The position numbers were made by a program, and so were the translations under genes. The notes below the pieces were generated by a model, which saw only the letters and a list, made by a program, of their open reading frames with translations, did not search any database and was not told where the DNA came from. 64,000 nt of DNA from Vibrio sp. DW001. Its GTDB lineage: Bacteria > Pseudomonadota > Gammaproteobacteria > Enterobacterales > Vibrionaceae. This document shows positions 1-64,000 of the stretch, piece by piece; position 1 is the stretch's first letter; each line of letters opens with the position of its first letter. The stretch covers positions 2,108,001 through 2,172,000 of the forward strand of contig NZ_CP091975.1 of the NCBI RefSeq assembly GCF_029016285.1. Reading direction: 5' to 3'.

Positions 1-1542
1 GTTCGCTTCAGAAACATCATCATTATTCGTTGAAGCGTTTGACGCTTCCTCTAAGACTCTCACTGGAGCCGATTTACCCGCAAAAACAGCCCCTAACGTC
101 GGAACAAAGATTAAAGCCATAAACAGAGAAGCAACAAGAGTAAATATCAACGTTAAAGGCAGATACTTCATGAAATCGCCCATAATACCCGGCCAGAATA
201 GCAGAGGTATAAAGGCAGCCAACGTTGTGGCAGTAGAGGCAATAATGGGCCAAGACATCCTATTTGCTGCGGTCAAGTAGGCCTGTTTTTTGTCTATACC
301 CTTTGCCATCTCTTTAACGGCATACTCGGTCACGACAATCGCCCCGTCGACCAACATACCGACAGCCATGATCAAGCCAAATAGGACAATAATATTGATG
401 GTCATACCGAAGGCGACCAATAAAATAATTCCAGTTAGAAATGCGCCAGGTATCGCAACGCCAACAAAAGCGGCGCTTCTCCAACCTAAAATCATAACGA
501 TGACTATCACAACAAGAATCACCGCACTTGCCACATTGTTTTGCAAATCTGACAGCATATTCTTCACATCAATTGACGTATCACCGACATAGCTGATATC
601 AATGCTACTTGGCCATGAAGCCGATTCCTCATCTATCAGAGCCCGAACTTTCTCAACCGTACTGATCGTGTTTTCACCCGCTCTTTTTTTAACATCTAAC
701 GTAATAGCCCGTTGGCCATTAAGGCGGGTTATGGTTATCGGATCTTCGTAAACACGTCGAATTGAGCCTATATCACCAAAGGTAACGACCTTGTCACCAG
801 AGACTTTTATCGGCATAGATAAAATATCGGACATTTCTTCGAAAACCGACGGTACTTTGATGGCAAATCGCCCCTTACCTGTATCCATGTTTCCTGCGGC
901 AATAAGACGATTGTTACGAGAAAGCAGATTTAAAATAGACGAGTGATCAAGCTGATAGCTCTCCAATAACAGCGGGTCTAGTAACACCTCCACCGACTCT
1001 TTGCGTTCTCCTCCAATATCCACATTAAGTACTTCGGGAAACGCTTCTATTTGATCCTGAACCGTTTTAGATAATGTTATCAACGTGCTTTCTGGTACGC
1101 TGCCCGAAAGTACAACTGTCAACGCTGGAGCCCATGCAGCAAGAGTGATCTCTTTAACGATTGGAGCTTCGGTATCCGGTGGAAGTTCCCCCTTCGCAAG
1201 TTCAACCTGTTGACGAACATTCGCCAATGCAATGTCTTTACTTATGGTGGGTTCAAATTCGAGAGAGATAGTTACGAGCCCTTCGTTTGCATCACTTAGC
1301 ATCTCTTTGATACCTTCGATATCATTGAGTTTTTTCTCTATTGGTCGCAGCAATAAACGCTCAGCATCATCTGGTGAAATACCATCATGCGACACAGAAA
1401 TACTAATAAAAGGAAGCGGCACATCGGGGTCTGACTCTTTCGGAGCAATACTATAACTAACGGCACCGACGAATATAAGTATGATCAACAAGAGAATGAA
1501 CGTACGACTTCGTTCGATTGCAAAGCGAATAACACTATTCAT
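1..1542 (-). CDS. RND efflux pump inner-membrane permease, 5' part (514 codons in window)
   Basis: This is the proton-driven inner-membrane subunit of a tripartite RND exporter of the AcrB/HAE-1 type. The visible N-terminal half has the expected order: TM1 near residues 10-30 ending in a KESDPDVPLP stretch, the periplasmic porter domain, then a TM2-TM5 bundle at about 330-500. TM4 carries GMLVDGAIVVTEY, where AcrB has the Asp407-Asp408 proton-relay pair; only the first Asp is present and the second is Gly. The ATG at 1542 overlaps the end of the upstream fusion-protein gene by 8 bases, so the two are translationally coupled. The frame is open to base 1 and the C-terminal half lies outside the window. 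Family assignment is firm; the substrate is unknown. Confidence 0.95.
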   Translation of the reverse strand, partial: MNSVIRFAIERSRTFILLLIILIFVGAVSYSIAPKESDPDVPLPFISISVSHDGISPDDAERLLLRPIEKKLNDIEGIKEMLSDANEGLVTISLEFEPTISKDIALANVRQQVELAKGELPPDTEAPIVKEITLAAWAPALTVVLSGSVPESTLITLSKTVQDQIEAFPEVLNVDIGGERKESVEVLLDPLLLESYQLDHSSILNLLSRNNRLIAAGNMDTGKGRFAIKVPSVFEEMSDILSMPIKVSGDKVVTFGDIGSIRRVYEDPITITRLNGQRAITLDVKKRAGENTISTVEKVRALIDEESASWPSSIDISYVGDTSIDVKNMLSDLQNNVASAVILVVIVIVMILGWRSAAFVGVAIPGAFLTGIILLVAFGMTINIIVLFGLIMAVGMLVDGAIVVTEYAVKEMAKGIDKKQAYLTAANRMSWPIIASTATTLAAFIPLLFWPGIMGDFMKYLPLTLIFTLVASLFMALIFVPTLGAVFAGKSAPVRVLEEASNASTNNDDVSEAN

Positions 1543-2599
1543 TGTTCGTTGCCTCTACTCGAAAAATATTGACCGATTCTCCCGCACTTACAAAACCTTG
1601 GCCCAAAACAATAACGTCCACGCCTCGACTCAACCCTTTTATCCACGCACCATCTTGGTCCGTTTTTAGGATATCAATTGGCTCAAACCTTACCTTTCCG
1701 TCGACAACACTCTTAATACCAAGCTCACCGTCAGTACCTAACACTAGAATCGAAGGTGATACTTTGATTGCGGGTTCCACCCCTAGCGGAAGCTCGATCT
1801 CTGCGCTGGTTCCTGCATACAAGATATTATTCCGATTCGGTACCTTTATTTCGATACGGAAGGTATTCGTTGCTTGGTCTGAAACACTTGATAAGTAGTT
1901 AATTTGCCCCTCTATTAAGCGGTTATCCAGTGTTCGAATTTTTGCTTCCTTCTGGTTCCGCAAAAGATAAATATCGTTCTCCGTAACTGAACCGCTGACA
2001 ATAAGCGGGTCTAACATTTCAATCCTTGCCACAGCGTCACCGACAGAAACATAATCCCCTGCTTCGACAAAACGTTCATTCATCACACCATTTTGAGGTG
2101 ACCGAATATAGGACCTATCAATCGTTCTTTTAAGCTTGGCGACCAAAGACTTCACTCGCTTATATTCGGTATGTAATTTAGCCAGTTGGATCTTTCCTTG
2201 GAACCCTTTACTTGCGAGTTTCTTTGCGCTGGTATATTCAATTTCTTTCTGCTTTAGGTTAGCCAGAGCGTAATCTAAATCATCTTGTACACCGTCAACG
2301 TCCAGTGTAGCGATGAGGTCATCGGTTTTTAACACACTGCCTGGCATAGCCAACACTTTGCTGACCTTCCCCTCTATTTCCGACGCAACCGTAACGGTTA
2401 AGTACGGCTCTGTTCGGCCATTAAGTTTTATACTCTTTACGATGTTTTTCGTTTGAAACTGCTTCACACGAACGGTATAAACACCCTCATTTAATGGCTT
2501 TTCTTGAGCGACAACTTCCGCAGAACTAAAGCTACCAGAAAACATCCATCCACCAATTAAAACGATGAAAAGAGCACTCACTAGATTGGATTTATTCAT
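1535..2599 (-). CDS. RND efflux periplasmic adaptor (HlyD/AcrA-type membrane-fusion protein)
   Basis: A 354-residue adaptor that would bridge the inner-membrane pump to an outer-membrane channel. Residues 6-27 form an N-terminal hydrophobic segment. Then come a biotinyl-lipoyl half (TVASEIEGKVSKVLAMPGS), a helical hairpin around 105-150, the second lipoyl half (SYIRSPQNGVMNERFVEAGD) and beta-barrel segments to the C-terminus. The length is normal for the family. An AAAAGGTG ribosome site precedes the ATG at 2599. The stop lies within the start of the RND permease gene. No TolC-type channel gene is present, so an unlinked channel is probably used. Confidence 0.95.
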   Translation of the reverse strand: MNKSNLVSALFIVLIGGWMFSGSFSSAEVVAQEKPLNEGVYTVRVKQFQTKNIVKSIKLNGRTEPYLTVTVASEIEGKVSKVLAMPGSVLKTDDLIATLDVDGVQDDLDYALANLKQKEIEYTSAKKLASKGFQGKIQLAKLHTEYKRVKSLVAKLKRTIDRSYIRSPQNGVMNERFVEAGDYVSVGDAVARIEMLDPLIVSGSVTENDIYLLRNQKEAKIRTLDNRLIEGQINYLSSVSDQATNTFRIEIKVPNRNNILYAGTSAEIELPLGVEPAIKVSPSILVLGTDGELGIKSVVDGKVRFEPIDILKTDQDGAWIKGLSRGVDVIVLGQGFVSAGESVNIFRVEATNNE

Positions 2600-2653
2600 T
2601 ATTCAACACCTTTTCATCTGTTATATTGTGCCAATATTGGTCATATTTGAGGT

Positions 2654-3637
2654 CTAAAAGTTGAGATTGAGACCGACTGAAAATGCCAACAGTGATGAGT
2701 CAAAAAAGTCGATATTAGAATTAGTCTGGGACATTCCAGCAAAAGAAATGAACGACAAGTAATCAACATTAAAGAGTGAGGCGTATTCATAAGCTACAAA
2801 TGCACCATAAGAGGAATCTGATTGCTTGAGACCAAAAACGGGATTGATAGCGTCATAATCACTTTCGGCATAATCGACGTTAACCGACAAAGCGTGACGT
2901 CCGAACTGGTTAATTAAACCTAAACTTGCCGCATAAGATTGAAAAGACATGGCGCGGCCATCCGCGTTATGGTCAATATAAGTCACTGCCGGAGAAAGGA
3001 ACATATTGCTACTTAAGGGGAACTGATAACCCACATTAAGATAACGACTATCGCCGCTTCTTCTCAAGATAGATCTCTCTTCGTTGCTCAACGAACTGCC
3101 TGACAACTCATTTTCTACTTCATTGGTGCCGTAACCGAGATCCAATGAAAAACCTGCACCAGAACTTGGCGTTAGCTGGATTCGGTAGCCCTCACTTTCA
3201 CTATCTGTAACCGACCTTTTAGTTCCGGTTAAATACGGGTCTTGCCAGACTTCCGCCGCCGATAAGGTTGGCACATATGAAAGACTTAAAACTGTCCCCT
3301 CTAATATTTGATTTCGATAACCAAATGCCATGACAAAATCGCCAGAAGCAATATCGTCTCTCGACATTCCGGCAAACAACTGCTGCTTTCCGAAGTTATA
3401 TTCAATCACGCCAACAGGAAATAATAACGCAATGTTCTCTGAATCACCTTTACGGTTGATATCCCCTTCTAATACTCGATTACTTTCGGTATTAAGGTTC
3501 GATTCCACAGACATCATGCCCGCATTAAGTCCGAATTCACCGCTAAAATGGCCGTTTAAAAACTCAGACGCGCTTGCCTGCACAGAAAACACAACACTCA
3601 GTATCGCGACGTTCGCTATCTTATTTACATTTTTCAC
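2654..3637 (-). CDS. DUF2860-type outer-membrane beta-barrel protein
   Basis: A 327-residue exported protein with a signal peptide (MKNVNKIANVAILSVVFSVQ, cleavage after ASA). Alternating beta strands and a C-terminal aromatic strand ending NLNF are typical of outer-membrane barrels. Internal motifs such as FAGMSRDDIASGDFVMAFGY and a QDPYLTG segment match my memory of the vibrio DUF2860 family. The start is GTG at 3637 behind GGAAGG. It lies 54 bases upstream of the adaptor gene on the same strand and probably heads the efflux operon. It could be an outer-membrane accessory of the pump, but it is not a TolC homologue. Function is unknown. Confidence 0.85.
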   Translation of the reverse strand: MKNVNKIANVAILSVVFSVQASASEFLNGHFSGEFGLNAGMMSVESNLNTESNRVLEGDINRKGDSENIALLFPVGVIEYNFGKQQLFAGMSRDDIASGDFVMAFGYRNQILEGTVLSLSYVPTLSAAEVWQDPYLTGTKRSVTDSESEGYRIQLTPSSGAGFSLDLGYGTNEVENELSGSSLSNEERSILRRSGDSRYLNVGYQFPLSSNMFLSPAVTYIDHNADGRAMSFQSYAASLGLINQFGRHALSVNVDYAESDYDAINPVFGLKQSDSSYGAFVAYEYASLFNVDYLSFISFAGMSQTNSNIDFFDSSLLAFSVGLNLNF

Positions 3638-3912
3638 TTCAAATCCTTCCTATCAGGTATACGCAGCCAACCAATAGCCACATCTAATACTCAAAGCACA
3701 TTCATTGTGCTGCTGAATGAAAATACTAGATGAAAAATAACGTATTTACTGTTCGACTTTGTCGGTGAACGTAGCGAAAAAATTAGGGTTTACAAAACTT
3801 TCACACCGAGATAAATTACGCGAGATATTATTTTTTATAATAAAAACAATAAAATAAGGACAGAACACGACGATAGGAATCGGTGTCTTTTTATACATCC
3901 AAATACGATTAC

Positions 3913-3951
3913 TGACGATTTTCCAGCTCATCCGACAATTCCTGACAATCC
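3913..3951 (+). promoter_or_regulatory. Tandem direct-repeat operator upstream of the sensor kinase operon
   Basis: Three related half-sites lie in helical phase: TGACGATTTTCC at 3913, CGACAATTCC at 3933 and TGACAATCC at 3943 (steps of 20 and 10 bases). The last two recur, in the opposite order, upstream of the small barrel gene at 6479. Ten-base direct repeats are typical binding sites for OmpR/PhoB-family regulators such as the one encoded at 5645. A TATTAT -10-like hexamer follows at 3988, placing the boxes near -50 to -65. The site sits between divergent operons and could act on both. The assignment to this regulator is inference. Confidence 0.55.
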
Positions 3952-4025
3952 AACACATATCTAGACAGCATCTGTTAAACAGAATGCTATTATGTAAATG
4001 TAGCTATCAGCGGATTAAATTGTTT

Positions 4026-5648
4026 ATGAAACTAGCCCTCATTATGCTAACCGCGCTGTTGATGATCTCATTGGCGTTAATTCAGGTTGTCATTTTCCCC
4101 TCATTCCAAAGTACACTTACAGAAGACTCTGAAACATGGCAGTTAAAATACCTAACTGCGGGGCAAATCCGAATGTTGGCAAATGTAATTGCACCATTGC
4201 CAGAGCACGAGCGCGAGGAAGCGCTTGAAAAATTGAGAGAAAATATTGGTTTTTTCGTAGAGATATCTTCGTTAGAGAATCATCGTTTTGACGAAGACCA
4301 ATTAAGAGAATTGAAGGCTGGCGAAACCGTTGTCGATATTTACAAGGATTCAAGTTATCAACTTATCAGTGATAACCAGTATATTAGCTTTGTTTTAACT
4401 AATGAGGTGCCTTACCATTTGACGAGCAAAGCACAGCGCTTTGTTATGGGATCGCTCTATTTAATCCAAGAAAAGCTCGCGTCCATCCCACAAGAAGATT
4501 GGGATGCGGCTTTTGTGGATATACAAAAACAATATATGCACCCTATAGCATTAAAAGACATGAGCACGCTCGATCTTTCAGACCAAAACATCAAATTACT
4601 GAATAACGGCAAAATCGTCACGTTGAAAACCGAAGATTCAGAGACCATCGATTACCCTGCAGATTATGCGATGCAGAAGGTGAACAATAGTAATAAAGTC
4701 ATCTATGTAGGTCCTTTTTCACCAACAGTCATCGAAAAACTTTACGTACTACTCACCATCTATTACATCTGCTTTGGTCTGTTTATACTTATTCCTATTT
4801 TACTTTGGCTATTACCTGCTTGGTTCTCCATGAAAGAGCTTAAGAGAGCAACCGCCTCACTTGGACAAGGCAAATTTAGTACCCGAGTGAAGCGAATTCC
4901 GTTGAGCCAACTTAACCACCTTTCTCAAACCTACAATGTCATGGCAGAAAGAATTCAGCGATTAATTTCATCTCATAAAACCCTAACAAATACTGTCTCT
5001 CATGAACTGAGAACGCCGATAGCGAGAATAGAATTTAATATTGAGTTACTACGGGGACATGTTAGCGGAGATTATGCCTTGAACCAGTTAGGTCAAATAG
5101 AATCTTCTGTTGATGAGCTTAACAAATTGGTCTCAGAGATGCTGATGTATGCTCGTTTTGATAGAGAAGCTCCCCCCCTTAAGCTGGTTCAAATCAATGT
5201 TAATGACTGGCTCAACGAACAGGTTGATGTTTGGCGAACGAACTATCCTGATATCGATATTCAGGTAAAAACTGAAGACTCAATGTATGTGGTTTTTGAC
5301 CAGTTTTATATGAATCGAGCACTAAATAACCTAATAAAAAATGCGATATGTTACGGTAATGGCACTGTGGTCATTTCTACTGCTAAGACGAAAAAGCACC
5401 TTCAACTCGCGGTGGAAGATAACGGCTTCGGTGTCGACTATACTGAACGTTATGACGTTTTCACGCCGTTTTATCGCAGCAGTGAGCATGTAGACAGGGA
5501 CAAAGGAGGATCAGGGTTGGGGTTATCCATTGTAAAACTCATCATGGATTGGCATAACGGCCAAGTTAACGTTAAAAAATCGACATTAGGAGGGGCAAAC
5601 TTCCAGTTGACGCTTCCTAACTCTACTTCAACGGATGTAATAAAATGA
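4026..5648 (+). CDS. Sensor histidine kinase, RstB-like
   Basis: A 540-residue membrane kinase with TM1 at about 2-22, a periplasmic sensor of about 210 residues, TM2 at about 240-262 and a HAMP linker. A HisKA dimerisation helix follows with phosphoacceptor His326 in TVSHELRTPIARIEF. The HATPase_c domain has the N-box NNLIKNAICYGNG near 433, DNGFGV near 465 and GGSGLGLSI near 494. The open frame extends upstream to 3984, but a candidate -10 (TATTAT) overlaps that region. The ATG at 4026, directly before the hydrophobic TM1, is therefore the better start. The stop overlaps the regulator start in an ATGA junction. Resemblance to RstB follows mainly from the partner's strong similarity to RstA. 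The signal is unknown. Confidence 0.9.
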   Translation: MKLALIMLTALLMISLALIQVVIFPSFQSTLTEDSETWQLKYLTAGQIRMLANVIAPLPEHEREEALEKLRENIGFFVEISSLENHRFDEDQLRELKAGETVVDIYKDSSYQLISDNQYISFVLTNEVPYHLTSKAQRFVMGSLYLIQEKLASIPQEDWDAAFVDIQKQYMHPIALKDMSTLDLSDQNIKLLNNGKIVTLKTEDSETIDYPADYAMQKVNNSNKVIYVGPFSPTVIEKLYVLLTIYYICFGLFILIPILLWLLPAWFSMKELKRATASLGQGKFSTRVKRIPLSQLNHLSQTYNVMAERIQRLISSHKTLTNTVSHELRTPIARIEFNIELLRGHVSGDYALNQLGQIESSVDELNKLVSEMLMYARFDREAPPLKLVQINVNDWLNEQVDVWRTNYPDIDIQVKTEDSMYVVFDQFYMNRALNNLIKNAICYGNGTVVISTAKTKKHLQLAVEDNGFGVDYTERYDVFTPFYRSSEHVDRDKGGSGLGLSIVKLIMDWHNGQVNVKKSTLGGANFQLTLPNSTSTDVIK

Positions 5649-6340
5649 ATGCAAAGATAATGATTGTTGAAGATGACGCCCCATTAGCGCAGTCAATTAA
5701 GGAGTACCTCACTATTGAGCAATTCGATGCTCGAGTGATCTCTAGAGGTTCTGAGGCCGAGTCAGCCATTCTCGACTGGCAGCCTGACATTGTTTTACTT
5801 GATGTTATGTTACCCGGTAAAGATGGCGTATCTATATGCCGAGATTTACGCTCAGAATATGATGGCATCATCATAATGTTTACAGCAAAAGATGATGAGA
5901 TTGATCAGGTTGTAGGATTAGAAATTGGCGCAGATGATTACCTTACAAAGCCGGTTAAGCCGCGCATTTTATTAGCTAAACTTAAAGCATTTTTGCGAAA
6001 ACAAGAGCGAACAAGTAAGCCATCATCCGCCCCCGTCGATAGCCTAACCATAGGTGATATCAAAGTTGATACCACCTTAAGACAAGCGCATCTTAATAAC
6101 GAGCTCATCTCTCTCACCGATGCCGAATATGACCTGCTTGTATTGCTGGCAGTAAACGTTGGCGTCATACTATCGAGAAGTACCATCGTCGAAAAAACAC
6201 GAGGCTATGAATACGACGGTATTGACCGGAGCGTCGATAACCTTATAAGCCAATTACGAAAAAAACTAGGTGATGACCCAAGACAACCGGTCAAACTCAA
6301 AACCATACGTTCAAAAGGCTATGTTCTGCTCGACAGATAG
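5645..6340 (+). CDS. OmpR-family response regulator, RstA-like
   Basis: A 231-residue regulator with an N-terminal receiver and a C-terminal winged-helix DNA-binding domain. The acidic pair is Asp10-Asp11, the phosphoacceptor is Asp53 (LLDVMLPGKDG), and Thr80 and Lys102 complete the active site. The C-terminal segment with DGIDRSVDNLISQLRKKLGD and TIRSKGYVL is close to E. coli RstA, as is the MLPGKDGVSICRDLR stretch. It is co-translated with the kinase. Tandem 10-bp repeats upstream of this operon and of the barrel gene at 6580 suggest autoregulation and control of that outer-membrane protein. Confidence 0.92.
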   Translation: MNAKIMIVEDDAPLAQSIKEYLTIEQFDARVISRGSEAESAILDWQPDIVLLDVMLPGKDGVSICRDLRSEYDGIIIMFTAKDDEIDQVVGLEIGADDYLTKPVKPRILLAKLKAFLRKQERTSKPSSAPVDSLTIGDIKVDTTLRQAHLNNELISLTDAEYDLLVLLAVNVGVILSRSTIVEKTRGYEYDGIDRSVDNLISQLRKKLGDDPRQPVKLKTIRSKGYVLLDR

Positions 6341-6478
6341 ACGCGGAGCTTCGCGCTTTATTTTAAATTGTCTGTTTTTGTCGAAATATACAGACCATTA
6401 CCTTTGATATGCAAATGCGCTTAGGCCGTTATATCTGTATTATCAACAGATTAACTATCATCTAAACGCCAATTCTGC

Positions 6479-6504
6479 TGACAATCCCCGACAATTCCCG
6501 ATAG
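6479..6504 (+). promoter_or_regulatory. Tandem direct-repeat operator upstream of the outer-membrane barrel gene
   Basis: TGACAATCCC (6479-6488) is followed at once by CGACAATTCC (6489-6498) and a degenerate third unit starting CGATAG. The exact 10-base period and the two half-site variants match the boxes at 3933-3951 before the kinase gene. This is best explained as a binding site for the adjacent RstA-like regulator activating the gene at 6580. Confidence 0.55.
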
Positions 6505-6579
6505 AAATCATCGTCTAATAACTTGAGAATAGATTTACACGTTATCCATTCATTCTATCAATAAATAGAGAGACAACAC

Positions 6580-7122
6580 ATGAAGTCAGCAGCAATTATT
6601 CTTCTCACACTTTTCGTTTCATTTAGCGCAGCAGCCGAGGCACCACCATCACGAGTCAGCACCTTTATTGGTACTAAAAGTATCAGTGATAACACATGGG
6701 AACCGTTTGATTCTCAGGTTGAGTTTGGTGTGGCGGCGGATGTTAATATCGCCAACCTACCGGTAAACTTTTACGTTGGACTGAATGCTTCCATCGACAA
6801 ACGAGACAGTGGTGATGACGAAGGCAAAACCGTTGAGAAGTTATTTGGTGTTAGCAAACACTTCCCTATTGGTGGTTCTCCATTTAACACTTATGTAATG
6901 GGTGGTGTCGCTCATATTGAAGGTGAACTGACTAAGTCTGGTGTGACACAGAAAGATTCTGCCGTGGGGTACTTTGTAGGCGGCGGTATTGTGTGGAATT
7001 TCACCCAACATTTTGATATCGGTTTTGAAACTCGATACTCCCAAGCAGAGATCAAGTTTGATGATAAAGACGTAGATGTAGGTGGTACGCACCTAGGTGT
7101 TACTGCTGGATTTAACTGGTAA
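6580..7122 (+). CDS. Small outer-membrane beta-barrel protein
   Basis: A 180-residue exported protein with signal peptide MKSAAIILLTLFVSFSAAA. The mature part has about eight amphipathic strands and ends in VTAGFNW, a C-terminal aromatic signal for BAM-dependent insertion. Glycine-rich turns (YFVGGGIVWNF, VGGTHLGVTAGF) fit an eight-stranded OmpA/OmpX-like barrel. A GAGA ribosome site precedes the ATG. It lies 240 bases after the regulator gene with its own upstream box and a strong terminator at 7187, so it is a single-gene unit likely controlled by that regulator. Confidence 0.85.
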   Translation: MKSAAIILLTLFVSFSAAAEAPPSRVSTFIGTKSISDNTWEPFDSQVEFGVAADVNIANLPVNFYVGLNASIDKRDSGDDEGKTVEKLFGVSKHFPIGGSPFNTYVMGGVAHIEGELTKSGVTQKDSAVGYFVGGGIVWNFTQHFDIGFETRYSQAEIKFDDKDVDVGGTHLGVTAGFNW

Positions 7123-7186
7123 GTAATGAGCACTTTGCATCCAATTGCGGCGCGATGAAAGCAGGTTTCGATTGATTTATATATTC

Positions 7187-7218
7187 AAACCAGATAACCA
7201 AGGTTATCTGGTTTTTTT
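7187..7218 (+). terminator. Rho-independent terminator
   Basis: Perfect 13-bp arms AAACCAGATAACC and GGTTATCTGGTTT with a 2-base loop run into a T tract. It closes the barrel gene transcript. Confidence 0.9.
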
Positions 7219-7353
7219 GTGCAACGCGGTTCTGAATTCCCCTTTAAACTTGATATTGAGACAAGGTAATACTGGGTGATAATCGTTTTCTATAGTGTAT
7301 GCTCTGCGTATTAAGTATATACAAACTAAGCAACAATAAATGAGTTAGCGATA

Positions 7354-7905
7354 ATGAAAAAAAACGAAGTCACTCAAATTACCGAGCTACTAGAGAAGGA
7401 TGCCGTAAGGCTTCAAGCTTTGAATTGCGTCCAATCACTACAATTGCCAGATTGTTATGTTGCGGCTGGTTTCATTAGAAATATGGTCTGGGACTTTGTA
7501 CATGGTTATCGCTTTTCGACACCACTCAATGATGTTGATGTGATTTATTTCGACAACAATGAGTCGTCTAACAATATCCATGAGCAATATGAACAACAAT
7601 TGTCTGAATTGATGCCCGATCTTAATTGGCAGGTTCGAAATCAAGCAAAGATGCACGTTCGAAACGGTGACAAGCCATATAAAAGCGCTCTTGATGCTAT
7701 GGGTTATTGGGTTGAGAAAGAGACCTCTGTAGCGGCAAGAATATTGGACGATCGTCAAATTGAGTGCATTAGCGTATTTGGTTTTGAGAGCCTATTTCAA
7801 TTAAAACTAACCCATAATCCAAAGCGAGACAGGGCGACATTTGAGCAAAGGGTATCGAGCAAAGGCTGGTTGATTCAGTGGCCTAAACTCACCGTACACA
7901 TTTAA
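7354..7905 (+). CDS. Nucleotidyltransferase-fold protein (NTP_transf_6 / DUF925 type)
   Basis: A 183-residue cytosolic protein. It has the family's GFIRN motif at 39-43 and the metal-binding pair in LNDVDVIYFD (Asp60, Asp62), the minimal nucleotidyltransferase core. A later SVFGFESLFQLKLTHNPKRD segment is also typical. The family is annotated in many proteobacteria as a nucleotidyltransferase of unknown substrate. It stands alone between a terminator and the cyclase gene, with no partner gene that would suggest a toxin-antitoxin role. Confidence 0.8.
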   Translation: MKKNEVTQITELLEKDAVRLQALNCVQSLQLPDCYVAAGFIRNMVWDFVHGYRFSTPLNDVDVIYFDNNESSNNIHEQYEQQLSELMPDLNWQVRNQAKMHVRNGDKPYKSALDAMGYWVEKETSVAARILDDRQIECISVFGFESLFQLKLTHNPKRDRATFEQRVSSKGWLIQWPKLTVHI

Positions 7906-8121
7906 TTTGTAGTCGAAAATCAACATTTTATGGCTGGACCACTAGCGTAATGGTGCTCTTAATGATCAATTTTTACGTAGCCGTATACGCGTTTTAACTA
8001 ACATTAATGTAATATCTGTGATTGCTATCTATAAAAATGAGATCTAAACACGTATCTTCATCCTACTGTTGCTTGCAAGTACTATAGTTAACGACAGAAG
8101 TTAGCGATAAACTCTCTACAC

Positions 8122-9624
8122 ATGAAAAATGTACATCTCGTAACAATTAGAGCACACATGGTAATCCAAACTGGTAACTTTGAAAACTTAGATCACACCG
8201 AACCAAGTCATCTCGAAAATGAACTACTGACGGCAATTGCCCGCAGTGCCGAGAATCTATCTAACGGACGTGGTTGGCCTGAAGGTGTCGACGCGCTATT
8301 GGCAGATCTAGGCAACATCACTAAAGTCAGTCGAGTATGGATATTTCAAACATTAAAATTAGAAGATAATTATATCCAGCAAGACTACGTCTTTGAATGG
8401 GCTTCTAACATCAAGTACAAACAAATTGGGCTTCCTAGCTTCAACCGTTTTACTTCTAATACCAAAGAACCTGAGTATATTTCTTTGATTGAAAGCCGCA
8501 CTCGAGGAGAATACCAACACCTCATCGTCAATCGACTTCCTGATTCTTGGCTAAGAGGCTATCTTATACAGCAACATATTTGCTCTATGTTAACCATTCC
8601 TATTTTTGTGGAAAACCAATGGTGGGGCACACTGGGTTTTGATGATTGTGAACGTAACATTGAATGGTCATCTAGTGAAATTGCACTACTGCGAACGGCT
8701 TGTTTTCTTATTTCTAGTGCGATCCTAAGAGATCAGTTAAGCGCAAAACGTCGCCAACTAGATATCCTTAAACAAATTACCGCGTGCAGCGCTTGGGAAT
8801 TGGATATTCGTAGAGGGCATTTATGGTGTACACCAGAAATACTCAGCAATATTCCAGAGAAAACCGATAACCTGCAGTTTTCATTCCGACAATGTATCAG
8901 AAAGATTCACCCGGAATATCGAAAGGATTTTTTTCGCGTCGTCCGTCAGTTTAATCAAAGCAGTTCTACTTCCTTTCGGTGTGACTTGAAAATCCGAAGA
9001 GACAATGGCGACTACGGTTGGATTGAACTATCCGCCAAAATCGATGATAGTACTGAGCATAGTGGCGATGTACTCGCGGGTATTTTGTTAGATATAACCT
9101 TGAGGAAAGAGGCGGAAGAACGCCTAAGACATGAGGCCACCACCGACCCACTCACGGGCATACTTAACCGAAGAAAAATAGAATCACTCGTACAAGAGCA
9201 CATTGATAGATATAAGAAAACAGGTGAGAAGTTTTCGTTGGTCGTTTTAGACCTAGACCATTTTAAGAGAATTAACGATACCTATGGTCATTCTGTTGGC
9301 GACCATGTGTTGTGTCAATTTACCGAGCTATGTCAGCGATCGTTGCGCAAAATAGATTACATTTCTCGTATCGGTGGGGAAGAGTTCGCGATTCTATTGC
9401 CGAATACCAATGAAGAAGAAGCTTTTGTCATAGGAAACCGAATCTGCCAAACCATTCAACACAATCCTTATATTCACAAAAGCGATCAGATAATTTATTC
9501 CGTCTCTATCGGCTGCTCAACGCTCAAGGATGAATACCTAGAGGTTCATAAGATTTTCGAACGAGCTGACTCCGCGTTGTATTTCGCAAAACGATCGGGC
9601 AGAAATCAAGTCAAAGTGAGTTAA
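8122..9624 (+). CDS. Diguanylate cyclase with GAF and PAS sensor domains
   Basis: A 500-residue soluble protein expected to make c-di-GMP. A GAF-like domain spans about 33-203, a PAS/PAC-like domain about 213-328 and GGDEF about 338-500. The active-site signature is GGEEF at 418-422, a functional variant. The inhibitory I-site RxxD (Arg409, Asp412) lies at the standard spacing upstream, so product inhibition is likely. DLDHFKRINDTYGHSVGD is intact. There are no membrane segments, so the signal is cytosolic. The start is uncertain: ATG at 8122 or 8158, neither with a clear ribosome site. With the HD-GYP protein at 52.9 kb the window holds both making and breaking enzymes for c-di-GMP. Confidence 0.9.
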   Translation: MKNVHLVTIRAHMVIQTGNFENLDHTEPSHLENELLTAIARSAENLSNGRGWPEGVDALLADLGNITKVSRVWIFQTLKLEDNYIQQDYVFEWASNIKYKQIGLPSFNRFTSNTKEPEYISLIESRTRGEYQHLIVNRLPDSWLRGYLIQQHICSMLTIPIFVENQWWGTLGFDDCERNIEWSSSEIALLRTACFLISSAILRDQLSAKRRQLDILKQITACSAWELDIRRGHLWCTPEILSNIPEKTDNLQFSFRQCIRKIHPEYRKDFFRVVRQFNQSSSTSFRCDLKIRRDNGDYGWIELSAKIDDSTEHSGDVLAGILLDITLRKEAEERLRHEATTDPLTGILNRRKIESLVQEHIDRYKKTGEKFSLVVLDLDHFKRINDTYGHSVGDHVLCQFTELCQRSLRKIDYISRIGGEEFAILLPNTNEEEAFVIGNRICQTIQHNPYIHKSDQIIYSVSIGCSTLKDEYLEVHKIFERADSALYFAKRSGRNQVKVS

Positions 9625-9682
9625 CCAGCGGCGAATTTATTATGGTAGAGTGCCCACAGAACTTACAAAATAATACGATTCT

Positions 9683-10579
9683 ATGTCTACCAATATGAGC
9701 ACATTTTTTCCTGCTGGGGTCCGTTTCATGATCCTATCTGCTTTCGGTTTTGCCCTAATGTCGGCTTGTGTAAAGTACGTCAGCAATCATGGCATTCCGC
9801 TATTTGAGATAGTTGCAGCAAGAGCGATCGTATCTTGGGTTATCAGTTACCTCGATGTTAAGCGGAAAAGGATCTCTTTATGGGGTCATAACAAACCTCT
9901 GCTTGTTTCTCGAGGCGTGATGGGTACGTCGGCGTTAATATGCGTCTACTATTCGGTGACGACGTTACCATTGGCAGAAGCGACCATACTTCAGTATGTC
10001 AATCCCGTGTTTACCGCCCTTCTAGCCGTTCTATTTTTAAAAGAGCGCATTCAAGTCTCAACCATTATCTGCATTGTGATGTGTTTGTTTGGTTTATTCT
10101 TTATGGTAAAACCGAGCATGGACAGCAACTTAGCCGGCGACTTGCCACTTTTTAGTGTTGGTATTGCTTTAATGGGAGCACTGTTTAGTTCCGTTGCCTA
10201 CGTGATAGTAAGAAAATTAAGTCAAACCGAAGATAGCTCAGTAATCATCTTTTATTTCCCACTTGTTGCCCTTCCTATCTCATTATTATTAATCGGTGAT
10301 AGCTTTGTTTGGCCGAGTATTCACATCGTGATAATGCTGGTGATGCTTGGTGTTTTTACACAAATTGGTCAATTTGGCTTAACCAAGGCAATGCAGACTC
10401 AAGCCGCAGGAAAGGCATCCGCTTACTCGTATGTACAGATACTGTTTTCTGCTTTGTTAGGTGTCGTGTTCTTTAGCGAAATACCTTCGATGTGGAGTTA
10501 TTTAGGCGGTGCATTCATTGTCACCGGTGCACTAATCAATGTGTTTGGACAGCACCTAAGAAACCCATTTAAGGCTTAA
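9683..10579 (+). CDS. EamA-family (DMT superfamily) transporter
   Basis: A 298-residue inner-membrane protein with about ten hydrophobic helices arranged as two EamA repeats (about 15-145 and 160-290). The repeat signatures include LPLAEATILQYVNPVFTALL in the first half and FFSEIPSMWSYLGGAFIVTGA in the second. Family members export amino acids or other small metabolites; the substrate cannot be read from sequence. It follows the cyclase gene by 58 bases on the same strand but need not share its function. Confidence 0.88.
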   Translation: MSTNMSTFFPAGVRFMILSAFGFALMSACVKYVSNHGIPLFEIVAARAIVSWVISYLDVKRKRISLWGHNKPLLVSRGVMGTSALICVYYSVTTLPLAEATILQYVNPVFTALLAVLFLKERIQVSTIICIVMCLFGLFFMVKPSMDSNLAGDLPLFSVGIALMGALFSSVAYVIVRKLSQTEDSSVIIFYFPLVALPISLLLIGDSFVWPSIHIVIMLVMLGVFTQIGQFGLTKAMQTQAAGKASAYSYVQILFSALLGVVFFSEIPSMWSYLGGAFIVTGALINVFGQHLRNPFKA

Positions 10580-10787
10580 TTTTGTCATCATTCGGTTTAA
10601 TCATAACCACTAATAAAAGGGTCGACACGAACAACCCTCATCATCACCGTTCCTTCGGATATATCCATTTAGTAACCCTGTCATGATTGTGTGTGACGAC
10701 TCATTTGCACTGGCATAACCCGTCATAGCAATACGAACGATCCTCTCTTTATTACGCTATTCATTTTAATACTCAATTCATCCCCCG

Positions 10788-10820
10788 ACTTGATACATAA
10801 ATTCAATTTATGTATCAAGT
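10788..10820. promoter_or_regulatory. Perfect 33-bp palindrome, candidate operator upstream of the metallohydrolase
   Basis: Two exact 16-base arms, ACTTGATACATAAATT and AATTTATGTATCAAGT, flank a single C. The palindrome is centred about 127 bases before the ATG at 10931. It has no T tract and is very AT-rich, which favours a dimeric repressor site over a terminator. The rest of the 10580-10930 gap shows no gene. No regulator is encoded next to it. Confidence 0.5.
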
Positions 10821-10930
10821 TAATATCAACCTATGTATTCGCTCTGTATTTATGAATAAACTTGTTTGCATCGAAGTGAGCAAGCAACCTCATTTCATGA
10901 ATGATGATGATTAACCCAATAGGTGGAACT

Positions 10931-12556
10931 ATGAGAACTTTCGCAAAACTATCAATAATTTCGACTGCCATGATTGTCGCAACAGCGGCATTCGCGGCGG
11001 ATCCAATGATGCAATACAACACACAAAAAACGAACAGCAATCTAGAAAACTCCCAGAAATTTGAATACCACGAAGGAGACACGTTAGAGCAATATATAAG
11101 CACACAGCCCGAAGGTAAGTTGTATTCTTCTGAAGAAGAGGTCCTTGCCGTATTGATGGGAGGCGTGAATAACGGTGACTACCGAGGTAAAACCAATACA
11201 GGCTGGAAAGAAGGTTTAATGTTTGAAGGCATTGCACCTTATGGTGACCATATGGTGTCAGGCGCAAACTGGTTCCCACGTACCGAAGAAGTACAACCAG
11301 ATGAAATGCGCGTGACCTTTATGGGGACATCTCCGATGATTCGTCCTGGACAAGCGAACACATCTATCTATGTGGAACTGGGTAACGGCTCGAATTTCGT
11401 ATTTGATTTAGGTGAAGGTTCAATAGCGAACTATGTGGCGGCAGGTGTCGCAATGAATGAATTAGATCACATATTCATTACCCATTTACACGTTGATCAC
11501 TACGGTTCCTTACCCTATCTATACCAATTCGGCGGCTGGAATGGACGCTGGGAAAAACCGTTAAATATCTATGGTCCAAGTGGCGCGACGCCAGAATATG
11601 GCACACGACATATGATTGAGGGAATGCAACAAATGTTGAACTGGCATACCGATGCCTTTGACGTATTCCCATCGGGCAACGACCTTGTAGTACATGAGTT
11701 CGACTTCCGAGACGATGGTGGTGTGATCTACGATCAAGACAATGTTGAAGTAATTCACTGGCGTCGCAGCCATGCAAAAGACGGCGCTTCTGGTTATCGC
11801 CTAAATTGGACACAAGAAGATGGTCGCGTACTTTCATTTGTATGGACAGGCGATGGTCGTCCAACAGAACTTGATTTGAAATACGCAAAAGGAGCAGACT
11901 TATTCATTACTGAATTACAAACAGAAACCTTCGGTATTTCATCCATCATCCAAGGGGTTCCACCGTTCTTAGCGCGCTACACCGTAGATACACACCACAC
12001 TCCGGCTTATGCTGCTGGTTATGTGGCAAATGAAGTACAACCGCGCTTGTTTATGACAACGCACATGACATTCGACCCGTATCTAAACGAGGAAACGGTT
12101 GCCGAAGTCCGTGAGCACTGGAAAGGCCCTTATCACTTTGGCGCACCAGACGGCATAGTCGTTAACATGACAAAAGATAATGCATGGGTACGCGAAGGAA
12201 TTTTACCTGACTTTCCGAATGCACGTGCGCCACAGTTTGACATGGCAGACGGCTCAGATTTTAGAATTCCGATGCCAAAGAAATCCCGTGCTGATATCCA
12301 GGAACAGGAGATTAGAGATCTCGAGTTAGATCCAAAGCTGTACTACCCAGAAGGTTACCACCCAGAACTATTAACCGAATGGCCAGTAGAGAGAGACATT
12401 GTTATCCCAGCAGAACAAGTGCCAGAAGCAATGAAGAAAGGGATGAATACAAAACAAGAGTATATGGACAGAGTGCGTGAACATCATAATCTAGAGCGAA
12501 AGTCAGTGAGTCGACCGACTGAACCGAGTGAAGGGGCAGGAACAGACAAAAAATAG
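10931..12556 (+). CDS. Exported metallo-beta-lactamase-fold hydrolase
   Basis: A 541-residue protein with a signal peptide (MRTFAKLSIISTAMIVATAA, cleavage near AFA), so it acts in the periplasm or outside. The di-metal motif HLHVDH is His185-x-His187-x-Asp189-His190. Later ligand candidates are the Asp in FVWTGDGRP and the His in FMTTHMTFDP. It is longer than most MBL proteins, with an N-terminal extension of about 100 residues and a charged C-terminal tail. The start at 10931 is chosen for its AGGTGGA ribosome site and signal peptide over an in-frame ATG at 10901. Relatives may carry a GntH-like label in databases, but no other guanitoxin-type genes are present. The substrate is unknown. Confidence 0.85.
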   Translation: MRTFAKLSIISTAMIVATAAFAADPMMQYNTQKTNSNLENSQKFEYHEGDTLEQYISTQPEGKLYSSEEEVLAVLMGGVNNGDYRGKTNTGWKEGLMFEGIAPYGDHMVSGANWFPRTEEVQPDEMRVTFMGTSPMIRPGQANTSIYVELGNGSNFVFDLGEGSIANYVAAGVAMNELDHIFITHLHVDHYGSLPYLYQFGGWNGRWEKPLNIYGPSGATPEYGTRHMIEGMQQMLNWHTDAFDVFPSGNDLVVHEFDFRDDGGVIYDQDNVEVIHWRRSHAKDGASGYRLNWTQEDGRVLSFVWTGDGRPTELDLKYAKGADLFITELQTETFGISSIIQGVPPFLARYTVDTHHTPAYAAGYVANEVQPRLFMTTHMTFDPYLNEETVAEVREHWKGPYHFGAPDGIVVNMTKDNAWVREGILPDFPNARAPQFDMADGSDFRIPMPKKSRADIQEQEIRDLELDPKLYYPEGYHPELLTEWPVERDIVIPAEQVPEAMKKGMNTKQEYMDRVREHHNLERKSVSRPTEPSEGAGTDKK

Positions 12557-12568
12557 GACGCGATTAAA

Positions 12569-12636
12569 GTAAGGGCATGATGGTCATGTCCTTACATAAA
12601 AAACGCAAACATTTGCCTGTTTAGCAATGTTTGCAA
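12569..12636 (+). repeat. Two consecutive hairpins between metallohydrolase and secreted-protein genes
   Basis: The first (12569-12595) pairs GTAAGGGCATGA with TCATGTCCTTAC around TGG. The second (about 12605-12635) pairs GCAAACATTTGC with GCAATGTTTGC with one bulge. Neither ends in a strong T tract, so they look more like mRNA processing or stabilising elements, or a weak terminator, than a full stop. Confidence 0.45.
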
Positions 12637-12678
12637 ACCATTACTTTGGTTTACTTACGCAATATTTTGGAGTACATC

Positions 12679-13194
12679 ATGAAAAAATCACTTCTAGTTA
12701 TGGTCATATTCGGTCTTGTTTCTGGCTCTGTGTTAGCAAATGGACAATCGAATGCACACAATTATCAACCGGGTGCAACAAACAATTCAGAGCGTCTTTC
12801 GAATATCGATCCCGATTACGAACTAACGTTACCATCCGATAAAAAAGGCTATACGAGCTACGATAATACGTTCATGTCTGATGGTGGCACTTACACGACG
12901 TATGTTAAGCCTAACCCTTCAGACGATATCCATGTTGCTGATGAAGGGTCAATGACACTCACTCATGCTCAAGGTGGTGGAATAATGACCGAATACACCA
13001 CTGGTATTGGTGCGGATACCTTCACTGTTATGTGTGGTTTCACTTCCGGCCCCTCTTTTTGGGCAGACAGTAAACCAGCAAATGTTTGTAAGGATGCACA
13101 AGCGTTAGCGGTTGCGTTAGAAGCGAAGGGTAAATGGGAGATAAAAAAAATGAATGACACAATCCCGCCGGCAAGAATAAGCTCTGACTCTTAA
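12679..13194 (+). CDS. Exported protein of unknown family
   Basis: A 171-residue protein with a signal peptide (MKKSLLVMVIFGLVSGSVLA). The mature part is polar and rich in Thr, Asp and Tyr, with one Cys pair (MCGFTSG and ANVCKDA) that could form a disulfide. I recognise no domain. An open frame reaches back to 12631, but the ATG at 12679 directly precedes the signal peptide. It follows the exported metallohydrolase by 122 bases and precedes another exported protein, so the three may form one periplasmic function group. Confidence 0.7.
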   Translation: MKKSLLVMVIFGLVSGSVLANGQSNAHNYQPGATNNSERLSNIDPDYELTLPSDKKGYTSYDNTFMSDGGTYTTYVKPNPSDDIHVADEGSMTLTHAQGGGIMTEYTTGIGADTFTVMCGFTSGPSFWADSKPANVCKDAQALAVALEAKGKWEIKKMNDTIPPARISSDS

Positions 13195-13290
13195 TAAGCA
13201 AGGCAAAACACTCACTAAAACAAAGGAAATCACATACGAATCGTGCTGAATTCCCAATGTAACGTCACATAACATGCAAGGTAATATTCT

Positions 13291-13788
13291 ATGAAACGCT
13301 TTTCAACAGCACTAATAATTCTATGTTCATTGGCGGTTCCCGCTACCGTTTCAGCAGCAACGCACGACCACAGTCATAACCATTATAATCCGACATTAGA
13401 ACAACTAGGCAATGATATTGTTGGCTTAACCGTCTGCTATAAAAATGGTTATTTGTCCAACGAAGCGCAAGAACCTGCGTTTACAAATCTGATTAATCAC
13501 GCCGACGTTTCCGGTGAGGAATTGGGCATGTATTACATGGATAAATTAGGACTAAAGGCAGAACAGATTATGAGTGATGACGAATCGAAGATGTTATGGA
13601 ATGAAGCGTTTTGTTCAGAATTAACCAGAACTTACTTAGACAACAATAAACTGGCTGAAGCAAAAAAAACCAACCACAATGATCAGAATACACACAACCA
13701 TGGACATAATAACAGTGGCCATAAAATGCTTAAAAAAGAAACGATTCAACAAGATATCGAACGTGGACGCCTTCTGAGCATCAACTAA
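13291..13788 (+). CDS. Exported histidine-rich protein of unknown function
   Basis: A 165-residue protein with a signal peptide (MKRFSTALIILCSLAVPATV, cleavage near SAA). Histidine clusters lie at both ends of the mature chain: THDHSHNHYN near 24 and THNHGHNNSGH near 130. Two Cys residues (LTVCYKNG, EAFCSELT) may pair. The His clusters suggest binding of Zn, Ni or Cu, which would fit delivery of metal to the metallohydrolase two genes upstream; that link is inference. A terminator follows at 13820. Confidence 0.7.
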   Translation: MKRFSTALIILCSLAVPATVSAATHDHSHNHYNPTLEQLGNDIVGLTVCYKNGYLSNEAQEPAFTNLINHADVSGEELGMYYMDKLGLKAEQIMSDDESKMLWNEAFCSELTRTYLDNNKLAEAKKTNHNDQNTHNHGHNNSGHKMLKKETIQQDIERGRLLSIN

Positions 13789-13819
13789 CACAAATCATTG
13801 ATTTACCGGTTCCACCTCA

Positions 13820-13856
13820 AATGTGGAAGATGCTTAGGCTCTTCCACATTTTTTTG
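13820..13856 (+). terminator. Rho-independent terminator
   Basis: Arms AATGTGGAAGA and TCTTCCACATT with a 9-base loop are followed by a T run. It ends the metallohydrolase and secreted-protein gene group. Confidence 0.9.
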
Positions 13857-13916
13857 TATCCTTGTTCCCTTGCTTCCGCTTGAGCACAAAAGATACTCAG
13901 TCGTTCACTTAACCAA

Positions 13917-14507
13917 TTAGCAGCAACGTAACAGTGCAAGTAACTCATCCAACTCATTCACTACTAGCGAAGCTTGGTCTGCAAAGTTCGGTGTTTGACC
14001 ATGTGTGACCAAACATGACGCCATATTGGCATTCGCTGCTGCTTGCAGATCGTAGAGATAATCCCCCACATAAAGCACGCTAACAGTTGACAGGTTCCAA
14101 TGATTTGCCAGTGCAACAAGTGAGTCTGGTGCAGGTTTAGCCGGGAAATCTTCACGGGTTATTATTTGCTCAAATTCGATATTATTGTGGCTCAATTTCA
14201 ACGTGGTTGCTTGTCGGCAATTACGAGTCACAACCGCTGTATAAAAGTTGTTTTTATACAGAAAATCGAGTAGTTCATAACAACCAGACATAGGCTCAGA
14301 CCTTAACGCGTCACTCATCTCATGATCTAAGATAATCTGATGGGCACGGTCTCTATCTTGCTTGTTGGACAAAGAATCCGAATAGGTGAGCAAATCTTCA
14401 CTTAATGGGCAACCAATCACACCTCGTAGGGCCTGAAAATCCATTCCAGATGTAACCAACGTATTATCAAGATCAAACACAACTGCTTTAATACGATCTA
14501 AATCCAT
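13917..14507 (-). CDS. HAD-superfamily hydrolase (phosphatase type)
   Basis: A 196-residue cytosolic hydrolase with all four HAD motifs: DLDNTLV (nucleophile Asp12, acid Asp14), VTRN (motif II), a Lys in PAKPAPD (motif III) and VGDYLYD (motif IV). A helical cap lies between motifs I and II, as in subfamily IA phosphoglycolate-phosphatase-like enzymes. The substrate is unknown. It is convergent with the secreted-protein group. Confidence 0.88.
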   Translation of the reverse strand: MDLDRIKAVVFDLDNTLVTSGMDFQALRGVIGCPLSEDLLTYSDSLSNKQDRDRAHQIILDHEMSDALRSEPMSGCYELLDFLYKNNFYTAVVTRNCRQATTLKLSHNNIEFEQIITREDFPAKPAPDSLVALANHWNLSTVSVLYVGDYLYDLQAAANANMASCLVTHGQTPNFADQASLVVNELDELLALLRCC

Positions 14508-14690
14508 GTAGGCAATTCACCTTAAATTATCTGCTCATAAATAGCTCATCAAAGCATAGCATTTCTGCCAACGAGGGTTGAGCTTACACCTCCAATTTCA
14601 AATCTAAATCACCAGAATAGTAAACTCGCATCGATATTGTGTGATTGACGAGAAAGACCAATTACGCTTATAAAAAAGTGACGTCAGTAT

Positions 14691-16370
14691 TTAAAACTCG
14701 ACACCTACTTTAAATGTCATGCGCGCTTTACTGTATGGGTGATCGAGTTCTAGTCGCTCTGCATGTAAGTGCAAACGGTCGGCTTTTCCGCCATATAAAG
14801 CGTCTCCCACTATCGGCATATTTAAACCTAAGTGATGTGCACTGTGGACGCGAAGTTGATGGGTACGGCCAGTTTTTGGGTACATGTACACTTTACTAAG
14901 ACCCGCTTTCACTTCAATCAACTGCCAGTGAGTTTCGGCATGTTTGCCATGCTCGTCACACACAAGTTGCCGTGGGCGATCATCAGGGTCACCGCGCATT
15001 GGTAAAGAGATATCCCCTTCTGATTGGGTGAGCTCACCTGTTAGAAGTGCTATATAGCGCTTTTGTACACCACGTGTGATGAATTGTTTTTGTAGGCTTT
15101 TGTTTGCACGTTTGGTCAGAGCAAACACCAATAAACCGGATGTTGCCATATCTAAGCGATGTATCACAAACGGGCCTTCAACGTTTGGAAATAAGGCTTG
15201 CAGGCGTGTATAGGCGGAATCTTTAATGGTTTTTCCCGGCACCGATAATAAGCCTGATGGCTTATTAATAACGACCATCGCTTCATCTTGAAACACAATT
15301 TCTAACTCTTTGTCTACCGCCCAATTTTTCTCCAAAGGATTGGGCTCAACATTCAAGCCTTGTAGCATGTGCCCCATGATAGGCTGACATTTGTTATTGC
15401 ATGATGGGTAAAATGTCTTATGTTGACGAATTTCTGATTTAGGTGGTACGCCCCACCAAAATTCTGCCAAAGCTAGCGGTTTGAAGCCATGTTTATAGGC
15501 AAAGTGTAGCAGTTTTGGTCCTGCACATTCACCAGCTCCGGCAGGTGGAACGGGATTGCTTGTCGGGGCAAAGATATCGACCAAATCACGCATATGGCCA
15601 CGATTATCGAGGAAACGATACTGTTTATGCAGCCTATGTTGTAAGGCGTTAGACAGTGTTTTATGTCGTTCTTTACGCTCTGCCAAATGCACCTGAAGGT
15701 TCGCCAAGCGTTGCTCTTTGATGGTTAATTTCTCATCCCACACGCGTTTTAAATGCTTGAGTATGTTCTTCTCTTTCACGCTTTGTTTACTCAAGCCATC
15801 CAATAGAGCGTTGAGCCGATCTGGAGCAAGCGTTTGTTCACCCTCTTTCCGCAACTGCTTACGGGTTGCGCGACGATCAATCATTACCTGACGATGTGCC
15901 TGTTCTTCTTGTTGGTAAGCGGCGCGGTCTGCTTTTATTTGTACGTTTAGCTCTGCCATTTCTGGATTTGCGGCCAACGCTTTGTATGCTGCGTTTGCTG
16001 TATTGATCGCATCGCTCTCGTCTCGGAAAAAACCTTCTTCCTCAAGCATATCGAAAACAGGCGGAACAAAACCGGGTACTAGATTTTGGTCAGCAATTTT
16101 GCCGGAAAATGCACTTAAAAAACCGATTTCTCCTTCCGGATTTTGTACGAGCAGCACTCCGAACATTTTCCCACGGCCACTACCTTCATTTTCTAAACCA
16201 AAGTCATGCTCGAAATCTGCCTGAGTTTCTAAGTGCTGTTGTAGTTGCTCGGCTGCCAATACGCATAAAGGATGCGGCATATAGTAGAACGGAAACGTAA
16301 ATTGTTTCGGCAAATCATAGCCTTCGATAGCAATGTTAAATCGAGTAAAGCAGTGTTGAGGCGAGTGCAT
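14691..16370 (-). CDS. RluA-family pseudouridine synthase with long N-terminal extension
   Basis: A 559-residue protein, about twice the length of a minimal RluA enzyme. The catalytic domain is about residues 350-550. It holds the signature FVIHRLDMATSGLL (catalytic Asp near 407), the preceding VVINKPSGLLSVPG and later YPKTGRTHQLRVH. The N-terminal 350 residues include a Glu/Arg/Lys-rich coiled coil (about 165-245) and a segment with NPVPPAGAGECAGPKLLH, common to a long RluA subgroup. It should modify uridines in rRNA or tRNA; which ones is not readable. The gene stands alone on its strand. Confidence 0.88.
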   Translation of the reverse strand: MHSPQHCFTRFNIAIEGYDLPKQFTFPFYYMPHPLCVLAAEQLQQHLETQADFEHDFGLENEGSGRGKMFGVLLVQNPEGEIGFLSAFSGKIADQNLVPGFVPPVFDMLEEEGFFRDESDAINTANAAYKALAANPEMAELNVQIKADRAAYQQEEQAHRQVMIDRRATRKQLRKEGEQTLAPDRLNALLDGLSKQSVKEKNILKHLKRVWDEKLTIKEQRLANLQVHLAERKERHKTLSNALQHRLHKQYRFLDNRGHMRDLVDIFAPTSNPVPPAGAGECAGPKLLHFAYKHGFKPLALAEFWWGVPPKSEIRQHKTFYPSCNNKCQPIMGHMLQGLNVEPNPLEKNWAVDKELEIVFQDEAMVVINKPSGLLSVPGKTIKDSAYTRLQALFPNVEGPFVIHRLDMATSGLLVFALTKRANKSLQKQFITRGVQKRYIALLTGELTQSEGDISLPMRGDPDDRPRQLVCDEHGKHAETHWQLIEVKAGLSKVYMYPKTGRTHQLRVHSAHHLGLNMPIVGDALYGGKADRLHLHAERLELDHPYSKARMTFKVGVEF

Positions 16371-17336
16371 ATTAAAAGCCGCGTGATAGGATAATTCTGA
16401 GCACGGATTGTACCTGTTTTTTGAGAGATTGCCATGAAGGGCTGTGCTTTCGGAATCTCCATTAATTAAGGAGCCCTAATTCATTAGACGTGGGGAAGAT
16501 TTATAACCGGCGTTGTTGAACCATTCAGATTCAGAACAGATCTAACCTAAGCAAATTACTCTCTCATTTAATAACACATTTATCCCCATCAATAAGCAAG
16601 GTGGGCATTGAGGATGGTTCTCTCTAACTCCGAGACAGTTGGCATTCCGTAACACAGAAATGCTCCATTTATGCCGTGAAGTAAAACGCATATCAAAACG
16701 AACTGATTCACTAAATTTTTTGTAGAAGATGACAATTTGTTGTGGTGTGGCGAAATTTACACAGTTATTGAGTCACAATTGTCCCATTCTTTGCTACACC
16801 AACAAGCCCCTACCCCAGTTGAAACAACCTATAAAATGGGATGCTACCAATATCTGCCGAAGGGAATATCTAAAGAACTTGATCAGCTCTACCAAGTTGT
16901 CCATCAGAACATCAGTAAAGTAAGGAACTCACTACGAGTGTAGATAACCTTACTAAATCGATACGTCCTGCTTATCCGCAAGACTCATTGAAGAACAAGC
17001 TCAAAGTGCGACTGAACTGCGTTAGCAGATTTCTTGTTCAAACTCGCTTATGCCCCTTTTCAATTTAGAGTAACTTTTAAAACATAGTTGTGATGGCTGC
17101 GGTCGCCCTAGAATAATTTATCTAATAGCATCTATATTCGTAGCCAATTAATGCAAACCACTACAGTCGATAGCGATAACATTATTGGTTAACATGTTGG
17201 AACCTTCAGTTTTAATCTCACCTTTCTGGTTTAGATTGGTAAAGGAGGGAGAGGGTTCAATACATCATGTTTCAACGCTTAATATCCTGCTTAATTCGAG
17301 TACCGTTTGACCTAGTTTCCCTAATCGGTGTTGTGT
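16371..17336. other. Long intergenic region without a recognisable gene
   Basis: About 970 bases between the pseudouridine synthase and the LysR gene. Overlapping frames of 64 and 68 codons on the plus strand around 16729-16943 have no convincing ribosome site and no recognisable family. They could be a decayed gene. I saw no tRNA, terminator or repeat here. Confidence 0.5.
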
Positions 17337-18275
17337 CTACTCATTATTGGTCGATTCAGTTTCTGGAGTCTTATCATTTTCTAGCGACCGCAGTAACCAT
17401 CCTTTAAAGACGTCTAATACTTGTTCTAAGTCCTCTCTAAGAGGGGTATACCAATACGCAGCATTGCCTGTGAATGTTAATGAAGGATGACTAGTTAATT
17501 TACCAGTTTGGAGTTCTTCCTCTACTAATCCTTTAGGTATGAAGGCAATACCCTGACCAGACAGCGCCGCACGGATAACCATGGAGTAGTATCCGTAGCG
17601 AATGACGCGATCTGGGCGAACTTTATGTGTGTCAACAGAACTTGTAAAGTTCTCCCAAAGAAATGGTGTGCCACCGTGCTCTAAAAAGGTGCAGTTAAGT
17701 AAGTCGTTGAAGCATTTTGGTGAGCCGTTACGTATCCAATAGTCAGGTGTAGCAACGAGTAAAGCTTCTTTTCCAAACAAATATATACTGTTGTTGTTAG
17801 ATACTGGCTCGGTGCCAAAAGAGAAAATCGCATCAGGCTTTTCACTTTGACAAGCGTTGCTGAAATTCGTAAATTGAACTTCTATATCTGGATACATATC
17901 TGTAAACGTTGAAAAACGGGGTAGTAACCACCTGTCTCCAAATATTGGGAGTACTTGAACTCTTAAAGTTTTTCTCTGCAGGTTAATACGAGCGACTTGT
18001 AATGCTGCATCTTCCATTGCTTTGATAGCAATAGATGCTTTTTCTATATATATGTACCCTGCTTCAGTTGGAATCATGCCATGGCTAGTACGTTGAAACA
18101 GAGGGTAGCCTACCAAATTTTCAACCGCAATAAGTTGCTTACTAACTGCGCTTTGAGAAAGGTTTAAACTACGTGCTGCCGCGGTGGTAAAGCCCCTACG
18201 ACCGATTTCTACAACGGTTTGAAGACCAATTATAGAAGGTAGGCGTGAATATCCAGATTCTATCATTGAAATCAT
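17337..18275 (-). CDS. LysR-type regulator divergent from the catabolic operon
   Basis: A 312-residue regulator. The N-terminal winged helix reads FTTAAARSLNLSQSAVSKQLIAVENLVGYPLFQR, in the GcvA-like style, with the substrate-binding domain after residue 95. It is divergent from the lyase operon, 237 bases away, the usual arrangement for a LysR protein controlling its neighbour. The likely inducer is the transported compound or a breakdown product. The start may be at codon 1 or at the Met at codon 4. The role is inferred from position. Confidence 0.88.
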   Translation of the reverse strand: MISMIESGYSRLPSIIGLQTVVEIGRRGFTTAAARSLNLSQSAVSKQLIAVENLVGYPLFQRTSHGMIPTEAGYIYIEKASIAIKAMEDAALQVARINLQRKTLRVQVLPIFGDRWLLPRFSTFTDMYPDIEVQFTNFSNACQSEKPDAIFSFGTEPVSNNNSIYLFGKEALLVATPDYWIRNGSPKCFNDLLNCTFLEHGGTPFLWENFTSSVDTHKVRPDRVIRYGYYSMVIRAALSGQGIAFIPKGLVEEELQTGKLTSHPSLTFTGNAAYWYTPLREDLEQVLDVFKGWLLRSLENDKTPETESTNNE

Positions 18276-18427
18276 CCTTTATTGACGTTGTACTCTCAAC
18301 TTGTCCAAACATAATCCTGTAACAAAGGACAACAGTTATCGTTAGGTTATGCAATATTTGCGCCGTCATTCATATAATGAACTTTGTTCTAAATTGCATT
18401 TATGTTGCCTAGTCGTTTTTGTCATGG

Positions 18428-18443
18428 CCTATATGAAATATGG
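18428..18443. promoter_or_regulatory. Candidate LysR-type operator in the divergent promoter region
   Basis: An imperfect inverted repeat, CCTATAT-GA-AATATGG, lies about 70 bases before the lyase ATG, where a LysR activator would bind. The match is short and the assignment tentative. Confidence 0.3.
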
Positions 18444-18512
18444 TCGTTGGAACTTAAAAAATAATACTGCCATATTGGTTGTCACCTAAAGGACTAATTA
18501 CGGAGAAGACAA

Positions 18513-19946
18513 ATGACTAAATCGACAACCAATTTATGGGGTGGTCGCTTTAAAGCTGGCGCATCTGAAGCGTTAACTCGCTTATCACGCTCACACCCCA
18601 CTTATTTTCGATTATTCTCAGAGGATATATTAGGTTCTCAAGCTCATGCTTTAGAGCTCAAACGAGCTGGAATATTAACCAATGAAGAAGCAACGACTAT
18701 TAAAAAAGCGTTGTCGAAAATTCATAAAGATATTGAGTCAGGTGACGTTGTTCCTGAGGAGCAAGATGAAGATGTCCACAGTTTTCTTGAACGTATCTTA
18801 ATGCTACGACTAGGCGCTCTGGGCGGAAAGTTAAGAGCTGGGCGTTCACGTAATGACCAAACATCAAACAATACTCGTTTATATCTTCGCCGCATAGCTC
18901 GTGAAATTACAGTATCGCTTATTGAGGTGCAAGAAGCTTTAGCTGAACAAGCTCAAGCTCATGTTGAAACTATTTTACCGGGTTTCACTCACCTTCAACC
19001 GGCACAGCCTGTATCCCTGGGTCACCATTTGATGGCTCATGCGCAGTCTATGCAACGTGATATTCAACGTTTTGAAGATTGGGATAACCGCTTTAGTACA
19101 TCTCCATTAGGTGCTGCTGCACTGGCTGGTTCAGCTATTGCCTGTCGTCCTGAATTGTCCGCAATTGACCTTGGTTATACTGCGCCATGCGAAAACTCAA
19201 TTGATGCCGTTGCAAGCCGAGACCATGTCGCAGAGTTCTTGTTTATCTGTTCAACAATAGGTATGAATTTGTCTCGTCTATCAGAAGAAATCTGTATCTG
19301 GAGTTCTAAACAGTTTAATTGGACCAAACTTCATGATTCCTATTCGACAGGCTCTTCAATTATGCCGCAAAAGAAAAATCCAGATATCGCAGAATTAACA
19401 CGTGGTATGTCTGGTAGCATGCTTGGTAACTTAGCTGGGTTTTTAGCCACAATGAAAGCTATGCCATTGGCGTATAACCGAGATTTAGCCGAAGACAAGC
19501 GAGCTCTATTTTCGAGTATTGATTTATTAGAACTCATCCTTCCCGCTTTCGCAGGTATGGTTAAAACTCTTAAGTTTGATGTTGCACGTTTACGAGAAGA
19601 TGCTAGTAAAGGGTTCACGTTAGCAACTGAAATGGCGGACTGGCTGGCGTCGAATGGAATCCCATTTTCTGAAGCACATGATATTACTGGTATTGCTGTA
19701 TGCTACTGTGAAGAAAAAGATATCGATCTAACAGATCTAACTGTAGAAGACCTACCTCATATCGATTCACGATTATTGCCTGATGTATTGAACGTTATTG
19801 ATTTGAAAAAAGCAATTTCGTCACGTGTTGGTTACTTTGCTACGGCTCCAGTCAGGGTTCGAGAGCAAATCGAAAGATTTAATAAAGAGCTAAAACGTTC
19901 AAAATTGTGGGCGCTTGAAACTTTGTCATATTCGAAGCTAATGTAA
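18513..19946 (+). CDS. Argininosuccinate-lyase-like enzyme (aspartase/fumarase superfamily), probably catabolic
   Basis: A 477-residue cytosolic lyase. Superfamily hallmarks are LWGGRF at the N-terminus, AGRSRNDQ, LPGFTHLQPAQPV and the mobile loop GSSIMPQKKNPD at about 280-291, which carries the catalytic Ser. These enzymes eliminate fumarate from N-succinyl compounds. Vibrio biosynthetic ArgH is normally fused to a C-terminal acetyltransferase domain and sits in the arg cluster. This one has no such domain and heads an operon with an ABC importer, an MmgE/PrpD protein and a NodB-fold hydrolase. EDDS lyase is a known ArgH-like enzyme in such catabolism. I favour a C-N lyase for an imported N-substituted aspartate over arginine synthesis. 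Confidence 0.85.
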   Translation: MTKSTTNLWGGRFKAGASEALTRLSRSHPTYFRLFSEDILGSQAHALELKRAGILTNEEATTIKKALSKIHKDIESGDVVPEEQDEDVHSFLERILMLRLGALGGKLRAGRSRNDQTSNNTRLYLRRIAREITVSLIEVQEALAEQAQAHVETILPGFTHLQPAQPVSLGHHLMAHAQSMQRDIQRFEDWDNRFSTSPLGAAALAGSAIACRPELSAIDLGYTAPCENSIDAVASRDHVAEFLFICSTIGMNLSRLSEEICIWSSKQFNWTKLHDSYSTGSSIMPQKKNPDIAELTRGMSGSMLGNLAGFLATMKAMPLAYNRDLAEDKRALFSSIDLLELILPAFAGMVKTLKFDVARLREDASKGFTLATEMADWLASNGIPFSEAHDITGIAVCYCEEKDIDLTDLTVEDLPHIDSRLLPDVLNVIDLKKAISSRVGYFATAPVRVREQIERFNKELKRSKLWALETLSYSKLM

Positions 19947-19974
19947 TCAATCAGATAATCAAGGAGTGATGACT

Positions 19975-20838
19975 ATGTCTACTGACGTATTGGCTAAATT
20001 AGATCCATATCAAATCTCACATTTAGAAATACAAACCCGAAAGCATACCGGAAGAAAAATCACCGCTTTTATTACGCTCGCTATTGTGGCGTTTATCGTA
20101 CATGCCTTTATTAACGGTCAAATTGAATGGGATGTTGTTGGAGAGTTTTTGTTCGCACCAGCCATTATGGATGGGTTAACAAACACCATTGTTATGACAA
20201 TTTGTGCGATGTTTGTTGGCCTCGTTTTAGGTGTTGTTATTGCGATTATGCGGATATCGGGTAACCCGGTCCTCATTACAATTGCAACAGGGTATGTTTG
20301 GATATTTCGTGGGGCACCAGCTCTACTTCAGTTATTACTTTGGTTCAATTTGGCGCTGATATTTCCAACTATTGGTCTGCCAGGTTTTTTTGAAGTTCGT
20401 ACCGTGGATGTAATGACACCTTTCGTTGCCACAATGCTTGGACTTGGAATACAGCAAGGTGCATATACTTCTGAAGTGGTTCGTAGTGGTTTACTCGCTG
20501 TTGATGTAGGCCAATATGAAGCGGCGAAAACACTTGGCATGACTCAGATGAAAATGCTGCGCCGTATTGTATTACCACAAGCAATGAGAGTTATGGTTCC
20601 GCCAATCGGTAATGAAGTGATCGGTATGGTGAAGTTGACCTCACTCGCTAGTGTTATTCAGTTCTCCGAAATTTTGCATAATGCTCAAATTATCTACTTT
20701 GCTAACACTCGTGTTTTAGAGTTACTTCTTGTGGCAAGCTTTTGGTACCTCGCCGTCGTGACTATTTTATCCATAGGACAATATTACATCGAACGCTACT
20801 TCGGTCGTGGCCACCGTAATGCTAATGATAACAACTAA
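19975..20838 (+). CDS. Polar amino acid ABC transporter permease (HisM/ArtM type)
   Basis: A 287-residue inner-membrane protein with about five helices. It has the family's N-terminal [20 protein letters not shown] segment, [14 protein letters not shown] and the EAA loop [20 protein letters not shown]. In-frame GTG/ATG codons lie at 19966 and 19969, but AAGGAG at 19961-19966 is best spaced for the ATG at 19975. Only one permease gene is present, so the channel is presumably a homodimer. It imports the compound bound by the protein at 21651. Confidence 0.92.
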
Positions 20839-20848
20839 GGTGAACCCG

Positions 20849-21619
20849 ATGAGCGATAATTTACTTGTTAAAGCAATTGATGTGTCAAAAAGTTTTGGTG
20901 ATTTTAAAGCATTAGACTCTGTCAACTTTGAAGTCAAGCGAGGTGAAGTGTCTTGCATAATTGGGCCTTCTGGCTCTGGGAAAAGTACGCTACTGCGCTG
21001 TATTAACTTATTAGAAATAATGGACTCAGGTGGTATTTGGGTTAACGGTGAATTAATCGGATACAGGCAGGAAGGCGATAATCTATACGAGATCAGTGAT
21101 GCTGAAATTGCGCGTCAACGAACCAAGATAGGAATGGTATTTCAGCGCTTCAATCTATTTCCTCATATGACCGCGATTGAAAATATCATTGAAGGCCCTG
21201 TTCAGGTGCTAAATGTGCCAGAAAATGAAGCAAGGACACATGCGAAGGAATTACTCAAAAAAGTAGGGCTATCAGATAAAGAAAATCAATATCCATCTGA
21301 GCTTTCCGGCGGTCAGCAGCAACGCGTGGCTATCGCTAGAGCCATGGGGATGAAACCTGATTTGATCTTATTTGATGAACCTACATCAGCGCTCGATCCT
21401 GAATTGGTATCAGAAGTATTAGAAGTAATGAAAGATTTGGCGGCTTCTGGTATGACAATGGTTGTTGTAACACATGAACTCGGGTTTGCTCGTCAAGTCG
21501 CAGACCGAGTGGCGTTCATGGAAGACGGAAAACTTGAAGAATACGGTACTGCAGAAAAGGTACTGGTTAATCCAACTAACCCTCGAACTGCGAAATTTAT
21601 CCAAGCAGTAAATAGCTAA
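20849..21619 (+). CDS. Polar amino acid ABC transporter ATP-binding protein (HisP/GlnQ type)
   Basis: A 256-residue ATPase with Walker A GPSGSGKS (39-46), Q-loop [11 protein letters not shown], signature LSGGQQQR (152-159), Walker [15 protein letters not shown] and the switch [14 protein letters not shown]. The frame is open from 20807, inside the permease gene. The ATG at 20849, with AAGG at 20837, gives the normal HisP-like N-terminus. It is co-transcribed with the permease and binding protein. Confidence 0.95.
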
Positions 21620-21650
21620 TACATCATTAATCGGAAAGGAAACCACAATT

Positions 21651-22481
21651 ATGATCAGTAAAGTAACCAGCGTAATTTTAAGTTTGTTTGCTGTTGGCGG
21701 CGTTCAGGCGGCAGAACTTCCAGCACAGTATAAAGAGTCAGGAAAAATGGTGATTGCCAACCAACCTAACTATCCACCGATGGAATATCGAGATCCAAAA
21801 ACGAATAAGTTATTGGGCGTTGATATCGATTTAGCATTGGCACTAGCTAAAGAACTTAAAGTAGAAGTTGAATGGGCAGATATCGGTTTTGAACAAATGG
21901 TCTCTTCTTTGGTGACTGGCCGAGTAGATCTTATTCATAGTGGTATGAGTGACCTACCAAAACGCCGTGATAGCCTTGTTTTTGTTGACTATATGAAATC
22001 GGGCGCACAATTCTATACCGATTATAATCGTCGTAGTGAATTCCAAACACCAACGGATTTTTGTGGAAAAACTGTGGGTATGAGCCGTCGTACATCATTC
22101 CCTGATGAAGCGAAAAAGTGGAGCGATGAAAACTGTGTAGCAAAAGGAAAACCAGAGTTAAAAGTTGTTGGCACAGAAGGATCTGCAGACGCTCGAATTC
22201 AGCTAAAACAGGGCCGTTTAGATGGCGCGGTTCAGGGTTCAGAAACTTTGCCATATCTACTTCAGATAGAAGAAAATACTTACGTAATTGTGGGTAAACC
22301 CTTCACTGCTGTTTTTCAAGGTATTGGCTTTGACAAAAAAGCGGTTGGCTTGAAGGATGCTTATGCGTCTGCGCTAACTAAATTGATGGCATCTGGTGAA
22401 TATCAAGCAATTTTTGATGGATACGGACTTGGTGAAGCAACACTTGATGGCCTTTATGTCAATGGTAAAGCTGTTAAATAA
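21651..22481 (+). CDS. Periplasmic substrate-binding protein of the amino acid ABC transporter (SBP_bac_3)
   Basis: A 276-residue exported protein with signal peptide MISKVTSVILSLFAVGGVQA and mature start near AELPAQYK. The fold signatures PPMEYRD, LLGVDIDLALALAKEL and the GRVDLIHSGMSD segment are typical of family-3 binding proteins for polar amino acids. A Cys pair (TDFCGKT, DENCVAK) could form a disulfide. The ribosome site is GGAAAGGA. It is followed by a hairpin-T element at 22491 that would raise its expression over the two downstream enzymes. The ligand is unknown. Confidence 0.93.
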   Translation: MISKVTSVILSLFAVGGVQAAELPAQYKESGKMVIANQPNYPPMEYRDPKTNKLLGVDIDLALALAKELKVEVEWADIGFEQMVSSLVTGRVDLIHSGMSDLPKRRDSLVFVDYMKSGAQFYTDYNRRSEFQTPTDFCGKTVGMSRRTSFPDEAKKWSDENCVAKGKPELKVVGTEGSADARIQLKQGRLDGAVQGSETLPYLLQIEENTYVIVGKPFTAVFQGIGFDKKAVGLKDAYASALTKLMASGEYQAIFDGYGLGEATLDGLYVNGKAVK

Positions 22482-22490
22482 ACTCACTTC

Positions 22491-22520
22491 TCGTGTCCTG
22501 ATATAACAGGGCACGATTTT
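22491..22520 (+). terminator. Intra-operon terminator or processing hairpin
   Basis: TCGTGTCCTG and CAGGGCACGA pair around ATATAA with one G-U, followed by TTTT. It lies between the binding-protein gene and the MmgE/PrpD gene and probably attenuates read-through. Confidence 0.7.
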
Positions 22521-22533
22521 CTAGGCAGTAGTT

Positions 22534-23913
22534 ATGGTAAATTCTCCTCTGCAAACTCTTTGTGAGTTTATTGCATCACTTAAATATGAAGATCTGCCCA
22601 ATGATGTGGTAGATAAAACCAAAGTGCATATTACGGATACGATTGGATCAGCCTTAGCTGGTACGTGTTCATATGAGTTTCAACAAGTGACTCAATTTCG
22701 ATGTGGTAGACCAACTTCTTCAATATGGGGAACGGAATACTTAACTTCACCACGTGAAGCTGCTTTTATTAATGGCGTTGCTTCCCATGTGTTCGAACTT
22801 GATGATTCTGGTGGCTGTGATCACTCTGGATCGGTTGTAATTCCTGCGGCCTTAGCCGCATTATCACTTTCAGAAAAACCGGTAACCGGCAAAGATTTGA
22901 TCGTCTCTATTGTTGTGGGTTATGAAGTAGGCAGACGAATTTTGGATTCTACAGGCGGATACAATGCGCATAACTCCATTGGATGGCATTCTACCGGAAC
23001 ATGTGGGACTTTAGCGGCGGCGAGTGCCGTTGCAAAGTTGTTGGATTTCGACGCAACAAAGTGCCAACACGCGATCACACTTGCAACCAGTTTTTCATCA
23101 GGACTTTGGGCGTTCATTCATGATGGCTCCCAGGCGAAGAAAATTCATGCAGGACGAGCAGCTGAAGGTGGCCTACTCGCCGCTCAATTGGCAGATAAGA
23201 ACTTTACGGGGCCAAGCCAAGTGTTCGATGATGTTTGGGGGGGATTCTTCAAAACATTTAATCAAAGCAGTGGCGATATATATAAGCTCGTTGAAGAGTT
23301 AGGGCACGACTGGAAGGTACGCAGAGCAACTATTAAACCTTATGCATCTTGCAGAGGTGCTCATTCTTCAATTGATGCATTGATTGATCTTTTGGAAGAG
23401 AACAAGAGGCTCACAATAGATATCGAAAGCATTGAAGTTGAATTAAACCCAATGTTGATGAATATGTGTGGTTCCAAATCATATCAAAGCTTAGCTGCGA
23501 CCCAAATGAGTTTGCCTTATGCGCTAGCAGCTTACATCGTTCATGGTTCCTCTCGGCTAGAAAGTTATTCCTATAAAAAGCGTTACGACCCAAGAATTCA
23601 AGACTGTTTTTCTAAGATGATAATGAAGGTCAATCAAGATATGGGGGAAATGGAGGAACCCCAAATAACAGTCATGTTTAAAGGAGGTTACCAGGTTTCG
23701 AAAACAGTTCCTCGTGCGACAGGTTCAGCGGAACGGCCTATAACAACCGAAGCACTACATGCTAAATTTTTTAGTCTCTCGAAGATGGCTTTACCGAGTT
23801 CCGAAGTAACAACGCTACACCAAACCTTGATGGCGCTTGAGCAGTTAACAGATTGTTTTCAATTGGATGCGTTATTGTCACTAGAATCGACCCAGCAAAA
23901 CGTATTTTCTTAG
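22534..23913 (+). CDS. MmgE/PrpD-family protein (possible epimerase or dehydratase)
   Basis: A 459-residue cytosolic protein of the MmgE/PrpD superfamily. Landmarks are AFINGVASHVFELDDSG near 80, PAALAALSLSEKPVTGKDLIVSIVVGYEVGRR near 112, GWHSTGTCGTLAAASAVAKLL and KKIHAGRAAEGGLLAA. The superfamily contains 2-methylcitrate dehydratase, aconitate decarboxylase and iminodisuccinate epimerase. No other propionate genes are here, so PrpD proper is unlikely. Beside an ArgH-like lyase and an amino acid importer, an epimerase acting on an N-substituted amino dicarboxylate is the most attractive idea, but it is inference. Confidence 0.85.
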   Translation: MVNSPLQTLCEFIASLKYEDLPNDVVDKTKVHITDTIGSALAGTCSYEFQQVTQFRCGRPTSSIWGTEYLTSPREAAFINGVASHVFELDDSGGCDHSGSVVIPAALAALSLSEKPVTGKDLIVSIVVGYEVGRRILDSTGGYNAHNSIGWHSTGTCGTLAAASAVAKLLDFDATKCQHAITLATSFSSGLWAFIHDGSQAKKIHAGRAAEGGLLAAQLADKNFTGPSQVFDDVWGGFFKTFNQSSGDIYKLVEELGHDWKVRRATIKPYASCRGAHSSIDALIDLLEENKRLTIDIESIEVELNPMLMNMCGSKSYQSLAATQMSLPYALAAYIVHGSSRLESYSYKKRYDPRIQDCFSKMIMKVNQDMGEMEEPQITVMFKGGYQVSKTVPRATGSAERPITTEALHAKFFSLSKMALPSSEVTTLHQTLMALEQLTDCFQLDALLSLESTQQNVFS

Positions 23914-23924
23914 AGGTAATAAAT

Positions 23925-24794
23925 ATGGACTTTGATCTTACACCTAGACCATTGAATATGGCACCACCTTCTCCACAAATGGTATGGCCTAATGGCGCTA
24001 AGAGCGCTTTATGCATTGGATTTGATGTAGATGCGGAGACTGCATGGATCGGCAATAACCATTCAAATGTCGACCGCCTAGTTACTGCTTCCCATGGAGG
24101 GTATGACGCACGCGTGGGTATTAGAAAAATACTTGATTTGCTTAATGAATTGGAATTGAAAGCGACATTTTTCATCCCCGGTTGGACAGTTGAAGCGCAC
24201 ACTACGGCGTGTGAACAGATATTAACTTTTGGTCATGAAATTGCTCATCATGGTTACCTACACAAGCGCCCAGAGCGCTCAAATATGGACGAAGCGTTTG
24301 AAGAAATAGAGTTAGGTTTAGATGCTTTAAAAAGCAAACTAGGTGTTGTTCCCGTTGGATATAGAGCGCCTTCTGGAGAGAATTTTTCTGAGTTACTTTG
24401 CCACTTAAATTCAAGAGGAATTATTTACTCCAGCTCGTTTCGCGATGACATTACGCCATATCGTCATGTTTTGTACAATGGACAAAAAGGGCCAATTGAA
24501 ATTCCGGTTAACTATGCGTTTGACGATTGGAATTTTGGTATGACTGCAAGAGTGTCTCCTCAACCACTGTTCGGTAAAGACCATATTTTACCGATTTGGG
24601 TAGAAGAATTTGAAGGTACGCATGAATGGGGAGGAGTGACAACATTAGTATTGCATCCGCAAGTCTCGGGGCGCCCAATGAGATGGCGAATCTTGAGAGA
24701 ATTTTTGCTGTATGTACAAAATAAAGGTGATGTATGGATTGCGACTGGTGAACAAATTGCCCGCCATTATGAACAGTTTGAAAAATCTCTCTGA
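23925..24794 (+). CDS. NodB-fold polysaccharide-deacetylase-like hydrolase (allantoinase PuuE / imidase type)
   Basis: A 289-residue cytosolic hydrolase without a signal peptide. Metal-site motifs are FDVDAETAW near 38-46 (NodB motif 1), HEIAHHGYLHK (motif 2) and GYRAPSGENFS (motif 3), with LVLHPQVSGRP near the C-terminus. Cytosolic members hydrolyse cyclic amides or imides, as PuuE-type allantoinase and bacterial imidase do, rather than polysaccharides. The start at 23925 has AGAGGT upstream and begins 12 bases after the MmgE/PrpD stop; an in-frame ATG at 23853 lies inside that gene. A role in opening a ring or amide in the same pathway is inferred. Confidence 0.82.
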   Translation: MDFDLTPRPLNMAPPSPQMVWPNGAKSALCIGFDVDAETAWIGNNHSNVDRLVTASHGGYDARVGIRKILDLLNELELKATFFIPGWTVEAHTTACEQILTFGHEIAHHGYLHKRPERSNMDEAFEEIELGLDALKSKLGVVPVGYRAPSGENFSELLCHLNSRGIIYSSSFRDDITPYRHVLYNGQKGPIEIPVNYAFDDWNFGMTARVSPQPLFGKDHILPIWVEEFEGTHEWGGVTTLVLHPQVSGRPMRWRILREFLLYVQNKGDVWIATGEQIARHYEQFEKSL

Positions 24795-24813
24795 TTATCT
24801 AAATACGTCAAGC

Positions 24814-24979
24814 GTGGATCTATGGATCTATCACGCTGTCGTTTTGGATTTATACTCTCGAAATGTTCTACAATCGAATAAGGCATCATTCTTATCTTGA
24901 TGGTAAGAGCCCTAAGGTGTTTTATCAGTCTCAAAATGAGGCTGATAAATGTCGATGGTTCTCTAAGCTGTCCAATATT
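24814..24979 (+). pseudogene. IS3-family transposase remnant (two OrfB pieces joined)
   Basis: LWIYHAVVLDLYSR (frame starting at 24814) matches the central catalytic region of IS3-type OrfB transposases. At 24860 the reading frame shifts by one, and EMFYNRIRHHSYLDGKSPKVF matches the extreme C-terminus of the same protein. The roughly 100 codons normally between them are missing, so an internal deletion left a dead scar. It begins 20 bases after the last gene of the catabolic operon and marks it as possibly acquired by transfer. Confidence 0.75.
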
Positions 24980-25042
24980 TAAATCTCATGTTGTATGAAT
25001 TAATGTTGGAACACGACTCGCAATGTGGACAGAGGTGTTGTA

Positions 25043-25171
25043 ATGATTTGGCTATTCAATTGGTTGTTCTCAGAGGTTCCAGATATTTATGCCATAGTAG
25101 GGGCCGTTATTATAATAACCAGCGTTGTCATACCTAATCTGATAAAACTAAGACAAGAAAGCCGAATTTAA
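25043..25171 (+). pseudogene. C-terminal fragment of an EamA/DMT transporter
   Basis: A 42-codon frame holds a helix typical of the last segment of EamA transporters: LFSEVPDIYAIVGAVIIITS and a basic tail ending RQESRI. The rest of the transporter is absent. It is more likely a gene end left by the insertion or deletion recorded by the IS3 remnant just upstream than an independent peptide. From 25172 to 25667 I see no gene apart from a weak 38-codon frame at 25268-25384. Confidence 0.55.
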
Positions 25172-25667
25172 GTGCCTTTCAATACCCTCTCACTGCTTAG
25201 CGATCAGCCAATGACGAAAGGATAACGGACAGATGTTTTACGAGCGTCAGGACTAGGTGAAGAAGGGATGACCAGTTGGCATATACAATTTGAACAAATA
25301 GAACCAGAAGGCCATCAAAAATTTCTTGAATTTTTAGGCATTGAAACTTATAAAATCGACAGTATAAGAAAATGGTCAAAATAATAAGTTTTGTTTCCAC
25401 GGATTTTGTCCAGTTAGACCTTACATTATTGAGCTACCTGCTTTACCTGAGTTAATTTACGAATTACTAAATTAGAAATATCATTGGCACACTTATGTCC
25501 AACAACGCTCTAAAGGGACAATTTGTCCCTTTAGAGTTTAGAGCAAAGACTATTGGCACTTGCTAGCACGAAAATGTGCCCCAAGACGAGTTAGCGTCAT
25601 TACTTACAACATATCTTAGCGTTTCGTTTTGACTTAGTTTATCTAATTCAGAAGTGCTCCCAACTTG

Positions 25668-26627
25668 CTAGATATTACTTCCCATTAATTCGCGAAGCGT
25701 TTTTTTTAACCAAATAAGTTTAGGGCTGTAAGAGTTGCGCTTATGCCAAATCATAGTGAATGGAATAACCAGTTGTTCAAGTTGATTGCGATCAAGAGGG
25801 ATTGGTAGGGCGATAAGATCGGGGTGCATTTGTTTTATGTACTGCTCACAGTATTGTGGTGCGGTGGTCAACAACTCGTGTTCGGGTTGTGCTGCCATAT
25901 ATAAGGCTTGTTCAAAACTAGAGAGGGTCAAACCTAGAGAGCGACTTTTCCCTAACTCTGCTAAAACATCATCAAGCGCCCAGTGCTCCCGTTTCTCCCA
26001 AATTATATTGATATGTGAATACTTTAGGAATGTATCTAGAGTCCACTCCTCATCCAATGCAGGGTGATCATTACGTAAGAATACTCTTGGATGGTCATAG
26101 AATAGCACTTCAAAATCAATTGAATATGGGAGTAAGTCTAACGACTCTTTTGACCTAGGATGAGTTTCACGGCCAGTAAAGGCAATATCAGCTTCACCGT
26201 TAACCAGTGCCTCTATGGAGTCATAATCCCAATTGCTTGTTTTTACGGTGGCGTTTGGGTAATGCTGATGCATCTTTGTCAGTAGCTGGTTAAGAAAAGT
26301 TAGTAATAGCGGTGATTCAACCTGCAGATTAAAGTGGACTTTGTTAGGAACAGCTTTACTTCTTTTCTCTAATAATTGGCTACTCATTTGTAGCCATTCA
26401 GAAAGATCTTGCTCCATGCCTTCAACGAGAGGCGTAGGAAGTAAACCTGAGGGTGTTTTCACAAATAACGCATCGTCGAACCAATCTCTAAGCTTATTTA
26501 GTGATTTACTTACTGTAGAGGGGGTTACGTTGAGCTTTTTAGCCGTCTTTGAGACACTGCGTTCTTGTACTAATAGCTGCAACGTAAACAGTAAATTGAG
26601 ATCAAGGCGAGAAAGGGATTTTTTCAT
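25668..26627 (-). CDS. yidZ: LysR-family regulator YidZ
   Basis: A 319-residue LysR protein close to E. coli YidZ along its length. Shared segments include SRLDLNLLFTLQLLVQERSV, the helix-turn-helix NVTPSTVSKSLNKLRDWFDD, ADIAFTGRETHPRSKESLDLLP and IPFTMIWHKRNSYSPKLIWL. In E. coli yidZ also lies beside mdtL (yidY). Here its start overlaps the 3' end of mdtL by 26 bases on the same strand. Its regulon is poorly known; control of mdtL is plausible. Confidence 0.85.
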   Translation of the reverse strand: MKKSLSRLDLNLLFTLQLLVQERSVSKTAKKLNVTPSTVSKSLNKLRDWFDDALFVKTPSGLLPTPLVEGMEQDLSEWLQMSSQLLEKRSKAVPNKVHFNLQVESPLLLTFLNQLLTKMHQHYPNATVKTSNWDYDSIEALVNGEADIAFTGRETHPRSKESLDLLPYSIDFEVLFYDHPRVFLRNDHPALDEEWTLDTFLKYSHINIIWEKREHWALDDVLAELGKSRSLGLTLSSFEQALYMAAQPEHELLTTAPQYCEQYIKQMHPDLIALPIPLDRNQLEQLVIPFTMIWHKRNSYSPKLIWLKKTLRELMGSNI

Positions 26628-27786
26628 GGTTAGGATCTGTTGTTTTTGCCCTCTCTAATAGTAATAGAACAACACTAATGATACTACCTACCATTAAAAT
26701 TAAGGTAAGAATGTTCAATGCACTCACATTGAGAACTCCCATTAACCAAATGTAGATTGCAGAAAAAGTAACGTGACTTATGCAAAGTATTGAGCTTGCT
26801 ACCCCTGCTCGTTGCCTATATGGTGCAAGAGCCTGACTCATAATGACACCAAAACCCATAGAGAATGCAACACATAAACATGCAAAAGAAGCGGTGAAGT
26901 AATCGATCTCAAGGTTTAATTGGTGAGAACACAATAACCCTATTGCAGAAACCAAAAACAGAATTTGCCCACCAAATATCAAGGTACTTTGATTTAAATA
27001 GTTCAAAGCAAGTGGCGTAGAAAATGAGGTAATCATACTTGCAAGTGCTGTATAAGCCATAATTGATGCATATGATCCACGGTCGAGTTCAAGCGTTCCC
27101 ATGATCACCATTGGCGATACGTTCACATAGCTAAGAATGATGGTTACACCTAATGATGAGATTAATAGACGTTTTACAAAATAACTATTGGCAAAGCTTT
27201 CTGTAGTATTTGAACTTTCAGTTTTGGTACACGACTTATCTAGTGTTTCTCGTAGTATGAAAGTGGCTATAACAAAAACCAAAATACCAACCCCCGCCAT
27301 AACAGTAAATAATGTACGCCAAGGAGAATAGATCATGATCATATGCCCAATAACAGGTGCGATAACTGGGATGACGCAGATTATACCATTGAGCATCGAC
27401 AGCACTTTTGCTCTAATTTCGTCGTTGAGTACATCTCGCAAAATAGCAAACGCAACTACGTAGCAACCGCCTGCTCCAACCCCTTGAAAGAGCCTCGAAA
27501 TTAAGAAAGTTATTATTTGATCAGTAGTGCCTGCAATCAATGAGGCGACGATAAATATGATACTACTAACGATGACAACAGGCTTTCGGCCCACTTGGTC
27601 GGCAATTTTTCCAGCAATAAACATAGTGGTTGCCATACCTGCTAAGTAAATAGAAAAAGCCATGTGAAATTGTGATTCAGTTGCATTGAAATCAGCAGCA
27701 ATTTGGGGCAACCCAACAAGGTAAAGGTCGATAGCAGTTGGATAGAGCAGTACAAAACTGAAGCTGCATAGTAAAAATCGATTCAT
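26602..27786 (-). CDS. mdtL: MFS multidrug exporter MdtL (Bcr/CflA type)
   Basis: A 394-residue inner-membrane protein with 12 predicted helices. Its N-terminus RFLLCSFSFVLLYPTAIDLYLVGLPQIAADFN and motif A GKIADQVGRKPVVI closely follow E. coli MdtL, as do RLFQGVGAGGCYVVAFAILRD and VIAPVIGHMIM. MdtL belongs to the drug:H+ antiporter-1 group. The linkage to yidZ is the same as in enterobacteria, which supports the name. It is probably transcribed together with yidZ from a promoter in the 27787-28299 gap. Confidence 0.88.
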   Translation of the reverse strand: MNRFLLCSFSFVLLYPTAIDLYLVGLPQIAADFNATESQFHMAFSIYLAGMATTMFIAGKIADQVGRKPVVIVSSIIFIVASLIAGTTDQIITFLISRLFQGVGAGGCYVVAFAILRDVLNDEIRAKVLSMLNGIICVIPVIAPVIGHMIMIYSPWRTLFTVMAGVGILVFVIATFILRETLDKSCTKTESSNTTESFANSYFVKRLLISSLGVTIILSYVNVSPMVIMGTLELDRGSYASIMAYTALASMITSFSTPLALNYLNQSTLIFGGQILFLVSAIGLLCSHQLNLEIDYFTASFACLCVAFSMGFGVIMSQALAPYRQRAGVASSILCISHVTFSAIYIWLMGVLNVSALNILTLILMVGSIISVVLLLLERAKTTDPNHEKIPFSP

Positions 27787-28299
27787 TAGAACCTCTAAAC
27801 TTAAGAATATGGTACAAGTTTAAAGAAAATTGGTTAATTACGGTGAGTGAACAAGACGACAACGGGTATGTCGTGTATGGAAAACTGTAGTGGCGCTTTA
27901 CTATTTGGGATACGTGAAGTTATTCGAACGGTCGAATGAATCCGAATCGGCTGACAAGGTTCTGCGCAAAAATGTGTCAGCAAGATAGTTGCTACATAAA
28001 CTTCTCTTTAGACTTTTCGCTAAACGAAGAAACTATTTTACCTTAGTACTACAAACTGTTGGGATAAGGCACGATTTTTTATCAGCCGATATAATTGCAG
28101 AACACACACGCCTTGTTTCTATTTAAAGAGTAATTCAGGTCACCAATTGCCCACTCTACTTTGACTTTTTCTGTAAATAGATTAACTTTACTTCACGCAC
28201 TTAAGAAACTATCTTATTGATAATAATCATTTTATTGATGATATATATGTTACTTATTGGATATGACAAATTGAAATAGTAAAATAGGATGAAGACTAT
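27787..28299. other. Divergent promoter region between mdtL and the small membrane protein gene
   Basis: About 510 AT-rich bases with no convincing gene. The stretch 28219-28237 (GATAATAATCATTTTATTG) has a partial likeness to a Fur box upstream of the gene at 28300, but with too many mismatches to call. Confidence 0.4.
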
Positions 28300-28725
28300 A
28301 TGAAATGGATTTTCATAAATGCATGCATCATTTTCGGTAATGTCGGTATGGGCTTTCATTATATCGTTACGCATGAATACGTCGATTTCCCACGTTTCAG
28401 ACATATTGAAGCCAGCATTTATAGTCTGATTGTCTTTGTTCTCTTATTCATTGTGCTCGCCATCCAACATTGGCTTAGTCACCCAGATAAGAAGTGGATC
28501 CGTGCTGGGTGGAGAAGTCCATTTTCACTGAGAGCAGGTCTTCTGCAACCTCTATTCTTGTTTGGTTGGTCTTCTGTTTTATTGGGTGCTGCCACATCTA
28601 CTGCAATCTGGTATTTTTACAGCGATTATCAGGCTCTTAACAGCTTAATAATTATGTTCACTGGGTGCATTACGTCGGCAGTAGCCGATCTTAGTAACAG
28701 AATATTCAAGTCTCGATTAGCATAA
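28300..28725 (+). CDS. Small integral membrane protein of unknown family
   Basis: A 141-residue protein with four hydrophobic segments, roughly 3-20, 38-58, 85-104 and 112-130, separated by short charged loops (HPDKKWIRAGWRSPF). No motif I recognise. It ends 71 bases before the TPR-like exported protein on the same strand and may be co-transcribed with it. A YjgN or DUF-type membrane family is possible but not supported by any residue I can name. Confidence 0.65.
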   Translation: MKWIFINACIIFGNVGMGFHYIVTHEYVDFPRFRHIEASIYSLIVFVLLFIVLAIQHWLSHPDKKWIRAGWRSPFSLRAGLLQPLFLFGWSSVLLGAATSTAIWYFYSDYQALNSLIIMFTGCITSAVADLSNRIFKSRLA

Positions 28726-28796
28726 TTATACCGACTGTCAAAAAACAGCACAAAAGCTTCAACTTATTAATACTCCACACAAATGGGTAACCACTA

Positions 28797-29990
28797 ATGA
28801 ATAGAATCTTAAGTCTGACCATTATTTTACTTGCTCTATTTTCTATAAACTCTCACGCTTCTGACAATTTTGGACACTATCGGGCGCTATTTAAAAACCA
28901 TCAGTTTGCCCAACTGGAAGAGGAGCAAAAAAAGGTCAACGAACAGTTTATTAATAGTGATAAAACGTGGACAGAATTTTATTCTGCATTCTTTTGTCTT
29001 TACTACGATCGTGATTTTCAGGATAAATGGTTAGAAAAAGCGATCGACGATCTAGAAGCATCTAGCTCCGACTCTGCTTATCGTCTGCTTAACCTTGGCA
29101 TCTATTATACTGAATTAGGTTACGAAATTCGTGGTTCTGGGTGGCGAAATACTGTGAGTGATTATGACATCAAGAAGATGTACGACAGCTTCGCTATCGC
29201 GGCACAATATCTGAATCAAGCTCTTGAGAAAGACGCCAGTTTACTTGCGGCCTACCAAAACCTGATATCGATTGCAAAAAATGAGTCAGGAAAAGAATCA
29301 GATGACTATATTGCGGCAACATTTCAGCAAGCCTTACAAGTTAAAGGGGACAATTTCGCCTTGGCTAAGACCGTACTCTACGCCAAACTCCCTAGATGGG
29401 GCGGTAGTTATGTTGAAATGGAAAACATGGTGGACATGTTAAAGCCTCATTTTTCTTCCAACATGACAGATTACAACAAACTCAATAGTTTTCTGATACA
29501 TGACAAATTGGAAAAACATATAAAAAAGCAGAGATTTAAGCACGTACTGAGAGAACTGGAACCTTACCAGAATATCCATTCATTTGTCATTCAACAAGAT
29601 CTTGCAAAAATCTATCGCGATACTGAAAAGTGGGAGAAGTGCTATCAACACGCAAAAATAGCAGCAGATGAAGCCCCATATTCGGATATTCAAGGCGTAC
29701 TTGGCATATGCGCCAATAAACTAGAAAAATGGGAAGAATCTATACAAGCTTATATCAAGCATTTTGAATTAAATGGGCCAAACGCATGGACTCTGTTCTA
29801 TCTAGCCGACGCCTATGAACACCTAGGATATTATGAGATTGCATACCCTTTGTATAAAGAGTCCATAATAATAAGAGCCGACTATAAACAGTATTCTTTA
29901 AGGCATATAAATAAGATTAAGGATGAGCATCCAGACAAAACCAATCTGAAGATAGCCGAAGCTTATAAAAAAATTGGTGTTGGTGGCTGA
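28797..29990 (+). CDS. Exported TPR-like repeat protein
   Basis: A 397-residue protein with signal peptide MNRILSLTIILLALFSINSH. The mature chain is all-helical with TPR-like pairs, clearest in the C-terminal half: HAKIAADEAPYSDIQGVLGI, CANKLEKWEESIQAYIKHFE and LADAYEHLGYYEIAYPLYKE. The N-terminal half has SAYRLLNLGIYYTELGY. It probably acts as a periplasmic scaffold. The family and partners are unknown. Confidence 0.7.
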   Translation: MNRILSLTIILLALFSINSHASDNFGHYRALFKNHQFAQLEEEQKKVNEQFINSDKTWTEFYSAFFCLYYDRDFQDKWLEKAIDDLEASSSDSAYRLLNLGIYYTELGYEIRGSGWRNTVSDYDIKKMYDSFAIAAQYLNQALEKDASLLAAYQNLISIAKNESGKESDDYIAATFQQALQVKGDNFALAKTVLYAKLPRWGGSYVEMENMVDMLKPHFSSNMTDYNKLNSFLIHDKLEKHIKKQRFKHVLRELEPYQNIHSFVIQQDLAKIYRDTEKWEKCYQHAKIAADEAPYSDIQGVLGICANKLEKWEESIQAYIKHFELNGPNAWTLFYLADAYEHLGYYEIAYPLYKESIIIRADYKQYSLRHINKIKDEHPDKTNLKIAEAYKKIGVGG

Positions 29991-30169
29991 TGACGACTCT
30001 GATAAATGCAACATCTGGCACTTCATTTATTGAGGTGTCTGTTGCTAACTTAGCAAACTCAATAACAGGTTTGTCTACAAGTAAGCTTGGATAGACTTAT
30101 ATTCATGTGCGAACAGATCAAGTGCTTTGTCAAATGAATCGGATCGTAAGCGAGGCAGCACACTTAAGG

Positions 30170-30244
30170 TTACGCACCCGCAACAAGCATAAATGTGATA
30201 ATTCCAATAACAAGAGCCTTTGGTAGAAAGCTTTCAAATGACAT
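30170..30244 (-). CDS. Tiny single-helix membrane peptide (24 residues)
   Basis: A 25-codon frame begins ATG at 30244 behind a clear GAGGTG ribosome site 6 bases upstream. It encodes MSFESFLPKALVIGIITF and ends with a short hydrophobic MLVAGA tail. The composition of one membrane helix with a charged start is typical of small regulatory membrane peptides. It lies in the gap between the TPR-like gene and the glycine-zipper gene. Evidence is the ribosome site and hydrophobicity only. Confidence 0.5.
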   Translation of the reverse strand: MSFESFLPKALVIGIITFMLVAGA

Positions 30245-30312
30245 AATAAGCACCTCAATTTAGGAATGTAAACGTCTGTTTTTTTTCTAAAACTTATCAC
30301 TAATTTAGTGGG

Positions 30313-30741
30313 TTAATTCAAAGCACGATATCCCCTACCCAACATACAATTTCTCATTAGATCGTCGCGTTCATTCTGATTTGAATTTTCAGCAGATTTT
30401 TTAGAGCCTCTGCCCGATAACACCCCAACAGTCGTCCCAATAGCGGCACCTTTTTTCGCTGCACTGCTTCCTGAATTCCCGGAAATACTTCCCGCTAGCG
30501 CTCCTGCAGTTGCCCCTCGTAGACCTCGCTTAACCCCCTGCTCGGCGGCCCCAGCCGATTTATGCTGACCGACATTAACGAGTAAATCGGAGCATTGCTG
30601 CTGATCCAGATTGAATTGAACAGAATCGTACTGTAATTCATCAAACATCAAAGTATGCCCATTGGCATAGGTGGGTGCAATCGAGAATAGAACAACACCC
30701 GCTACTGCGAGAGCGTTGTTAAATAGATTTCGTTTTTTCAT
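30313..30741 (-). CDS. Exported glycine-zipper protein
   Basis: A 142-residue protein with a signal peptide (cleavage near TYANG). Residues about 70-115 are a glycine/alanine-rich double zipper: GATAGALAGSISGNSGSSAA and AAIGTTVGVLSGRGSKK. Such segments insert into or associate with the outer membrane in the glycine-zipper 2TM family. Two Cys (QQCSDLL, RNCMLGRGY) flank the zipper and could pair. The C-terminal MLGRGYRAL motif is common in this family. Probably an envelope stress or structural protein. Confidence 0.75.
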   Translation of the reverse strand: MKKRNLFNNALAVAGVVLFSIAPTYANGHTLMFDELQYDSVQFNLDQQQCSDLLVNVGQHKSAGAAEQGVKRGLRGATAGALAGSISGNSGSSAAKKGAAIGTTVGVLSGRGSKKSAENSNQNERDDLMRNCMLGRGYRALN

Positions 30742-30782
30742 GTGTATCTCCAGTAATGGGGGGCTTGATTAGCTACTGGAAA

Positions 30783-31637
30783 TTATGAAGTTAGATTTGA
30801 TTTATGTTTAGAGAGCACTTCTCTTAATTCTTCTCGTATTTGCAGGTGTTGTTTATCCTTGAAATAGCGCCGATGGTACAGCATCCGAAATTTAATAGTA
30901 TTAAGCTCAAGTGGAATGGGATGAATTCTCAACCCAAGTACAGGTGCGAGCTTTTCAGCAAAAGAACGTGTAGAGGCAGCAATCAAATCCGTCGTACTGG
31001 CAAGCATTAACATACTCGATATGGAACTCGTTTCTATCTTAACACTACGAGGTTGAATATCTTTGTCAGACAGAAACTCCACCGTATTCATGTCACCACG
31101 CTTAAATCTAAGCGCTATATGTTGCTCTTGGAAATATTCGTCGTGGCTAAGGGTTTCTCCAATTCGTGGATGTCCAATCCGAGTGAGACAGACCGCCTCA
31201 TCTTCGAACAACGCCTCCTCTATTAATGAATGCTTTTTACTGGATATTACGTCTATCACTATATCCACTTTTTGAGAAATGAGAGCGTCAAACAACGCAC
31301 TCTCTTCAAGTGGTGCTTCACTGAATCGCACCCCCTTAACATCGCTTACGAAGTGAATTAGGCTCTCAGTACAGTAAACATTGAGATCATCCGTTTGTTT
31401 CTCGATGTTCCCCATAATATTGAGCGGGTCCTCAATTTTATTCGCAAGCGATACCGCCGCACCAGTCGGAGCGATTCCTCGACCTTCACGAACAAAAAGT
31501 TTCTTACCTACAACCGTTTCTAAACGTTTGATTGCAGCACTAACGGCTGGTTGGGTTAAGTCTAATTGTTCAGACGCTGCAGTGATTGAACGCTGTCTAT
31601 ATACCGCAAAAAAGGTGGTGAGTAGATTAAGATCCAA
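30783..31637 (-). CDS. LysR-type regulator
   Basis: A 284-residue LysR protein: helix-turn-helix RSITAASEQLDLTQPAVSAAIKRLE, wing KLFVREGRGIAPTGA, then a periplasmic-binding-like effector domain. The effector domain is somewhat short. The glycine-zipper gene lies 42 bases downstream on the same strand, so the two may be co-transcribed. The target is unknown. Confidence 0.85.
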   Translation of the reverse strand: MDLNLLTTFFAVYRQRSITAASEQLDLTQPAVSAAIKRLETVVGKKLFVREGRGIAPTGAAVSLANKIEDPLNIMGNIEKQTDDLNVYCTESLIHFVSDVKGVRFSEAPLEESALFDALISQKVDIVIDVISSKKHSLIEEALFEDEAVCLTRIGHPRIGETLSHDEYFQEQHIALRFKRGDMNTVEFLSDKDIQPRSVKIETSSISSMLMLASTTDLIAASTRSFAEKLAPVLGLRIHPIPLELNTIKFRMLYHRRYFKDKQHLQIREELREVLSKHKSNLTS

Positions 31638-31800
31638 AGCTTTAGCCTCTTATTTATAATAGTGGCGACGAAAGGTCTTATATTCAATTCGGATAAGACT
31701 GAGACATTATGCCACCTTAGTCGTTCAATTGTCGTCTTCCCTAGATTTTAATCTGCAACGAAAAGAACATTCATAAGCGAATAGTTAAGCGATTCAGAAA

Positions 31801-31838
31801 GAAAACAATCGCTAGGATTGGGCAATCCTAGCGATTGT
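31801..31838 (-). terminator. Rho-independent terminator of the Clp-FtsH fusion gene
   Basis: Perfect 16-bp arms ACAATCGCTAGGATTG and CAATCCTAGCGATTGT are separated by two bases. On the minus strand the second arm runs into TTTTC. It lies 28 bases past the stop of the 1307-residue protein. Confidence 0.85.
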
Positions 31839-31865
31839 GAAATTATGGGTATTTTCAACCGCAGA

Positions 31866-34800
31866 TCAGCGTGTTAAAGAAAAAAGTAATTGTTCGATTT
31901 CTTCCCCCAATAGTGACTCTTTTTCATACAACTTATTTGCTACTGAGTCTAAAGAAGATCGATGTTCAGTTAGCCTCTTTTCTACTGAGTTTTCTGCTTT
32001 TATTATCCATTGCTGTACCGCGGTTTGGGCGTTTAACAGCAATTCACTCTCTTCGTATTTGGTGAGCATTCCAACGTTTACCGGGCCAATTGAAGGCTCG
32101 AGTCCGCCTTCGTATATAGCGTGCATCGCTAAATTCGTTGCCTTACTTATATCATTGGATGCGCCTGAACTGATTTCATCTGCTTTTGCAGAAAAAAGCT
32201 TTTCAGCGACTCTTCCCGCCAATAACACCTCTAACCGATTCATGATACGAGCGACCGAATAACCTTCATACTCCTCTTCTGCTCGAGTCGCGACAAAACC
32301 CAACGCCTGATCCCGCGGTTCAATCGTGACAAAGTCAATCTCTTGTTTAGGGAACAACAGCGATGAAACAAGAAGGTGCCCAGCTTCATGATAGGCTGTA
32401 CGCTGTTTCTCACGCTCGCTTAATACAATATTCTCACTTGGCGATCCGTAGGACACTCGCACCATGGTTTTTTTGAGCGCTTCAACCGTCAATGGATTAT
32501 TTTCACCCACCACTTGATAAATTGCTTCTCTAAATACTTGGTCGATTTGAGCGGAAGACATCCCTCTTGATGATGCAACCAAGTCATTTAAGTCTGCGGT
32601 GACAAACTCAACGTTATGCCTTGCCGAAAACTTAGTAAAGAACTGTTCTCGTGCATTGCGATTAGGTAAATCACAAAAAATAGTTTCGTCAAATCGTCCT
32701 GGGCGGACAATAGCACTGTCTAACAACTGTGGGTGGTTTGTTGCCGCCATCACAAATACCGCATCATCAACTGACACAAACCCATCCATTTCTGAAAGTA
32801 AAGCATTGACGGTTAGGTTGCGATCGCGGTCGGCGCCTTGTTCACTGTCAGAACGACGGGATGCAATGGCGTCAATCTCATCAATAAACACCATCGACGG
32901 AGCGTATTTTCTTGCCGTAGCAAACAACTTTTTAATATTTTGTGTCGTCCCACCAGAACTAGAAGATGACAACTCAGAAGCTGAAACCGCAAAAAATGGC
33001 AGTCCACTCTCCCCTGCCACGGCTTTCGCTAAAAGCGTCTTGCCCGTTCCGGGAGGCCCTGCAAACAGGAAACCACTTGGGATAGGCACACCAAAATGGC
33101 TCAGTTTTTCCGGTGTTTTAAGCCAACTAATGACGTCTATCAACCGTTTTTTTGCTCTCTCCAATCCAATGACGTCATCTAATTTGATCGTCGGTAGGCT
33201 CATCTTAAACAAGTCGTTTGCTCGCAAGTCATCCGTTTGTACTACCTGGTTCACTGATTGACGGTGAAATAAAACATTAAAGCCCTGCTCTGACGGGGTG
33301 ACGGAACAGTGATAGCCCAATGCCTCCCTGCGTCTTGTCATATTGGATAAATCGTGTTCTATCGCCAAATAGTATTGTATTCGTTCTATCATTGAGGGAA
33401 ATGAATGTTCAAATTTTGACAACTCAAGACTAAAATGTTCTCTCACATCATGAGACAGACTAACCGAGTCATCTTGTTCGTCTTCATTCACTATACGATA
33501 GGTAAAGATAGGAAGCTTACTGTGTTTATCTAACTCATCCGAAAGAAAATACAATAACGAACTGTGGCTATTTTCTATCGTATCAATATCAATAAGTAGC
33601 GCGTCTGGAAGGTGTTTTTCTATGGCGCTTTTTATCTTATCTTTATCACTGCAAAGAGAAACATCATTCTTCATACTGGTACAATTAAGCAGTTCAAAAA
33701 CTCTCGAGTCATTATCTAACAGCAGTAGTTTGCTATGAGAATGTGGCTGTCCGTGTTCTTCATTGTCGACCTGAACTTCAAACACCATCTTGTCGTGAGG
33801 AAACTGTTCAAAAAATGGCGTCGCCTTATTCAGGATTTGCGACTGAACTTTTGCTGAAACGCCCTTTAACCCTCGAACCGAAATGTCCGGCGCCATTGTT
33901 TTTAGCAAGAATCCGGCAAAGTTATCAGGCCAGCCAAAGGTAAGTTGCGGGTCAGGCATTTCTTTTTGTTCTAGTTCACGGTCGGCCAAACGCAAAAGAT
34001 GGTTAATCTTGAGTGATGAGAAAACAATGGGGTAACCCTTCGCTAATCGGTTAACAAATTCTGGTGACAATTGCGTTTTACTCGACGGATTTTTAGAGCT
34101 GCGCAAAATGTCAAAGATACTAATAGAACGATTCTGTGGGTTATTCGCTATAATATCTTGGCCAAGGTTGGTCGTAAATATAATGATACATTGGCTAAAA
34201 TCCACCACTTCTTGACTGGTTTGATCTTTAGCGAGTCCACTGTCTAATATCGACAACAGCGACTGAATGACTGTGCTGTGCGCTTTCTCTATTTCATCAA
34301 ACAACAGTATTTGTCTCGGTTGCGCCCTAACAACATGGGTCAACATACCTAAGCTAGCGTCTACATATTGAATCCCAGTTCCAAATAGCTTTAAGCCATC
34401 ACGACTGTCTGCATAGTGCTCCATATTAAATACGTTGAATTCATAGCCGGTTTTTTCGTATTCGTTTAACTCGCTCAATAACTGAGAAGCCAGAAATGTT
34501 TTTCCGACGCCTGATGGGCCAACAAACGTATAAATAGTGCGCGGTCCCTGTTGGGAATCAATACTCGACGTCAAATATCCTTGGCATAAACTGTTTATCG
34601 CACTTTCCTGACCAATCACTTTCTTACTCAGCTTTCGTTTTATACCTTGGCTAGATAAGGATCTAAAAACCAGATTATTTTTTCTTCTGTTATTGAACTC
34701 TATATAGCTGACATCGTCATTGTTACTGAGCATTAATTGGTCAACAAATGCCCCTGTACCCATTTTGTTATCGGTAAAAGCGTTCGCGAAGCAGTGTTGG

Positions 34801-35789
34801 ACATAAGAAGAGAGCTTCAGTTTTGAAACACATTTCTTCGCGACTTGATACCAAGTAGAAGAAGGATCGCCAAAACTGCGACTCTCTGAAAAACGAAACA
34901 GGTTTGAACGCAGTGCGTACACCTTCTCACTAAACATCAATTGATAGCTTTGGCATTGAAAGTTCGAAGCAAGTTTATCTAATATGGCAGTTTCATGAAT
35001 AAGCGCAGCCAGTATCGTCGCTTCCGTCACCTTAAGTTCTAATGCCGCCTCTTTCTCCAAATCTTCAATTGTTTTATCCGAATGCTGAGATAGGTATTCG
35101 GCCGTGGCGATAACGGCAATTTCTTCAATGAAATTCTTTCCTATGTTATCCATCATTGGATAACTTTCTGCTAGTGCAAAAGGGAGAAGAGGTTTCGATT
35201 TATTCGACCTATGGTCATTCGTGTCATAGGTAATTGATTCGTAAGAAGTTGGCTGATTCGACATAGATTGCTCCAATGGTGATTCATCTAACGCAGTTTG
35301 ATTATGAAGATCATTCAAATCGACATCAGACACATTGCTCACCTGTTTTTCAATGGTTAGAAAGTCAAAATCCGATTCAATATGTAACCTATGTTCTTGT
35401 TCATAGTTGACAAACTTCTCTCTAACTTGAGTACAAAACGTTGAGACATCATAGTTCAAGTTATTGTCATCAGATGATGCAATAAGGTTAAAATGATCAG
35501 ATATCAGCGTTGTACCACCCGCCTCTTTAATCGCAGTAATAATTTTTTCTTCATCCAAAATATCGATATTTATCGCCTCAACGAAACACAATCCTTCCTT
35601 ATTAACCACAAGGTCATAGTTCAACATTGTCGACAAAAGACGTGGATCGTTAATTAATTTGTCTATGGCAACGAGTACAATGGGTAAGAGAGATTTACTG
35701 CTCGCTAAAAAGGTCGTCTCGAGTGGATTACCATTCCAAAAAATATGATTTTGGTTAAAGAAAGCCTTCACGAGATTATATTTATTCAT
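31866..35789 (-). CDS. Fused ClpB-like AAA+ / receiver-like / FtsH-like AAA+ metalloprotease (1307 residues)
   Basis: A soluble chain with two different AAA+ motors and a protease. Residues 1-385 have no recognised domain. Module 1 (about 386-660) is ClpA/ClpB D2-like: Walker A GPSGVGKT (424-431), Walker B DEIEKAH (498-504), pore-loop Tyr475, Arg581 in the FVNRL finger and sensor-2 Arg639. Residues 686-810 look like a receiver: KLLLLDNDSR, then PDALLIDID with Asp734/Asp736 at receiver spacing from Asp692. Module 2 (about 868-1300) is FtsH-like: Walker A GPPGTGKT (911-918), Walker B FIDEID, RPGRFD, zinc site HEAGH (1134-1138) and third-ligand Asp1213. FtsH's membrane anchor is absent, and its pore aromatic is replaced by Ser944-Ser945-Gly946. 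Probably an ATP-driven unfoldase-protease. The divergent neighbours may be partners. Confidence 0.93.
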   Translation of the reverse strand: MNKYNLVKAFFNQNHIFWNGNPLETTFLASSKSLLPIVLVAIDKLINDPRLLSTMLNYDLVVNKEGLCFVEAINIDILDEEKIITAIKEAGGTTLISDHFNLIASSDDNNLNYDVSTFCTQVREKFVNYEQEHRLHIESDFDFLTIEKQVSNVSDVDLNDLHNQTALDESPLEQSMSNQPTSYESITYDTNDHRSNKSKPLLPFALAESYPMMDNIGKNFIEEIAVIATAEYLSQHSDKTIEDLEKEAALELKVTEATILAALIHETAILDKLASNFQCQSYQLMFSEKVYALRSNLFRFSESRSFGDPSSTWYQVAKKCVSKLKLSSYVQHCFANAFTDNKMGTGAFVDQLMLSNNDDVSYIEFNNRRKNNLVFRSLSSQGIKRKLSKKVIGQESAINSLCQGYLTSSIDSQQGPRTIYTFVGPSGVGKTFLASQLLSELNEYEKTGYEFNVFNMEHYADSRDGLKLFGTGIQYVDASLGMLTHVVRAQPRQILLFDEIEKAHSTVIQSLLSILDSGLAKDQTSQEVVDFSQCIIIFTTNLGQDIIANNPQNRSISIFDILRSSKNPSSKTQLSPEFVNRLAKGYPIVFSSLKINHLLRLADRELEQKEMPDPQLTFGWPDNFAGFLLKTMAPDISVRGLKGVSAKVQSQILNKATPFFEQFPHDKMVFEVQVDNEEHGQPHSHSKLLLLDNDSRVFELLNCTSMKNDVSLCSDKDKIKSAIEKHLPDALLIDIDTIENSHSSLLYFLSDELDKHSKLPIFTYRIVNEDEQDDSVSLSHDVREHFSLELSKFEHSFPSMIERIQYYLAIEHDLSNMTRRREALGYHCSVTPSEQGFNVLFHRQSVNQVVQTDDLRANDLFKMSLPTIKLDDVIGLERAKKRLIDVISWLKTPEKLSHFGVPIPSGFLFAGPPGTGKTLLAKAVAGESGLPFFAVSASELSSSSSGGTTQNIKKLFATARKYAPSMVFIDEIDAIASRRSDSEQGADRDRNLTVNALLSEMDGFVSVDDAVFVMAATNHPQLLDSAIVRPGRFDETIFCDLPNRNAREQFFTKFSARHNVEFVTADLNDLVASSRGMSSAQIDQVFREAIYQVVGENNPLTVEALKKTMVRVSYGSPSENIVLSEREKQRTAYHEAGHLLVSSLLFPKQEIDFVTIEPRDQALGFVATRAEEEYEGYSVARIMNRLEVLLAGRVAEKLFSAKADEISSGASNDISKATNLAMHAIYEGGLEPSIGPVNVGMLTKYEESELLLNAQTAVQQWIIKAENSVEKRLTEHRSSLDSVANKLYEKESLLGEEIEQLLFSLTR

Positions 35790-35968
35790 TAATGAGTCCT
35801 AGCGCTGGATGATTAAGGTTTTAACACGATGAAAGAGTGTAATCTGAATTGAATTTCAAGCGTAATGCGGTGTAGATAATTAGTTTATCCAGTAGCTCAT
35901 TAGGCATCACCCCGTCACTGGACTTGATGGCTTTAACGTTCATCTTACTTGTTCTCACTTTATACAAC

Positions 35969-36032
35969 TATACGGTATAAATCCCAACAATAACATGATG
36001 AAAAAATTACAAAAATTTATTTTAACCGTATA
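35969..36032. promoter_or_regulatory. Paired inverted half-sites in the divergent promoter region
   Basis: TATACGGT at 35969 and its exact complement ACCGTATA at 36025 face each other with centres 56 bases apart, between the fusion protease gene and the membrane protein gene. The first is itself near-palindromic (TATACGGTATA). They could bind one regulator that controls both directions. The rest of the 308-base gap shows nothing further. Confidence 0.3.
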
Positions 36033-36097
36033 TGGTTTTGATTGGGAAACTACCCTATAATTCGCGAATATAATAAAATACACAGAAAAGTGCATAG

Positions 36098-37729
36098 ATG
36101 AAATTTCTTACAATTAGTTTATTGGTTGGCTTATTTTTCGCTCTCCTTGGTTTTAAGAAGAACAAACCTCGCTTACAAAATATCGGTGTAAATGTTGCGG
36201 CCTTGATTGTTATTTATGTTGTCGCCTCAATGGCAGGCCCAGCACGTTACACCATTGATCTAGAACAATCACCGGTAGTTATTGACAATAAATCCTATCT
36301 TGTCGCGTGGAAAATTAATCGTGTACTTCCATTTGAATGGCTGGCAGTGGCCAAGTATGTCGACCATGATACAAAAACGGGTGGTATTGATCAGTACAAG
36401 AGAATACCGGAAAAGCAACGAAGAGAATTAAAACAAAGCTACCAAGGTGAGGGACTATTCACTCAATATTTAATATTTATTTTGTTCACTGCTTGGATCA
36501 TTGTTTATAGAAAAAAAATAAAACGACGCCCTGTAAGTATCCATCTATCAACCCCGACAACAACGCAAGGGAAAATGAATAAACAGGCCATCAATGATTG
36601 CACCAGTTTGGTCGTACTAAATGAATGGATTGATACAATACAGAAAAAACCATTTTATCGGTTTTATTATAAGAAAAGTCGATTAGCGCTGTGCCACACG
36701 AGAAAAATATCCCTTCAAAAAGAACTCTCACAGGCATTCTATGCCATTGCCAAAAGCATCCACATTCGAGCTAATACGTCTTCCGGTGGAACTTTCGATA
36801 ACAACAGCGAAAAAGGTTACCTACCACTTTGGGTCGCAAAAATGTTACTTAAAGGTGAATATGAATTCGGTATCGATATCGAATTGAAGGCTGAAGGACC
36901 TCACCCTAAGTTAGAACACCTGACAACATACGGCCGAAATGTTAAAAAATCAAACTCCGAAGAAAAAACCCATACCCTTGTTTGGCAAGACGATAGACCA
37001 ACGGAAAGTATCAAGAAGACGATTGAAAAGCCACTCATCGACAGTATTGAAAGTTCGCTAAACGCTATTTTACCTAGAGGTTTGGTCACATTTTCTAAGG
37101 ACAGTACCACTCGAATAAAACTGTCTATTTCATCTGTCGATTATACGGATAATGCTGATAATATCGTGCAATTTGCCTTAGGGGAGAAATACTACCTTTT
37201 CGCAACCCCGTCTTATCAACTTTCTACCAACATTCTTGGTTCTGGATTTTTGTTAAGCTCGAAGTCAGTACCATTGCAGAATCCTCAAATTACTGATATT
37301 TCAAACAAGGCATTAACGTCAGAACCAAAAATAAAGATGCCAAAGCCAAAAGAAAACAAAATACCAAGCTTCTGCACCAACATAGTAAAAGTAAAAATAA
37401 TCTCTTCTGTAATCGAAACCTTATTTATTCCTTTACCTAGTAGTGGAGTAAAAACCTCGATGGCCGCGGCACGCAAGATTGATGAGTTATATACAGAACT
37501 GGCAAACGACGTGCAGTCTGCGGTATTAGATGAACTCACAAGTGAAGCGATGGACATCGCTATACAGAACATGATAGAGAACGACCCGGTGATGTTTGTT
37601 TCATTACTAGACAGCGTAAGTAGCGAACTATTATCTCTGGGCATTGAGCAAGAGCTACTCAGTGAAATGGCAAGCTCCATTATGGCGGAAGTCGCCGCAA
37701 TGGCAATTACAGGTTTAATAGAGGATTAA
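36098..37729 (+). CDS. Membrane-anchored protein of unknown family beside the Clp-FtsH fusion
   Basis: A 543-residue protein. Hydrophobic segments lie at about 2-19, 30-47 and 120-138, the last followed by RKKIKRRP, so most of the chain (140-543) should be cytosolic. Residues 47-118 would form a small periplasmic loop. The cytosolic part has no motif I recognise. Its C-terminal 100 residues are helical and acidic (LYTELANDVQSAVLDELTSE). It is transcribed divergently from the fused protease, with the PEGA-like gene 3 bases downstream. It may anchor the protease to the membrane or be a substrate receptor; this is inferred only from position. Confidence 0.75.
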   Translation: MKFLTISLLVGLFFALLGFKKNKPRLQNIGVNVAALIVIYVVASMAGPARYTIDLEQSPVVIDNKSYLVAWKINRVLPFEWLAVAKYVDHDTKTGGIDQYKRIPEKQRRELKQSYQGEGLFTQYLIFILFTAWIIVYRKKIKRRPVSIHLSTPTTTQGKMNKQAINDCTSLVVLNEWIDTIQKKPFYRFYYKKSRLALCHTRKISLQKELSQAFYAIAKSIHIRANTSSGGTFDNNSEKGYLPLWVAKMLLKGEYEFGIDIELKAEGPHPKLEHLTTYGRNVKKSNSEEKTHTLVWQDDRPTESIKKTIEKPLIDSIESSLNAILPRGLVTFSKDSTTRIKLSISSVDYTDNADNIVQFALGEKYYLFATPSYQLSTNILGSGFLLSSKSVPLQNPQITDISNKALTSEPKIKMPKPKENKIPSFCTNIVKVKIISSVIETLFIPLPSSGVKTSMAAARKIDELYTELANDVQSAVLDELTSEAMDIAIQNMIENDPVMFVSLLDSVSSELLSLGIEQELLSEMASSIMAEVAAMAITGLIED

Positions 37730-37732
37730 CAG

Positions 37733-38380
37733 ATGATCAGACTATTTACGTTATTATTAAGCTTGGTCATTTCAAGTAACGCGATGGCAAGTTCAGGAAT
37801 CACTGGCACCGTTTATCGGTATCTTAAAGAAGAGCTTTTCGGAACGGTCACTCACGAATCTGTTGGTTTTTTCGGATCATTAGATAAATTTGTAAAGAAA
37901 AATGACGTCCGTTTTGCTGATGCAGATAACAGCGTTCCAATTAAATTTACCGACTTAGGACAATACGACTTAGGTTTATATTTCCCAAATAAAGGTCATG
38001 TTTATCTCAGCAATTATGACAATATCAAACTGCCAGCTAAGTACGTCGCGGTCACTTTCAAAGATAAAAAGGGTAAAAAAGCGCTCTATCGTTATGTGAA
38101 CATCCCAAAGACTGATGAACCCGTTATCATTTCGGCTTTACCTACCGTCACGAATCAGCAAAAACTCAAAAAACAGTTCCCTTTAAAGGTCTTTACTTAC
38201 CCTAGCAATGCCATCGTTAAAATAATGAATATCACGCCAAAATACAAAGAAGGAATGATACTCAGGGATGGCAAATATATCATTCAAGTAAGCAAAAAAG
38301 GGTATGCCACCTATCGTAAAAAACTAAACCTATCATGGAATGAACCTAATGTTCATGTTGCCTTAGCAAAAAAATCTTAA
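37733..38380 (+). CDS. Exported protein with PEGA-like C-terminal domain
   Basis: A 215-residue protein with signal peptide MIRLFTLLLSLVISSNAMA. Residues about 145-212 fit a PEGA-type beta domain: VFTYPSNAIVKIMN, then EGMILRDGKYIIQVSKKGY and a closing VHVAL strand. The N-terminal part has beta-rich segments (YDLGLYFPNKGHVYLSNYD). The ribosome site AGAGGA lies in the end of the upstream gene, and the 3-base gap indicates an operon. It is probably periplasmic, an envelope partner of the membrane protein before it. A terminator follows at 38420. Confidence 0.75.
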   Translation: MIRLFTLLLSLVISSNAMASSGITGTVYRYLKEELFGTVTHESVGFFGSLDKFVKKNDVRFADADNSVPIKFTDLGQYDLGLYFPNKGHVYLSNYDNIKLPAKYVAVTFKDKKGKKALYRYVNIPKTDEPVIISALPTVTNQQKLKKQFPLKVFTYPSNAIVKIMNITPKYKEGMILRDGKYIIQVSKKGYATYRKKLNLSWNEPNVHVALAKKS

Positions 38381-38419
38381 GTATTCACTTTAGGTACTAG
38401 AGCTATTTAGACAGGCGAG

Positions 38420-38463
38420 AAAAGGATTGGCATCAACCGATAACATAATGCTAATCCTTTTTA
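38420..38463 (+). terminator. Rho-independent terminator
   Basis: Arms AAAAGGATTGGCAT and ATGCTAATCCTTTT (one G-U pair) with a 14-base loop end in TT. It closes the two-gene unit divergent from the Clp-FtsH fusion. Confidence 0.8.
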
Positions 38464-38605
38464 TTCTTACTCAACTGAGGCTTCGAAGCGTTTTAAATTA
38501 CCCATATTACTGGCTCGGTGCAATACACTTTAACTCCAATAGATATAGTCGGACATTAACCAATATTTAATACCTCTAGCTAAGCGATATAAGTTTACTT
38601 ATAAA

Positions 38606-41600
38606 CTAACTACATGACTTAATTCGTTTTGGCATTGGTGAAAAATAGCCCACTAAAACCATGACAACACCAACAAAAATAACAGCGAAAACCATTACGA
38701 TGGTGTCTCTATTACTCAAATCTATAATAAGCATCTTAACCACAGTGAGCCCAAACATTAACGTACCAAGCCACCACAAACTCACTATCTTAAGTCGCGA
38801 ACCGGCAGAGGTTGCCACCATGGCTAACATACTCCAAAGTATGGCTATTCCTGCTTGAAAAATACCAGATTGCCACAAAGAAGGAAGCGTATAACTGGTT
38901 GGCGTGTAGTCGCTTACTGCTCGAGCTAATGCACAATGCGCAAATATAACTCCCGTTACTGCGCACCATGTTGCGATCTGTACATTCACGCTGTACCGGT
39001 TCGGAATATATCTGTTTATCGCTATCTGCGTGTTTTTATTACGTAACCAGACGGCAACGATAATGACAGTTGCAATGGCAGTGAGTTCTATAGCATTCAA
39101 AATAGGCAGCCACATAACGTTGGCTATCCTTACATTAAATATAGGCAAACTGTACAGGATGAACGAGGCAATTATAGCAACCATGGGCAGCACAATAGCT
39201 TGTTGATATAACGGTAAATATTGTTTCAAAGGCCACTTGTTTTTAAGTTTAGGCACGTAACAAACCGAAATAAAGGCTGTAGAGAACCATGGTAATAATA
39301 GAACGCCTTCTTCAATGTTAAGATCGAATACTTGATATATGTAGATAAAACAGCATAGTGCCAATCCACAAAAGTGAATCGCGTGACTGCCATAAACAAC
39401 GCGTTTTGCTGCGATTTTATGATGAATAAGATCAGTGATGGCAGCATATATGTCATATTTTATAAAGGCATAAAGTAGGGCAAAAACACCCACGACTACC
39501 CCACCTCGTTCCGCCCATTCCAGGTGAGTTTCAGGCGCAACGACAAAAGCCGCCAATAACGTAATCCAAAGGGGTGAAAGCCAAAACAACTGACTGATTG
39601 GTAACCAACGTGTCGCTCGGTACAAAAAGAAACAGATTGAAAGTGCAGCAAGAAGGTAGATAGCCAGAACCAGATCAGTGCTGACATGCCAAGTCGCGCG
39701 ATTTGACGCGGTTATAACCAGTACACCTAACAACACGTTAAAGCACGCCATAGTGCAGAGTGAAAGCGTTTTCGAGTACATTGGAAAGGTCGTTTTATAC
39801 AGTAATATCACTGAAACTATTATAGCTATTCCGCTAACAACAAGATGGTTTAATTGGGAGCTGTAAAAATAAAGGGCCATTATTAATGGTAATAGCAACG
39901 TACTCCAACAGAGCATTGGTCTAGAGAACCTGTGACTGCAAAATAAAAGTATGCCGACAAATAGAAGTTGAATAGACAATAGATAACTCGATTCTGTCGA
40001 TATTACCCACCACCAACAGATACCAGTTACCAACACGACCGTCACCATTGAAATAATGGAAACCACCGTATTAGTCACTGTTAACCAACGTGTCTTATAG
40101 CTAAACTTCCAATCAGAGGCATAAAAAACCAGCACAAACGCAACTAACACAACTTGAATGACCCATGACCATATCGTCAAAGGTTGAAAAAGAATGCTTT
40201 CTTGCCACTGATACAATTGATACAAACTCGCCACCAAAAAGCCAAGCCCAACCAGCGCAAATTTGTCCCTATTCTGTTGGTTGCTTAACCAGAGAATAGT
40301 TGCCGCTTTTAACGCATATATAATAGCCGTCGAAGAAGCACTAACGAACACTGGAATTGCCATTGCCAAGAATAGCAACGCGAAACTTTTGTATACGCTA
40401 ACGAGCTGATCATTTCTTTGATACTTAAATGTTATTACCGCCGCTGACGCATAACATAAGAATAGAAACAGTGATGAATAAGCCGTATACATCGCAATGG
40501 ATTCTGTTGCTGTATAAAAGAGTGCGTATGAAGTAAGAGGAAGTGTGAACACTAAACTATTGGAGATAATCTGCTTATTACTTGAAAATTCTTCACCCGC
40601 ATGAGAATGCGCCAGTAAAAAATACAATACAAAATAACTTGCTAAAAACGGCAGCGTTTCCAACATTAATATTGGCTGATATGAAAAAACCAACCATGCT
40701 TCAATTAGGACAAAAGTACATACAACGCCAGACTTCTCCAAAAAATACCATCTTTTCTTGTAGGCCAGAAATACAAGGCCAACATTCAATAGCAGATAAT
40801 ATCCAAGTAAAATAAGATGATTTCCAGCGGTACTCGTAGACAACAATACCGGAACAGCAAAACCTGCTACTGCTGCCACAACGGCCATAATTTGTGTATT
40901 TTGAAGCAAGGCAAGTAATGTAGTGATGACGACCAATACGGTAACTAATACAAACGTTAACTCAATAGACAAGAGAGAGAAATAGCGTCCCGCAGCTATC
41001 GATACAAGATACAGCAAAGCCATACCACCACCTTGCAAAATAACACCGAAATGGTTCGGTTTGTTCCGTAACCTCCAACCCAGACCAACACAACAGATAC
41101 CCGCTATCGCTACAGCTAACAGTTTAAGTTCAAGCGGTACGCTAAACGCCTCATAAGTTAGTTTGATTAGAAATGACAGCCCAACAAATACAATCGATAG
41201 ACCAACCAAAGCAATAGGGCTGATTTTATCAATAAATTGAGTAATTGGATCAGGCAGCGCTTGTTTTACCCGATAAAGCAGACGAGTAAATTTGGCTGTA
41301 TAATTGCTGTTTCTTCGTGGAATTGACTCCGAGGCTAAGCTTATCGTTCCTTCCATCTCAGGTGCAGTAATTGCCTGAGCATCCGATATAACATAATTTT
41401 CTGCATTATTTTCTAGGTCACAAGAGGCTTCGTCTTCAACCTTGTAAGGTGTTGGTATTGGGATGTTATTATCGCCAGTTTGTTGCTTTTCGAATTCCAT
41501 ACGCAACAAGGTATGATCCGTTTTGAGCCTTTCCAATTGCTCACGTAGTTGTGTTGTCAATGTATTGGATGATTTTGCTTTGTTAAACGCCACGATAGAT

Positions 41601-41659
41601 ATGATAATGGGTAACAGAAAAATTAGAGCAGCACCAAAGAAAAAAGTCAATTCATCCAT
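38606..41659 (-). CDS. DUF2339 multi-spanning membrane protein
   Basis: A 1017-residue inner-membrane protein. TM1 is at about 4-25, followed by a coiled coil (LREQLERLKTDHTLLRMEFE) and an acidic linker. From about 145 onward there are more than 25 hydrophobic helices with short loops, ending in a basic tail. This organisation and the GWRLRNKPNHFGVILQGGGMALLY segment are those of the DUF2339 family. Family function is unknown; suggestions link it to the cell envelope. It converges on the PEGA-like gene. Whether it belongs to the protease locus is unclear. Confidence 0.85.
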   Translation of the reverse strand: MDELTFFFGAALIFLLPIIISIVAFNKAKSSNTLTTQLREQLERLKTDHTLLRMEFEKQQTGDNNIPIPTPYKVEDEASCDLENNAENYVISDAQAITAPEMEGTISLASESIPRRNSNYTAKFTRLLYRVKQALPDPITQFIDKISPIALVGLSIVFVGLSFLIKLTYEAFSVPLELKLLAVAIAGICCVGLGWRLRNKPNHFGVILQGGGMALLYLVSIAAGRYFSLLSIELTFVLVTVLVVITTLLALLQNTQIMAVVAAVAGFAVPVLLSTSTAGNHLILLGYYLLLNVGLVFLAYKKRWYFLEKSGVVCTFVLIEAWLVFSYQPILMLETLPFLASYFVLYFLLAHSHAGEEFSSNKQIISNSLVFTLPLTSYALFYTATESIAMYTAYSSLFLFLCYASAAVITFKYQRNDQLVSVYKSFALLFLAMAIPVFVSASSTAIIYALKAATILWLSNQQNRDKFALVGLGFLVASLYQLYQWQESILFQPLTIWSWVIQVVLVAFVLVFYASDWKFSYKTRWLTVTNTVVSIISMVTVVLVTGICWWWVISTESSYLLSIQLLFVGILLFCSHRFSRPMLCWSTLLLPLIMALYFYSSQLNHLVVSGIAIIVSVILLYKTTFPMYSKTLSLCTMACFNVLLGVLVITASNRATWHVSTDLVLAIYLLAALSICFFLYRATRWLPISQLFWLSPLWITLLAAFVVAPETHLEWAERGGVVVGVFALLYAFIKYDIYAAITDLIHHKIAAKRVVYGSHAIHFCGLALCCFIYIYQVFDLNIEEGVLLLPWFSTAFISVCYVPKLKNKWPLKQYLPLYQQAIVLPMVAIIASFILYSLPIFNVRIANVMWLPILNAIELTAIATVIIVAVWLRNKNTQIAINRYIPNRYSVNVQIATWCAVTGVIFAHCALARAVSDYTPTSYTLPSLWQSGIFQAGIAILWSMLAMVATSAGSRLKIVSLWWLGTLMFGLTVVKMLIIDLSNRDTIVMVFAVIFVGVVMVLVGYFSPMPKRIKSCS

Positions 41660-41879
41660 AAATCTACATTCTTAAAAATAATTATTTATTTCAGTAGGCT
41701 ATCATAATGAATACACTAAAAGTAACCCTTGTCCTATTAAAGTTATCGGATTAATTGACGTTGTGAACCCATATCAAACCGGAGACTAATTATGCTTATG
41801 TAATCTTAGAAAACCATAAGCATTTAATCGTGCAAAGTGAGCATTTGCGCAGAGGTATAGTCGCTTTAAACTCGGTTTG

Positions 41880-41905
41880 CATCCCCACACAGGAGCGTGG
41901 GAATG
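41880..41905. repeat. REP-like palindrome between DUF2339 and BCCT genes
   Basis: CATCCCCACACAGG and AGCGTGGGAATG form an imperfect hairpin of the CATTCCCACGC...GCGTGGGAATG type that recurs in many proteobacterial genomes and is mobilised by REP-associated tyrosine transposases. It sits 20 bases past the BCCT stop and lacks a T tract. Only one copy is in this window. Confidence 0.45.
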
Positions 41906-41924
41906 AGGACAATAAAACGGGAGA

Positions 41925-43529
41925 TTAGTTAACTTGGTTAGTCATTGCTTGAGGCTTATCCACTTCCGTCAATAACCCTTTAAGCAAGCTCACACTGCCC
42001 AACAACAGAATAATCGTAAACGGCAATGCGGCAATAATGGTGATTGATTGCAAAGCTTGAATAGATTGAGTACCACCAATCCACAACATAACCATTGCGA
42101 TAGAACCAGAGATAACAGCCCAAACCACTTTCTGTTTGACTGGTACTTCTAATTTACCACCCGCCGTCATACCATCAATAACGATAGAGCCCGAGTCTAA
42201 TGTTGTCACAAAGAAAACGATAATCAGTACTACCGCGATAACGGATAGAACATTTCCGAACGGGTAAGCATCTAACATATAGAATAAGCTTAGAGAGACA
42301 TCCGTAATACCTTGATCAAGGCCTAACTGCCCCACCTTGTCGATCACCTGTTCAATAGCAACGCCGCCGAAGATAGACATCCAAGCCGTTGTTACCAATG
42401 TCGGGATAAGCATGACACAGAGAAGAAACTCGCGAACGGTGCGTCCTTTAGAGATACGTGCTACGAACATACCAAAGAAAGGGGCATACGCTACCCACCA
42501 TGCCCAATAGAACACAGTCCAACCGTGCAGCCAAGTTGTGTCGTCGCGGCCAGAGGTTTGACTCAACGGAAGAATGTTTTTCACATAACCCGTCACAGCG
42601 GTAACCAACGAATCCAATACTGTGGTGAAATTCAATACAGCAATAAGACCAAGAAATACAAACGCAATAACCATATTCAGATTACTTAGAAACTTAACGC
42701 CTCCATCCATGCCTCGCATAACAGATACAATCGCTAAGCCCATAATCAATACAATAATGAACTGCTGAAGGTAGATGTTATTTTCTATCCCAAAAACATG
42801 ACTGATACCGCTAGCCGCTTGCGTGCCCCCTAAACCAAGAGACGTCGCTAGGCCAAACAAGGTAACCAATACGGTTAATACGTCAATCACGTCACCCGTT
42901 TTCCCCCAAACTCGATCACCCAACAAGGGGTAAAAAACAGAGCGCATTGAGAGTGGTAACCCTTTATTGTAAACAAAGTAGGCAAGGCAAAGCGCGGTCA
43001 TGCCATAGATAGCCCATGCATGTAAGCCCCAGTGGAAGACGGTTGCACCTAATGCCAATTCACGACCCGCTTCCGTGTAAGGTTCTGCATTAAGTGGAGT
43101 CCCAAACCAATTGGTGAAGAACGCCGTTGGCTCTGCAACACCCCAAAAAATGAGTCCGATACCCATACCTGCGGCGAATAGCATCGAAATCCAGGATGCT
43201 TTTGAATAATCCGGTGTAGCGTGTTCACCACCTAAGCGAATTTTACCTAGAGGTGAAAACGCTAAAATAATGGCAAAAATTAACAAGATGTTGGCCCCCC
43301 ACATAAAGAGGAAGTCAAAATTTGAGAGCGCCGCACCCTTAATGGAATCGATAGCTGCTTTTGCATCTGCTGGAGGTAATGCGAGAAGGGTGACAATGAA
43401 AAGAATAGACAAGCCGACTGAGGCTACGAAAACTGTGTTATGGAAGTCCATTCCCCATTTACTGATGTTATCTTGACCAACTTGATAATCTGTAGAATCA
43501 ATACTGTATTTTTTTGATTTAAAAATCAT
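41925..43529 (-). CDS. BCCT-family osmolyte transporter
   Basis: A 534-residue inner-membrane symporter with 12 helices for betaine, choline, carnitine or related compatible solutes. Hallmarks are GMGIGLIFWGVAEP in TM3 and the aromatic box segment WTVFYWAWWVAYAPFFGMFVARISKGRT in TM8. Short tails suggest no large osmosensing C-terminal domain. The ATG at 43529 has no ribosome site. A 27-codon leader frame with a strong one ends 12 bases upstream, so expression may depend on translational coupling. The exact solute is not readable. Confidence 0.93.
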   Translation of the reverse strand: MIFKSKKYSIDSTDYQVGQDNISKWGMDFHNTVFVASVGLSILFIVTLLALPPADAKAAIDSIKGAALSNFDFLFMWGANILLIFAIILAFSPLGKIRLGGEHATPDYSKASWISMLFAAGMGIGLIFWGVAEPTAFFTNWFGTPLNAEPYTEAGRELALGATVFHWGLHAWAIYGMTALCLAYFVYNKGLPLSMRSVFYPLLGDRVWGKTGDVIDVLTVLVTLFGLATSLGLGGTQAASGISHVFGIENNIYLQQFIIVLIMGLAIVSVMRGMDGGVKFLSNLNMVIAFVFLGLIAVLNFTTVLDSLVTAVTGYVKNILPLSQTSGRDDTTWLHGWTVFYWAWWVAYAPFFGMFVARISKGRTVREFLLCVMLIPTLVTTAWMSIFGGVAIEQVIDKVGQLGLDQGITDVSLSLFYMLDAYPFGNVLSVIAVVLIIVFFVTTLDSGSIVIDGMTAGGKLEVPVKQKVVWAVISGSIAMVMLWIGGTQSIQALQSITIIAALPFTIILLLGSVSLLKGLLTEVDKPQAMTNQVN

Positions 43530-43541
43530 AAATTTTGATGT

Positions 43542-43625
43542 TCACATATCCGAATCAACGAATACAAGGAGCAACTCCATATCCATTTCTATTTGATTGA
43601 CTAGCCGCATCATAAATACAAACAT
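43542..43625 (-). CDS. Leader peptide upstream of the BCCT transporter gene
   Basis: A 28-codon frame (27 residues, starting MFVFMMRLVNQIEMDMELLL) begins at 43625 behind AAAGGAG with good spacing. It ends 12 bases before the transporter ATG, which has no Shine-Dalgarno of its own. Ribosomes finishing the leader would be placed to restart at the transporter. The remaining 43626-43883 shows no gene. Confidence 0.5.
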   Translation of the reverse strand: MFVFMMRLVNQIEMDMELLLVFVDSDM

Positions 43626-43883
43626 GATAAAAATCTCCTTTATAGGTGATTAATGGCTTTTGCTCAATCCCAAGCGGCGTATTGTAACACAAGATGGCGT
43701 AAATCTATCTGCGCGGCTGTTATCTAGTCACTGCTTGCAACTCACTTACTGGGACATTTTTGAACTATGAATGCCAACTGTCTCGGCACTAAAACGGGGT
43801 TGGACATTTGCAATTAACCAGGACAATTAACCAGAACACACACCTTCAGTGGGAAACACGACGAAACACCTCGTGAGTTTAGA

Positions 43884-44120
43884 GTGGGTTCTCGCCTATT
43901 TGGTATGTCGGTCGTTTCAGTGCTGATCACTATCTTTATAGTCAGCATGGCAGCCGCTGCGTTCCCAGCAGGAACTGACTTAGTAAAAGCCTTCTTTATT
44001 AATGTCTTTATGACCGCTGTTTTCTCTGGACTTGCTTACTGGTGGATCTCTCGATTTGAAAAGAAGCAGTTAAAAAAAGAGGATTTAACCGAACAGAAAT
44101 CACCAATAACACAGCCTTAA
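43884..44120 (+). CDS. Small two-helix membrane protein
   Basis: A 78-residue protein with hydrophobic segments at about 8-26 and 35-54 and a lysine/glutamate-rich cytosolic tail (RFEKKQLKKEDLTEQK). The start is GTG at 43884; an ATG seven codons later (MSVVSVL) is an equally good candidate, and neither has a strong ribosome site. It is followed by a terminator. No family is recognised. Confidence 0.6.
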   Translation: MGSRLFGMSVVSVLITIFIVSMAAAAFPAGTDLVKAFFINVFMTAVFSGLAYWWISRFEKKQLKKEDLTEQKSPITQP

Positions 44121-44148
44121 TACTGGTATTGGAAACCAACCTAGTCTA

Positions 44149-44178
44149 AAGAACCCTAGCTTTTGTTAGGGTTCTTGT
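44149..44178 (+). terminator. Rho-independent terminator
   Basis: AAGAACCCTA pairs with TAGGGTTCTT around an 8-base loop, followed by GTTT. It ends the small membrane protein transcript. A similar GAACCCTA/TAGGGTTC hairpin recurs beside the recombinase gene at 51635. Confidence 0.8.
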
Positions 44179-44325
44179 TTATTCATGTCCCAACTTGCTG
44201 TCGGCAGACAATAAGTTTGATCTAAAAACATAGACATTCAACCACCACAAAGTGCTCGACAGTCACAATATTGGACCAATTCAAAAGCCAAAAAAGAAAT
44301 TTATACTTACATGAAGAACACTATA

Positions 44326-44368
44326 GATTGGTCGATTTTTAGCTCGTTTTTGGACAAAAGCTTGCTAG
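44326..44368 (-). repeat. Recurring motif, copy A (core GTTTTTGGACAAAA)
   Basis: Over 35 bases this copy matches copy C (48869) at 26 positions: ATTG-TC-AT-T-TAG--C-TTTTTGGACA. It begins just after the truncated stop of the DUF4019 gene and overlaps the end of its ancestral frame. Other copies are B (47564) and D (50297). Confidence 0.5.
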
Positions 44369-44628
44369 AACAGATGAATATTCTTTAGCACTTAACTCTG
44401 TGTGTGAAGTAGCTTTACCCTAGGGTGTACGATTTTCTTTGAGAGCACTGTCCCATTTTTTTGTGATAATTGTGATTTAAAAAATAAGTCTGCCTTTTGC
44501 CAACTTTCACCATATTTCCCTGCATCGATAATGTTAAGCCATTCTTTAGAGGCACTTGAACCTGGCGAGGGGCTAGCCCAAACAACAGACGATATGATTA
44601 ACGATAAGATTAATAATAGGTTTTTCAT
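44339..44628 (-). pseudogene. Broken DUF4019-family exported protein gene
   Basis: The first 57 codons read as an exported DUF4019 protein: signal peptide MKNLLLILSLIISSVVWAS, then KEWLNIIDAGKYGESWQKAD, the family hallmark. At an A-rich run after SQLSQK the frame is lost and translation stops at 44392. Reading one frame over restores WDSALKENRTP, then a TAG where Leu is expected, then GKATSHTELSA, the family's RTPLG region. So there is a frameshift and an in-frame stop. The C-terminal third is missing and replaced by the motif at 44326. Confidence 0.7.
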
Positions 44629-44786
44629 GATAATTCCTTTTATATTTGAATTGATTGTATTAACTAAACTTTAAAGTAAAAATAACGTCCATATTAAGGT
44701 TTTTTATAGTTTGCTGAAGTGCTTAACGAAGCAGAGCCGAAAAAACTGTTAGCAGTCTGCCTTAAATTCTTATTTGAGTATGAAAA

Positions 44787-45155
44787 CTACTCTTCATTTA
44801 ATCCGAGATCTATATACGCAATAATGTAGCCATACTCCTTGTCACTTAAGGCATTTATCTTATGTAACCCTTTTGCGTAATCAAAAGTCCAAGGTTTACC
44901 ATTAGGTGTTAAAGGAATAGTTAAGTCTAAGTTGACGAGAGACTCATCGACAACTTTGTTACTTCTTTGCACCGCTTTTTTGGCACAATAACTCAAAATA
45001 TACTCAACCGCATATTTATCCACCGATGGCTCCCAAGTATATTCTGTTTCGCATGCTGTTTTATGCTCACCTTCCGCAGTGATGTACTCAAGTTTTCCTT
45101 GAGTACTGCAAGAAGTTAAAACTAACATTAGTGATAATAAGATTAATAGTCTCAA
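44787..45155 (-). CDS. Small lipoprotein of unknown family
   Basis: A 122-residue lipoprotein. The open frame extends to 45248, but AAGGAAGGAG five bases before a TTG at 45155 gives the start MRLLILLSLMLVLTSC, with lipobox LTSC and lipidation Cys16. The mature domain has a Cys pair (TACETEY, SYCAKKA), conserved-looking aromatic residues and the end YGYIIAYIDLGLNEE. No family recognised. It lies among other small exported orphans in the accessory region. Confidence 0.65.
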   Translation of the reverse strand: MRLLILLSLMLVLTSCSTQGKLEYITAEGEHKTACETEYTWEPSVDKYAVEYILSYCAKKAVQRSNKVVDESLVNLDLTIPLTPNGKPWTFDYAKGLHKINALSDKEYGYIIAYIDLGLNEE

Positions 45156-45269
45156 TTTAACTCCTTCCTTTTGATAAACATAACACCACAATAAGCGACT
45201 AAGTAATAGTTGGGTAACGCAGTGAACAAACTGTTTTTGGTCCCGCATAATTGGCTTAATAAACGGATT

Positions 45270-45728
45270 TTATTGATTTTCACGATGTCCGTAACTTAAT
45301 GCTCGGGTAATTTCCCATTTATTATTTTTATTACGCCAAACCATTACAAAATCAGCTTTTCCTTCGCATGTTTTAGTTTTAGTTTTACAAAAAATGTGAG
45401 CGCCTTCAGTGATGGCACCAAACCCTTTAATTGGATAGGTTTTGAAGGAGCCAGCAACGAGTTCACGCGTGTAGTTACCGCATGCATATTTTTCAGTATT
45501 TGAGATCATACTTTCTCGATCCCAAGTAACACCACCATTGTCGTGATAAAACTCTACATCAGGAGAAAAATAACTCGCATGTTTTTCTAACTCTTCAGGT
45601 ATCTGGCAGTTGTTGAAAGATTCAAAAAGTTCAGCATCAAGAACTTTCATTCTGTCTTCCAAAGAGACCTCTTTAGCCAATGATGACATCGATAAAAATA
45701 TAAATAGAAACATACTTAATTTTTTCAT
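45270..45728 (-). CDS. Exported SnoaL/DUF4440-like protein
   Basis: A 152-residue exported protein with signal peptide MKKLSMFLFIFLSMSSLA. The mature domain has the cone-fold pattern of the nuclear transport factor 2 / SnoaL superfamily: LDAELFESFNNC, HASYFSPDVEFYHDNGG, then strands through GAHIFCK and ADFVMVWRNKNNKWEITRALSYGH. Such domains bind small ligands or act as enzymes; the role here is unknown. Confidence 0.75.
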   Translation of the reverse strand: MKKLSMFLFIFLSMSSLAKEVSLEDRMKVLDAELFESFNNCQIPEELEKHASYFSPDVEFYHDNGGVTWDRESMISNTEKYACGNYTRELVAGSFKTYPIKGFGAITEGAHIFCKTKTKTCEGKADFVMVWRNKNNKWEITRALSYGHRENQ

Positions 45729-45844
45729 ATATCCTCGACTCCTACTATGTACGAATAAAGCCCATTAACAGGCGGATTTAGTTATCTAAAATTGTTAAAA
45801 AACAGAACAAAGGCAACTGATTTTTGTCCTAATAAAACAGATTG

Positions 45845-46096
45845 TTAGCTGATGCGCGCATCTAAATATCTAACAAAACTTTTTAAGTCCTTTAGCGGTA
45901 TATTTTCACTTTTATTATCCGACGACTTATAACTAGCAACCGCTTTAGATAATGCTATATCTGCTTTTTGATTTAAACCTGATTTTTCATATAAAAAGCC
46001 CAAGCGAATATATGAAAGTGAAAGACTCGAGGGATTTATTTTCAGTAACAGGCCATTGGATTGAACTGTTTGTAATAACCTGACCAAAGACTCCAT
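45845..46096 (-). pseudogene. C-terminal fragment of a TPR-like protein
   Basis: An 83-codon frame whose middle, YIRLGFLYEKSGLNQKADIA followed by LSKAVASYK, reads like one TPR unit. There is no ribosome site before the ATG, and a stop lies five codons upstream in frame. I take it for the tail of a truncated gene. Upstream, 46097-46328 holds fragments on both strands that look protein-like but match nothing I know. Confidence 0.4.
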
Positions 46097-46328
46097 TGCA
46101 AAGACAGGTTACGACAAAAAGCATCGAAAAGTTTCAATCTTTGTTGTTCACCGACAATAATCCCAGAAAGACCACCAATGGCTCCCTTGCGTTGCGGAGC
46201 AACTTTTGTACATGGAAAGGCAGGGAGAAACCCTCAAGGAATTCGAAACAGAGATAGCAGCACGCGTCAAAGCGATACGACTCCTGATGTCTAACCTCCC
46301 CTTTCCTAACTCTGGTTCAGTGAAAAAG

Positions 46329-46664
46329 CTACTTAGGTTTGATGCTTATCTCGCATTTACCGTAAGGGCAAATGAAACCATGAGACGATTTTGTTGTAGT
46401 CGACTTTGGCTCAGTCGATATAAAAACGTCAGGATCATCACGCTCTCTCTTAACTATACCATCAGATTGTGCGTCACCTATTACATCGTTAGGATTGATG
46501 GGAGAGTGCGCCTTGCAGTAGTCTACAACACGCGACTCAAGCATCTTTAGATCGCGAATCAGGTGTCGAGAACTTGCAGAAGGTTGGTCACACAAAATAG
46601 ATAATGCTAATTTCGAGTCTGCAATTATGCTCTCTAGTATGGTTACTAAATCTTGATCGTGCAT
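46329..46664 (-). CDS. Small cytosolic orphan protein, second gene of a coupled pair
   Basis: A 111-residue protein with a helical N-terminal half (LVTILESIIADSKLALSILC, SSRHLIRDLKMLESRVVDYC) and a polar Lys/Ser-rich tail. Its AAGGAG site lies in the last codons of the upstream gene, and only two bases separate that stop from this ATG, so the two are made together. No family recognised. Confidence 0.6.
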   Translation of the reverse strand: MHDQDLVTILESIIADSKLALSILCDQPSASSRHLIRDLKMLESRVVDYCKAHSPINPNDVIGDAQSDGIVKRERDDPDVFISTEPKSTTTKSSHGFICPYGKCEISIKPK

Positions 46665-46666
46665 GG

Positions 46667-47263
46667 TTACTCCTTCAAGGTTTTAAGCCTTCTGTACTCG
46701 GGAATTAAATAGCACCACCCCGTCTTAAGCTCCTCTTCAGAGGTAAAAGGGATCACGGTACTGGAAGCGATAGAATTATTCAATTGCGAGATATGACTCG
46801 CATAAAACAAGACAGCGTCCACATACTTTAGAGTCAGATCATTGATCCCCGTGCGGCTCACCAAATCCCAATCGAATTCATCACGGTCTTTTTGTGCATA
46901 AACACAATCTAACCAGTTGCCAAACATAATCACGTCAAATTCAAACGCCATGTCCACGTCTGTCACATTACTTTTCAAGCGACGGTGAAGAACTCGAAAC
47001 TCCGCATAACGCTCAAAGATCACTGAAGATAGAGAACTAGCCCTATCTCGCTTTCTATGCGTCGTTGTTTGCCAAAACGTCAGTCCAACACCGACAAGCC
47101 CACCTATCAGTGCAGTGGAGATTCCAAACCAGATATCACTGGTGGAGGATGGCTCTTGCTGAGTTACTACTGGTTCCTGTACGGCAACATAACAGTGAGT
47201 GTTGCTGGCTTGAGTGGACTCTTGACCATCGCTAGTGAGTATCGTGTTCTCGTCTTCAACCAT
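46667..47263 (-). CDS. Single-pass membrane orphan protein, first gene of a coupled pair
   Basis: A 198-residue protein. A polar N-terminal segment is followed by one helix (about 44-64, IWFGISTALIGGLVGVGLTF) and HRKRDR, so the C-terminal 130 residues should be cytosolic. That part is helical with FERYAEFRVLHRRLKS and a FGNWLDCVYAQKDRDEFDWD segment. The layout resembles orphan membrane proteins of defence or mobile regions, but no motif supports a function. It is coupled to the 111-residue gene downstream. Confidence 0.6.
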   Translation of the reverse strand: MVEDENTILTSDGQESTQASNTHCYVAVQEPVVTQQEPSSTSDIWFGISTALIGGLVGVGLTFWQTTTHRKRDRASSLSSVIFERYAEFRVLHRRLKSNVTDVDMAFEFDVIMFGNWLDCVYAQKDRDEFDWDLVSRTGINDLTLKYVDAVLFYASHISQLNNSIASSTVIPFTSEEELKTGWCYLIPEYRRLKTLKE

Positions 47264-47470
47264 ACAGTGTGCAATCCATTGTAAATCTAAAAGTATAGAT
47301 TACGTTAGCGCACAAATGGTCCACCATAGAGAAGATAAGGAAATAAAAGCAGAACGAGACTGTCGAAATCGAGAAGTGGCAGTGATGGCCTGTTGTAAAT
47401 GAAAAGGAAAAAACGCTCACGCCAACGATCTACGAGCGAAGCTAGGCGCATAAAAAAGGCCATGATAGCC

Positions 47471-47494
47471 CGATTGTCCGATTGTCCGATTGTC
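47471..47494. repeat. Three perfect tandem octamers (CGATTGTC)
   Basis: CGATTGTC occurs three times head to tail and is followed by CGAGGACAA, the complement of its TTGTCC end, giving a small hairpin. It lies in the 47264-47589 gap, which has no convincing gene. Short tandem octamers can change copy number by slippage. Confidence 0.6.
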
Positions 47495-47563
47495 CGAGGA
47501 CAACTAAGTTTCCAACTCTGACAATAAACTTTTCTCTGGCTGTATGTCACGGCCTATTTTTTT

Positions 47564-47594
47564 CTAGCACATTTTTGGACAAAACCTTGTTATA
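47564..47594 (-). repeat. Recurring motif, copy B (core CTAGCACATTTTTGGACA)
   Basis: The motif overlaps the stop codon of the membrane protein gene at 47590. Read on the minus strand it starts TAACAAGG and continues to TGTCCAAAAATGTGCTAG. It is close to copies A, C and D. Confidence 0.5.
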
Positions 47595-48003
47595 ACTTTC
47601 TCAATGACTCCCCAAACTTTTCACGAATACCTGCATCTTCAATTGAGTATTGATAGGTAACATAAAATGCCGCAACAAACATAGCAAGAGCTGCCATAAA
47701 TGAAAAACTTGCAACTAAAGTTAAGGCTGAAACGATAAAAGATAGAAGACTCCATATATGAAATCGTTGAACTCCAACATATTCAGAATCCAATGCAGAA
47801 CCTTTACCCGCTAGTTTGTTATTGAACGCGATAAAGGCCATGACACTATTCAACCCCAGACTGACGGCAAAGGAAAACGTCGATAATTCAAGGAAAAACG
47901 ATTTGGAGATATCGACATTTCCGCTCAAGATTGCCATAAAATATGCGAACGATGCCGCTGATAAAGCAGAGCTTAACCAAACATATCCTTCATATTTCTT
48001 CAC
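47590..48003 (-). CDS. Small multi-spanning membrane protein
   Basis: A 137-residue protein with four hydrophobic segments: about 7-28, 38-58, 79-98 and 100-118. The frame is open to 48057, but GGAGG upstream of a GTG at 48003 gives the start MKKYEGYVWLSS, which is preferred. The polar loop GKGSALDSEYVGVQRFH separates two helical pairs. No family recognised. Its stop is embedded in the recurring motif copy B. Confidence 0.6.
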   Translation of the reverse strand: MKKYEGYVWLSSALSAASFAYFMAILSGNVDISKSFFLELSTFSFAVSLGLNSVMAFIAFNNKLAGKGSALDSEYVGVQRFHIWSLLSFIVSALTLVASFSFMAALAMFVAAFYVTYQYSIEDAGIREKFGESLRKL

Positions 48004-48140
48004 AGTTGCTAATTCCTCCGAGAGTAAGAGCACCACGCTAAGGAGGCGGCAAACCACCCAACCAAAACCATTGTGCCGTAAACACTAAATTCAAAGCAAA
48101 CCGAAACTGTCGAGCGTTGCGAATCTGCTTGAATTGATGG

Positions 48141-48638
48141 TTAACTGGCTGTCTCAAAGTGGATAAAGAACATTACAAGATCCACGTCATTCGCTTTTGA
48201 CAATTTATAATCTTCGCCTACGATATTGGAAACAGCAGACTTCCAGAAACTGAGTGCCCCTGAGTTTTCCAAAAGAATTCGAATTTGCCACTTACCCGGA
48301 AAAGCTTTAACGACTTGCGCCAAAACAAGCTTACCTACGCCCTGACCTTTAAACTTGCGAAGCACAAAAAATTGGGCAATGTCGTACAGTGTTAAGTCAC
48401 ATGGGTAACGACGAATCAGAACAAACCCTGCGAGTTCGTTATTCACCATTATGAAATATGGAACATGGTCGTCTCGATCCCAATAAAGGTCGAATTTTGA
48501 AACATCGTAACCCCCGAACGTACCATCTTTAGCTGGATTCCATTTCATATACTCTGACATGTCGTATACGTAGTAACAGAACAAATTCTCAAGTACATGC
48601 CGCTCTTCTCGTTCTATTTTTACTAGCTGAACTTCCAT
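48141..48638 (-). CDS. GNAT-family N-acetyltransferase
   Basis: A 165-residue acetyltransferase. The acetyl-CoA pyrophosphate loop is RKFKGQGVGK (94-103), preceded by the beta-4 strand ELAGFVLIRRY and YDIAQFFVL and followed by a helix to ALSFWKSAV. The acceptor is unknown. Single GNAT genes are frequent cargo in vibrio accessory regions. Confidence 0.85.
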   Translation of the reverse strand: MEVQLVKIEREERHVLENLFCYYVYDMSEYMKWNPAKDGTFGGYDVSKFDLYWDRDDHVPYFIMVNNELAGFVLIRRYPCDLTLYDIAQFFVLRKFKGQGVGKLVLAQVVKAFPGKWQIRILLENSGALSFWKSAVSNIVGEDYKLSKANDVDLVMFFIHFETAS

Positions 48639-49248
48639 TTTTCTCCTTGCCAGTTAACATTCTTAATAACAGGCAGGTTCGTTTTTCTGTTTGCCCGACT
48701 TTTCATCAACTTACCATAAATCACTAAAAAATAAAGCATATGTCGGAAGGCAATATAGTTTGATCGAAAATGTGGTTTTTTCATGCTAATTTAACCAATG
48801 TAAATGCTAAAGTTTGGTCATTTTTAGGTGCATCACGATTAGCCAATACTGGGGAAATGACAATAAAAATTGATCAATCTCTAGTACATTTTTGGACATA
48901 AACGAGCTTGGAACGACTGGAGAAATCTACCCTTCGGATAACTTATGGTATTTTAAAACACAAAACGGCACCGCTTGAGGAGGTACCGTCCGTGAACGAA
49001 AATGGACATTATTGTTCATCCACAACCTGTGGCATCAGATTTACTCTATGCAATATATTCGGGATAACATGCAACATTGGATTAACCCCCTGAAACGTTC
49101 CTTCCTGAAGTCGAGTACCTTGTTTAAGTATTGGTCAATTTTAGGCGGTTTGGTTTTCTGTACGAATTACGTAACGAGGCCCTTAGCGAACCTACATGAT
49201 CTATACTTAAGGTTAGAATCACATTAACTCATTAGGCCTTTATCACTT
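48639..49248. other. Intergenic region holding motif copy C and possible gene debris
   Basis: Six hundred bases with no supported gene. Copy C of the recurring motif is at 48869-48915. Shorter look-alikes of its left part (TTGGTCATTTTTAGG and TTGGTCAATTTTAGG) occur near 48815 and 49134. Overlapping frames of 61 and 71 codons at 48908-49227 lack ribosome sites and resemble nothing I know. This may be the remains of a lost cassette. Confidence 0.45.
48869..48915 (-). repeat. Recurring motif, copy C (core CTAGTACATTTTTGGACA)
   Basis: The copy with the longest match to A (26 of 35 bases) and sharing the CTAG-ACATTTTTGGACA core with B. No intact gene ends here, unlike at B and D. Confidence 0.5.
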
Positions 49249-50091
49249 ATGCCCATATTGCTTCATAACCGTTATCCATTTTATACACTTTTATTGCTCT
49301 TTTGCTCATTGGCAACCAATGCACACGACCACATCACAATCTCTTCTATAAACTATCCGCCATTTGTTTCCGACAACCATACCCATGGGCTTGGTTATGG
49401 CCTTGGACGCGATATAGTGACAGAGTCTTTTACCTCAGTAGGGCATGAGGTTAAGTTCGACATTATTCCTATGTCCCGTAACACTTGGTCCATAAAAACG
49501 AATAGAAATCGTGCAACGCTTGGTGTGTCGCGTTGGTTTGACAATGAGAAGAACCGCCACTTGGTAGATTCTGTTGATATATTTGATATGCGTTTTGTCT
49601 TCTTTTATAAAAAACAGCGCTTCCCAAATGGTTTGACCTACGAGCAACTTAGTGAGCTGGAGTCCTATTATGTAGGCAACGTAAGAGGCAGTGTAACTAC
49701 TGCCTTGGTTTCTGAGGCACAACTGAATGTGACCTATGTCAAAGAAGTCTTTCAGAATTTTCAGATGTTAGATGCTGGGCGGATTGATCTGGCTATCGCT
49801 GTAGACCTTGCTGGCTGGCAAATTTTACATGACTACTATCCTGAACGTATTCAAGAATTTGCTACTGTCGACAAAGAAATCTTAACCGAGCCTTTGTCCC
49901 TAATTTTTCGAAAAGAGGATTTGGAGATAAAAACTATTTTCATCAATGGGTTAAAAGAAGCAAAGAAGAGTGGAGCATTTCTTGCCTGTATTAAACGTTA
50001 TAGCGAAACCTTTGGGGTAGATATTACTGAAAACATGTTATTGAGATATTACGCACTATTTGAGCAGCATGTTAACGAGGATGTTCCATAG
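49249..50091 (+). CDS. Solitary periplasmic SBP_bac_3-like protein
   Basis: A 280-residue exported protein. Hydrophobic residues 10-25 and the cleavage region TNAHDH make a signal peptide. The mature part follows the family-3 binding-protein fold: ISSINYPPFVSDN, LGYGLGRDIVTESFTSVGHE, LDAGRIDLAIAVDLAG and EPLSLIFRKED. No permease or ATPase gene is near, so it may serve sensing rather than transport, as many solitary vibrio SBPs do. It is one of few rightward genes in this region. Confidence 0.75.
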   Translation: MPILLHNRYPFYTLLLLFCSLATNAHDHITISSINYPPFVSDNHTHGLGYGLGRDIVTESFTSVGHEVKFDIIPMSRNTWSIKTNRNRATLGVSRWFDNEKNRHLVDSVDIFDMRFVFFYKKQRFPNGLTYEQLSELESYYVGNVRGSVTTALVSEAQLNVTYVKEVFQNFQMLDAGRIDLAIAVDLAGWQILHDYYPERIQEFATVDKEILTEPLSLIFRKEDLEIKTIFINGLKEAKKSGAFLACIKRYSETFGVDITENMLLRYYALFEQHVNEDVP

Positions 50092-50296
50092 CGATTTATC
50101 CTCTCAAGTAAGCTTACATGATTATGCAAACGTGAGTTTTGGCGATAAATGTTACAAAATGACAGTCTCTGGGAGTTCTCTTTCATTAATCCTTAACATC
50201 TATTCGTTCACGTAGTGCCGATAAATTCGGGAAGAAATTTATCGATCAAGAATCTCGCTGGCAAACTATGGGGCAGAAACGTGCTAGCGATAACCG

Positions 50297-50324
50297 CGCT
50301 GGCACATCTCTGGACATAAATCGT
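50297..50324 (-). repeat. Recurring motif, copy D, with adjoining hairpin
   Basis: GGCACATCTCTGGACATAAA matches the motif core with two changes (TCTC for TTTT). It ends at the stop codon of the phosphatase gene. Just beyond, GTGCTAGCG and CGCTGGCAC (50281-50305) form a hairpin with one mismatch. Confidence 0.4.
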
Positions 50325-50795
50325 TTAGGTGTCTCTCAGCGCACTCAATACCTTAAGCGAAAACTCATCCCAACCCGGCGCAGTAAATGCAACACTCCTC
50401 ACCTTTTTAACGGCTTCGATAGCCTCTATTGGAAGAAGTTTTTTGGTGCATATTAGATATGCAGCTAGAGCTAGACCAGTTCGATCTTTACCTGATTTAC
50501 AGTGAACAACAACCACACCATTGCGTTTGTGCTGCTCTATGAAACTGAGTATTTGTGGGAGAGAATTCAAGCAAAGTTCTAGGTCACCATCACGAGCTGG
50601 CGCATTACTTGAAAGCGGAATGTTTTTGTAAGCAATGCCCAATGTTTCCAGAAGCGAAACATGCACCATTTCACCGTCATTCACAGATAGAATTGCAGCT
50701 ACGTTATTATTGCGTAGCTCAGCAAGCTCCCACATGCTATTGTCAGGACCACACCTACCTGCTACTGATTTTTCAATAAAAAATATCTGCTGCAA
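50325..50795 (-). CDS. Dual-specificity / tyrosine phosphatase-like protein
   Basis: A 156-residue cysteine phosphatase. The P-loop HCKSGKDRTG holds the nucleophile Cys99 and Arg105 (CX5R). The N-terminal ILSVNDGEMV and a LSSNAPARDGDLE segment with a candidate general acid are typical of bacterial dual-specificity phosphatases. It is cytosolic. The substrate could be phosphotyrosine, a phosphoinositide-like compound or a nucleotide. Its stop abuts motif copy D. Confidence 0.82.
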   Translation of the reverse strand: MQQIFFIEKSVAGRCGPDNSMWELAELRNNNVAAILSVNDGEMVHVSLLETLGIAYKNIPLSSNAPARDGDLELCLNSLPQILSFIEQHKRNGVVVVHCKSGKDRTGLALAAYLICTKKLLPIEAIEAVKKVRSVAFTAPGWDEFSLKVLSALRDT

Positions 50796-51087
50796 AATTG
50801 TTCTCCATTAGACATCTTACGTTAATTAAACGAAAAATTGTCGTCTTTTATCCGTTATAATGCGGTCCATTTCACATTAGATCAACTAGTTACACCACAT
50901 GCAAGGTAACTACACTGAAAAATGTCGACTAATAACGGGAATGCTAATTTGTCAACTCAATCGGATAAGTTTAAGTCGGGCAGACTCAGGTTAACAAGAT
51001 ATGAATGAGTAAAAGGTCTAGCTCACAATTAAGCATTTTCTTGCTAAACCCACTCACTGTAACTTAAGGTAAAGTCCCCTAATAGTT

Positions 51088-51498
51088 CTACTTATTGCGG
51101 TCTGCTGGATGATTTACACCATCGTAGGTTGGGATTCCTTCAATTTTCAAAGGGTTGATACCCTCAAGGCATGCGACATTAAATCCATATTGACTCGGAT
51201 TTGAACGCCTTTGGTGGTGAGTATAAATGCCACATTCACTACAAAAGTAGTGCTTAGCTTCTTTAGTATTGAATTGATATAGCTTTAGTTTATCTTCACC
51301 CTTCAGAATCCTAATACCCGATAATGGTACCGAAGCTGCTATTGCTCCTCTTCTTCGGCATAAGGAACAATCACACCGCCGAATATCTTCTACACCATTT
51401 GGTAAATAGAGTTCAATCTCTACACTTCCACAATGACACTTGGCTTTATGTCTCTCTTGAACTGGGACACCATCGACTTCCTTCAATGTGATATTCAC
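51088..51498 (-). CDS. GFA-family zinc protein (CENP-V/GFA domain)
   Basis: A 136-residue protein with the family's cysteine pattern: Cys21-x-Cys23, Cys42-x-Cys44-xx-Cys47 and Cys86-xx-Cys89, ligands for two zinc ions. KCHCGSVEIE and RCDCSLCRRRGA are close to the consensus. The family is named after an enzyme that condenses glutathione and formaldehyde, but most members have no proven activity. There are no formaldehyde genes near. From 50796 to 51087 I see nothing. Confidence 0.88.
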   Translation of the reverse strand: MNITLKEVDGVPVQERHKAKCHCGSVEIELYLPNGVEDIRRCDCSLCRRRGAIAASVPLSGIRILKGEDKLKLYQFNTKEAKHYFCSECGIYTHHQRRSNPSQYGFNVACLEGINPLKIEGIPTYDGVNHPADRNK

Positions 51499-51634
51499 TA
51501 GAACTCCATTCTATTCCGCTTAATTTAAAACACTCTACAGACATGAGAAAAAGTCGGTCAAATATGATAGTAGCAAACTGTGAGGTAGACGGGTGTAAAC
51601 AAACAATGGGGCAACAGCTTGTCGGTGGTTAATG

Positions 51635-51655
51635 GGAACCCTACTTAATAGGGTT
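51635..51655. terminator. Hairpin after the recombinase gene
   Basis: GAACCCTA and TAGGGTTC pair around a 5-base loop, 9 bases past the recombinase stop. There is no clear T run in either direction, so termination is uncertain. Confidence 0.4.
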
Positions 51656-51663
51656 CATTTCGA

Positions 51664-52260
51664 CTAACAATCAGTGCCTTCTGAAAGTAACAATGCATCT
51701 TCTAATTCGACACCAAGGTAGCGTATCGTGTTATCTACCTTCGTATGTCCCAATAAAAGCTGTACCGCTCGAATATTCTTAGTTTTTGCATAGACCAGTG
51801 TCGCTTTGGTTCGTCTCATAGAATGAGTGCCATACAGGTTAGGATCCAACCCAAGATTTGACGCCCATTTTCTAACTAGATAGCGATAGTAGGAATAGCT
51901 TATAGCTTTGTGCTTACGTCTTTGGCTTGGAAAAAGAAAATCGCCGTTGCTTAGCGAAGCAATCAAAATCCATTTCATTAGGCTTTGTTGAGTTCTTGTC
52001 GTTATCTCAAATTGAACTTCAATATCTGTTTTGCGCTGGATATGCTTAACGCGGTTAAATATCCTATCTTGCGAAGATACATCACAAACTCTGAGAACGA
52101 GCAAATCACTTGCTCTAAGTTTGCTATCAATTGCTAAGTTGAGCAACGCAAGCTGCATCAAATTATTTTCAATCTCTAATCTGGTTCTGATCCGCCAAAT
52201 CTCCTCAAGCCGAAAAGGCTTTTTGACGCCACTTCGTTTCGTTTTGTTGAAAACCACCAT
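51664..52260 (-). CDS. Short tyrosine recombinase/integrase (198 residues)
   Basis: A minimal tyrosine recombinase: catalytic domain only, without the arm-binding and core-binding domains of phage integrases. Catalytic residues are Arg49 (DSKLRASDLL), Lys77, His146 and Arg149 (THSMRRTK), His172 (LLLGHTK) and nucleophile Tyr181 (TIRYLG). The length equals that of FimB/FimE invertases, but the sequence belongs to a different widespread short-integrase group. It is not an integron IntI, which is about 320 residues. It stands at the right end of the orphan-gene region and may move or rearrange it. Confidence 0.88.
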   Translation of the reverse strand: MVVFNKTKRSGVKKPFRLEEIWRIRTRLEIENNLMQLALLNLAIDSKLRASDLLVLRVCDVSSQDRIFNRVKHIQRKTDIEVQFEITTRTQQSLMKWILIASLSNGDFLFPSQRRKHKAISYSYYRYLVRKWASNLGLDPNLYGTHSMRRTKATLVYAKTKNIRAVQLLLGHTKVDNTIRYLGVELEDALLLSEGTDC

Positions 52261-52421
52261 GATGACCTCCTTTTTGATTGGTCATCACGATTGTAGTTGG
52301 AAGGAAATGGACAATTATTTTCCAGTAACTTTCCTAAATTAGCAATTTGTGAATAACTTCAAGTATGGAATGTCATTTAGCGTGGTGTCCAGTATTGATG
52401 GTGCAGATCAAAATTGATCTG

Positions 52422-52745
52422 TTACAGGATCTGGGCGCTTAGGCTGAGGGGGCTGGGCTTTTTAGGCTTTGGATCTTCAGTTGTAAGTTCTTCGCCATCC
52501 GAATCCACTAAATGCAATTCCATTTGTTTCGGAATTACTGGAACTAGTTCTAATGATTTCTTTAGATCAGACATGAACTCAGGGGCTTCCTCAACCTCGG
52601 CACCGAATATGGCTTCGGTTTCCTGCATTGCTATATCAACGGTCATTTCACCTCGTTGAACTTTGACAAAGAGGCTTTCTAGCCGTGCTAGAGATTCCCC
52701 ACGGTTTCGTATTTTAGGTTTAGCTAATTTAGGTCGAAGGGTGAG
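52422..52745 (-). pseudogene. Gene fragment without start (C-terminal part)
   Basis: An open frame after a TAG at 52746 reads TLRPKLAKPKIRNRGESLAR, then LESLFVKVQRGEMTVDIAMQ, and a Pro/Lys-rich tail. The only Met-led version is 74 codons from 52646 and would cut the helical core. No ribosome site is seen. I take it for the tail of a larger lost protein of unknown family. The interval 52261-52421 is empty. Confidence 0.45.
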
Positions 52746-52884
52746 CTAACTCTTTCTCCGAAATACGCACCAACAGCCCGAACTTGAATATGTATCGTCT
52801 GAAGACCAGAAATAAATGAACCGTATTGACCAATACCAATATAGAGAACCCCAATCGCAACAAATATTAGTACCTATAAATTAT

Positions 52885-52919
52885 AAAAAAGCCTGCTCTC
52901 GTAAACGAGAACAGGCTTT
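52885..52919 (-). terminator. Rho-independent terminator of the HD-GYP gene
   Basis: On the minus strand, GAAAGCCTGTTCTCG and CGAGAGCAGGCTTT pair with one mismatch around TTTA, then run into TTT. It lies 12 bases after the stop. Confidence 0.88.
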
Positions 52920-52930
52920 CAACGTAAACA

Positions 52931-55789
52931 TCATGTTAGATACGCGCTAATATCTACGTCATCAATTTGCTCTGGCTGTAAGTACTCATCAGCAAAACGT
53001 TTATAAACCCCTGAACTTACAAACAATGCGAACAGATCAGAATCAATATGTTCATCTTTCGCCATAAAACTCATTATTTTGATCGACTCAGACAGTGTTT
53101 TTGCTTTTTTGTATGGGCGGTCTGAACTGGTGAGTGCTTCAAAAATATCGGCAATAGCCATCACTTTTGCCGTCATCAGCATCTCAGAGCCCATCAGCCC
53201 CATAGGATAGCCTTCACCATTCATCTTCTCATGGTGGCCTCCTGCAATTTTTGCCACATTTCGCATATGTTGTGGAAAAGGTAATGATTCCAAAATATGG
53301 ATGGTTTGAACAATGTGATCGTTGATGATAAACCGTTCTTCTTCCGTTAATGTGCCGCGTTGAATGCCTAAGTTATATATTTCTCCCCTATTCGCTTGAT
53401 ACTGAGTCGGCTTCATTGTGAACCTATCATCAGGTATATGCTCTCCATCCCAATCAATAAGATGCTCGGATCGATCACTCAGTAATTTCTCTTCAGTTGG
53501 ATATTCATCACTTACAGTGTGCTGTTTCATTTCTACTGATGAGATACCAAGTTGTTTACTCAAGGTTCTAGTCCAGGTTCGAGATGCAATTTCATTTAAC
53601 CTATCCAGATCTGATTGTGTGACAAACTCTGTACCAATATTAAGTCGAGCTACAAATTCAAAATCTTGATTTAACTGGTCACATTTTTCTATTAGTTGCT
53701 CTCGCCATCCGGCTGGGTACGATTGCACCAAAGACGTCAACATCGTGATTTCTTCATCGCGTTTGATAACCTCGAAGCGCATTCTTACTTCGTGGATTCG
53801 GTTATAGATCGCTTCCAGTTTGGTAGCTTTGTCGACCACGTGTTCAGGAGTCGTGATTTTTCCGCAATCATGTAACCAACTCGCCATTTTCAATTCTTGC
53901 CACTCTTTCAAATTGAGCGAAAAGTGGTCAAATGGCGGTAATGTAGACTCCTGAGCCGCGCGAGTTAACAACTCTGTTAGTATTGGAACCCGTTGACAAT
54001 GATTACCTGTATAAGGGGACTTTTTATCTAATGACCCAGCAATCACTTTAATAAATGAATCCAAAAGCGCTTGCTGGGCAGCCATCATAGAGTGCGTTTC
54101 AATTGTAACCGATGAAAAACCGAGTAACGAGTCTAAATAGTCAGCAAATCGTTCGTACTGAGCCTGCGCTTTGCCATCGTCATACAACACACCAAATGAT
54201 CCAATCACAACTCCTTCACGGTCTTTTAACGGTATAGCGACAACCTGACTTGTTTGATTATCCTTCCAATCAATATCCAAATTTGGAAGTTCGTTAGCTT
54301 GAAATATATGGTGTTTCTTTTCAATGAATATCTGACGAATAAATTGGCCTGACTCAGCAACAGGCACCTTCGCGTCTAATGTTCGACTTATATCGCCTTC
54401 TGTTGCCCCTTCCCACCAAACGTATTTAGGTACTAAGCATTTGTTCTCTGTGTCCAATAAATAAAGAAAAACCCCATTGGCTTCTGCTGCGTTAATCGTA
54501 TCGCGACAAACTAGCTCTAGCAGCGCCTCTAAGTTTTCTTCGTGTGCGATGTTATGTGTTAAAGAAATAAATCGGCTAATGGTGTTTTGAGTGGCGGCTT
54601 GAGCGTTATTGAGATCTTGAATCTCTTTTATGTAGCTTTGTGAGTCAATCGGAGTTGAAAAATTAAAACTCTCAATCTCTTTCGCTTTTTTCGTCGCCAT
54701 TTTAATTGGTTTAGAAATAGAGCGAGAAGCTAAGTAAATAACAGGTAACATCAGAGCAAAAACCAATAGTGAGCCAAATAGTGTCTGCCGTTTAATTAGT
54801 CCTCCTTGATCAAACAACTCTGAGGCTTTTGCCGCCATTAGCAAATGAACATGATCACTGTTAAGCGGTTTTAGCGTAATAATTTCACCGAACCAACGCT
54901 CATTATCAAACTCGAATAGCCCTAACTTTCCATCGCGGCGATATTGATCAATAGCGAATGGAACTAAAGGGTTCTCAAATTTTTCTAAGTTCGATAACGA
55001 CGCATGAGACGAAAGTTCAGAGCGAGAAGCATCGCTATAAGCAAAAACCGTCTTGGAATCGTCGTAAAGCACTCGTATCGACGATTTGTTGGTTAGCGTA
55101 TCGGTTAACGAATCGCGTAAACCTGCAAGCAACACTTCCGCAGCAACAACCGCTCCGTTATTACTCGCTCGATAAATAGCGATACCCGCTTCATTGACGC
55201 CTCTAAGCAATTTTGGTTCTGAAATTAGGTTTTTATCTTGCACCGCATTTTGAAATGGGTGTTGTTTGTTAAATAACTCAGTTTTTGAAGCGCCAACGTG
55301 TTCGGTGAAAACTAACGACGAATTGAAGCCTTTAATACGAACAAAATTAGATCTTCGATGAGTGACGACAAAAATGGTCTCTTCTCGCAACCCCATACGT
55401 TTTCTCATCTCACTATCTTTCACCCGCATCACGAAAAAAACATCACCATCTGGATAATAAATAGAATACGAGGTGATATGCGTATATTCAGTAAGCAAAT
55501 GAGCAATTTCTGGTAGCGAGTTTTCGCGGCTTTCGGCTGTTTGAGCTTCAACGATACTACCCTTTGAAAACGTTCCAACTGCGGTAAAAGCCGCACCATA
55601 ATGCGCGCTCATTTGACTTCGTGTTTGAGCCGCGATCCTATGAAATACATTTCCATTGGCTTCAAAGATGACGTCCGTTAATCCTTTATTGGTTAACCAA
55701 ATTTGAACGCCGGAGACCATAACAACGATCATAATAATCACAGTGGTAATATGAACATGAATAGGGAATGTCCTACGTGTATTCTTCAT
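52931..55789 (-). CDS. HD-GYP c-di-GMP phosphodiesterase with membrane sensor and GAF domain
   Basis: A 952-residue membrane protein. TM1 is at about 13-32 and a periplasmic dCache-like sensor at about 35-330. TM2 is at about 335-355, then HAMP (SRSISKPIKMATKKAKEIES), a GAF domain (about 405-555) and HD-GYP (about 575-935). The catalytic pair is His640-Asp641 (WLHDCGKI), and the GYP signature is HHEKMNGEGYP (852-862). About 150 extra residues lie between the HD and GYP halves, more than usual. It should hydrolyse c-di-GMP in response to an extracellular signal. It is divergent from the adhesin gene, with 177 bases between the starts. Confidence 0.93.
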   Translation of the reverse strand: MKNTRRTFPIHVHITTVIIMIVVMVSGVQIWLTNKGLTDVIFEANGNVFHRIAAQTRSQMSAHYGAAFTAVGTFSKGSIVEAQTAESRENSLPEIAHLLTEYTHITSYSIYYPDGDVFFVMRVKDSEMRKRMGLREETIFVVTHRRSNFVRIKGFNSSLVFTEHVGASKTELFNKQHPFQNAVQDKNLISEPKLLRGVNEAGIAIYRASNNGAVVAAEVLLAGLRDSLTDTLTNKSSIRVLYDDSKTVFAYSDASRSELSSHASLSNLEKFENPLVPFAIDQYRRDGKLGLFEFDNERWFGEIITLKPLNSDHVHLLMAAKASELFDQGGLIKRQTLFGSLLVFALMLPVIYLASRSISKPIKMATKKAKEIESFNFSTPIDSQSYIKEIQDLNNAQAATQNTISRFISLTHNIAHEENLEALLELVCRDTINAAEANGVFLYLLDTENKCLVPKYVWWEGATEGDISRTLDAKVPVAESGQFIRQIFIEKKHHIFQANELPNLDIDWKDNQTSQVVAIPLKDREGVVIGSFGVLYDDGKAQAQYERFADYLDSLLGFSSVTIETHSMMAAQQALLDSFIKVIAGSLDKKSPYTGNHCQRVPILTELLTRAAQESTLPPFDHFSLNLKEWQELKMASWLHDCGKITTPEHVVDKATKLEAIYNRIHEVRMRFEVIKRDEEITMLTSLVQSYPAGWREQLIEKCDQLNQDFEFVARLNIGTEFVTQSDLDRLNEIASRTWTRTLSKQLGISSVEMKQHTVSDEYPTEEKLLSDRSEHLIDWDGEHIPDDRFTMKPTQYQANRGEIYNLGIQRGTLTEEERFIINDHIVQTIHILESLPFPQHMRNVAKIAGGHHEKMNGEGYPMGLMGSEMLMTAKVMAIADIFEALTSSDRPYKKAKTLSESIKIMSFMAKDEHIDSDLFALFVSSGVYKRFADEYLQPEQIDDVDISAYLT

Positions 55790-55966
55790 CTAATATCAAG
55801 GCCTATTTATTCTTAGAGATAAATTTAGAATAGTTGCAATTGATTGAGTCGGCAGCATTTCATCTTACTTTCGCTGTTTTTTCCTTAAAAGTTATTCAAT
55901 TAGCTAGCGGAACCCCTAGTGTTGTACTTAAATTAAACCCATGCTGTTACATTATTTATGGGTTAA

Positions 55967-58900
55967 ATGAATATGAAGAATAAAGGTAAAAATACAATTG
56001 ATTCAGGTGTGCGTACCAAGAAACAACTTAACGTATCAACAGTGCAGCGACGAGGAAAAAACAAGAAAAAAAAAGTAAGATTATTCTCCACGCTCAATGT
56101 TAATGTGCCGATCCTACAACAATTGATATTAATTTTGCCATCACTCGCGCGAGCTTCTGAAAATGAAGTGCTCACTAGCACTAGTGAGCATTCAGTCGTT
56201 CCATCAATATCTGACGATACTGATGTCACAACACCCGCTAACACGTTAGATAATACAGCCAATGATACCGCTTCAGCTCAGCACGAGACTTCTCATCACG
56301 TCACCGAGCAAGTTAAGAGTGAAGCAACAGCGAAACCAGCCTCATCCACGGCTCACTCTTCGCATCACTTGGCAGAGCATTCTCACCCTCAAGTACACCA
56401 TATTCCTGCAACGACTATTGCTTCACTAAACTCGGTCTCGGCACCTCACGACACGCAGTCACCACTAACTAATGCACCTCAGCCGCCAATTCACGCAGTA
56501 GACCCAATTGTATTCAAAACAGAAACGATACAAGGTATTTATGGCAGCCTCAAAGTGGATGCGAATGGCGGGTATACATTTACCCTTACCCCAAATTCGC
56601 CGGAATACATTCTGCTGCAAAACCATCAAACAGGAACCGATAGCTTTACGCTTCACCTTTCAAATGGTGCTAAGGTAATTGTTCAAGTACCCGTTGCAGG
56701 TAAGGAAGATACGCCGGCGATTTTTGGTGATTTGTCAGGCGCGGTCACCGAAGACAAACAGGTTAACTCTCAAGGCTTCCTGACCACCAACGGAAAAATA
56801 GATGTTCTCGATCCTGACCAAAATGAAAGTGGGCTTCAAGCTGAAACCCTTGTTGGAAAATTCGGTGTTTTTACCATTGATAAACAAGGTCACTGGCAGT
56901 ACAACGTTAATAACTCACAATCTACAATTCAAGCACTTACTAACCCAGATCACGCGATAGAAAGCTTTACCGTCCATACCATCGATGGCACTCCACAAAC
57001 ACTGCAGATGGTAATATGTGGAACCGATGACAATGCAGTGATCACAGGGAAGGATTCTGGTTTAATCATTGAAGATGGTCACATTCAGGCAATGGGACAA
57101 CTTAATGTAACCGATGCTGATTCAGGACAAAGCCATTTTCAAGCGGGTGATTTGGTTGGCTTGTTTGGCAATCTCCACCTTACCGAAGGAGGCTCTTGGA
57201 GCTACGATTTAGACAATAACAACCCGCAAGTGCAAGCCTTATCTAAAGGGAAAACCGCTACTGATACCATTACTGTGCACTCTGTAGATGGCACTCCTCA
57301 TCAAATTGTCATTAACATCAATGGAGCAAATGACAAAGCAATGATCGGAGGTTCGTCATCTGGCATTGTTAAAGAAACCCTCCAGCAAAGCACCAGCGGC
57401 ACACTGACTATTTCTGATATCGACACTAACGAAGCGCACTTCTCTAACACCGATATTCCTGGCGCGCTAGGAACTCTGCACCTAAACGACAATGGCACAT
57501 GGACTTATTATTTAGATAACACTAACCCAACCGTTCAGGCGTTAGGCAACGGCTCAACAACAACCGATACAATAACGATTCACTCTGCTGATGGTACACC
57601 GCATCAAGTATCCATTACGATCAATGGAACAAACAATACTGCAACTATCACGGATACAGAAACTAGTAGTGTTGTAAGAGGTGTCACCGAAGACCGAGGC
57701 TACATAGACCCCCATTATCAACTGCATTATGACGGTCAGCTAAATATTCAAGACCCCGATGTGGGTGAAGCACAATTTGACTCAAATATTGGTCCACAAA
57801 CCATTCAAGGTATTGGCTATGACACCAAATTAGGTGGGCACATATTGCTTATGCGAGATGGCCATTACACCTACACACTAGACAATCGTAATATCCAAAA
57901 CCTTGCCGAGGGTGAAGTAAAACAAGACTCAGTTGTCATTCGATCTGTTGATGGAACAACACACACTATAGAACTATCAGTCCATGGCACAAACGATAAA
58001 CCAACTATTGCTGCGCAATCGCACTCGGTTACCGAAGATGGGCAATTACTCCAAGGTCAAATGGTCGGCACAGATATCGATCATGGTGCCCAGTTAACTT
58101 ATTCAGTAGCAAATTCTGTAGATGGATTGACCTTAAATAAAGACGGTAGCTACAGCTTTGATCCTTCGAATAGTACCTACCAACATCTGGCAGATAAACA
58201 AACTCAAACCCTTACGATTCCAGTCACAGTCACTGATGAGCACAACAGCAGCTCAACAGAAAACCTGACGATTACTATTACTGGTACTAGTGATGCCGCC
58301 ATTATTGGTGGTGTGGATACGGGTTCTGTCATTGAAAAAACAGCGGGTGATAATATGTCACCCGATTTTGCTCACCCGGGGATAGCAACACTGGGAAATA
58401 GTGTTTTATATGCCGATGGTCAATTAACAGTGATTGACCCTGACACGGGGGAGCAAGGTTTTGCTGCTCATACTAATGCTTATAACTATCACGGTACTTA
58501 CGGTGATTTAATTCTAAACACGGATGGCAGTTGGCATTACGTTGCTGACGCAGGCAGTGTCAGTCATATTGGTGGAAGACCAACAACCAGAGGGACGGCT
58601 ATCGACCAACTTGGTGAAGGTGAAATATTAACTGACGCCATCACTGTCCACTCTATAGATGGCACTACGCACGATATTGTAATTACCATAAACGGTAGCA
58701 ATGACCGTCCCTATTGCTCTTCAGAAGTACAACTAAATTCAGGGAAAGAAGACTTAACTCAGACCATCACAACCAGTGAACTGCTTTCGAATAGCGTAGA
58801 TGTTGATGCAAACGATGCCGGTAAACTTTCTGTCGCTAACCTTCATGCCGATCATGGTTCAATACGGGATAATCACGACGGTACTTTCACTTTTACTCCC

Positions 58901-61900
58901 CACCATAATTACAACGGTAACATCCATTTTACCTATGATGTCGTCGATGCACATAGTGGCACCACTCATACTGGTGCAAATACAACGATTACTGGTACTC
59001 CAGATCAAGCAATTATTACTGAGGTGACAACAGGAAGCGTGACTGAAGATGGCACGCATGCCACTCACAACAACGGCATCACTACAGAGCTGGCAAATGG
59101 ACAACTTCAAGTCATTGACCCCGACAGCGGTGAAAATAAATTCCAATACAGTCAGTTTGGTGAAACCTCTATTCACGATCCATTTGGTGGCATGTTGCGA
59201 ATCGACAGCGCCGGAAATTGGGGTTATAGCGTTGACAACGCGGCTCTACAACACCTTGATCAAGGACAGACTGAAACGGTGGTGTATCGTGTTCATAGTT
59301 ATGATGGGACTGCTTACGATCTGCATATTGATGTCATCGGAACCAACGACGTTCCAACGGTGAATAAAGTCGTTCTCAGCAACGGAACAGAAGATACACA
59401 TTATCAAATGCAGGCAAGTCAATTTGGGTTCACCGATGTCGACACCGGAGACACGTTGCACTCGATTTCAATTACAGAGCTACCACCAGCGGCACAAGGT
59501 AAGTTTGTTCTTGACGGGCATGACATCTCATCAGGTCAGAGCATTGCCACCGCAGACATCAGTAAACTTCAATTCGTCCCCGCGCAAGATTTCAATGGTG
59601 ATGTTCAGTTTAAGTACACCGTCAATGATGGTCATGTAGACTCACAGAAAGCGACGAATACTCTTCACATAGATGCCGTTAGCGACGCCGCAAAAATTAC
59701 AGGGACAGATACTGGTGATGTGCATGAAGGACACACTTTTACGGCGCCAGACGGCAGTATGTCTGGTTCGAGGGTGAACGATCGATCGCCCGATCATCAG
59801 CATCACAATACTGGCAAATTATGGAATGATCAGATCCATACCAAGGGCCACCTTAATATCCACGATGCCGATAGTGGTGAAGCCCACGCCCAAAATGGTA
59901 TTTACCACGGAAATTATGGTCAGGTGATATTGCAAGAAAACGGTGATTGGAGCTATTACGCTTCAATAGGCCAAGATTCAACGGGTAGAGCAATTGATAA
60001 ACTCGGTCAGGGACAAAACCTAACCGATACAGTCACAATCAAGTCAGCGGACGGTACAACTCATAACATTGTTATCACAATTCATGGCAGTAATGACCGC
60101 CCGTATTGTTCATCAGAAGTACAACTTAACACCGGCACAGAAGATACCCGCCAAACCATCACTATCGCACAATTGCTGCAAAATACTGTCGATGTCGATA
60201 ACAACGATGCTGGGCTACTTACTATAGAAAATTTGCATGCTGATCATGGTTCAATTGCAATTAATTCAGATGGTAGCTTTTCATTTACACCGGAGAAAAA
60301 TTACAACGGTAATGTCCACTTTTCATATGATGTTAGGGATGCACATGGTGGAGTGACCCATACAGGAGCAATCACCTCACTAGGCGCGATCAACGATAAC
60401 CCTGATAATGTTCCTATTGTTGATTCTGTAACAGAAGACACAGATACGCACCATACTATAAATTTACTTGCAGGTGCCACTGATGTTGATGGTGATGTCT
60501 TATCTATTAGTCAGATACAGGCTTCATTTGAAGGCAGTACTGGCAAGTTACCTCAAGGTGTCATAATAGCGAGCGATGGTCATTCGTTGATCATTGATAG
60601 CCATGCTCAAGTATTTCAGCACCTAGGAGATGGTGAGAAATCCGATGTCGTTGTCCATTACATGATTGATGATAATCATGGTGGGCAAACCCCTGCCATT
60701 GCCACCATAACCATGGTCGGCACAGACGATAAAGCCACGCTTGCTTCCAACGTTATTCAGATGACAGAAACACAAGCACTTAATAGCGCACAACACGGCT
60801 ATGGTGGCAGATTACAATTAGTCGATCCAGATACTGGTGATAATACCCAGTTTGTATTTAGTGGACAATACATAGGGCAAGGGTATGCCCCTGGTGATCT
60901 AACTGTTTGGCCTGATGGTTCATACCAATTTAGATTACAAGGCGCATTAAACCGCCACGCTGATGACCTTGTTGCAAGTTTACATGCTGGCGAATCGAAA
61001 GAATTCCCTTATGAGATAAAAACGTCAGATGGGCAAACTCTGACGGTGATGGTTAAAGTAACCGGTGAAGATAGCAACGCGAGTATTCATGTATCGATGC
61101 CAAATTTATTGCCTGCTAATCAATCTGTTATTGAAGAACATTTTGTTCCAGCGAGCACCACGAACCTCTATGCTGGCGGGCGTTTACAAGTGATGGACCC
61201 TGACCATGATCAATCTTATCTACAAGCGGAAACCGTCAATACTGCACACCATGGACAGTTCAAAATCAGCGCTAATGGCAGATGGAACTACACCATTGAT
61301 AACTCCATAGATGAAGTACAAAAACTCGGTGCCGGTGAATCATTTACCGAAACTCACACTGTTCATTCCTTAGATGGTACTGCCAGCCAACTGCTCACCG
61401 TAACCGTTCAGGGAACCAACGATGCACCAGTAGTTTCAGCGCAAGTTAAATTAGCACCAGGAATAGAAGATACCGATATTCAGCTAAACAAGTCCGATCT
61501 TCTTTCAAATGCTACAGACATCGATCACAACGACATAGGGCACTTAAACATAACCAACTTAGTCGCTGATCACGGCGTCATTGTTGATAACAAAGATGGG
61601 ACATTTAACTTCCACCCCGATACTAACTATAACGGGCAGGTGCATTTTTCTTATGACGTCATCGATGGACATAGCGGTGTAGCACACACAGGCGCAAGTA
61701 CCACATTAACAGCAGTCAATGATACCGCTGTATTTTCAGTAAACGATACCGGATCGGTAAAAGAGGATGTCCACGTTCAAGGTGACTCTCAACATACTGT
61801 GGCAGTATCGGGAGTACTAATTGTTTCCGACCCTGACTCAGGGGAAAGTGAATTCGTCGCCAACCGAAATGTACATGCGGTGAGTGACCAATTTGGCGGT

Positions 61901-64000
61901 GATTTGAGTATTGGCCGAGCCGGCGACTGGACTTACTCGGTTCCGAACAACAATTTAAATAGACTTGCTGAAGGCGAAAAACATCAAGTTACATATGAAG
62001 TGGTTTCTCGCGGAGGAGATAAACACCAAATAGTCATAACCGTCGTTGGTACTAATGATGACCCTATACTATCCGTTACCCAAACCACCCCGACAACGGG
62101 AACCCTCACTGACACCGATGTTGACGTTAAAGATACACATACTTTCTCTGTCGTCAGTTCAACAGGGCAATTTGGTTCGCTCTCTGTCGATCCGGATTCC
62201 GGTACCTATGTGTACACGGCAAACTCTTCGGTAGCAGGGATGACTTATAACTCAGCTACACACACGTATCACGGAACCGATGTATTTGAAGTAAAGGTGG
62301 CTGACAATCATGGTGGCGAATCATCGAAGTTCATTACTTTTGATACCAATGGTCATGTTTCCGTTGTCCCCGGACAACAACCAACGATTTCAACAACGGT
62401 GCCTGTTAATCCGCTGATTACTACAACTCAACCAAGCTTACCTACTGGAACAAACACGCCACCAAACAATGGAGTTACAGTAGATTTAGCAACACCGAAT
62501 GATACAGGTAAATCAGATACGGATAACGTCACCAAAGAGACAACGCCAACAATAACGGGACACACTGACATTCCCTATTCACTGGTCACTATTTACGATG
62601 GTTCCACGCCAGTTGGACACGCAGTATCTGACACATCGGGTCAATACAGTGCAGTGGTCAGCAACTTAACGGATGGCGCTCATAATCTATCTGCCAAAGC
62701 ATTGGCTCCTTCATCAGTGCAACCTGCAACATCGTCACTACTTTCTGTACATGTTGATACTGTGGTTGCGCCGCTTACCATTGGATTAACCCATGATACG
62801 GGAAGTGATAACTCCGATTTAATCACCAGTGATGGTGCACTAACTATTGGCGGACAAGAAGCAGGCGCAACGGTTGAGTATTCCACTGACAACGGGCATA
62901 CATGGACATCGAGCTTTACGCCACAACAAGGTTCAAATACCGTTAGTATGAGACAAACTGACACAGCAGGAAATGTGTCGACCAATACTTCACTGACTTT
63001 CACCCTCGACAATACAATTACCGCGCCGACTGTCTCATTGCGCAACGACACTGGGCCACACTCCGTCAACACCCCAGACTTAATCACTAAAGACTCTCAG
63101 CTTTCAATTCAAACGGAGGCGGGCGCAAAAGTAGAGTATTCAAATGATGGCGGACACACTTGGACTGCCGTATTTAACCCAGTAGAAGGTGTAAACAACC
63201 TGCAGGTAAGACAAACGGATATCGCAGGCAATTTATCTCCAGCGACTTACTTTAGTTTTACCTTAGATACGAGCCCTGGCACGGTGACTGTGAATCCGAT
63301 ATCGCAAGATAATGCGCTAAATGCTGCTGAGAATAATCAACCGCTAGTGATAACAGGAACAACCTCCAACATCGCCCCTGGTGATGTCGTGTATGTTGTC
63401 GTTGGTAATAATCATTTTTATGACGCGACCGTAAAATCGGATGGTTCATGGTCACTGACCCTTAGTGCATCTGTCCACCAAAACATCATGGCGTCCGATC
63501 TCGACTACCCAATACAAGTAGGAACCGTAGATACTGCTGGCAATTCAACGCCTCGTATTTCAACTCATTTATTGGTCGATACACAGAACCCTCTTCCACA
63601 TATAACCGTCGATTCAGTTACACAAGATAACGTGCTTAATGCCCTTGAATCGGGTCAAGGCATTCCGATAACAGGGACGGTGACTGGCGATTATCAGGTA
63701 GGAGATACAGTAAGCCTGAAAATAAACGGGGCGAATATTCTGTCTCTCACGGGCACTATTGACGTTAGCGGACACTTCTCAATTCCAGTTGATGGCAGAG
63801 TGTTGGAGCATGCTAATATTCATACTAGTTATGCAAGTGGTCAGGCTGCACCAATACACTCTATTGAAGCAACAATACAAACTACCGATGCGGTCGGAAA
63901 TGTGGGGAGTGCAACCACAGGTTCACAAGTTTTCACCGTTGATACGCAAATACATGTCGCTATTCAGACCGATCCAATTACCGCTGATAATGTAATTAAC
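55967..64000 (+). CDS. Giant VCBS/cadherin/Ig-like repeat adhesin, 5' part (2678 codons in window)
   Basis: A surface adhesin open to the window end; spot checks near 58979 and 63899 agree with the frame from 55967. The N-terminus is basic (TVQRRGKNKKKKVRLF), then hydrophobic (PILQQLILILPSLARASE), possibly an unusual export signal. A His/Ser/Thr-rich linker runs to about 56500. About ten VCBS repeats with DPDxGE, GxWxYxLDN and HSxDGTPHxIxIxINGxND motifs alternate with cadherin-like domains up to about 62350. Ig-like repeats of the large-adhesin type follow (VEYSTDNGHTWT, RQTDTAGNVS). No RTX calcium repeats or C-terminal secretion signal are in view, so type I secretion cannot be confirmed. 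No LapA-type retention module is seen. Confidence 0.9.
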   Translation, partial: MNMKNKGKNTIDSGVRTKKQLNVSTVQRRGKNKKKKVRLFSTLNVNVPILQQLILILPSLARASENEVLTSTSEHSVVPSISDDTDVTTPANTLDNTANDTASAQHETSHHVTEQVKSEATAKPASSTAHSSHHLAEHSHPQVHHIPATTIASLNSVSAPHDTQSPLTNAPQPPIHAVDPIVFKTETIQGIYGSLKVDANGGYTFTLTPNSPEYILLQNHQTGTDSFTLHLSNGAKVIVQVPVAGKEDTPAIFGDLSGAVTEDKQVNSQGFLTTNGKIDVLDPDQNESGLQAETLVGKFGVFTIDKQGHWQYNVNNSQSTIQALTNPDHAIESFTVHTIDGTPQTLQMVICGTDDNAVITGKDSGLIIEDGHIQAMGQLNVTDADSGQSHFQAGDLVGLFGNLHLTEGGSWSYDLDNNNPQVQALSKGKTATDTITVHSVDGTPHQIVININGANDKAMIGGSSSGIVKETLQQSTSGTLTISDIDTNEAHFSNTDIPGALGTLHLNDNGTWTYYLDNTNPTVQALGNGSTTTDTITIHSADGTPHQVSITINGTNNTATITDTETSSVVRGVTEDRGYIDPHYQLHYDGQLNIQDPDVGEAQFDSNIGPQTIQGIGYDTKLGGHILLMRDGHYTYTLDNRNIQNLAEGEVKQDSVVIRSVDGTTHTIELSVHGTNDKPTIAAQSHSVTEDGQLLQGQMVGTDIDHGAQLTYSVANSVDGLTLNKDGSYSFDPSNSTYQHLADKQTQTLTIPVTVTDEHNSSSTENLTITITGTSDAAIIGGVDTGSVIEKTAGDNMSPDFAHPGIATLGNSVLYADGQLTVIDPDTGEQGFAAHTNAYNYHGTYGDLILNTDGSWHYVADAGSVSHIGGRPTTRGTAIDQLGEGEILTDAITVHSIDGTTHDIVITINGSNDRPYCSSEVQLNSGKEDLTQTITTSELLSNSVDVDANDAGKLSVANLHADHGSIRDNHDGTFTFTPHHNYNGNIHFTYDVVDAHSGTTHTGANTTITGTPDQAIITEVTTGSVTEDGTHATHNNGITTELANGQLQVIDPDSGENKFQYSQFGETSIHDPFGGMLRIDSAGNWGYSVDNAALQHLDQGQTETVVYRVHSYDGTAYDLHIDVIGTNDVPTVNKVVLSNGTEDTHYQMQASQFGFTDVDTGDTLHSISITELPPAAQGKFVLDGHDISSGQSIATADISKLQFVPAQDFNGDVQFKYTVNDGHVDSQKATNTLHIDAVSDAAKITGTDTGDVHEGHTFTAPDGSMSGSRVNDRSPDHQHHNTGKLWNDQIHTKGHLNIHDADSGEAHAQNGIYHGNYGQVILQENGDWSYYASIGQDSTGRAIDKLGQGQNLTDTVTIKSADGTTHNIVITIHGSNDRPYCSSEVQLNTGTEDTRQTITIAQLLQNTVDVDNNDAGLLTIENLHADHGSIAINSDGSFSFTPEKNYNGNVHFSYDVRDAHGGVTHTGAITSLGAINDNPDNVPIVDSVTEDTDTHHTINLLAGATDVDGDVLSISQIQASFEGSTGKLPQGVIIASDGHSLIIDSHAQVFQHLGDGEKSDVVVHYMIDDNHGGQTPAIATITMVGTDDKATLASNVIQMTETQALNSAQHGYGGRLQLVDPDTGDNTQFVFSGQYIGQGYAPGDLTVWPDGSYQFRLQGALNRHADDLVASLHAGESKEFPYEIKTSDGQTLTVMVKVTGEDSNASIHVSMPNLLPANQSVIEEHFVPASTTNLYAGGRLQVMDPDHDQSYLQAETVNTAHHGQFKISANGRWNYTIDNSIDEVQKLGAGESFTETHTVHSLDGTASQLLTVTVQGTNDAPVVSAQVKLAPGIEDTDIQLNKSDLLSNATDIDHNDIGHLNITNLVADHGVIVDNKDGTFNFHPDTNYNGQVHFSYDVIDGHSGVAHTGASTTLTAVNDTAVFSVNDTGSVKEDVHVQGDSQHTVAVSGVLIVSDPDSGESEFVANRNVHAVSDQFGGDLSIGRAGDWTYSVPNNNLNRLAEGEKHQVTYEVVSRGGDKHQIVITVVGTNDDPILSVTQTTPTTGTLTDTDVDVKDTHTFSVVSSTGQFGSLSVDPDSGTYVYTANSSVAGMTYNSATHTYHGTDVFEVKVADNHGGESSKFITFDTNGHVSVVPGQQPTISTTVPVNPLITTTQPSLPTGTNTPPNNGVTVDLATPNDTGKSDTDNVTKETTPTITGHTDIPYSLVTIYDGSTPVGHAVSDTSGQYSAVVSNLTDGAHNLSAKALAPSSVQPATSSLLSVHVDTVVAPLTIGLTHDTGSDNSDLITSDGALTIGGQEAGATVEYSTDNGHTWTSSFTPQQGSNTVSMRQTDTAGNVSTNTSLTFTLDNTITAPTVSLRNDTGPHSVNTPDLITKDSQLSIQTEAGAKVEYSNDGGHTWTAVFNPVEGVNNLQVRQTDIAGNLSPATYFSFTLDTSPGTVTVNPISQDNALNAAENNQPLVITGTTSNIAPGDVVYVVVGNNHFYDATVKSDGSWSLTLSASVHQNIMASDLDYPIQVGTVDTAGNSTPRISTHLLVDTQNPLPHITVDSVTQDNVLNALESGQGIPITGTVTGDYQVGDTVSLKINGANILSLTGTIDVSGHFSIPVDGRVLEHANIHTSYASGQAAPIHSIEATIQTTDAVGNVGSATTGSQVFTVDTQIHVAIQTDPITADNVIN
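58298..59005 (+). repeat. Adhesin internal duplication, unit 1
   Basis: A VCBS plus cadherin-like pair of about 708 bases, closely similar to 59690-60395. Shared features are the unusual SNDRPYCSSEVQLN junction with its Cys, NLHADHGSI, and YNGN-HF-YDV-DAH. Confidence 0.7.
59690..60395 (+). repeat. Adhesin internal duplication, unit 2
   Basis: The second copy of the VCBS plus cadherin-like pair, offset about 1390 bases from unit 1. It carries GSNDRPYCSSEVQLN and NLHADHGSI at matching places. A third, more diverged cadherin unit (LVADHGVIVDNKDGTFNFHP) is near 61420-61730. Confidence 0.7.

Follow-up and report, generated by a model that had tools for sequence, protein, structure and literature searches.

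A Vibrio gene that joins Clp-type and FtsH-type AAA+ modules to an M41 zinc protease in one chain, with the FtsH gripping loop lost

Vibrio sp. DW001 encodes, in a single chain of 1307 residues, a Clp D2-type AAA+ module, an FtsH-type AAA+ module and an M41 zinc protease, and what is new here is that 11 of 12 fusions of this kind have lost the gripping loop of FtsH while the pore-loop aromatic of the Clp-type module persists in all 12. Known AAA+ proteases are of two kinds: those with a single motor ring and a protease in each chain (FtsH, Lon) and those in which a Clp motor recruits a separate peptidase (ClpAP, ClpXP, ClpCP). We think it somewhat probable that the protein works as a soluble AAA+ protease with both of its rings in one chain, module 1 pulling the substrate and module 2 giving it ATP-dependent passage to the protease as a conduit or gate. 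Among the matches listed in the open-access literature none described this architecture, in line with the first-pass annotation, which knew of no system with this order.

The gene occupies positions 31866–35789 of the window (the whole 64,000-nucleotide stretch analysed) on the minus strand, as do all features of the fusion given below, and forms an uninterrupted, ATG-started open reading frame of 1307 codons with a 95% identical single-frame copy in genome G022. Pfam searches of the protein matched AAA_2 (PF07724; 118 bits overall, best stretch 420–583), AAA (PF00004; 170.6 bits, residues 908–1040) and Peptidase_M41 (PF01434; 112.3 bits against a cut-off of 29.9, residues 1122–1301), bearing out the earlier claim of two AAA+ modules from different clades and an M41 protease in one chain. 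The maximum hydropathy (19-residue Kyte–Doolittle mean) was 1.54, and at most 1.65 across 12 fusions, versus 2.35 for the genome's own FtsH, a separate ordinary protein encoded elsewhere; by this measure no transmembrane segment was evident in the fusion, including the N-terminal membrane anchor of the FtsH type, which agrees with the soluble chain proposed before. Two fold models were of moderate quality (pLDDT 72.0, pTM 0.44; pLDDT 72.3, pTM 0.61). A terminator-like stem-loop (31805–31838; 15-pair stem, T-rich tail, z −6.2) lies 27 nt past the stop codon, and a promoter scan gave 5 promoter-like sites, fewer than in shuffles (mean 11.6).

The chain opens with a mixed alpha/beta domain that is predicted to be folded and has no family match (residues 1–145; 35355–35789), followed by a low-confidence linker (residues 146–204; 35178–35354; pLDDT below 50 at 146–202) and, where a Clp protein would have its N-domain, a domain that is helical in the fold model (residues 205–371; 34677–35177). 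Residues 1–380 of eight members gave nothing above Pfam cut-offs, Clp_N included, and their profile matched no PDB sequence up to E 10. A Clp_N domain at 205–371, suspected from the helix pattern, found no support in the Pfam result or in hhalign, with an E of 0.16 beside 0.19–0.46 for controls. The VIA fold matching covered mainly model residues 264–584 and barely the N-terminal part.

Module 1 (residues 372–670; 33780–34676) is one ring of the D2 type, roughly as close to ClpA as it is to ClpB and ClpC, with the AAA_2 fold, Walker motifs, arginine finger and sensor 2 of that type. Invariant in all eight aligned long members are K430/T431 of Walker A (residues 424–431; 34497–34520; GxSGxGKT in 8/8), D498/E499 of Walker B (residues 494–499; 34293–34310), the arginine finger R581 (34047–34049) and the sensor 2 residue R639 (33873–33875); the roles of these motifs, and of those of module 2 and M41 below, are the ones usual in the families. 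Calling the module ClpB-like, as the first-pass annotation did, overstated the case: the ClpB model TIGR03346 scored 118.5 bits against a cut-off of 1232.1 over a single matched stretch, and no first ClpB/Clp ring was matched in the protein. Disaggregase activity of module 1 is likewise no more than putative; the module resembles only the second ring of ClpA, ClpB and ClpC. Its pore loop reads QYVD, where standalone Clps have GY[VEI]G in 24/24, so the loop deviates from the Clp GYVG consensus; the aromatic itself (Y475; 34365–34367) is kept as Y or F in 12/12 fusions and in the module 1 piece of G021.

Between the modules lies a degenerate receiver-like domain with a long last helix (residues 684–822; 33324–33740) and alternating beta–alpha secondary structure in both fold models. 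The earlier proposal of such a domain held in part. In its favour, D734 and a T or S at 763 occur in 8/8 long members, the acidic residues D692 and D694 occur in 6/8, and the top two of 18 PDB-sequence matches of its profile up to E 10, a set that also included unrelated folds, were receivers (YycF, E 0.0045 and 0.0054); comparison with a response regulator of the window gave an hhalign E of 0.0031 (reversed control 0.37). Against it, the probability in that comparison was only 10%, the canonical receiver lysine is not conserved among the eight sequences, and a receiver Pfam match is absent in 8/8. A subfamily of shorter fusions has no such domain, which is therefore dispensable for the architecture. 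We do not count the middle region of the G886 fusion as receiver-like (hhalign with the receiver-like profile E 0.044, probability 1%, reversed 0.70; with a response regulator 0.74, reversed 0.30). A beta-hairpin linker seen in the fold models (residues 823–866; 33192–33323), present in the short subfamily too, leads into module 2.

Module 2 (residues 867–1120; 32430–33191) was assigned to the FtsH type from PF00004 and from FtsH sequences and structures, and is joined to the M41 domain (residues 1121–1307; 31869–32429). Here too the catalytic residues are invariant in 8/8 long members, namely K917/T918 of Walker A (residues 911–918; 33036–33059), D970/E971 of Walker B (residues 966–971; 32877–32894), R1029/R1032, H1134, E1135 and H1138 of HEAGH (residues 1134–1138; 32376–32390) and the third zinc ligand D1213 (32151–32153), so that the motifs first reported as intact in one sequence proved to be so throughout these eight. 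AAA followed by M41, with Walker motifs, HEXXH and third ligand, is the makeup of the FtsH family; the full-length FtsH model TIGR01241 scored 359.3 bits, below its cut-off of 600, and FtsH structures matched the C-terminal fold model with TM-scores of only about 0.25–0.41.

In FtsH, the phenylalanine of the FVG loop binds substrate and slides with it into the pore, as set out in a review (PMC9020784). At the corresponding position (residues 938–951; 32937–32978) the Vibrio protein has SSG in place of FVG. The FVG loop is present in 23/23 of the standalone FtsHs sampled, whereas 11/12 fusions have another sequence or a deletion there; the FtsH count left out three archaeal AAA proteins, one of which (L035) likewise has no aromatic. 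The G886 fusion retains an aromatic here (FVTMWQG), so the loss is not universal, and H944, present at the loop in four relatives, might still contact substrate. Because the gripping loop is lost in the protease half, the fused motor probably feeds the protease, and the mechanism likely differs from the self-contained disaggregase–protease first pictured. We infer a hexamer in which the Clp-type modules 1 would form one ring, stacked onto a second of FtsH type and a third of M41 protease domains. Substrate would be chosen by the N-terminal and helical domains; module 1, with its pore-loop aromatic and full ATPase motifs, would unfold and pull it, and module 2, with full ATPase motifs and no gripping loop, would form an ATP-dependent conduit and gate to the zinc-protease chamber. 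Where present, the receiver-like domain would be an insert between the two rings that serves regulation or docking.

A survey of genomes for the same order, as the first-pass annotation had suggested, found it in a single frame in 11 others, making 12 with our own: eight have the receiver-like domain, three shorter ones do not, and in G886 the middle region is untyped. G021 has only a 440-aa piece bearing module 1, which may reflect either decay or module 1 working alone. Occurrence is patchy (3/329 genomes of the family, one of them with a fragment, and 5/394 of the order). At class level profile A7 matched 12 genomes, the fusions being those of our own genome and G886; the other ten A7 loci, with open frames of 722–860 codons and no HEXXH (the G729 match spans a TAG), were left out of the fusion count. 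Compared with the nearest copy, in G022, the whole frame is under purifying selection, with dN/dS of 0.11 overall and 0.04–0.10 across both AAA, the receiver-like and the M41 parts; module 2 is lowest at 0.038, followed by M41 (0.054) and residues 671–822 (0.085), and the N-terminal 371 residues are least constrained (0.23 and 0.45, the latter from few silent changes).

In the tree of each module one branch separates the fusions from the sampled standalone Clp and FtsH proteins (support 100/100 and 99/98), consistent with joint inheritance of both modules. The references were chosen samples, 24 Clp and 23 FtsH, several of them near-copies of one another; given also the program's warnings of long branches meeting and of odd composition in G886 and G540, and the midpoint root, a single origin is compatible with the trees and not proven by them. 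Searches with tblastn of 72,556 plasmid and 50,697 phage records gave nothing covering 80% of the long protein or of one short protein, and a phage or plasmid origin was set aside. Among the best 80 of 592 viral-contig loci there was no open reading frame of at least 600 aa with both module motif patterns, and L122, which matches both modules, is two adjacent genes; a genome-contig search gave 46 loci, mostly over residues 868–1302 and some of them short, and no open reading frame with both patterns.

The surroundings of the gene, surveyed as well for conserved neighbours, are common within close genome pairs (our own and G022; G607 and G1107; G337 and G443) and not beyond them. The divergent neighbour (36098–37729, plus strand; 543 aa, hydrophobic stretches near residues 1, 29 and 118) has no Pfam match and is present in 1/12 fusion or fragment genomes (G022); next to it lies a 215-aa gene (37733–38380, plus strand) with a weak PEGA match (19.7 bits, cut-off 20.8), and the DUF2339 gene was found in 1/17 genomes, its own, at the strict limit of E 1e-100 or better. 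The short subfamily has companions of its own in G337 and G443, one of 369 and 367 aa (46% identical) and one of 452 and 485 aa (47% identical) with a hydrophobic N-terminal stretch, and G1405 encodes a distant 188-aa form of the first. A 439-aa gene of G1405 aligns with the second at only 20% and drew no BLAST match, and we do not count it as kin. Elsewhere, the next gene on the same strand in G363 matches DUF4062 and a STAND-type NTPase, integrase-type genes lie within about 3 and 6 kb of the G540 and G607 fusions, and vWA–FHA and FHA–kinase genes lie near the G886 fusion. Near that fusion there is also a gene that reads from its sequence as a putative kinase–WD40 protein.

A stress-proteostasis role is possible, if not probable: the enzyme would correspond, within one chain, to the ClpG/ClpK and FtsH genes of transmissible heat-resistance islands and remove proteins damaged by heat or oxidation. 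An E. coli plasmid carries ftsH and a ClpK-type gene together with cls between them, the two genes also occur together on two alphaproteobacterial plasmids and one viral-collection contig, and the tLST protein-homeostasis module, as described in PMC8290217, includes both ClpG and FtsH. In the module trees, however, the island proteins fall with standalone Clp and FtsH and not with the fusions; the ClpG and ClpK models reach 96.7 and 91.5 bits against cut-offs of 1900, with matches to module 1 alone, and the six flanking genes of the window that were scanned include no heat-shock gene.

We regard as rather unlikely a part in biological conflict (phage defence or cell suicide), in which the N-terminal region would sense an invader or partner and the protease would degrade or activate an effector. 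The patchy occurrence, the weak constraint on the N-terminal 371 residues, the G363, G540 and G607 neighbours and the genes around the G886 fusion, the putative kinase–WD40 included, speak for it, and systems of this type contain AAA+ modules, according to PMC7159879. Yet the six flanking genes scanned (two also against PADLOC) include no recognised defence gene, PADLOC matches of the fusion are confined to its AAA parts (AAA domains of IetA, TRIP13, DolB and others), neighbours are common only to close pairs, and the phage and plasmid searches gave no record covering 80% of the fusion.

It is less likely still that module 2 and M41 are not processive, clipping one dedicated partner or serving as an assembly platform, with module 1 as the working remodeller. 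The lost FtsH pore loop and the companion proteins of the short subfamily would fit such a role, but Walker A and B, the arginine fingers, HEXXH and the third ligand do not vary among the eight long members, the dN/dS of module 2 is the lowest, as though both activities were required, and the 543-aa neighbour showed no profile match to the short-subfamily companions (shallow profiles of two and three sequences, with little power). An assembly or sequencing error fusing two genes, which had been named as a possible refutation, is scarcely credible, since independent copies in other genomes exclude it together with chance, and the single-frame order in 12 genomes, the lack of an internal stop and selection over the entire frame speak against it as well.

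Returning to the double-ring protease with a pulling Clp-type ring, we tentatively propose a new class of AAA+ protease with long and short forms, in which the rings were fused once and then split their labour, so that a protease ring without its own grip came to rely on the Clp-type ring, and in most long forms the receiver-like domain between the rings might serve for control. If real, a chain that combines a Clp ring, an FtsH ring and a zinc protease would amount to an experiment of nature in motor coupling; with the FtsH pore loop gone, it also yields a sharp and testable claim, that a ring may gate without gripping. It raises the questions of which of the two rings does the pulling, whether the second needs ATP hydrolysis and by what route substrate reaches a soluble FtsH-type protease. 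Annotators may also gain a family that probably lies concealed beneath generic ATPase or FtsH labels.

Compared with known systems, the fusion shares with FtsH the order of AAA then M41, the Walker motifs, the RxxR fingers, HEXXH and the third aspartate. It departs from FtsH in that it lacks the FVG loop, shows no evident transmembrane segment and carries one more ring, its N-terminal side being longer by about 860 residues. Next to the D2 rings of ClpA, ClpB and ClpC it has no matched first ring, an altered GYVG loop and its own in-chain protease. Transmissible heat-resistance loci resemble it in encoding ClpG/ClpK and FtsH activities together or nearly so, but do so in separate genes, with an intact FVG in their FtsH and modules that group with standalone proteins. 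The FtsH ternary conflict systems likewise have two AAA+ domains per chain, one of FtsH type; according to PMC7159879 an inactive ATPase of the FtsH type comes first there and the system includes MoxR and vWA genes, whereas the first domain of the fusion is of Clp type with intact motifs and the six flanking genes scanned include no MoxR or vWA gene. The Ycf2–FtsHi motor, which is among the fold matches of the fusion model, also has an FtsH-derived ring; the protease site of Ycf2 is lost, according to PMC9020784, whereas that of the fusion is intact.

On the minus strand, positions 31866–35789 form one ATG-started frame of 1307 codons, in agreement with the single 1307-residue chain claimed in the first-pass annotation. 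In the HMM scan which that annotation had suggested, AAA_2 (residues 420–583), AAA (residues 908–1040) and Peptidase_M41 (residues 1122–1301) all exceeded their Pfam cut-offs. In NCBIfam the C-terminal part is FtsH-like at 359.3 bits, below the cut-off of 600, and module 1, the Clp-type AAA+ region, matches the second ring in the ClpA (133.5) and ClpB (118.5) models, far short of the full-length cut-off in either case. The proposed ClpB-like unfoldase is retained as a match to the ClpA/ClpB second ring; the protein is not ClpB itself, having a single Clp-type ring and scoring 118.5 bits. Because the same genome encodes an ordinary FtsH elsewhere (open frame of 683 codons), the fusion is an extra protein. 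A terminator-like stem of 15 pairs (z −6.2) lies 27 nt past the fusion stop codon, which would fit a transcript that ends with this gene; the gene upstream is divergent. Separately, a very long open frame of at least 2678 codons occupies window positions 55967–64000 and extends beyond the window end.

Within the genus, the full-length fusion was found in 2 of 148 genomes, Vibrio sp. DW001 and G022, and the two copies are 95% identical. The third genus match, in genome G021, is only a 440-aa piece comprising module 1 with its Walker motifs (L081:8122–9444), 52% identical to fusion residues 208–622; no FtsH half was detected within the 18.5 kb covered, and the piece may be a relic or a separate use of module 1. 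The same three genomes were the matches among 329 in the family sample, five of 394 matched in the order sample (DW001, G363, G540, G664 and G607; the G540 fusion is truncated 5′ where its contig stops) and a single-sequence query of the class sample returned DW001 only (1/369). Genus searches around the order matches gave 2/24 (G363, G540) and 4/99 (G664, G1132, G1107, G607). A profile of residues 200–866 recovered 4 of 398 phylum genomes, namely DW001 and shorter proteins of 915–930 aa, counted from the first start codon, in G337, G443 and G1405; a further profile gave 12 matches in 205 class genomes, the fusions among them being those of DW001 and G886. Genome samples overlap between searches, and these counts give no summed rate. 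AAA_2, AAA and M41 were present in all six relatives scanned with Pfam (G886, G337, G443, G1405, G607, G664), and alignment revealed the same modules in G022, G363, G540, G1132 and G1107. In total, the survey for this domain order advised earlier yielded one-frame fusions in 12 genomes, including DW001.

In the module 1 tree (37 rows, 13 of them fusion or fragment) the fusions lie on one side of a single branch with support 100/100, and in the tree of module 2, the FtsH-type AAA+ region (35 rows, 12 fusion), they do so with support 99/98. ClpK and FtsH of heat-resistance islands group with the standalone proteins. The trees fit one joining event followed by joint inheritance and scattered transfer, with the reservation that branches are long and the reference sequences few.

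In an alignment of the eight closest long members the following are invariant (8/8): in module 1, both Walker motifs (A and B), the arginine finger and sensors 1 and 2; in module 2, both Walker motifs, sensor 1 and the RxxR fingers; and, in the protease, HEAGH and D1213, so the motifs reported as intact, including both Walker pairs and the third zinc ligand, are also conserved. Between DW001 and G022, dN/dS is 0.11 over the whole fusion; by part it is 0.038 for module 2, 0.054 for M41, 0.085 for the receiver-like domain and 0.096 for module 1. Constraint is weakest in the N-terminal region (0.23 for residues 1–204; 0.45 for residues 205–371, where silent changes are few).

The module 2 pore loop reads FVG in 23/23 standalone FtsH sequences sampled, a count that leaves out three archaeal AAA proteins of the same alignment that are not FtsHs. 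In the fusions it reads SSG (DW001, G022), HSG or HAG (G540, G363) or HHG (G1132, G664), is three residues shorter in G1107 and G607 and six shorter in G337, G443 and G1405; G886 (WQG) is the sole fusion of 12 with an aromatic residue there. According to a review, the FVG phenylalanine binds substrate and slides with it into the pore (PMC9020784). As FVG is absent in 11/12 fusions, the ATPase motifs of the FtsH-type ring survive but its usual grip is gone. The module 1 pore-loop aromatic, Y or F, is present in 12/12 fusions and the G021 piece, and standalone Clp sequences carry GY[VEI]G in 24/24 sampled; the Clp-type ring thus retains an aromatic within an altered loop. This contrast, absent from the first-pass annotation, is the strongest mechanistic clue. 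The most economical reading, which we consider somewhat probable, is a soluble double-ring AAA+ protease. The Clp-type ring would unfold and pull the substrate, and the FtsH-type ring would hand the chain on to the zinc-protease chamber. The data establish the domain architecture, the conserved motifs, the lost loop and the selection; we infer a hexamer with coaxial rings, threading, proteolysis and a role for the receiver-like insert.

The fusion is surrounded by a LysR-type regulator, divergent 543-aa and 215-aa proteins and a DUF2339 membrane protein, which recur beside the G022 copy; a search of the remaining 11 genomes with a fusion or fragment did not find the 543-aa protein. Conserved neighbours, which the first-pass annotation had proposed to look for, exist within this pair, G607/G1107 (five in common) and G337/G443 (two), and the surroundings otherwise vary. 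Between the divergent genes, at 35940–36060, near-palindromes around TATACGGTATA and ACCGTATATGGT might be operator sites. Judging from leading residues, the G664 fusion adjoins what we take to be molybdenum-cofactor-type genes, and integrase-type genes lie close to the G540 and G607 fusions. The G363 fusion is followed immediately, in the same orientation, by three genes (L087:3–6875) that look like a conflict-type cluster: one of 1292 aa matching DUF4062 and a STAND-type NTPase, one of 662 aa with TrkA_N and one of 343 aa without a Pfam match. Near the G886 fusion (L111:6525–14298) are a trypsin-like peptidase, vWA-FHA and FHA-kinase genes and, on reading the sequence, a gene of apparent kinase-WD40 make-up. 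Two proteins accompany the short fusions of G337 and G443, one of 369/367 aa and another of 452/485 aa whose N-terminus carries a hydrophobic stretch (L112:10747–13214, L113:6221–8781), both loci divergent from the fusion; in G1405 a 188-aa distant form of the former (L114:12457–13023; 27% over 115 aa, weak YbjN match) lies downstream. No companion at these three loci exceeded a Pfam cut-off. These facts allow a proteostasis or a conflict role alike.

No description of this architecture was found in the open-access library searched, and to this extent the statement that no described system with this order was known stands. ClpG/ClpK and FtsH are separate genes in heat-resistance islands (PMC8290217), and ClpK-type and FtsH genes were likewise separate in the loci of this type that we examined. 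The same arrangement, an FtsH gene then a ClpK-type gene, occurs on a viral-collection contig (L122:5527–10350) that is possibly host DNA. FtsH ternary conflict systems comprise two FtsH-type domains, the first inactive, plus MoxR and vWA genes (PMC7159879), a make-up unlike that of the fusion. The catalytic half of the fusion is AAA plus M41 as in FtsH, from which the protein differs in three tested features, the membrane anchor, FVG and the full-length score; its single Clp-type ring and its score set it apart from ClpB.
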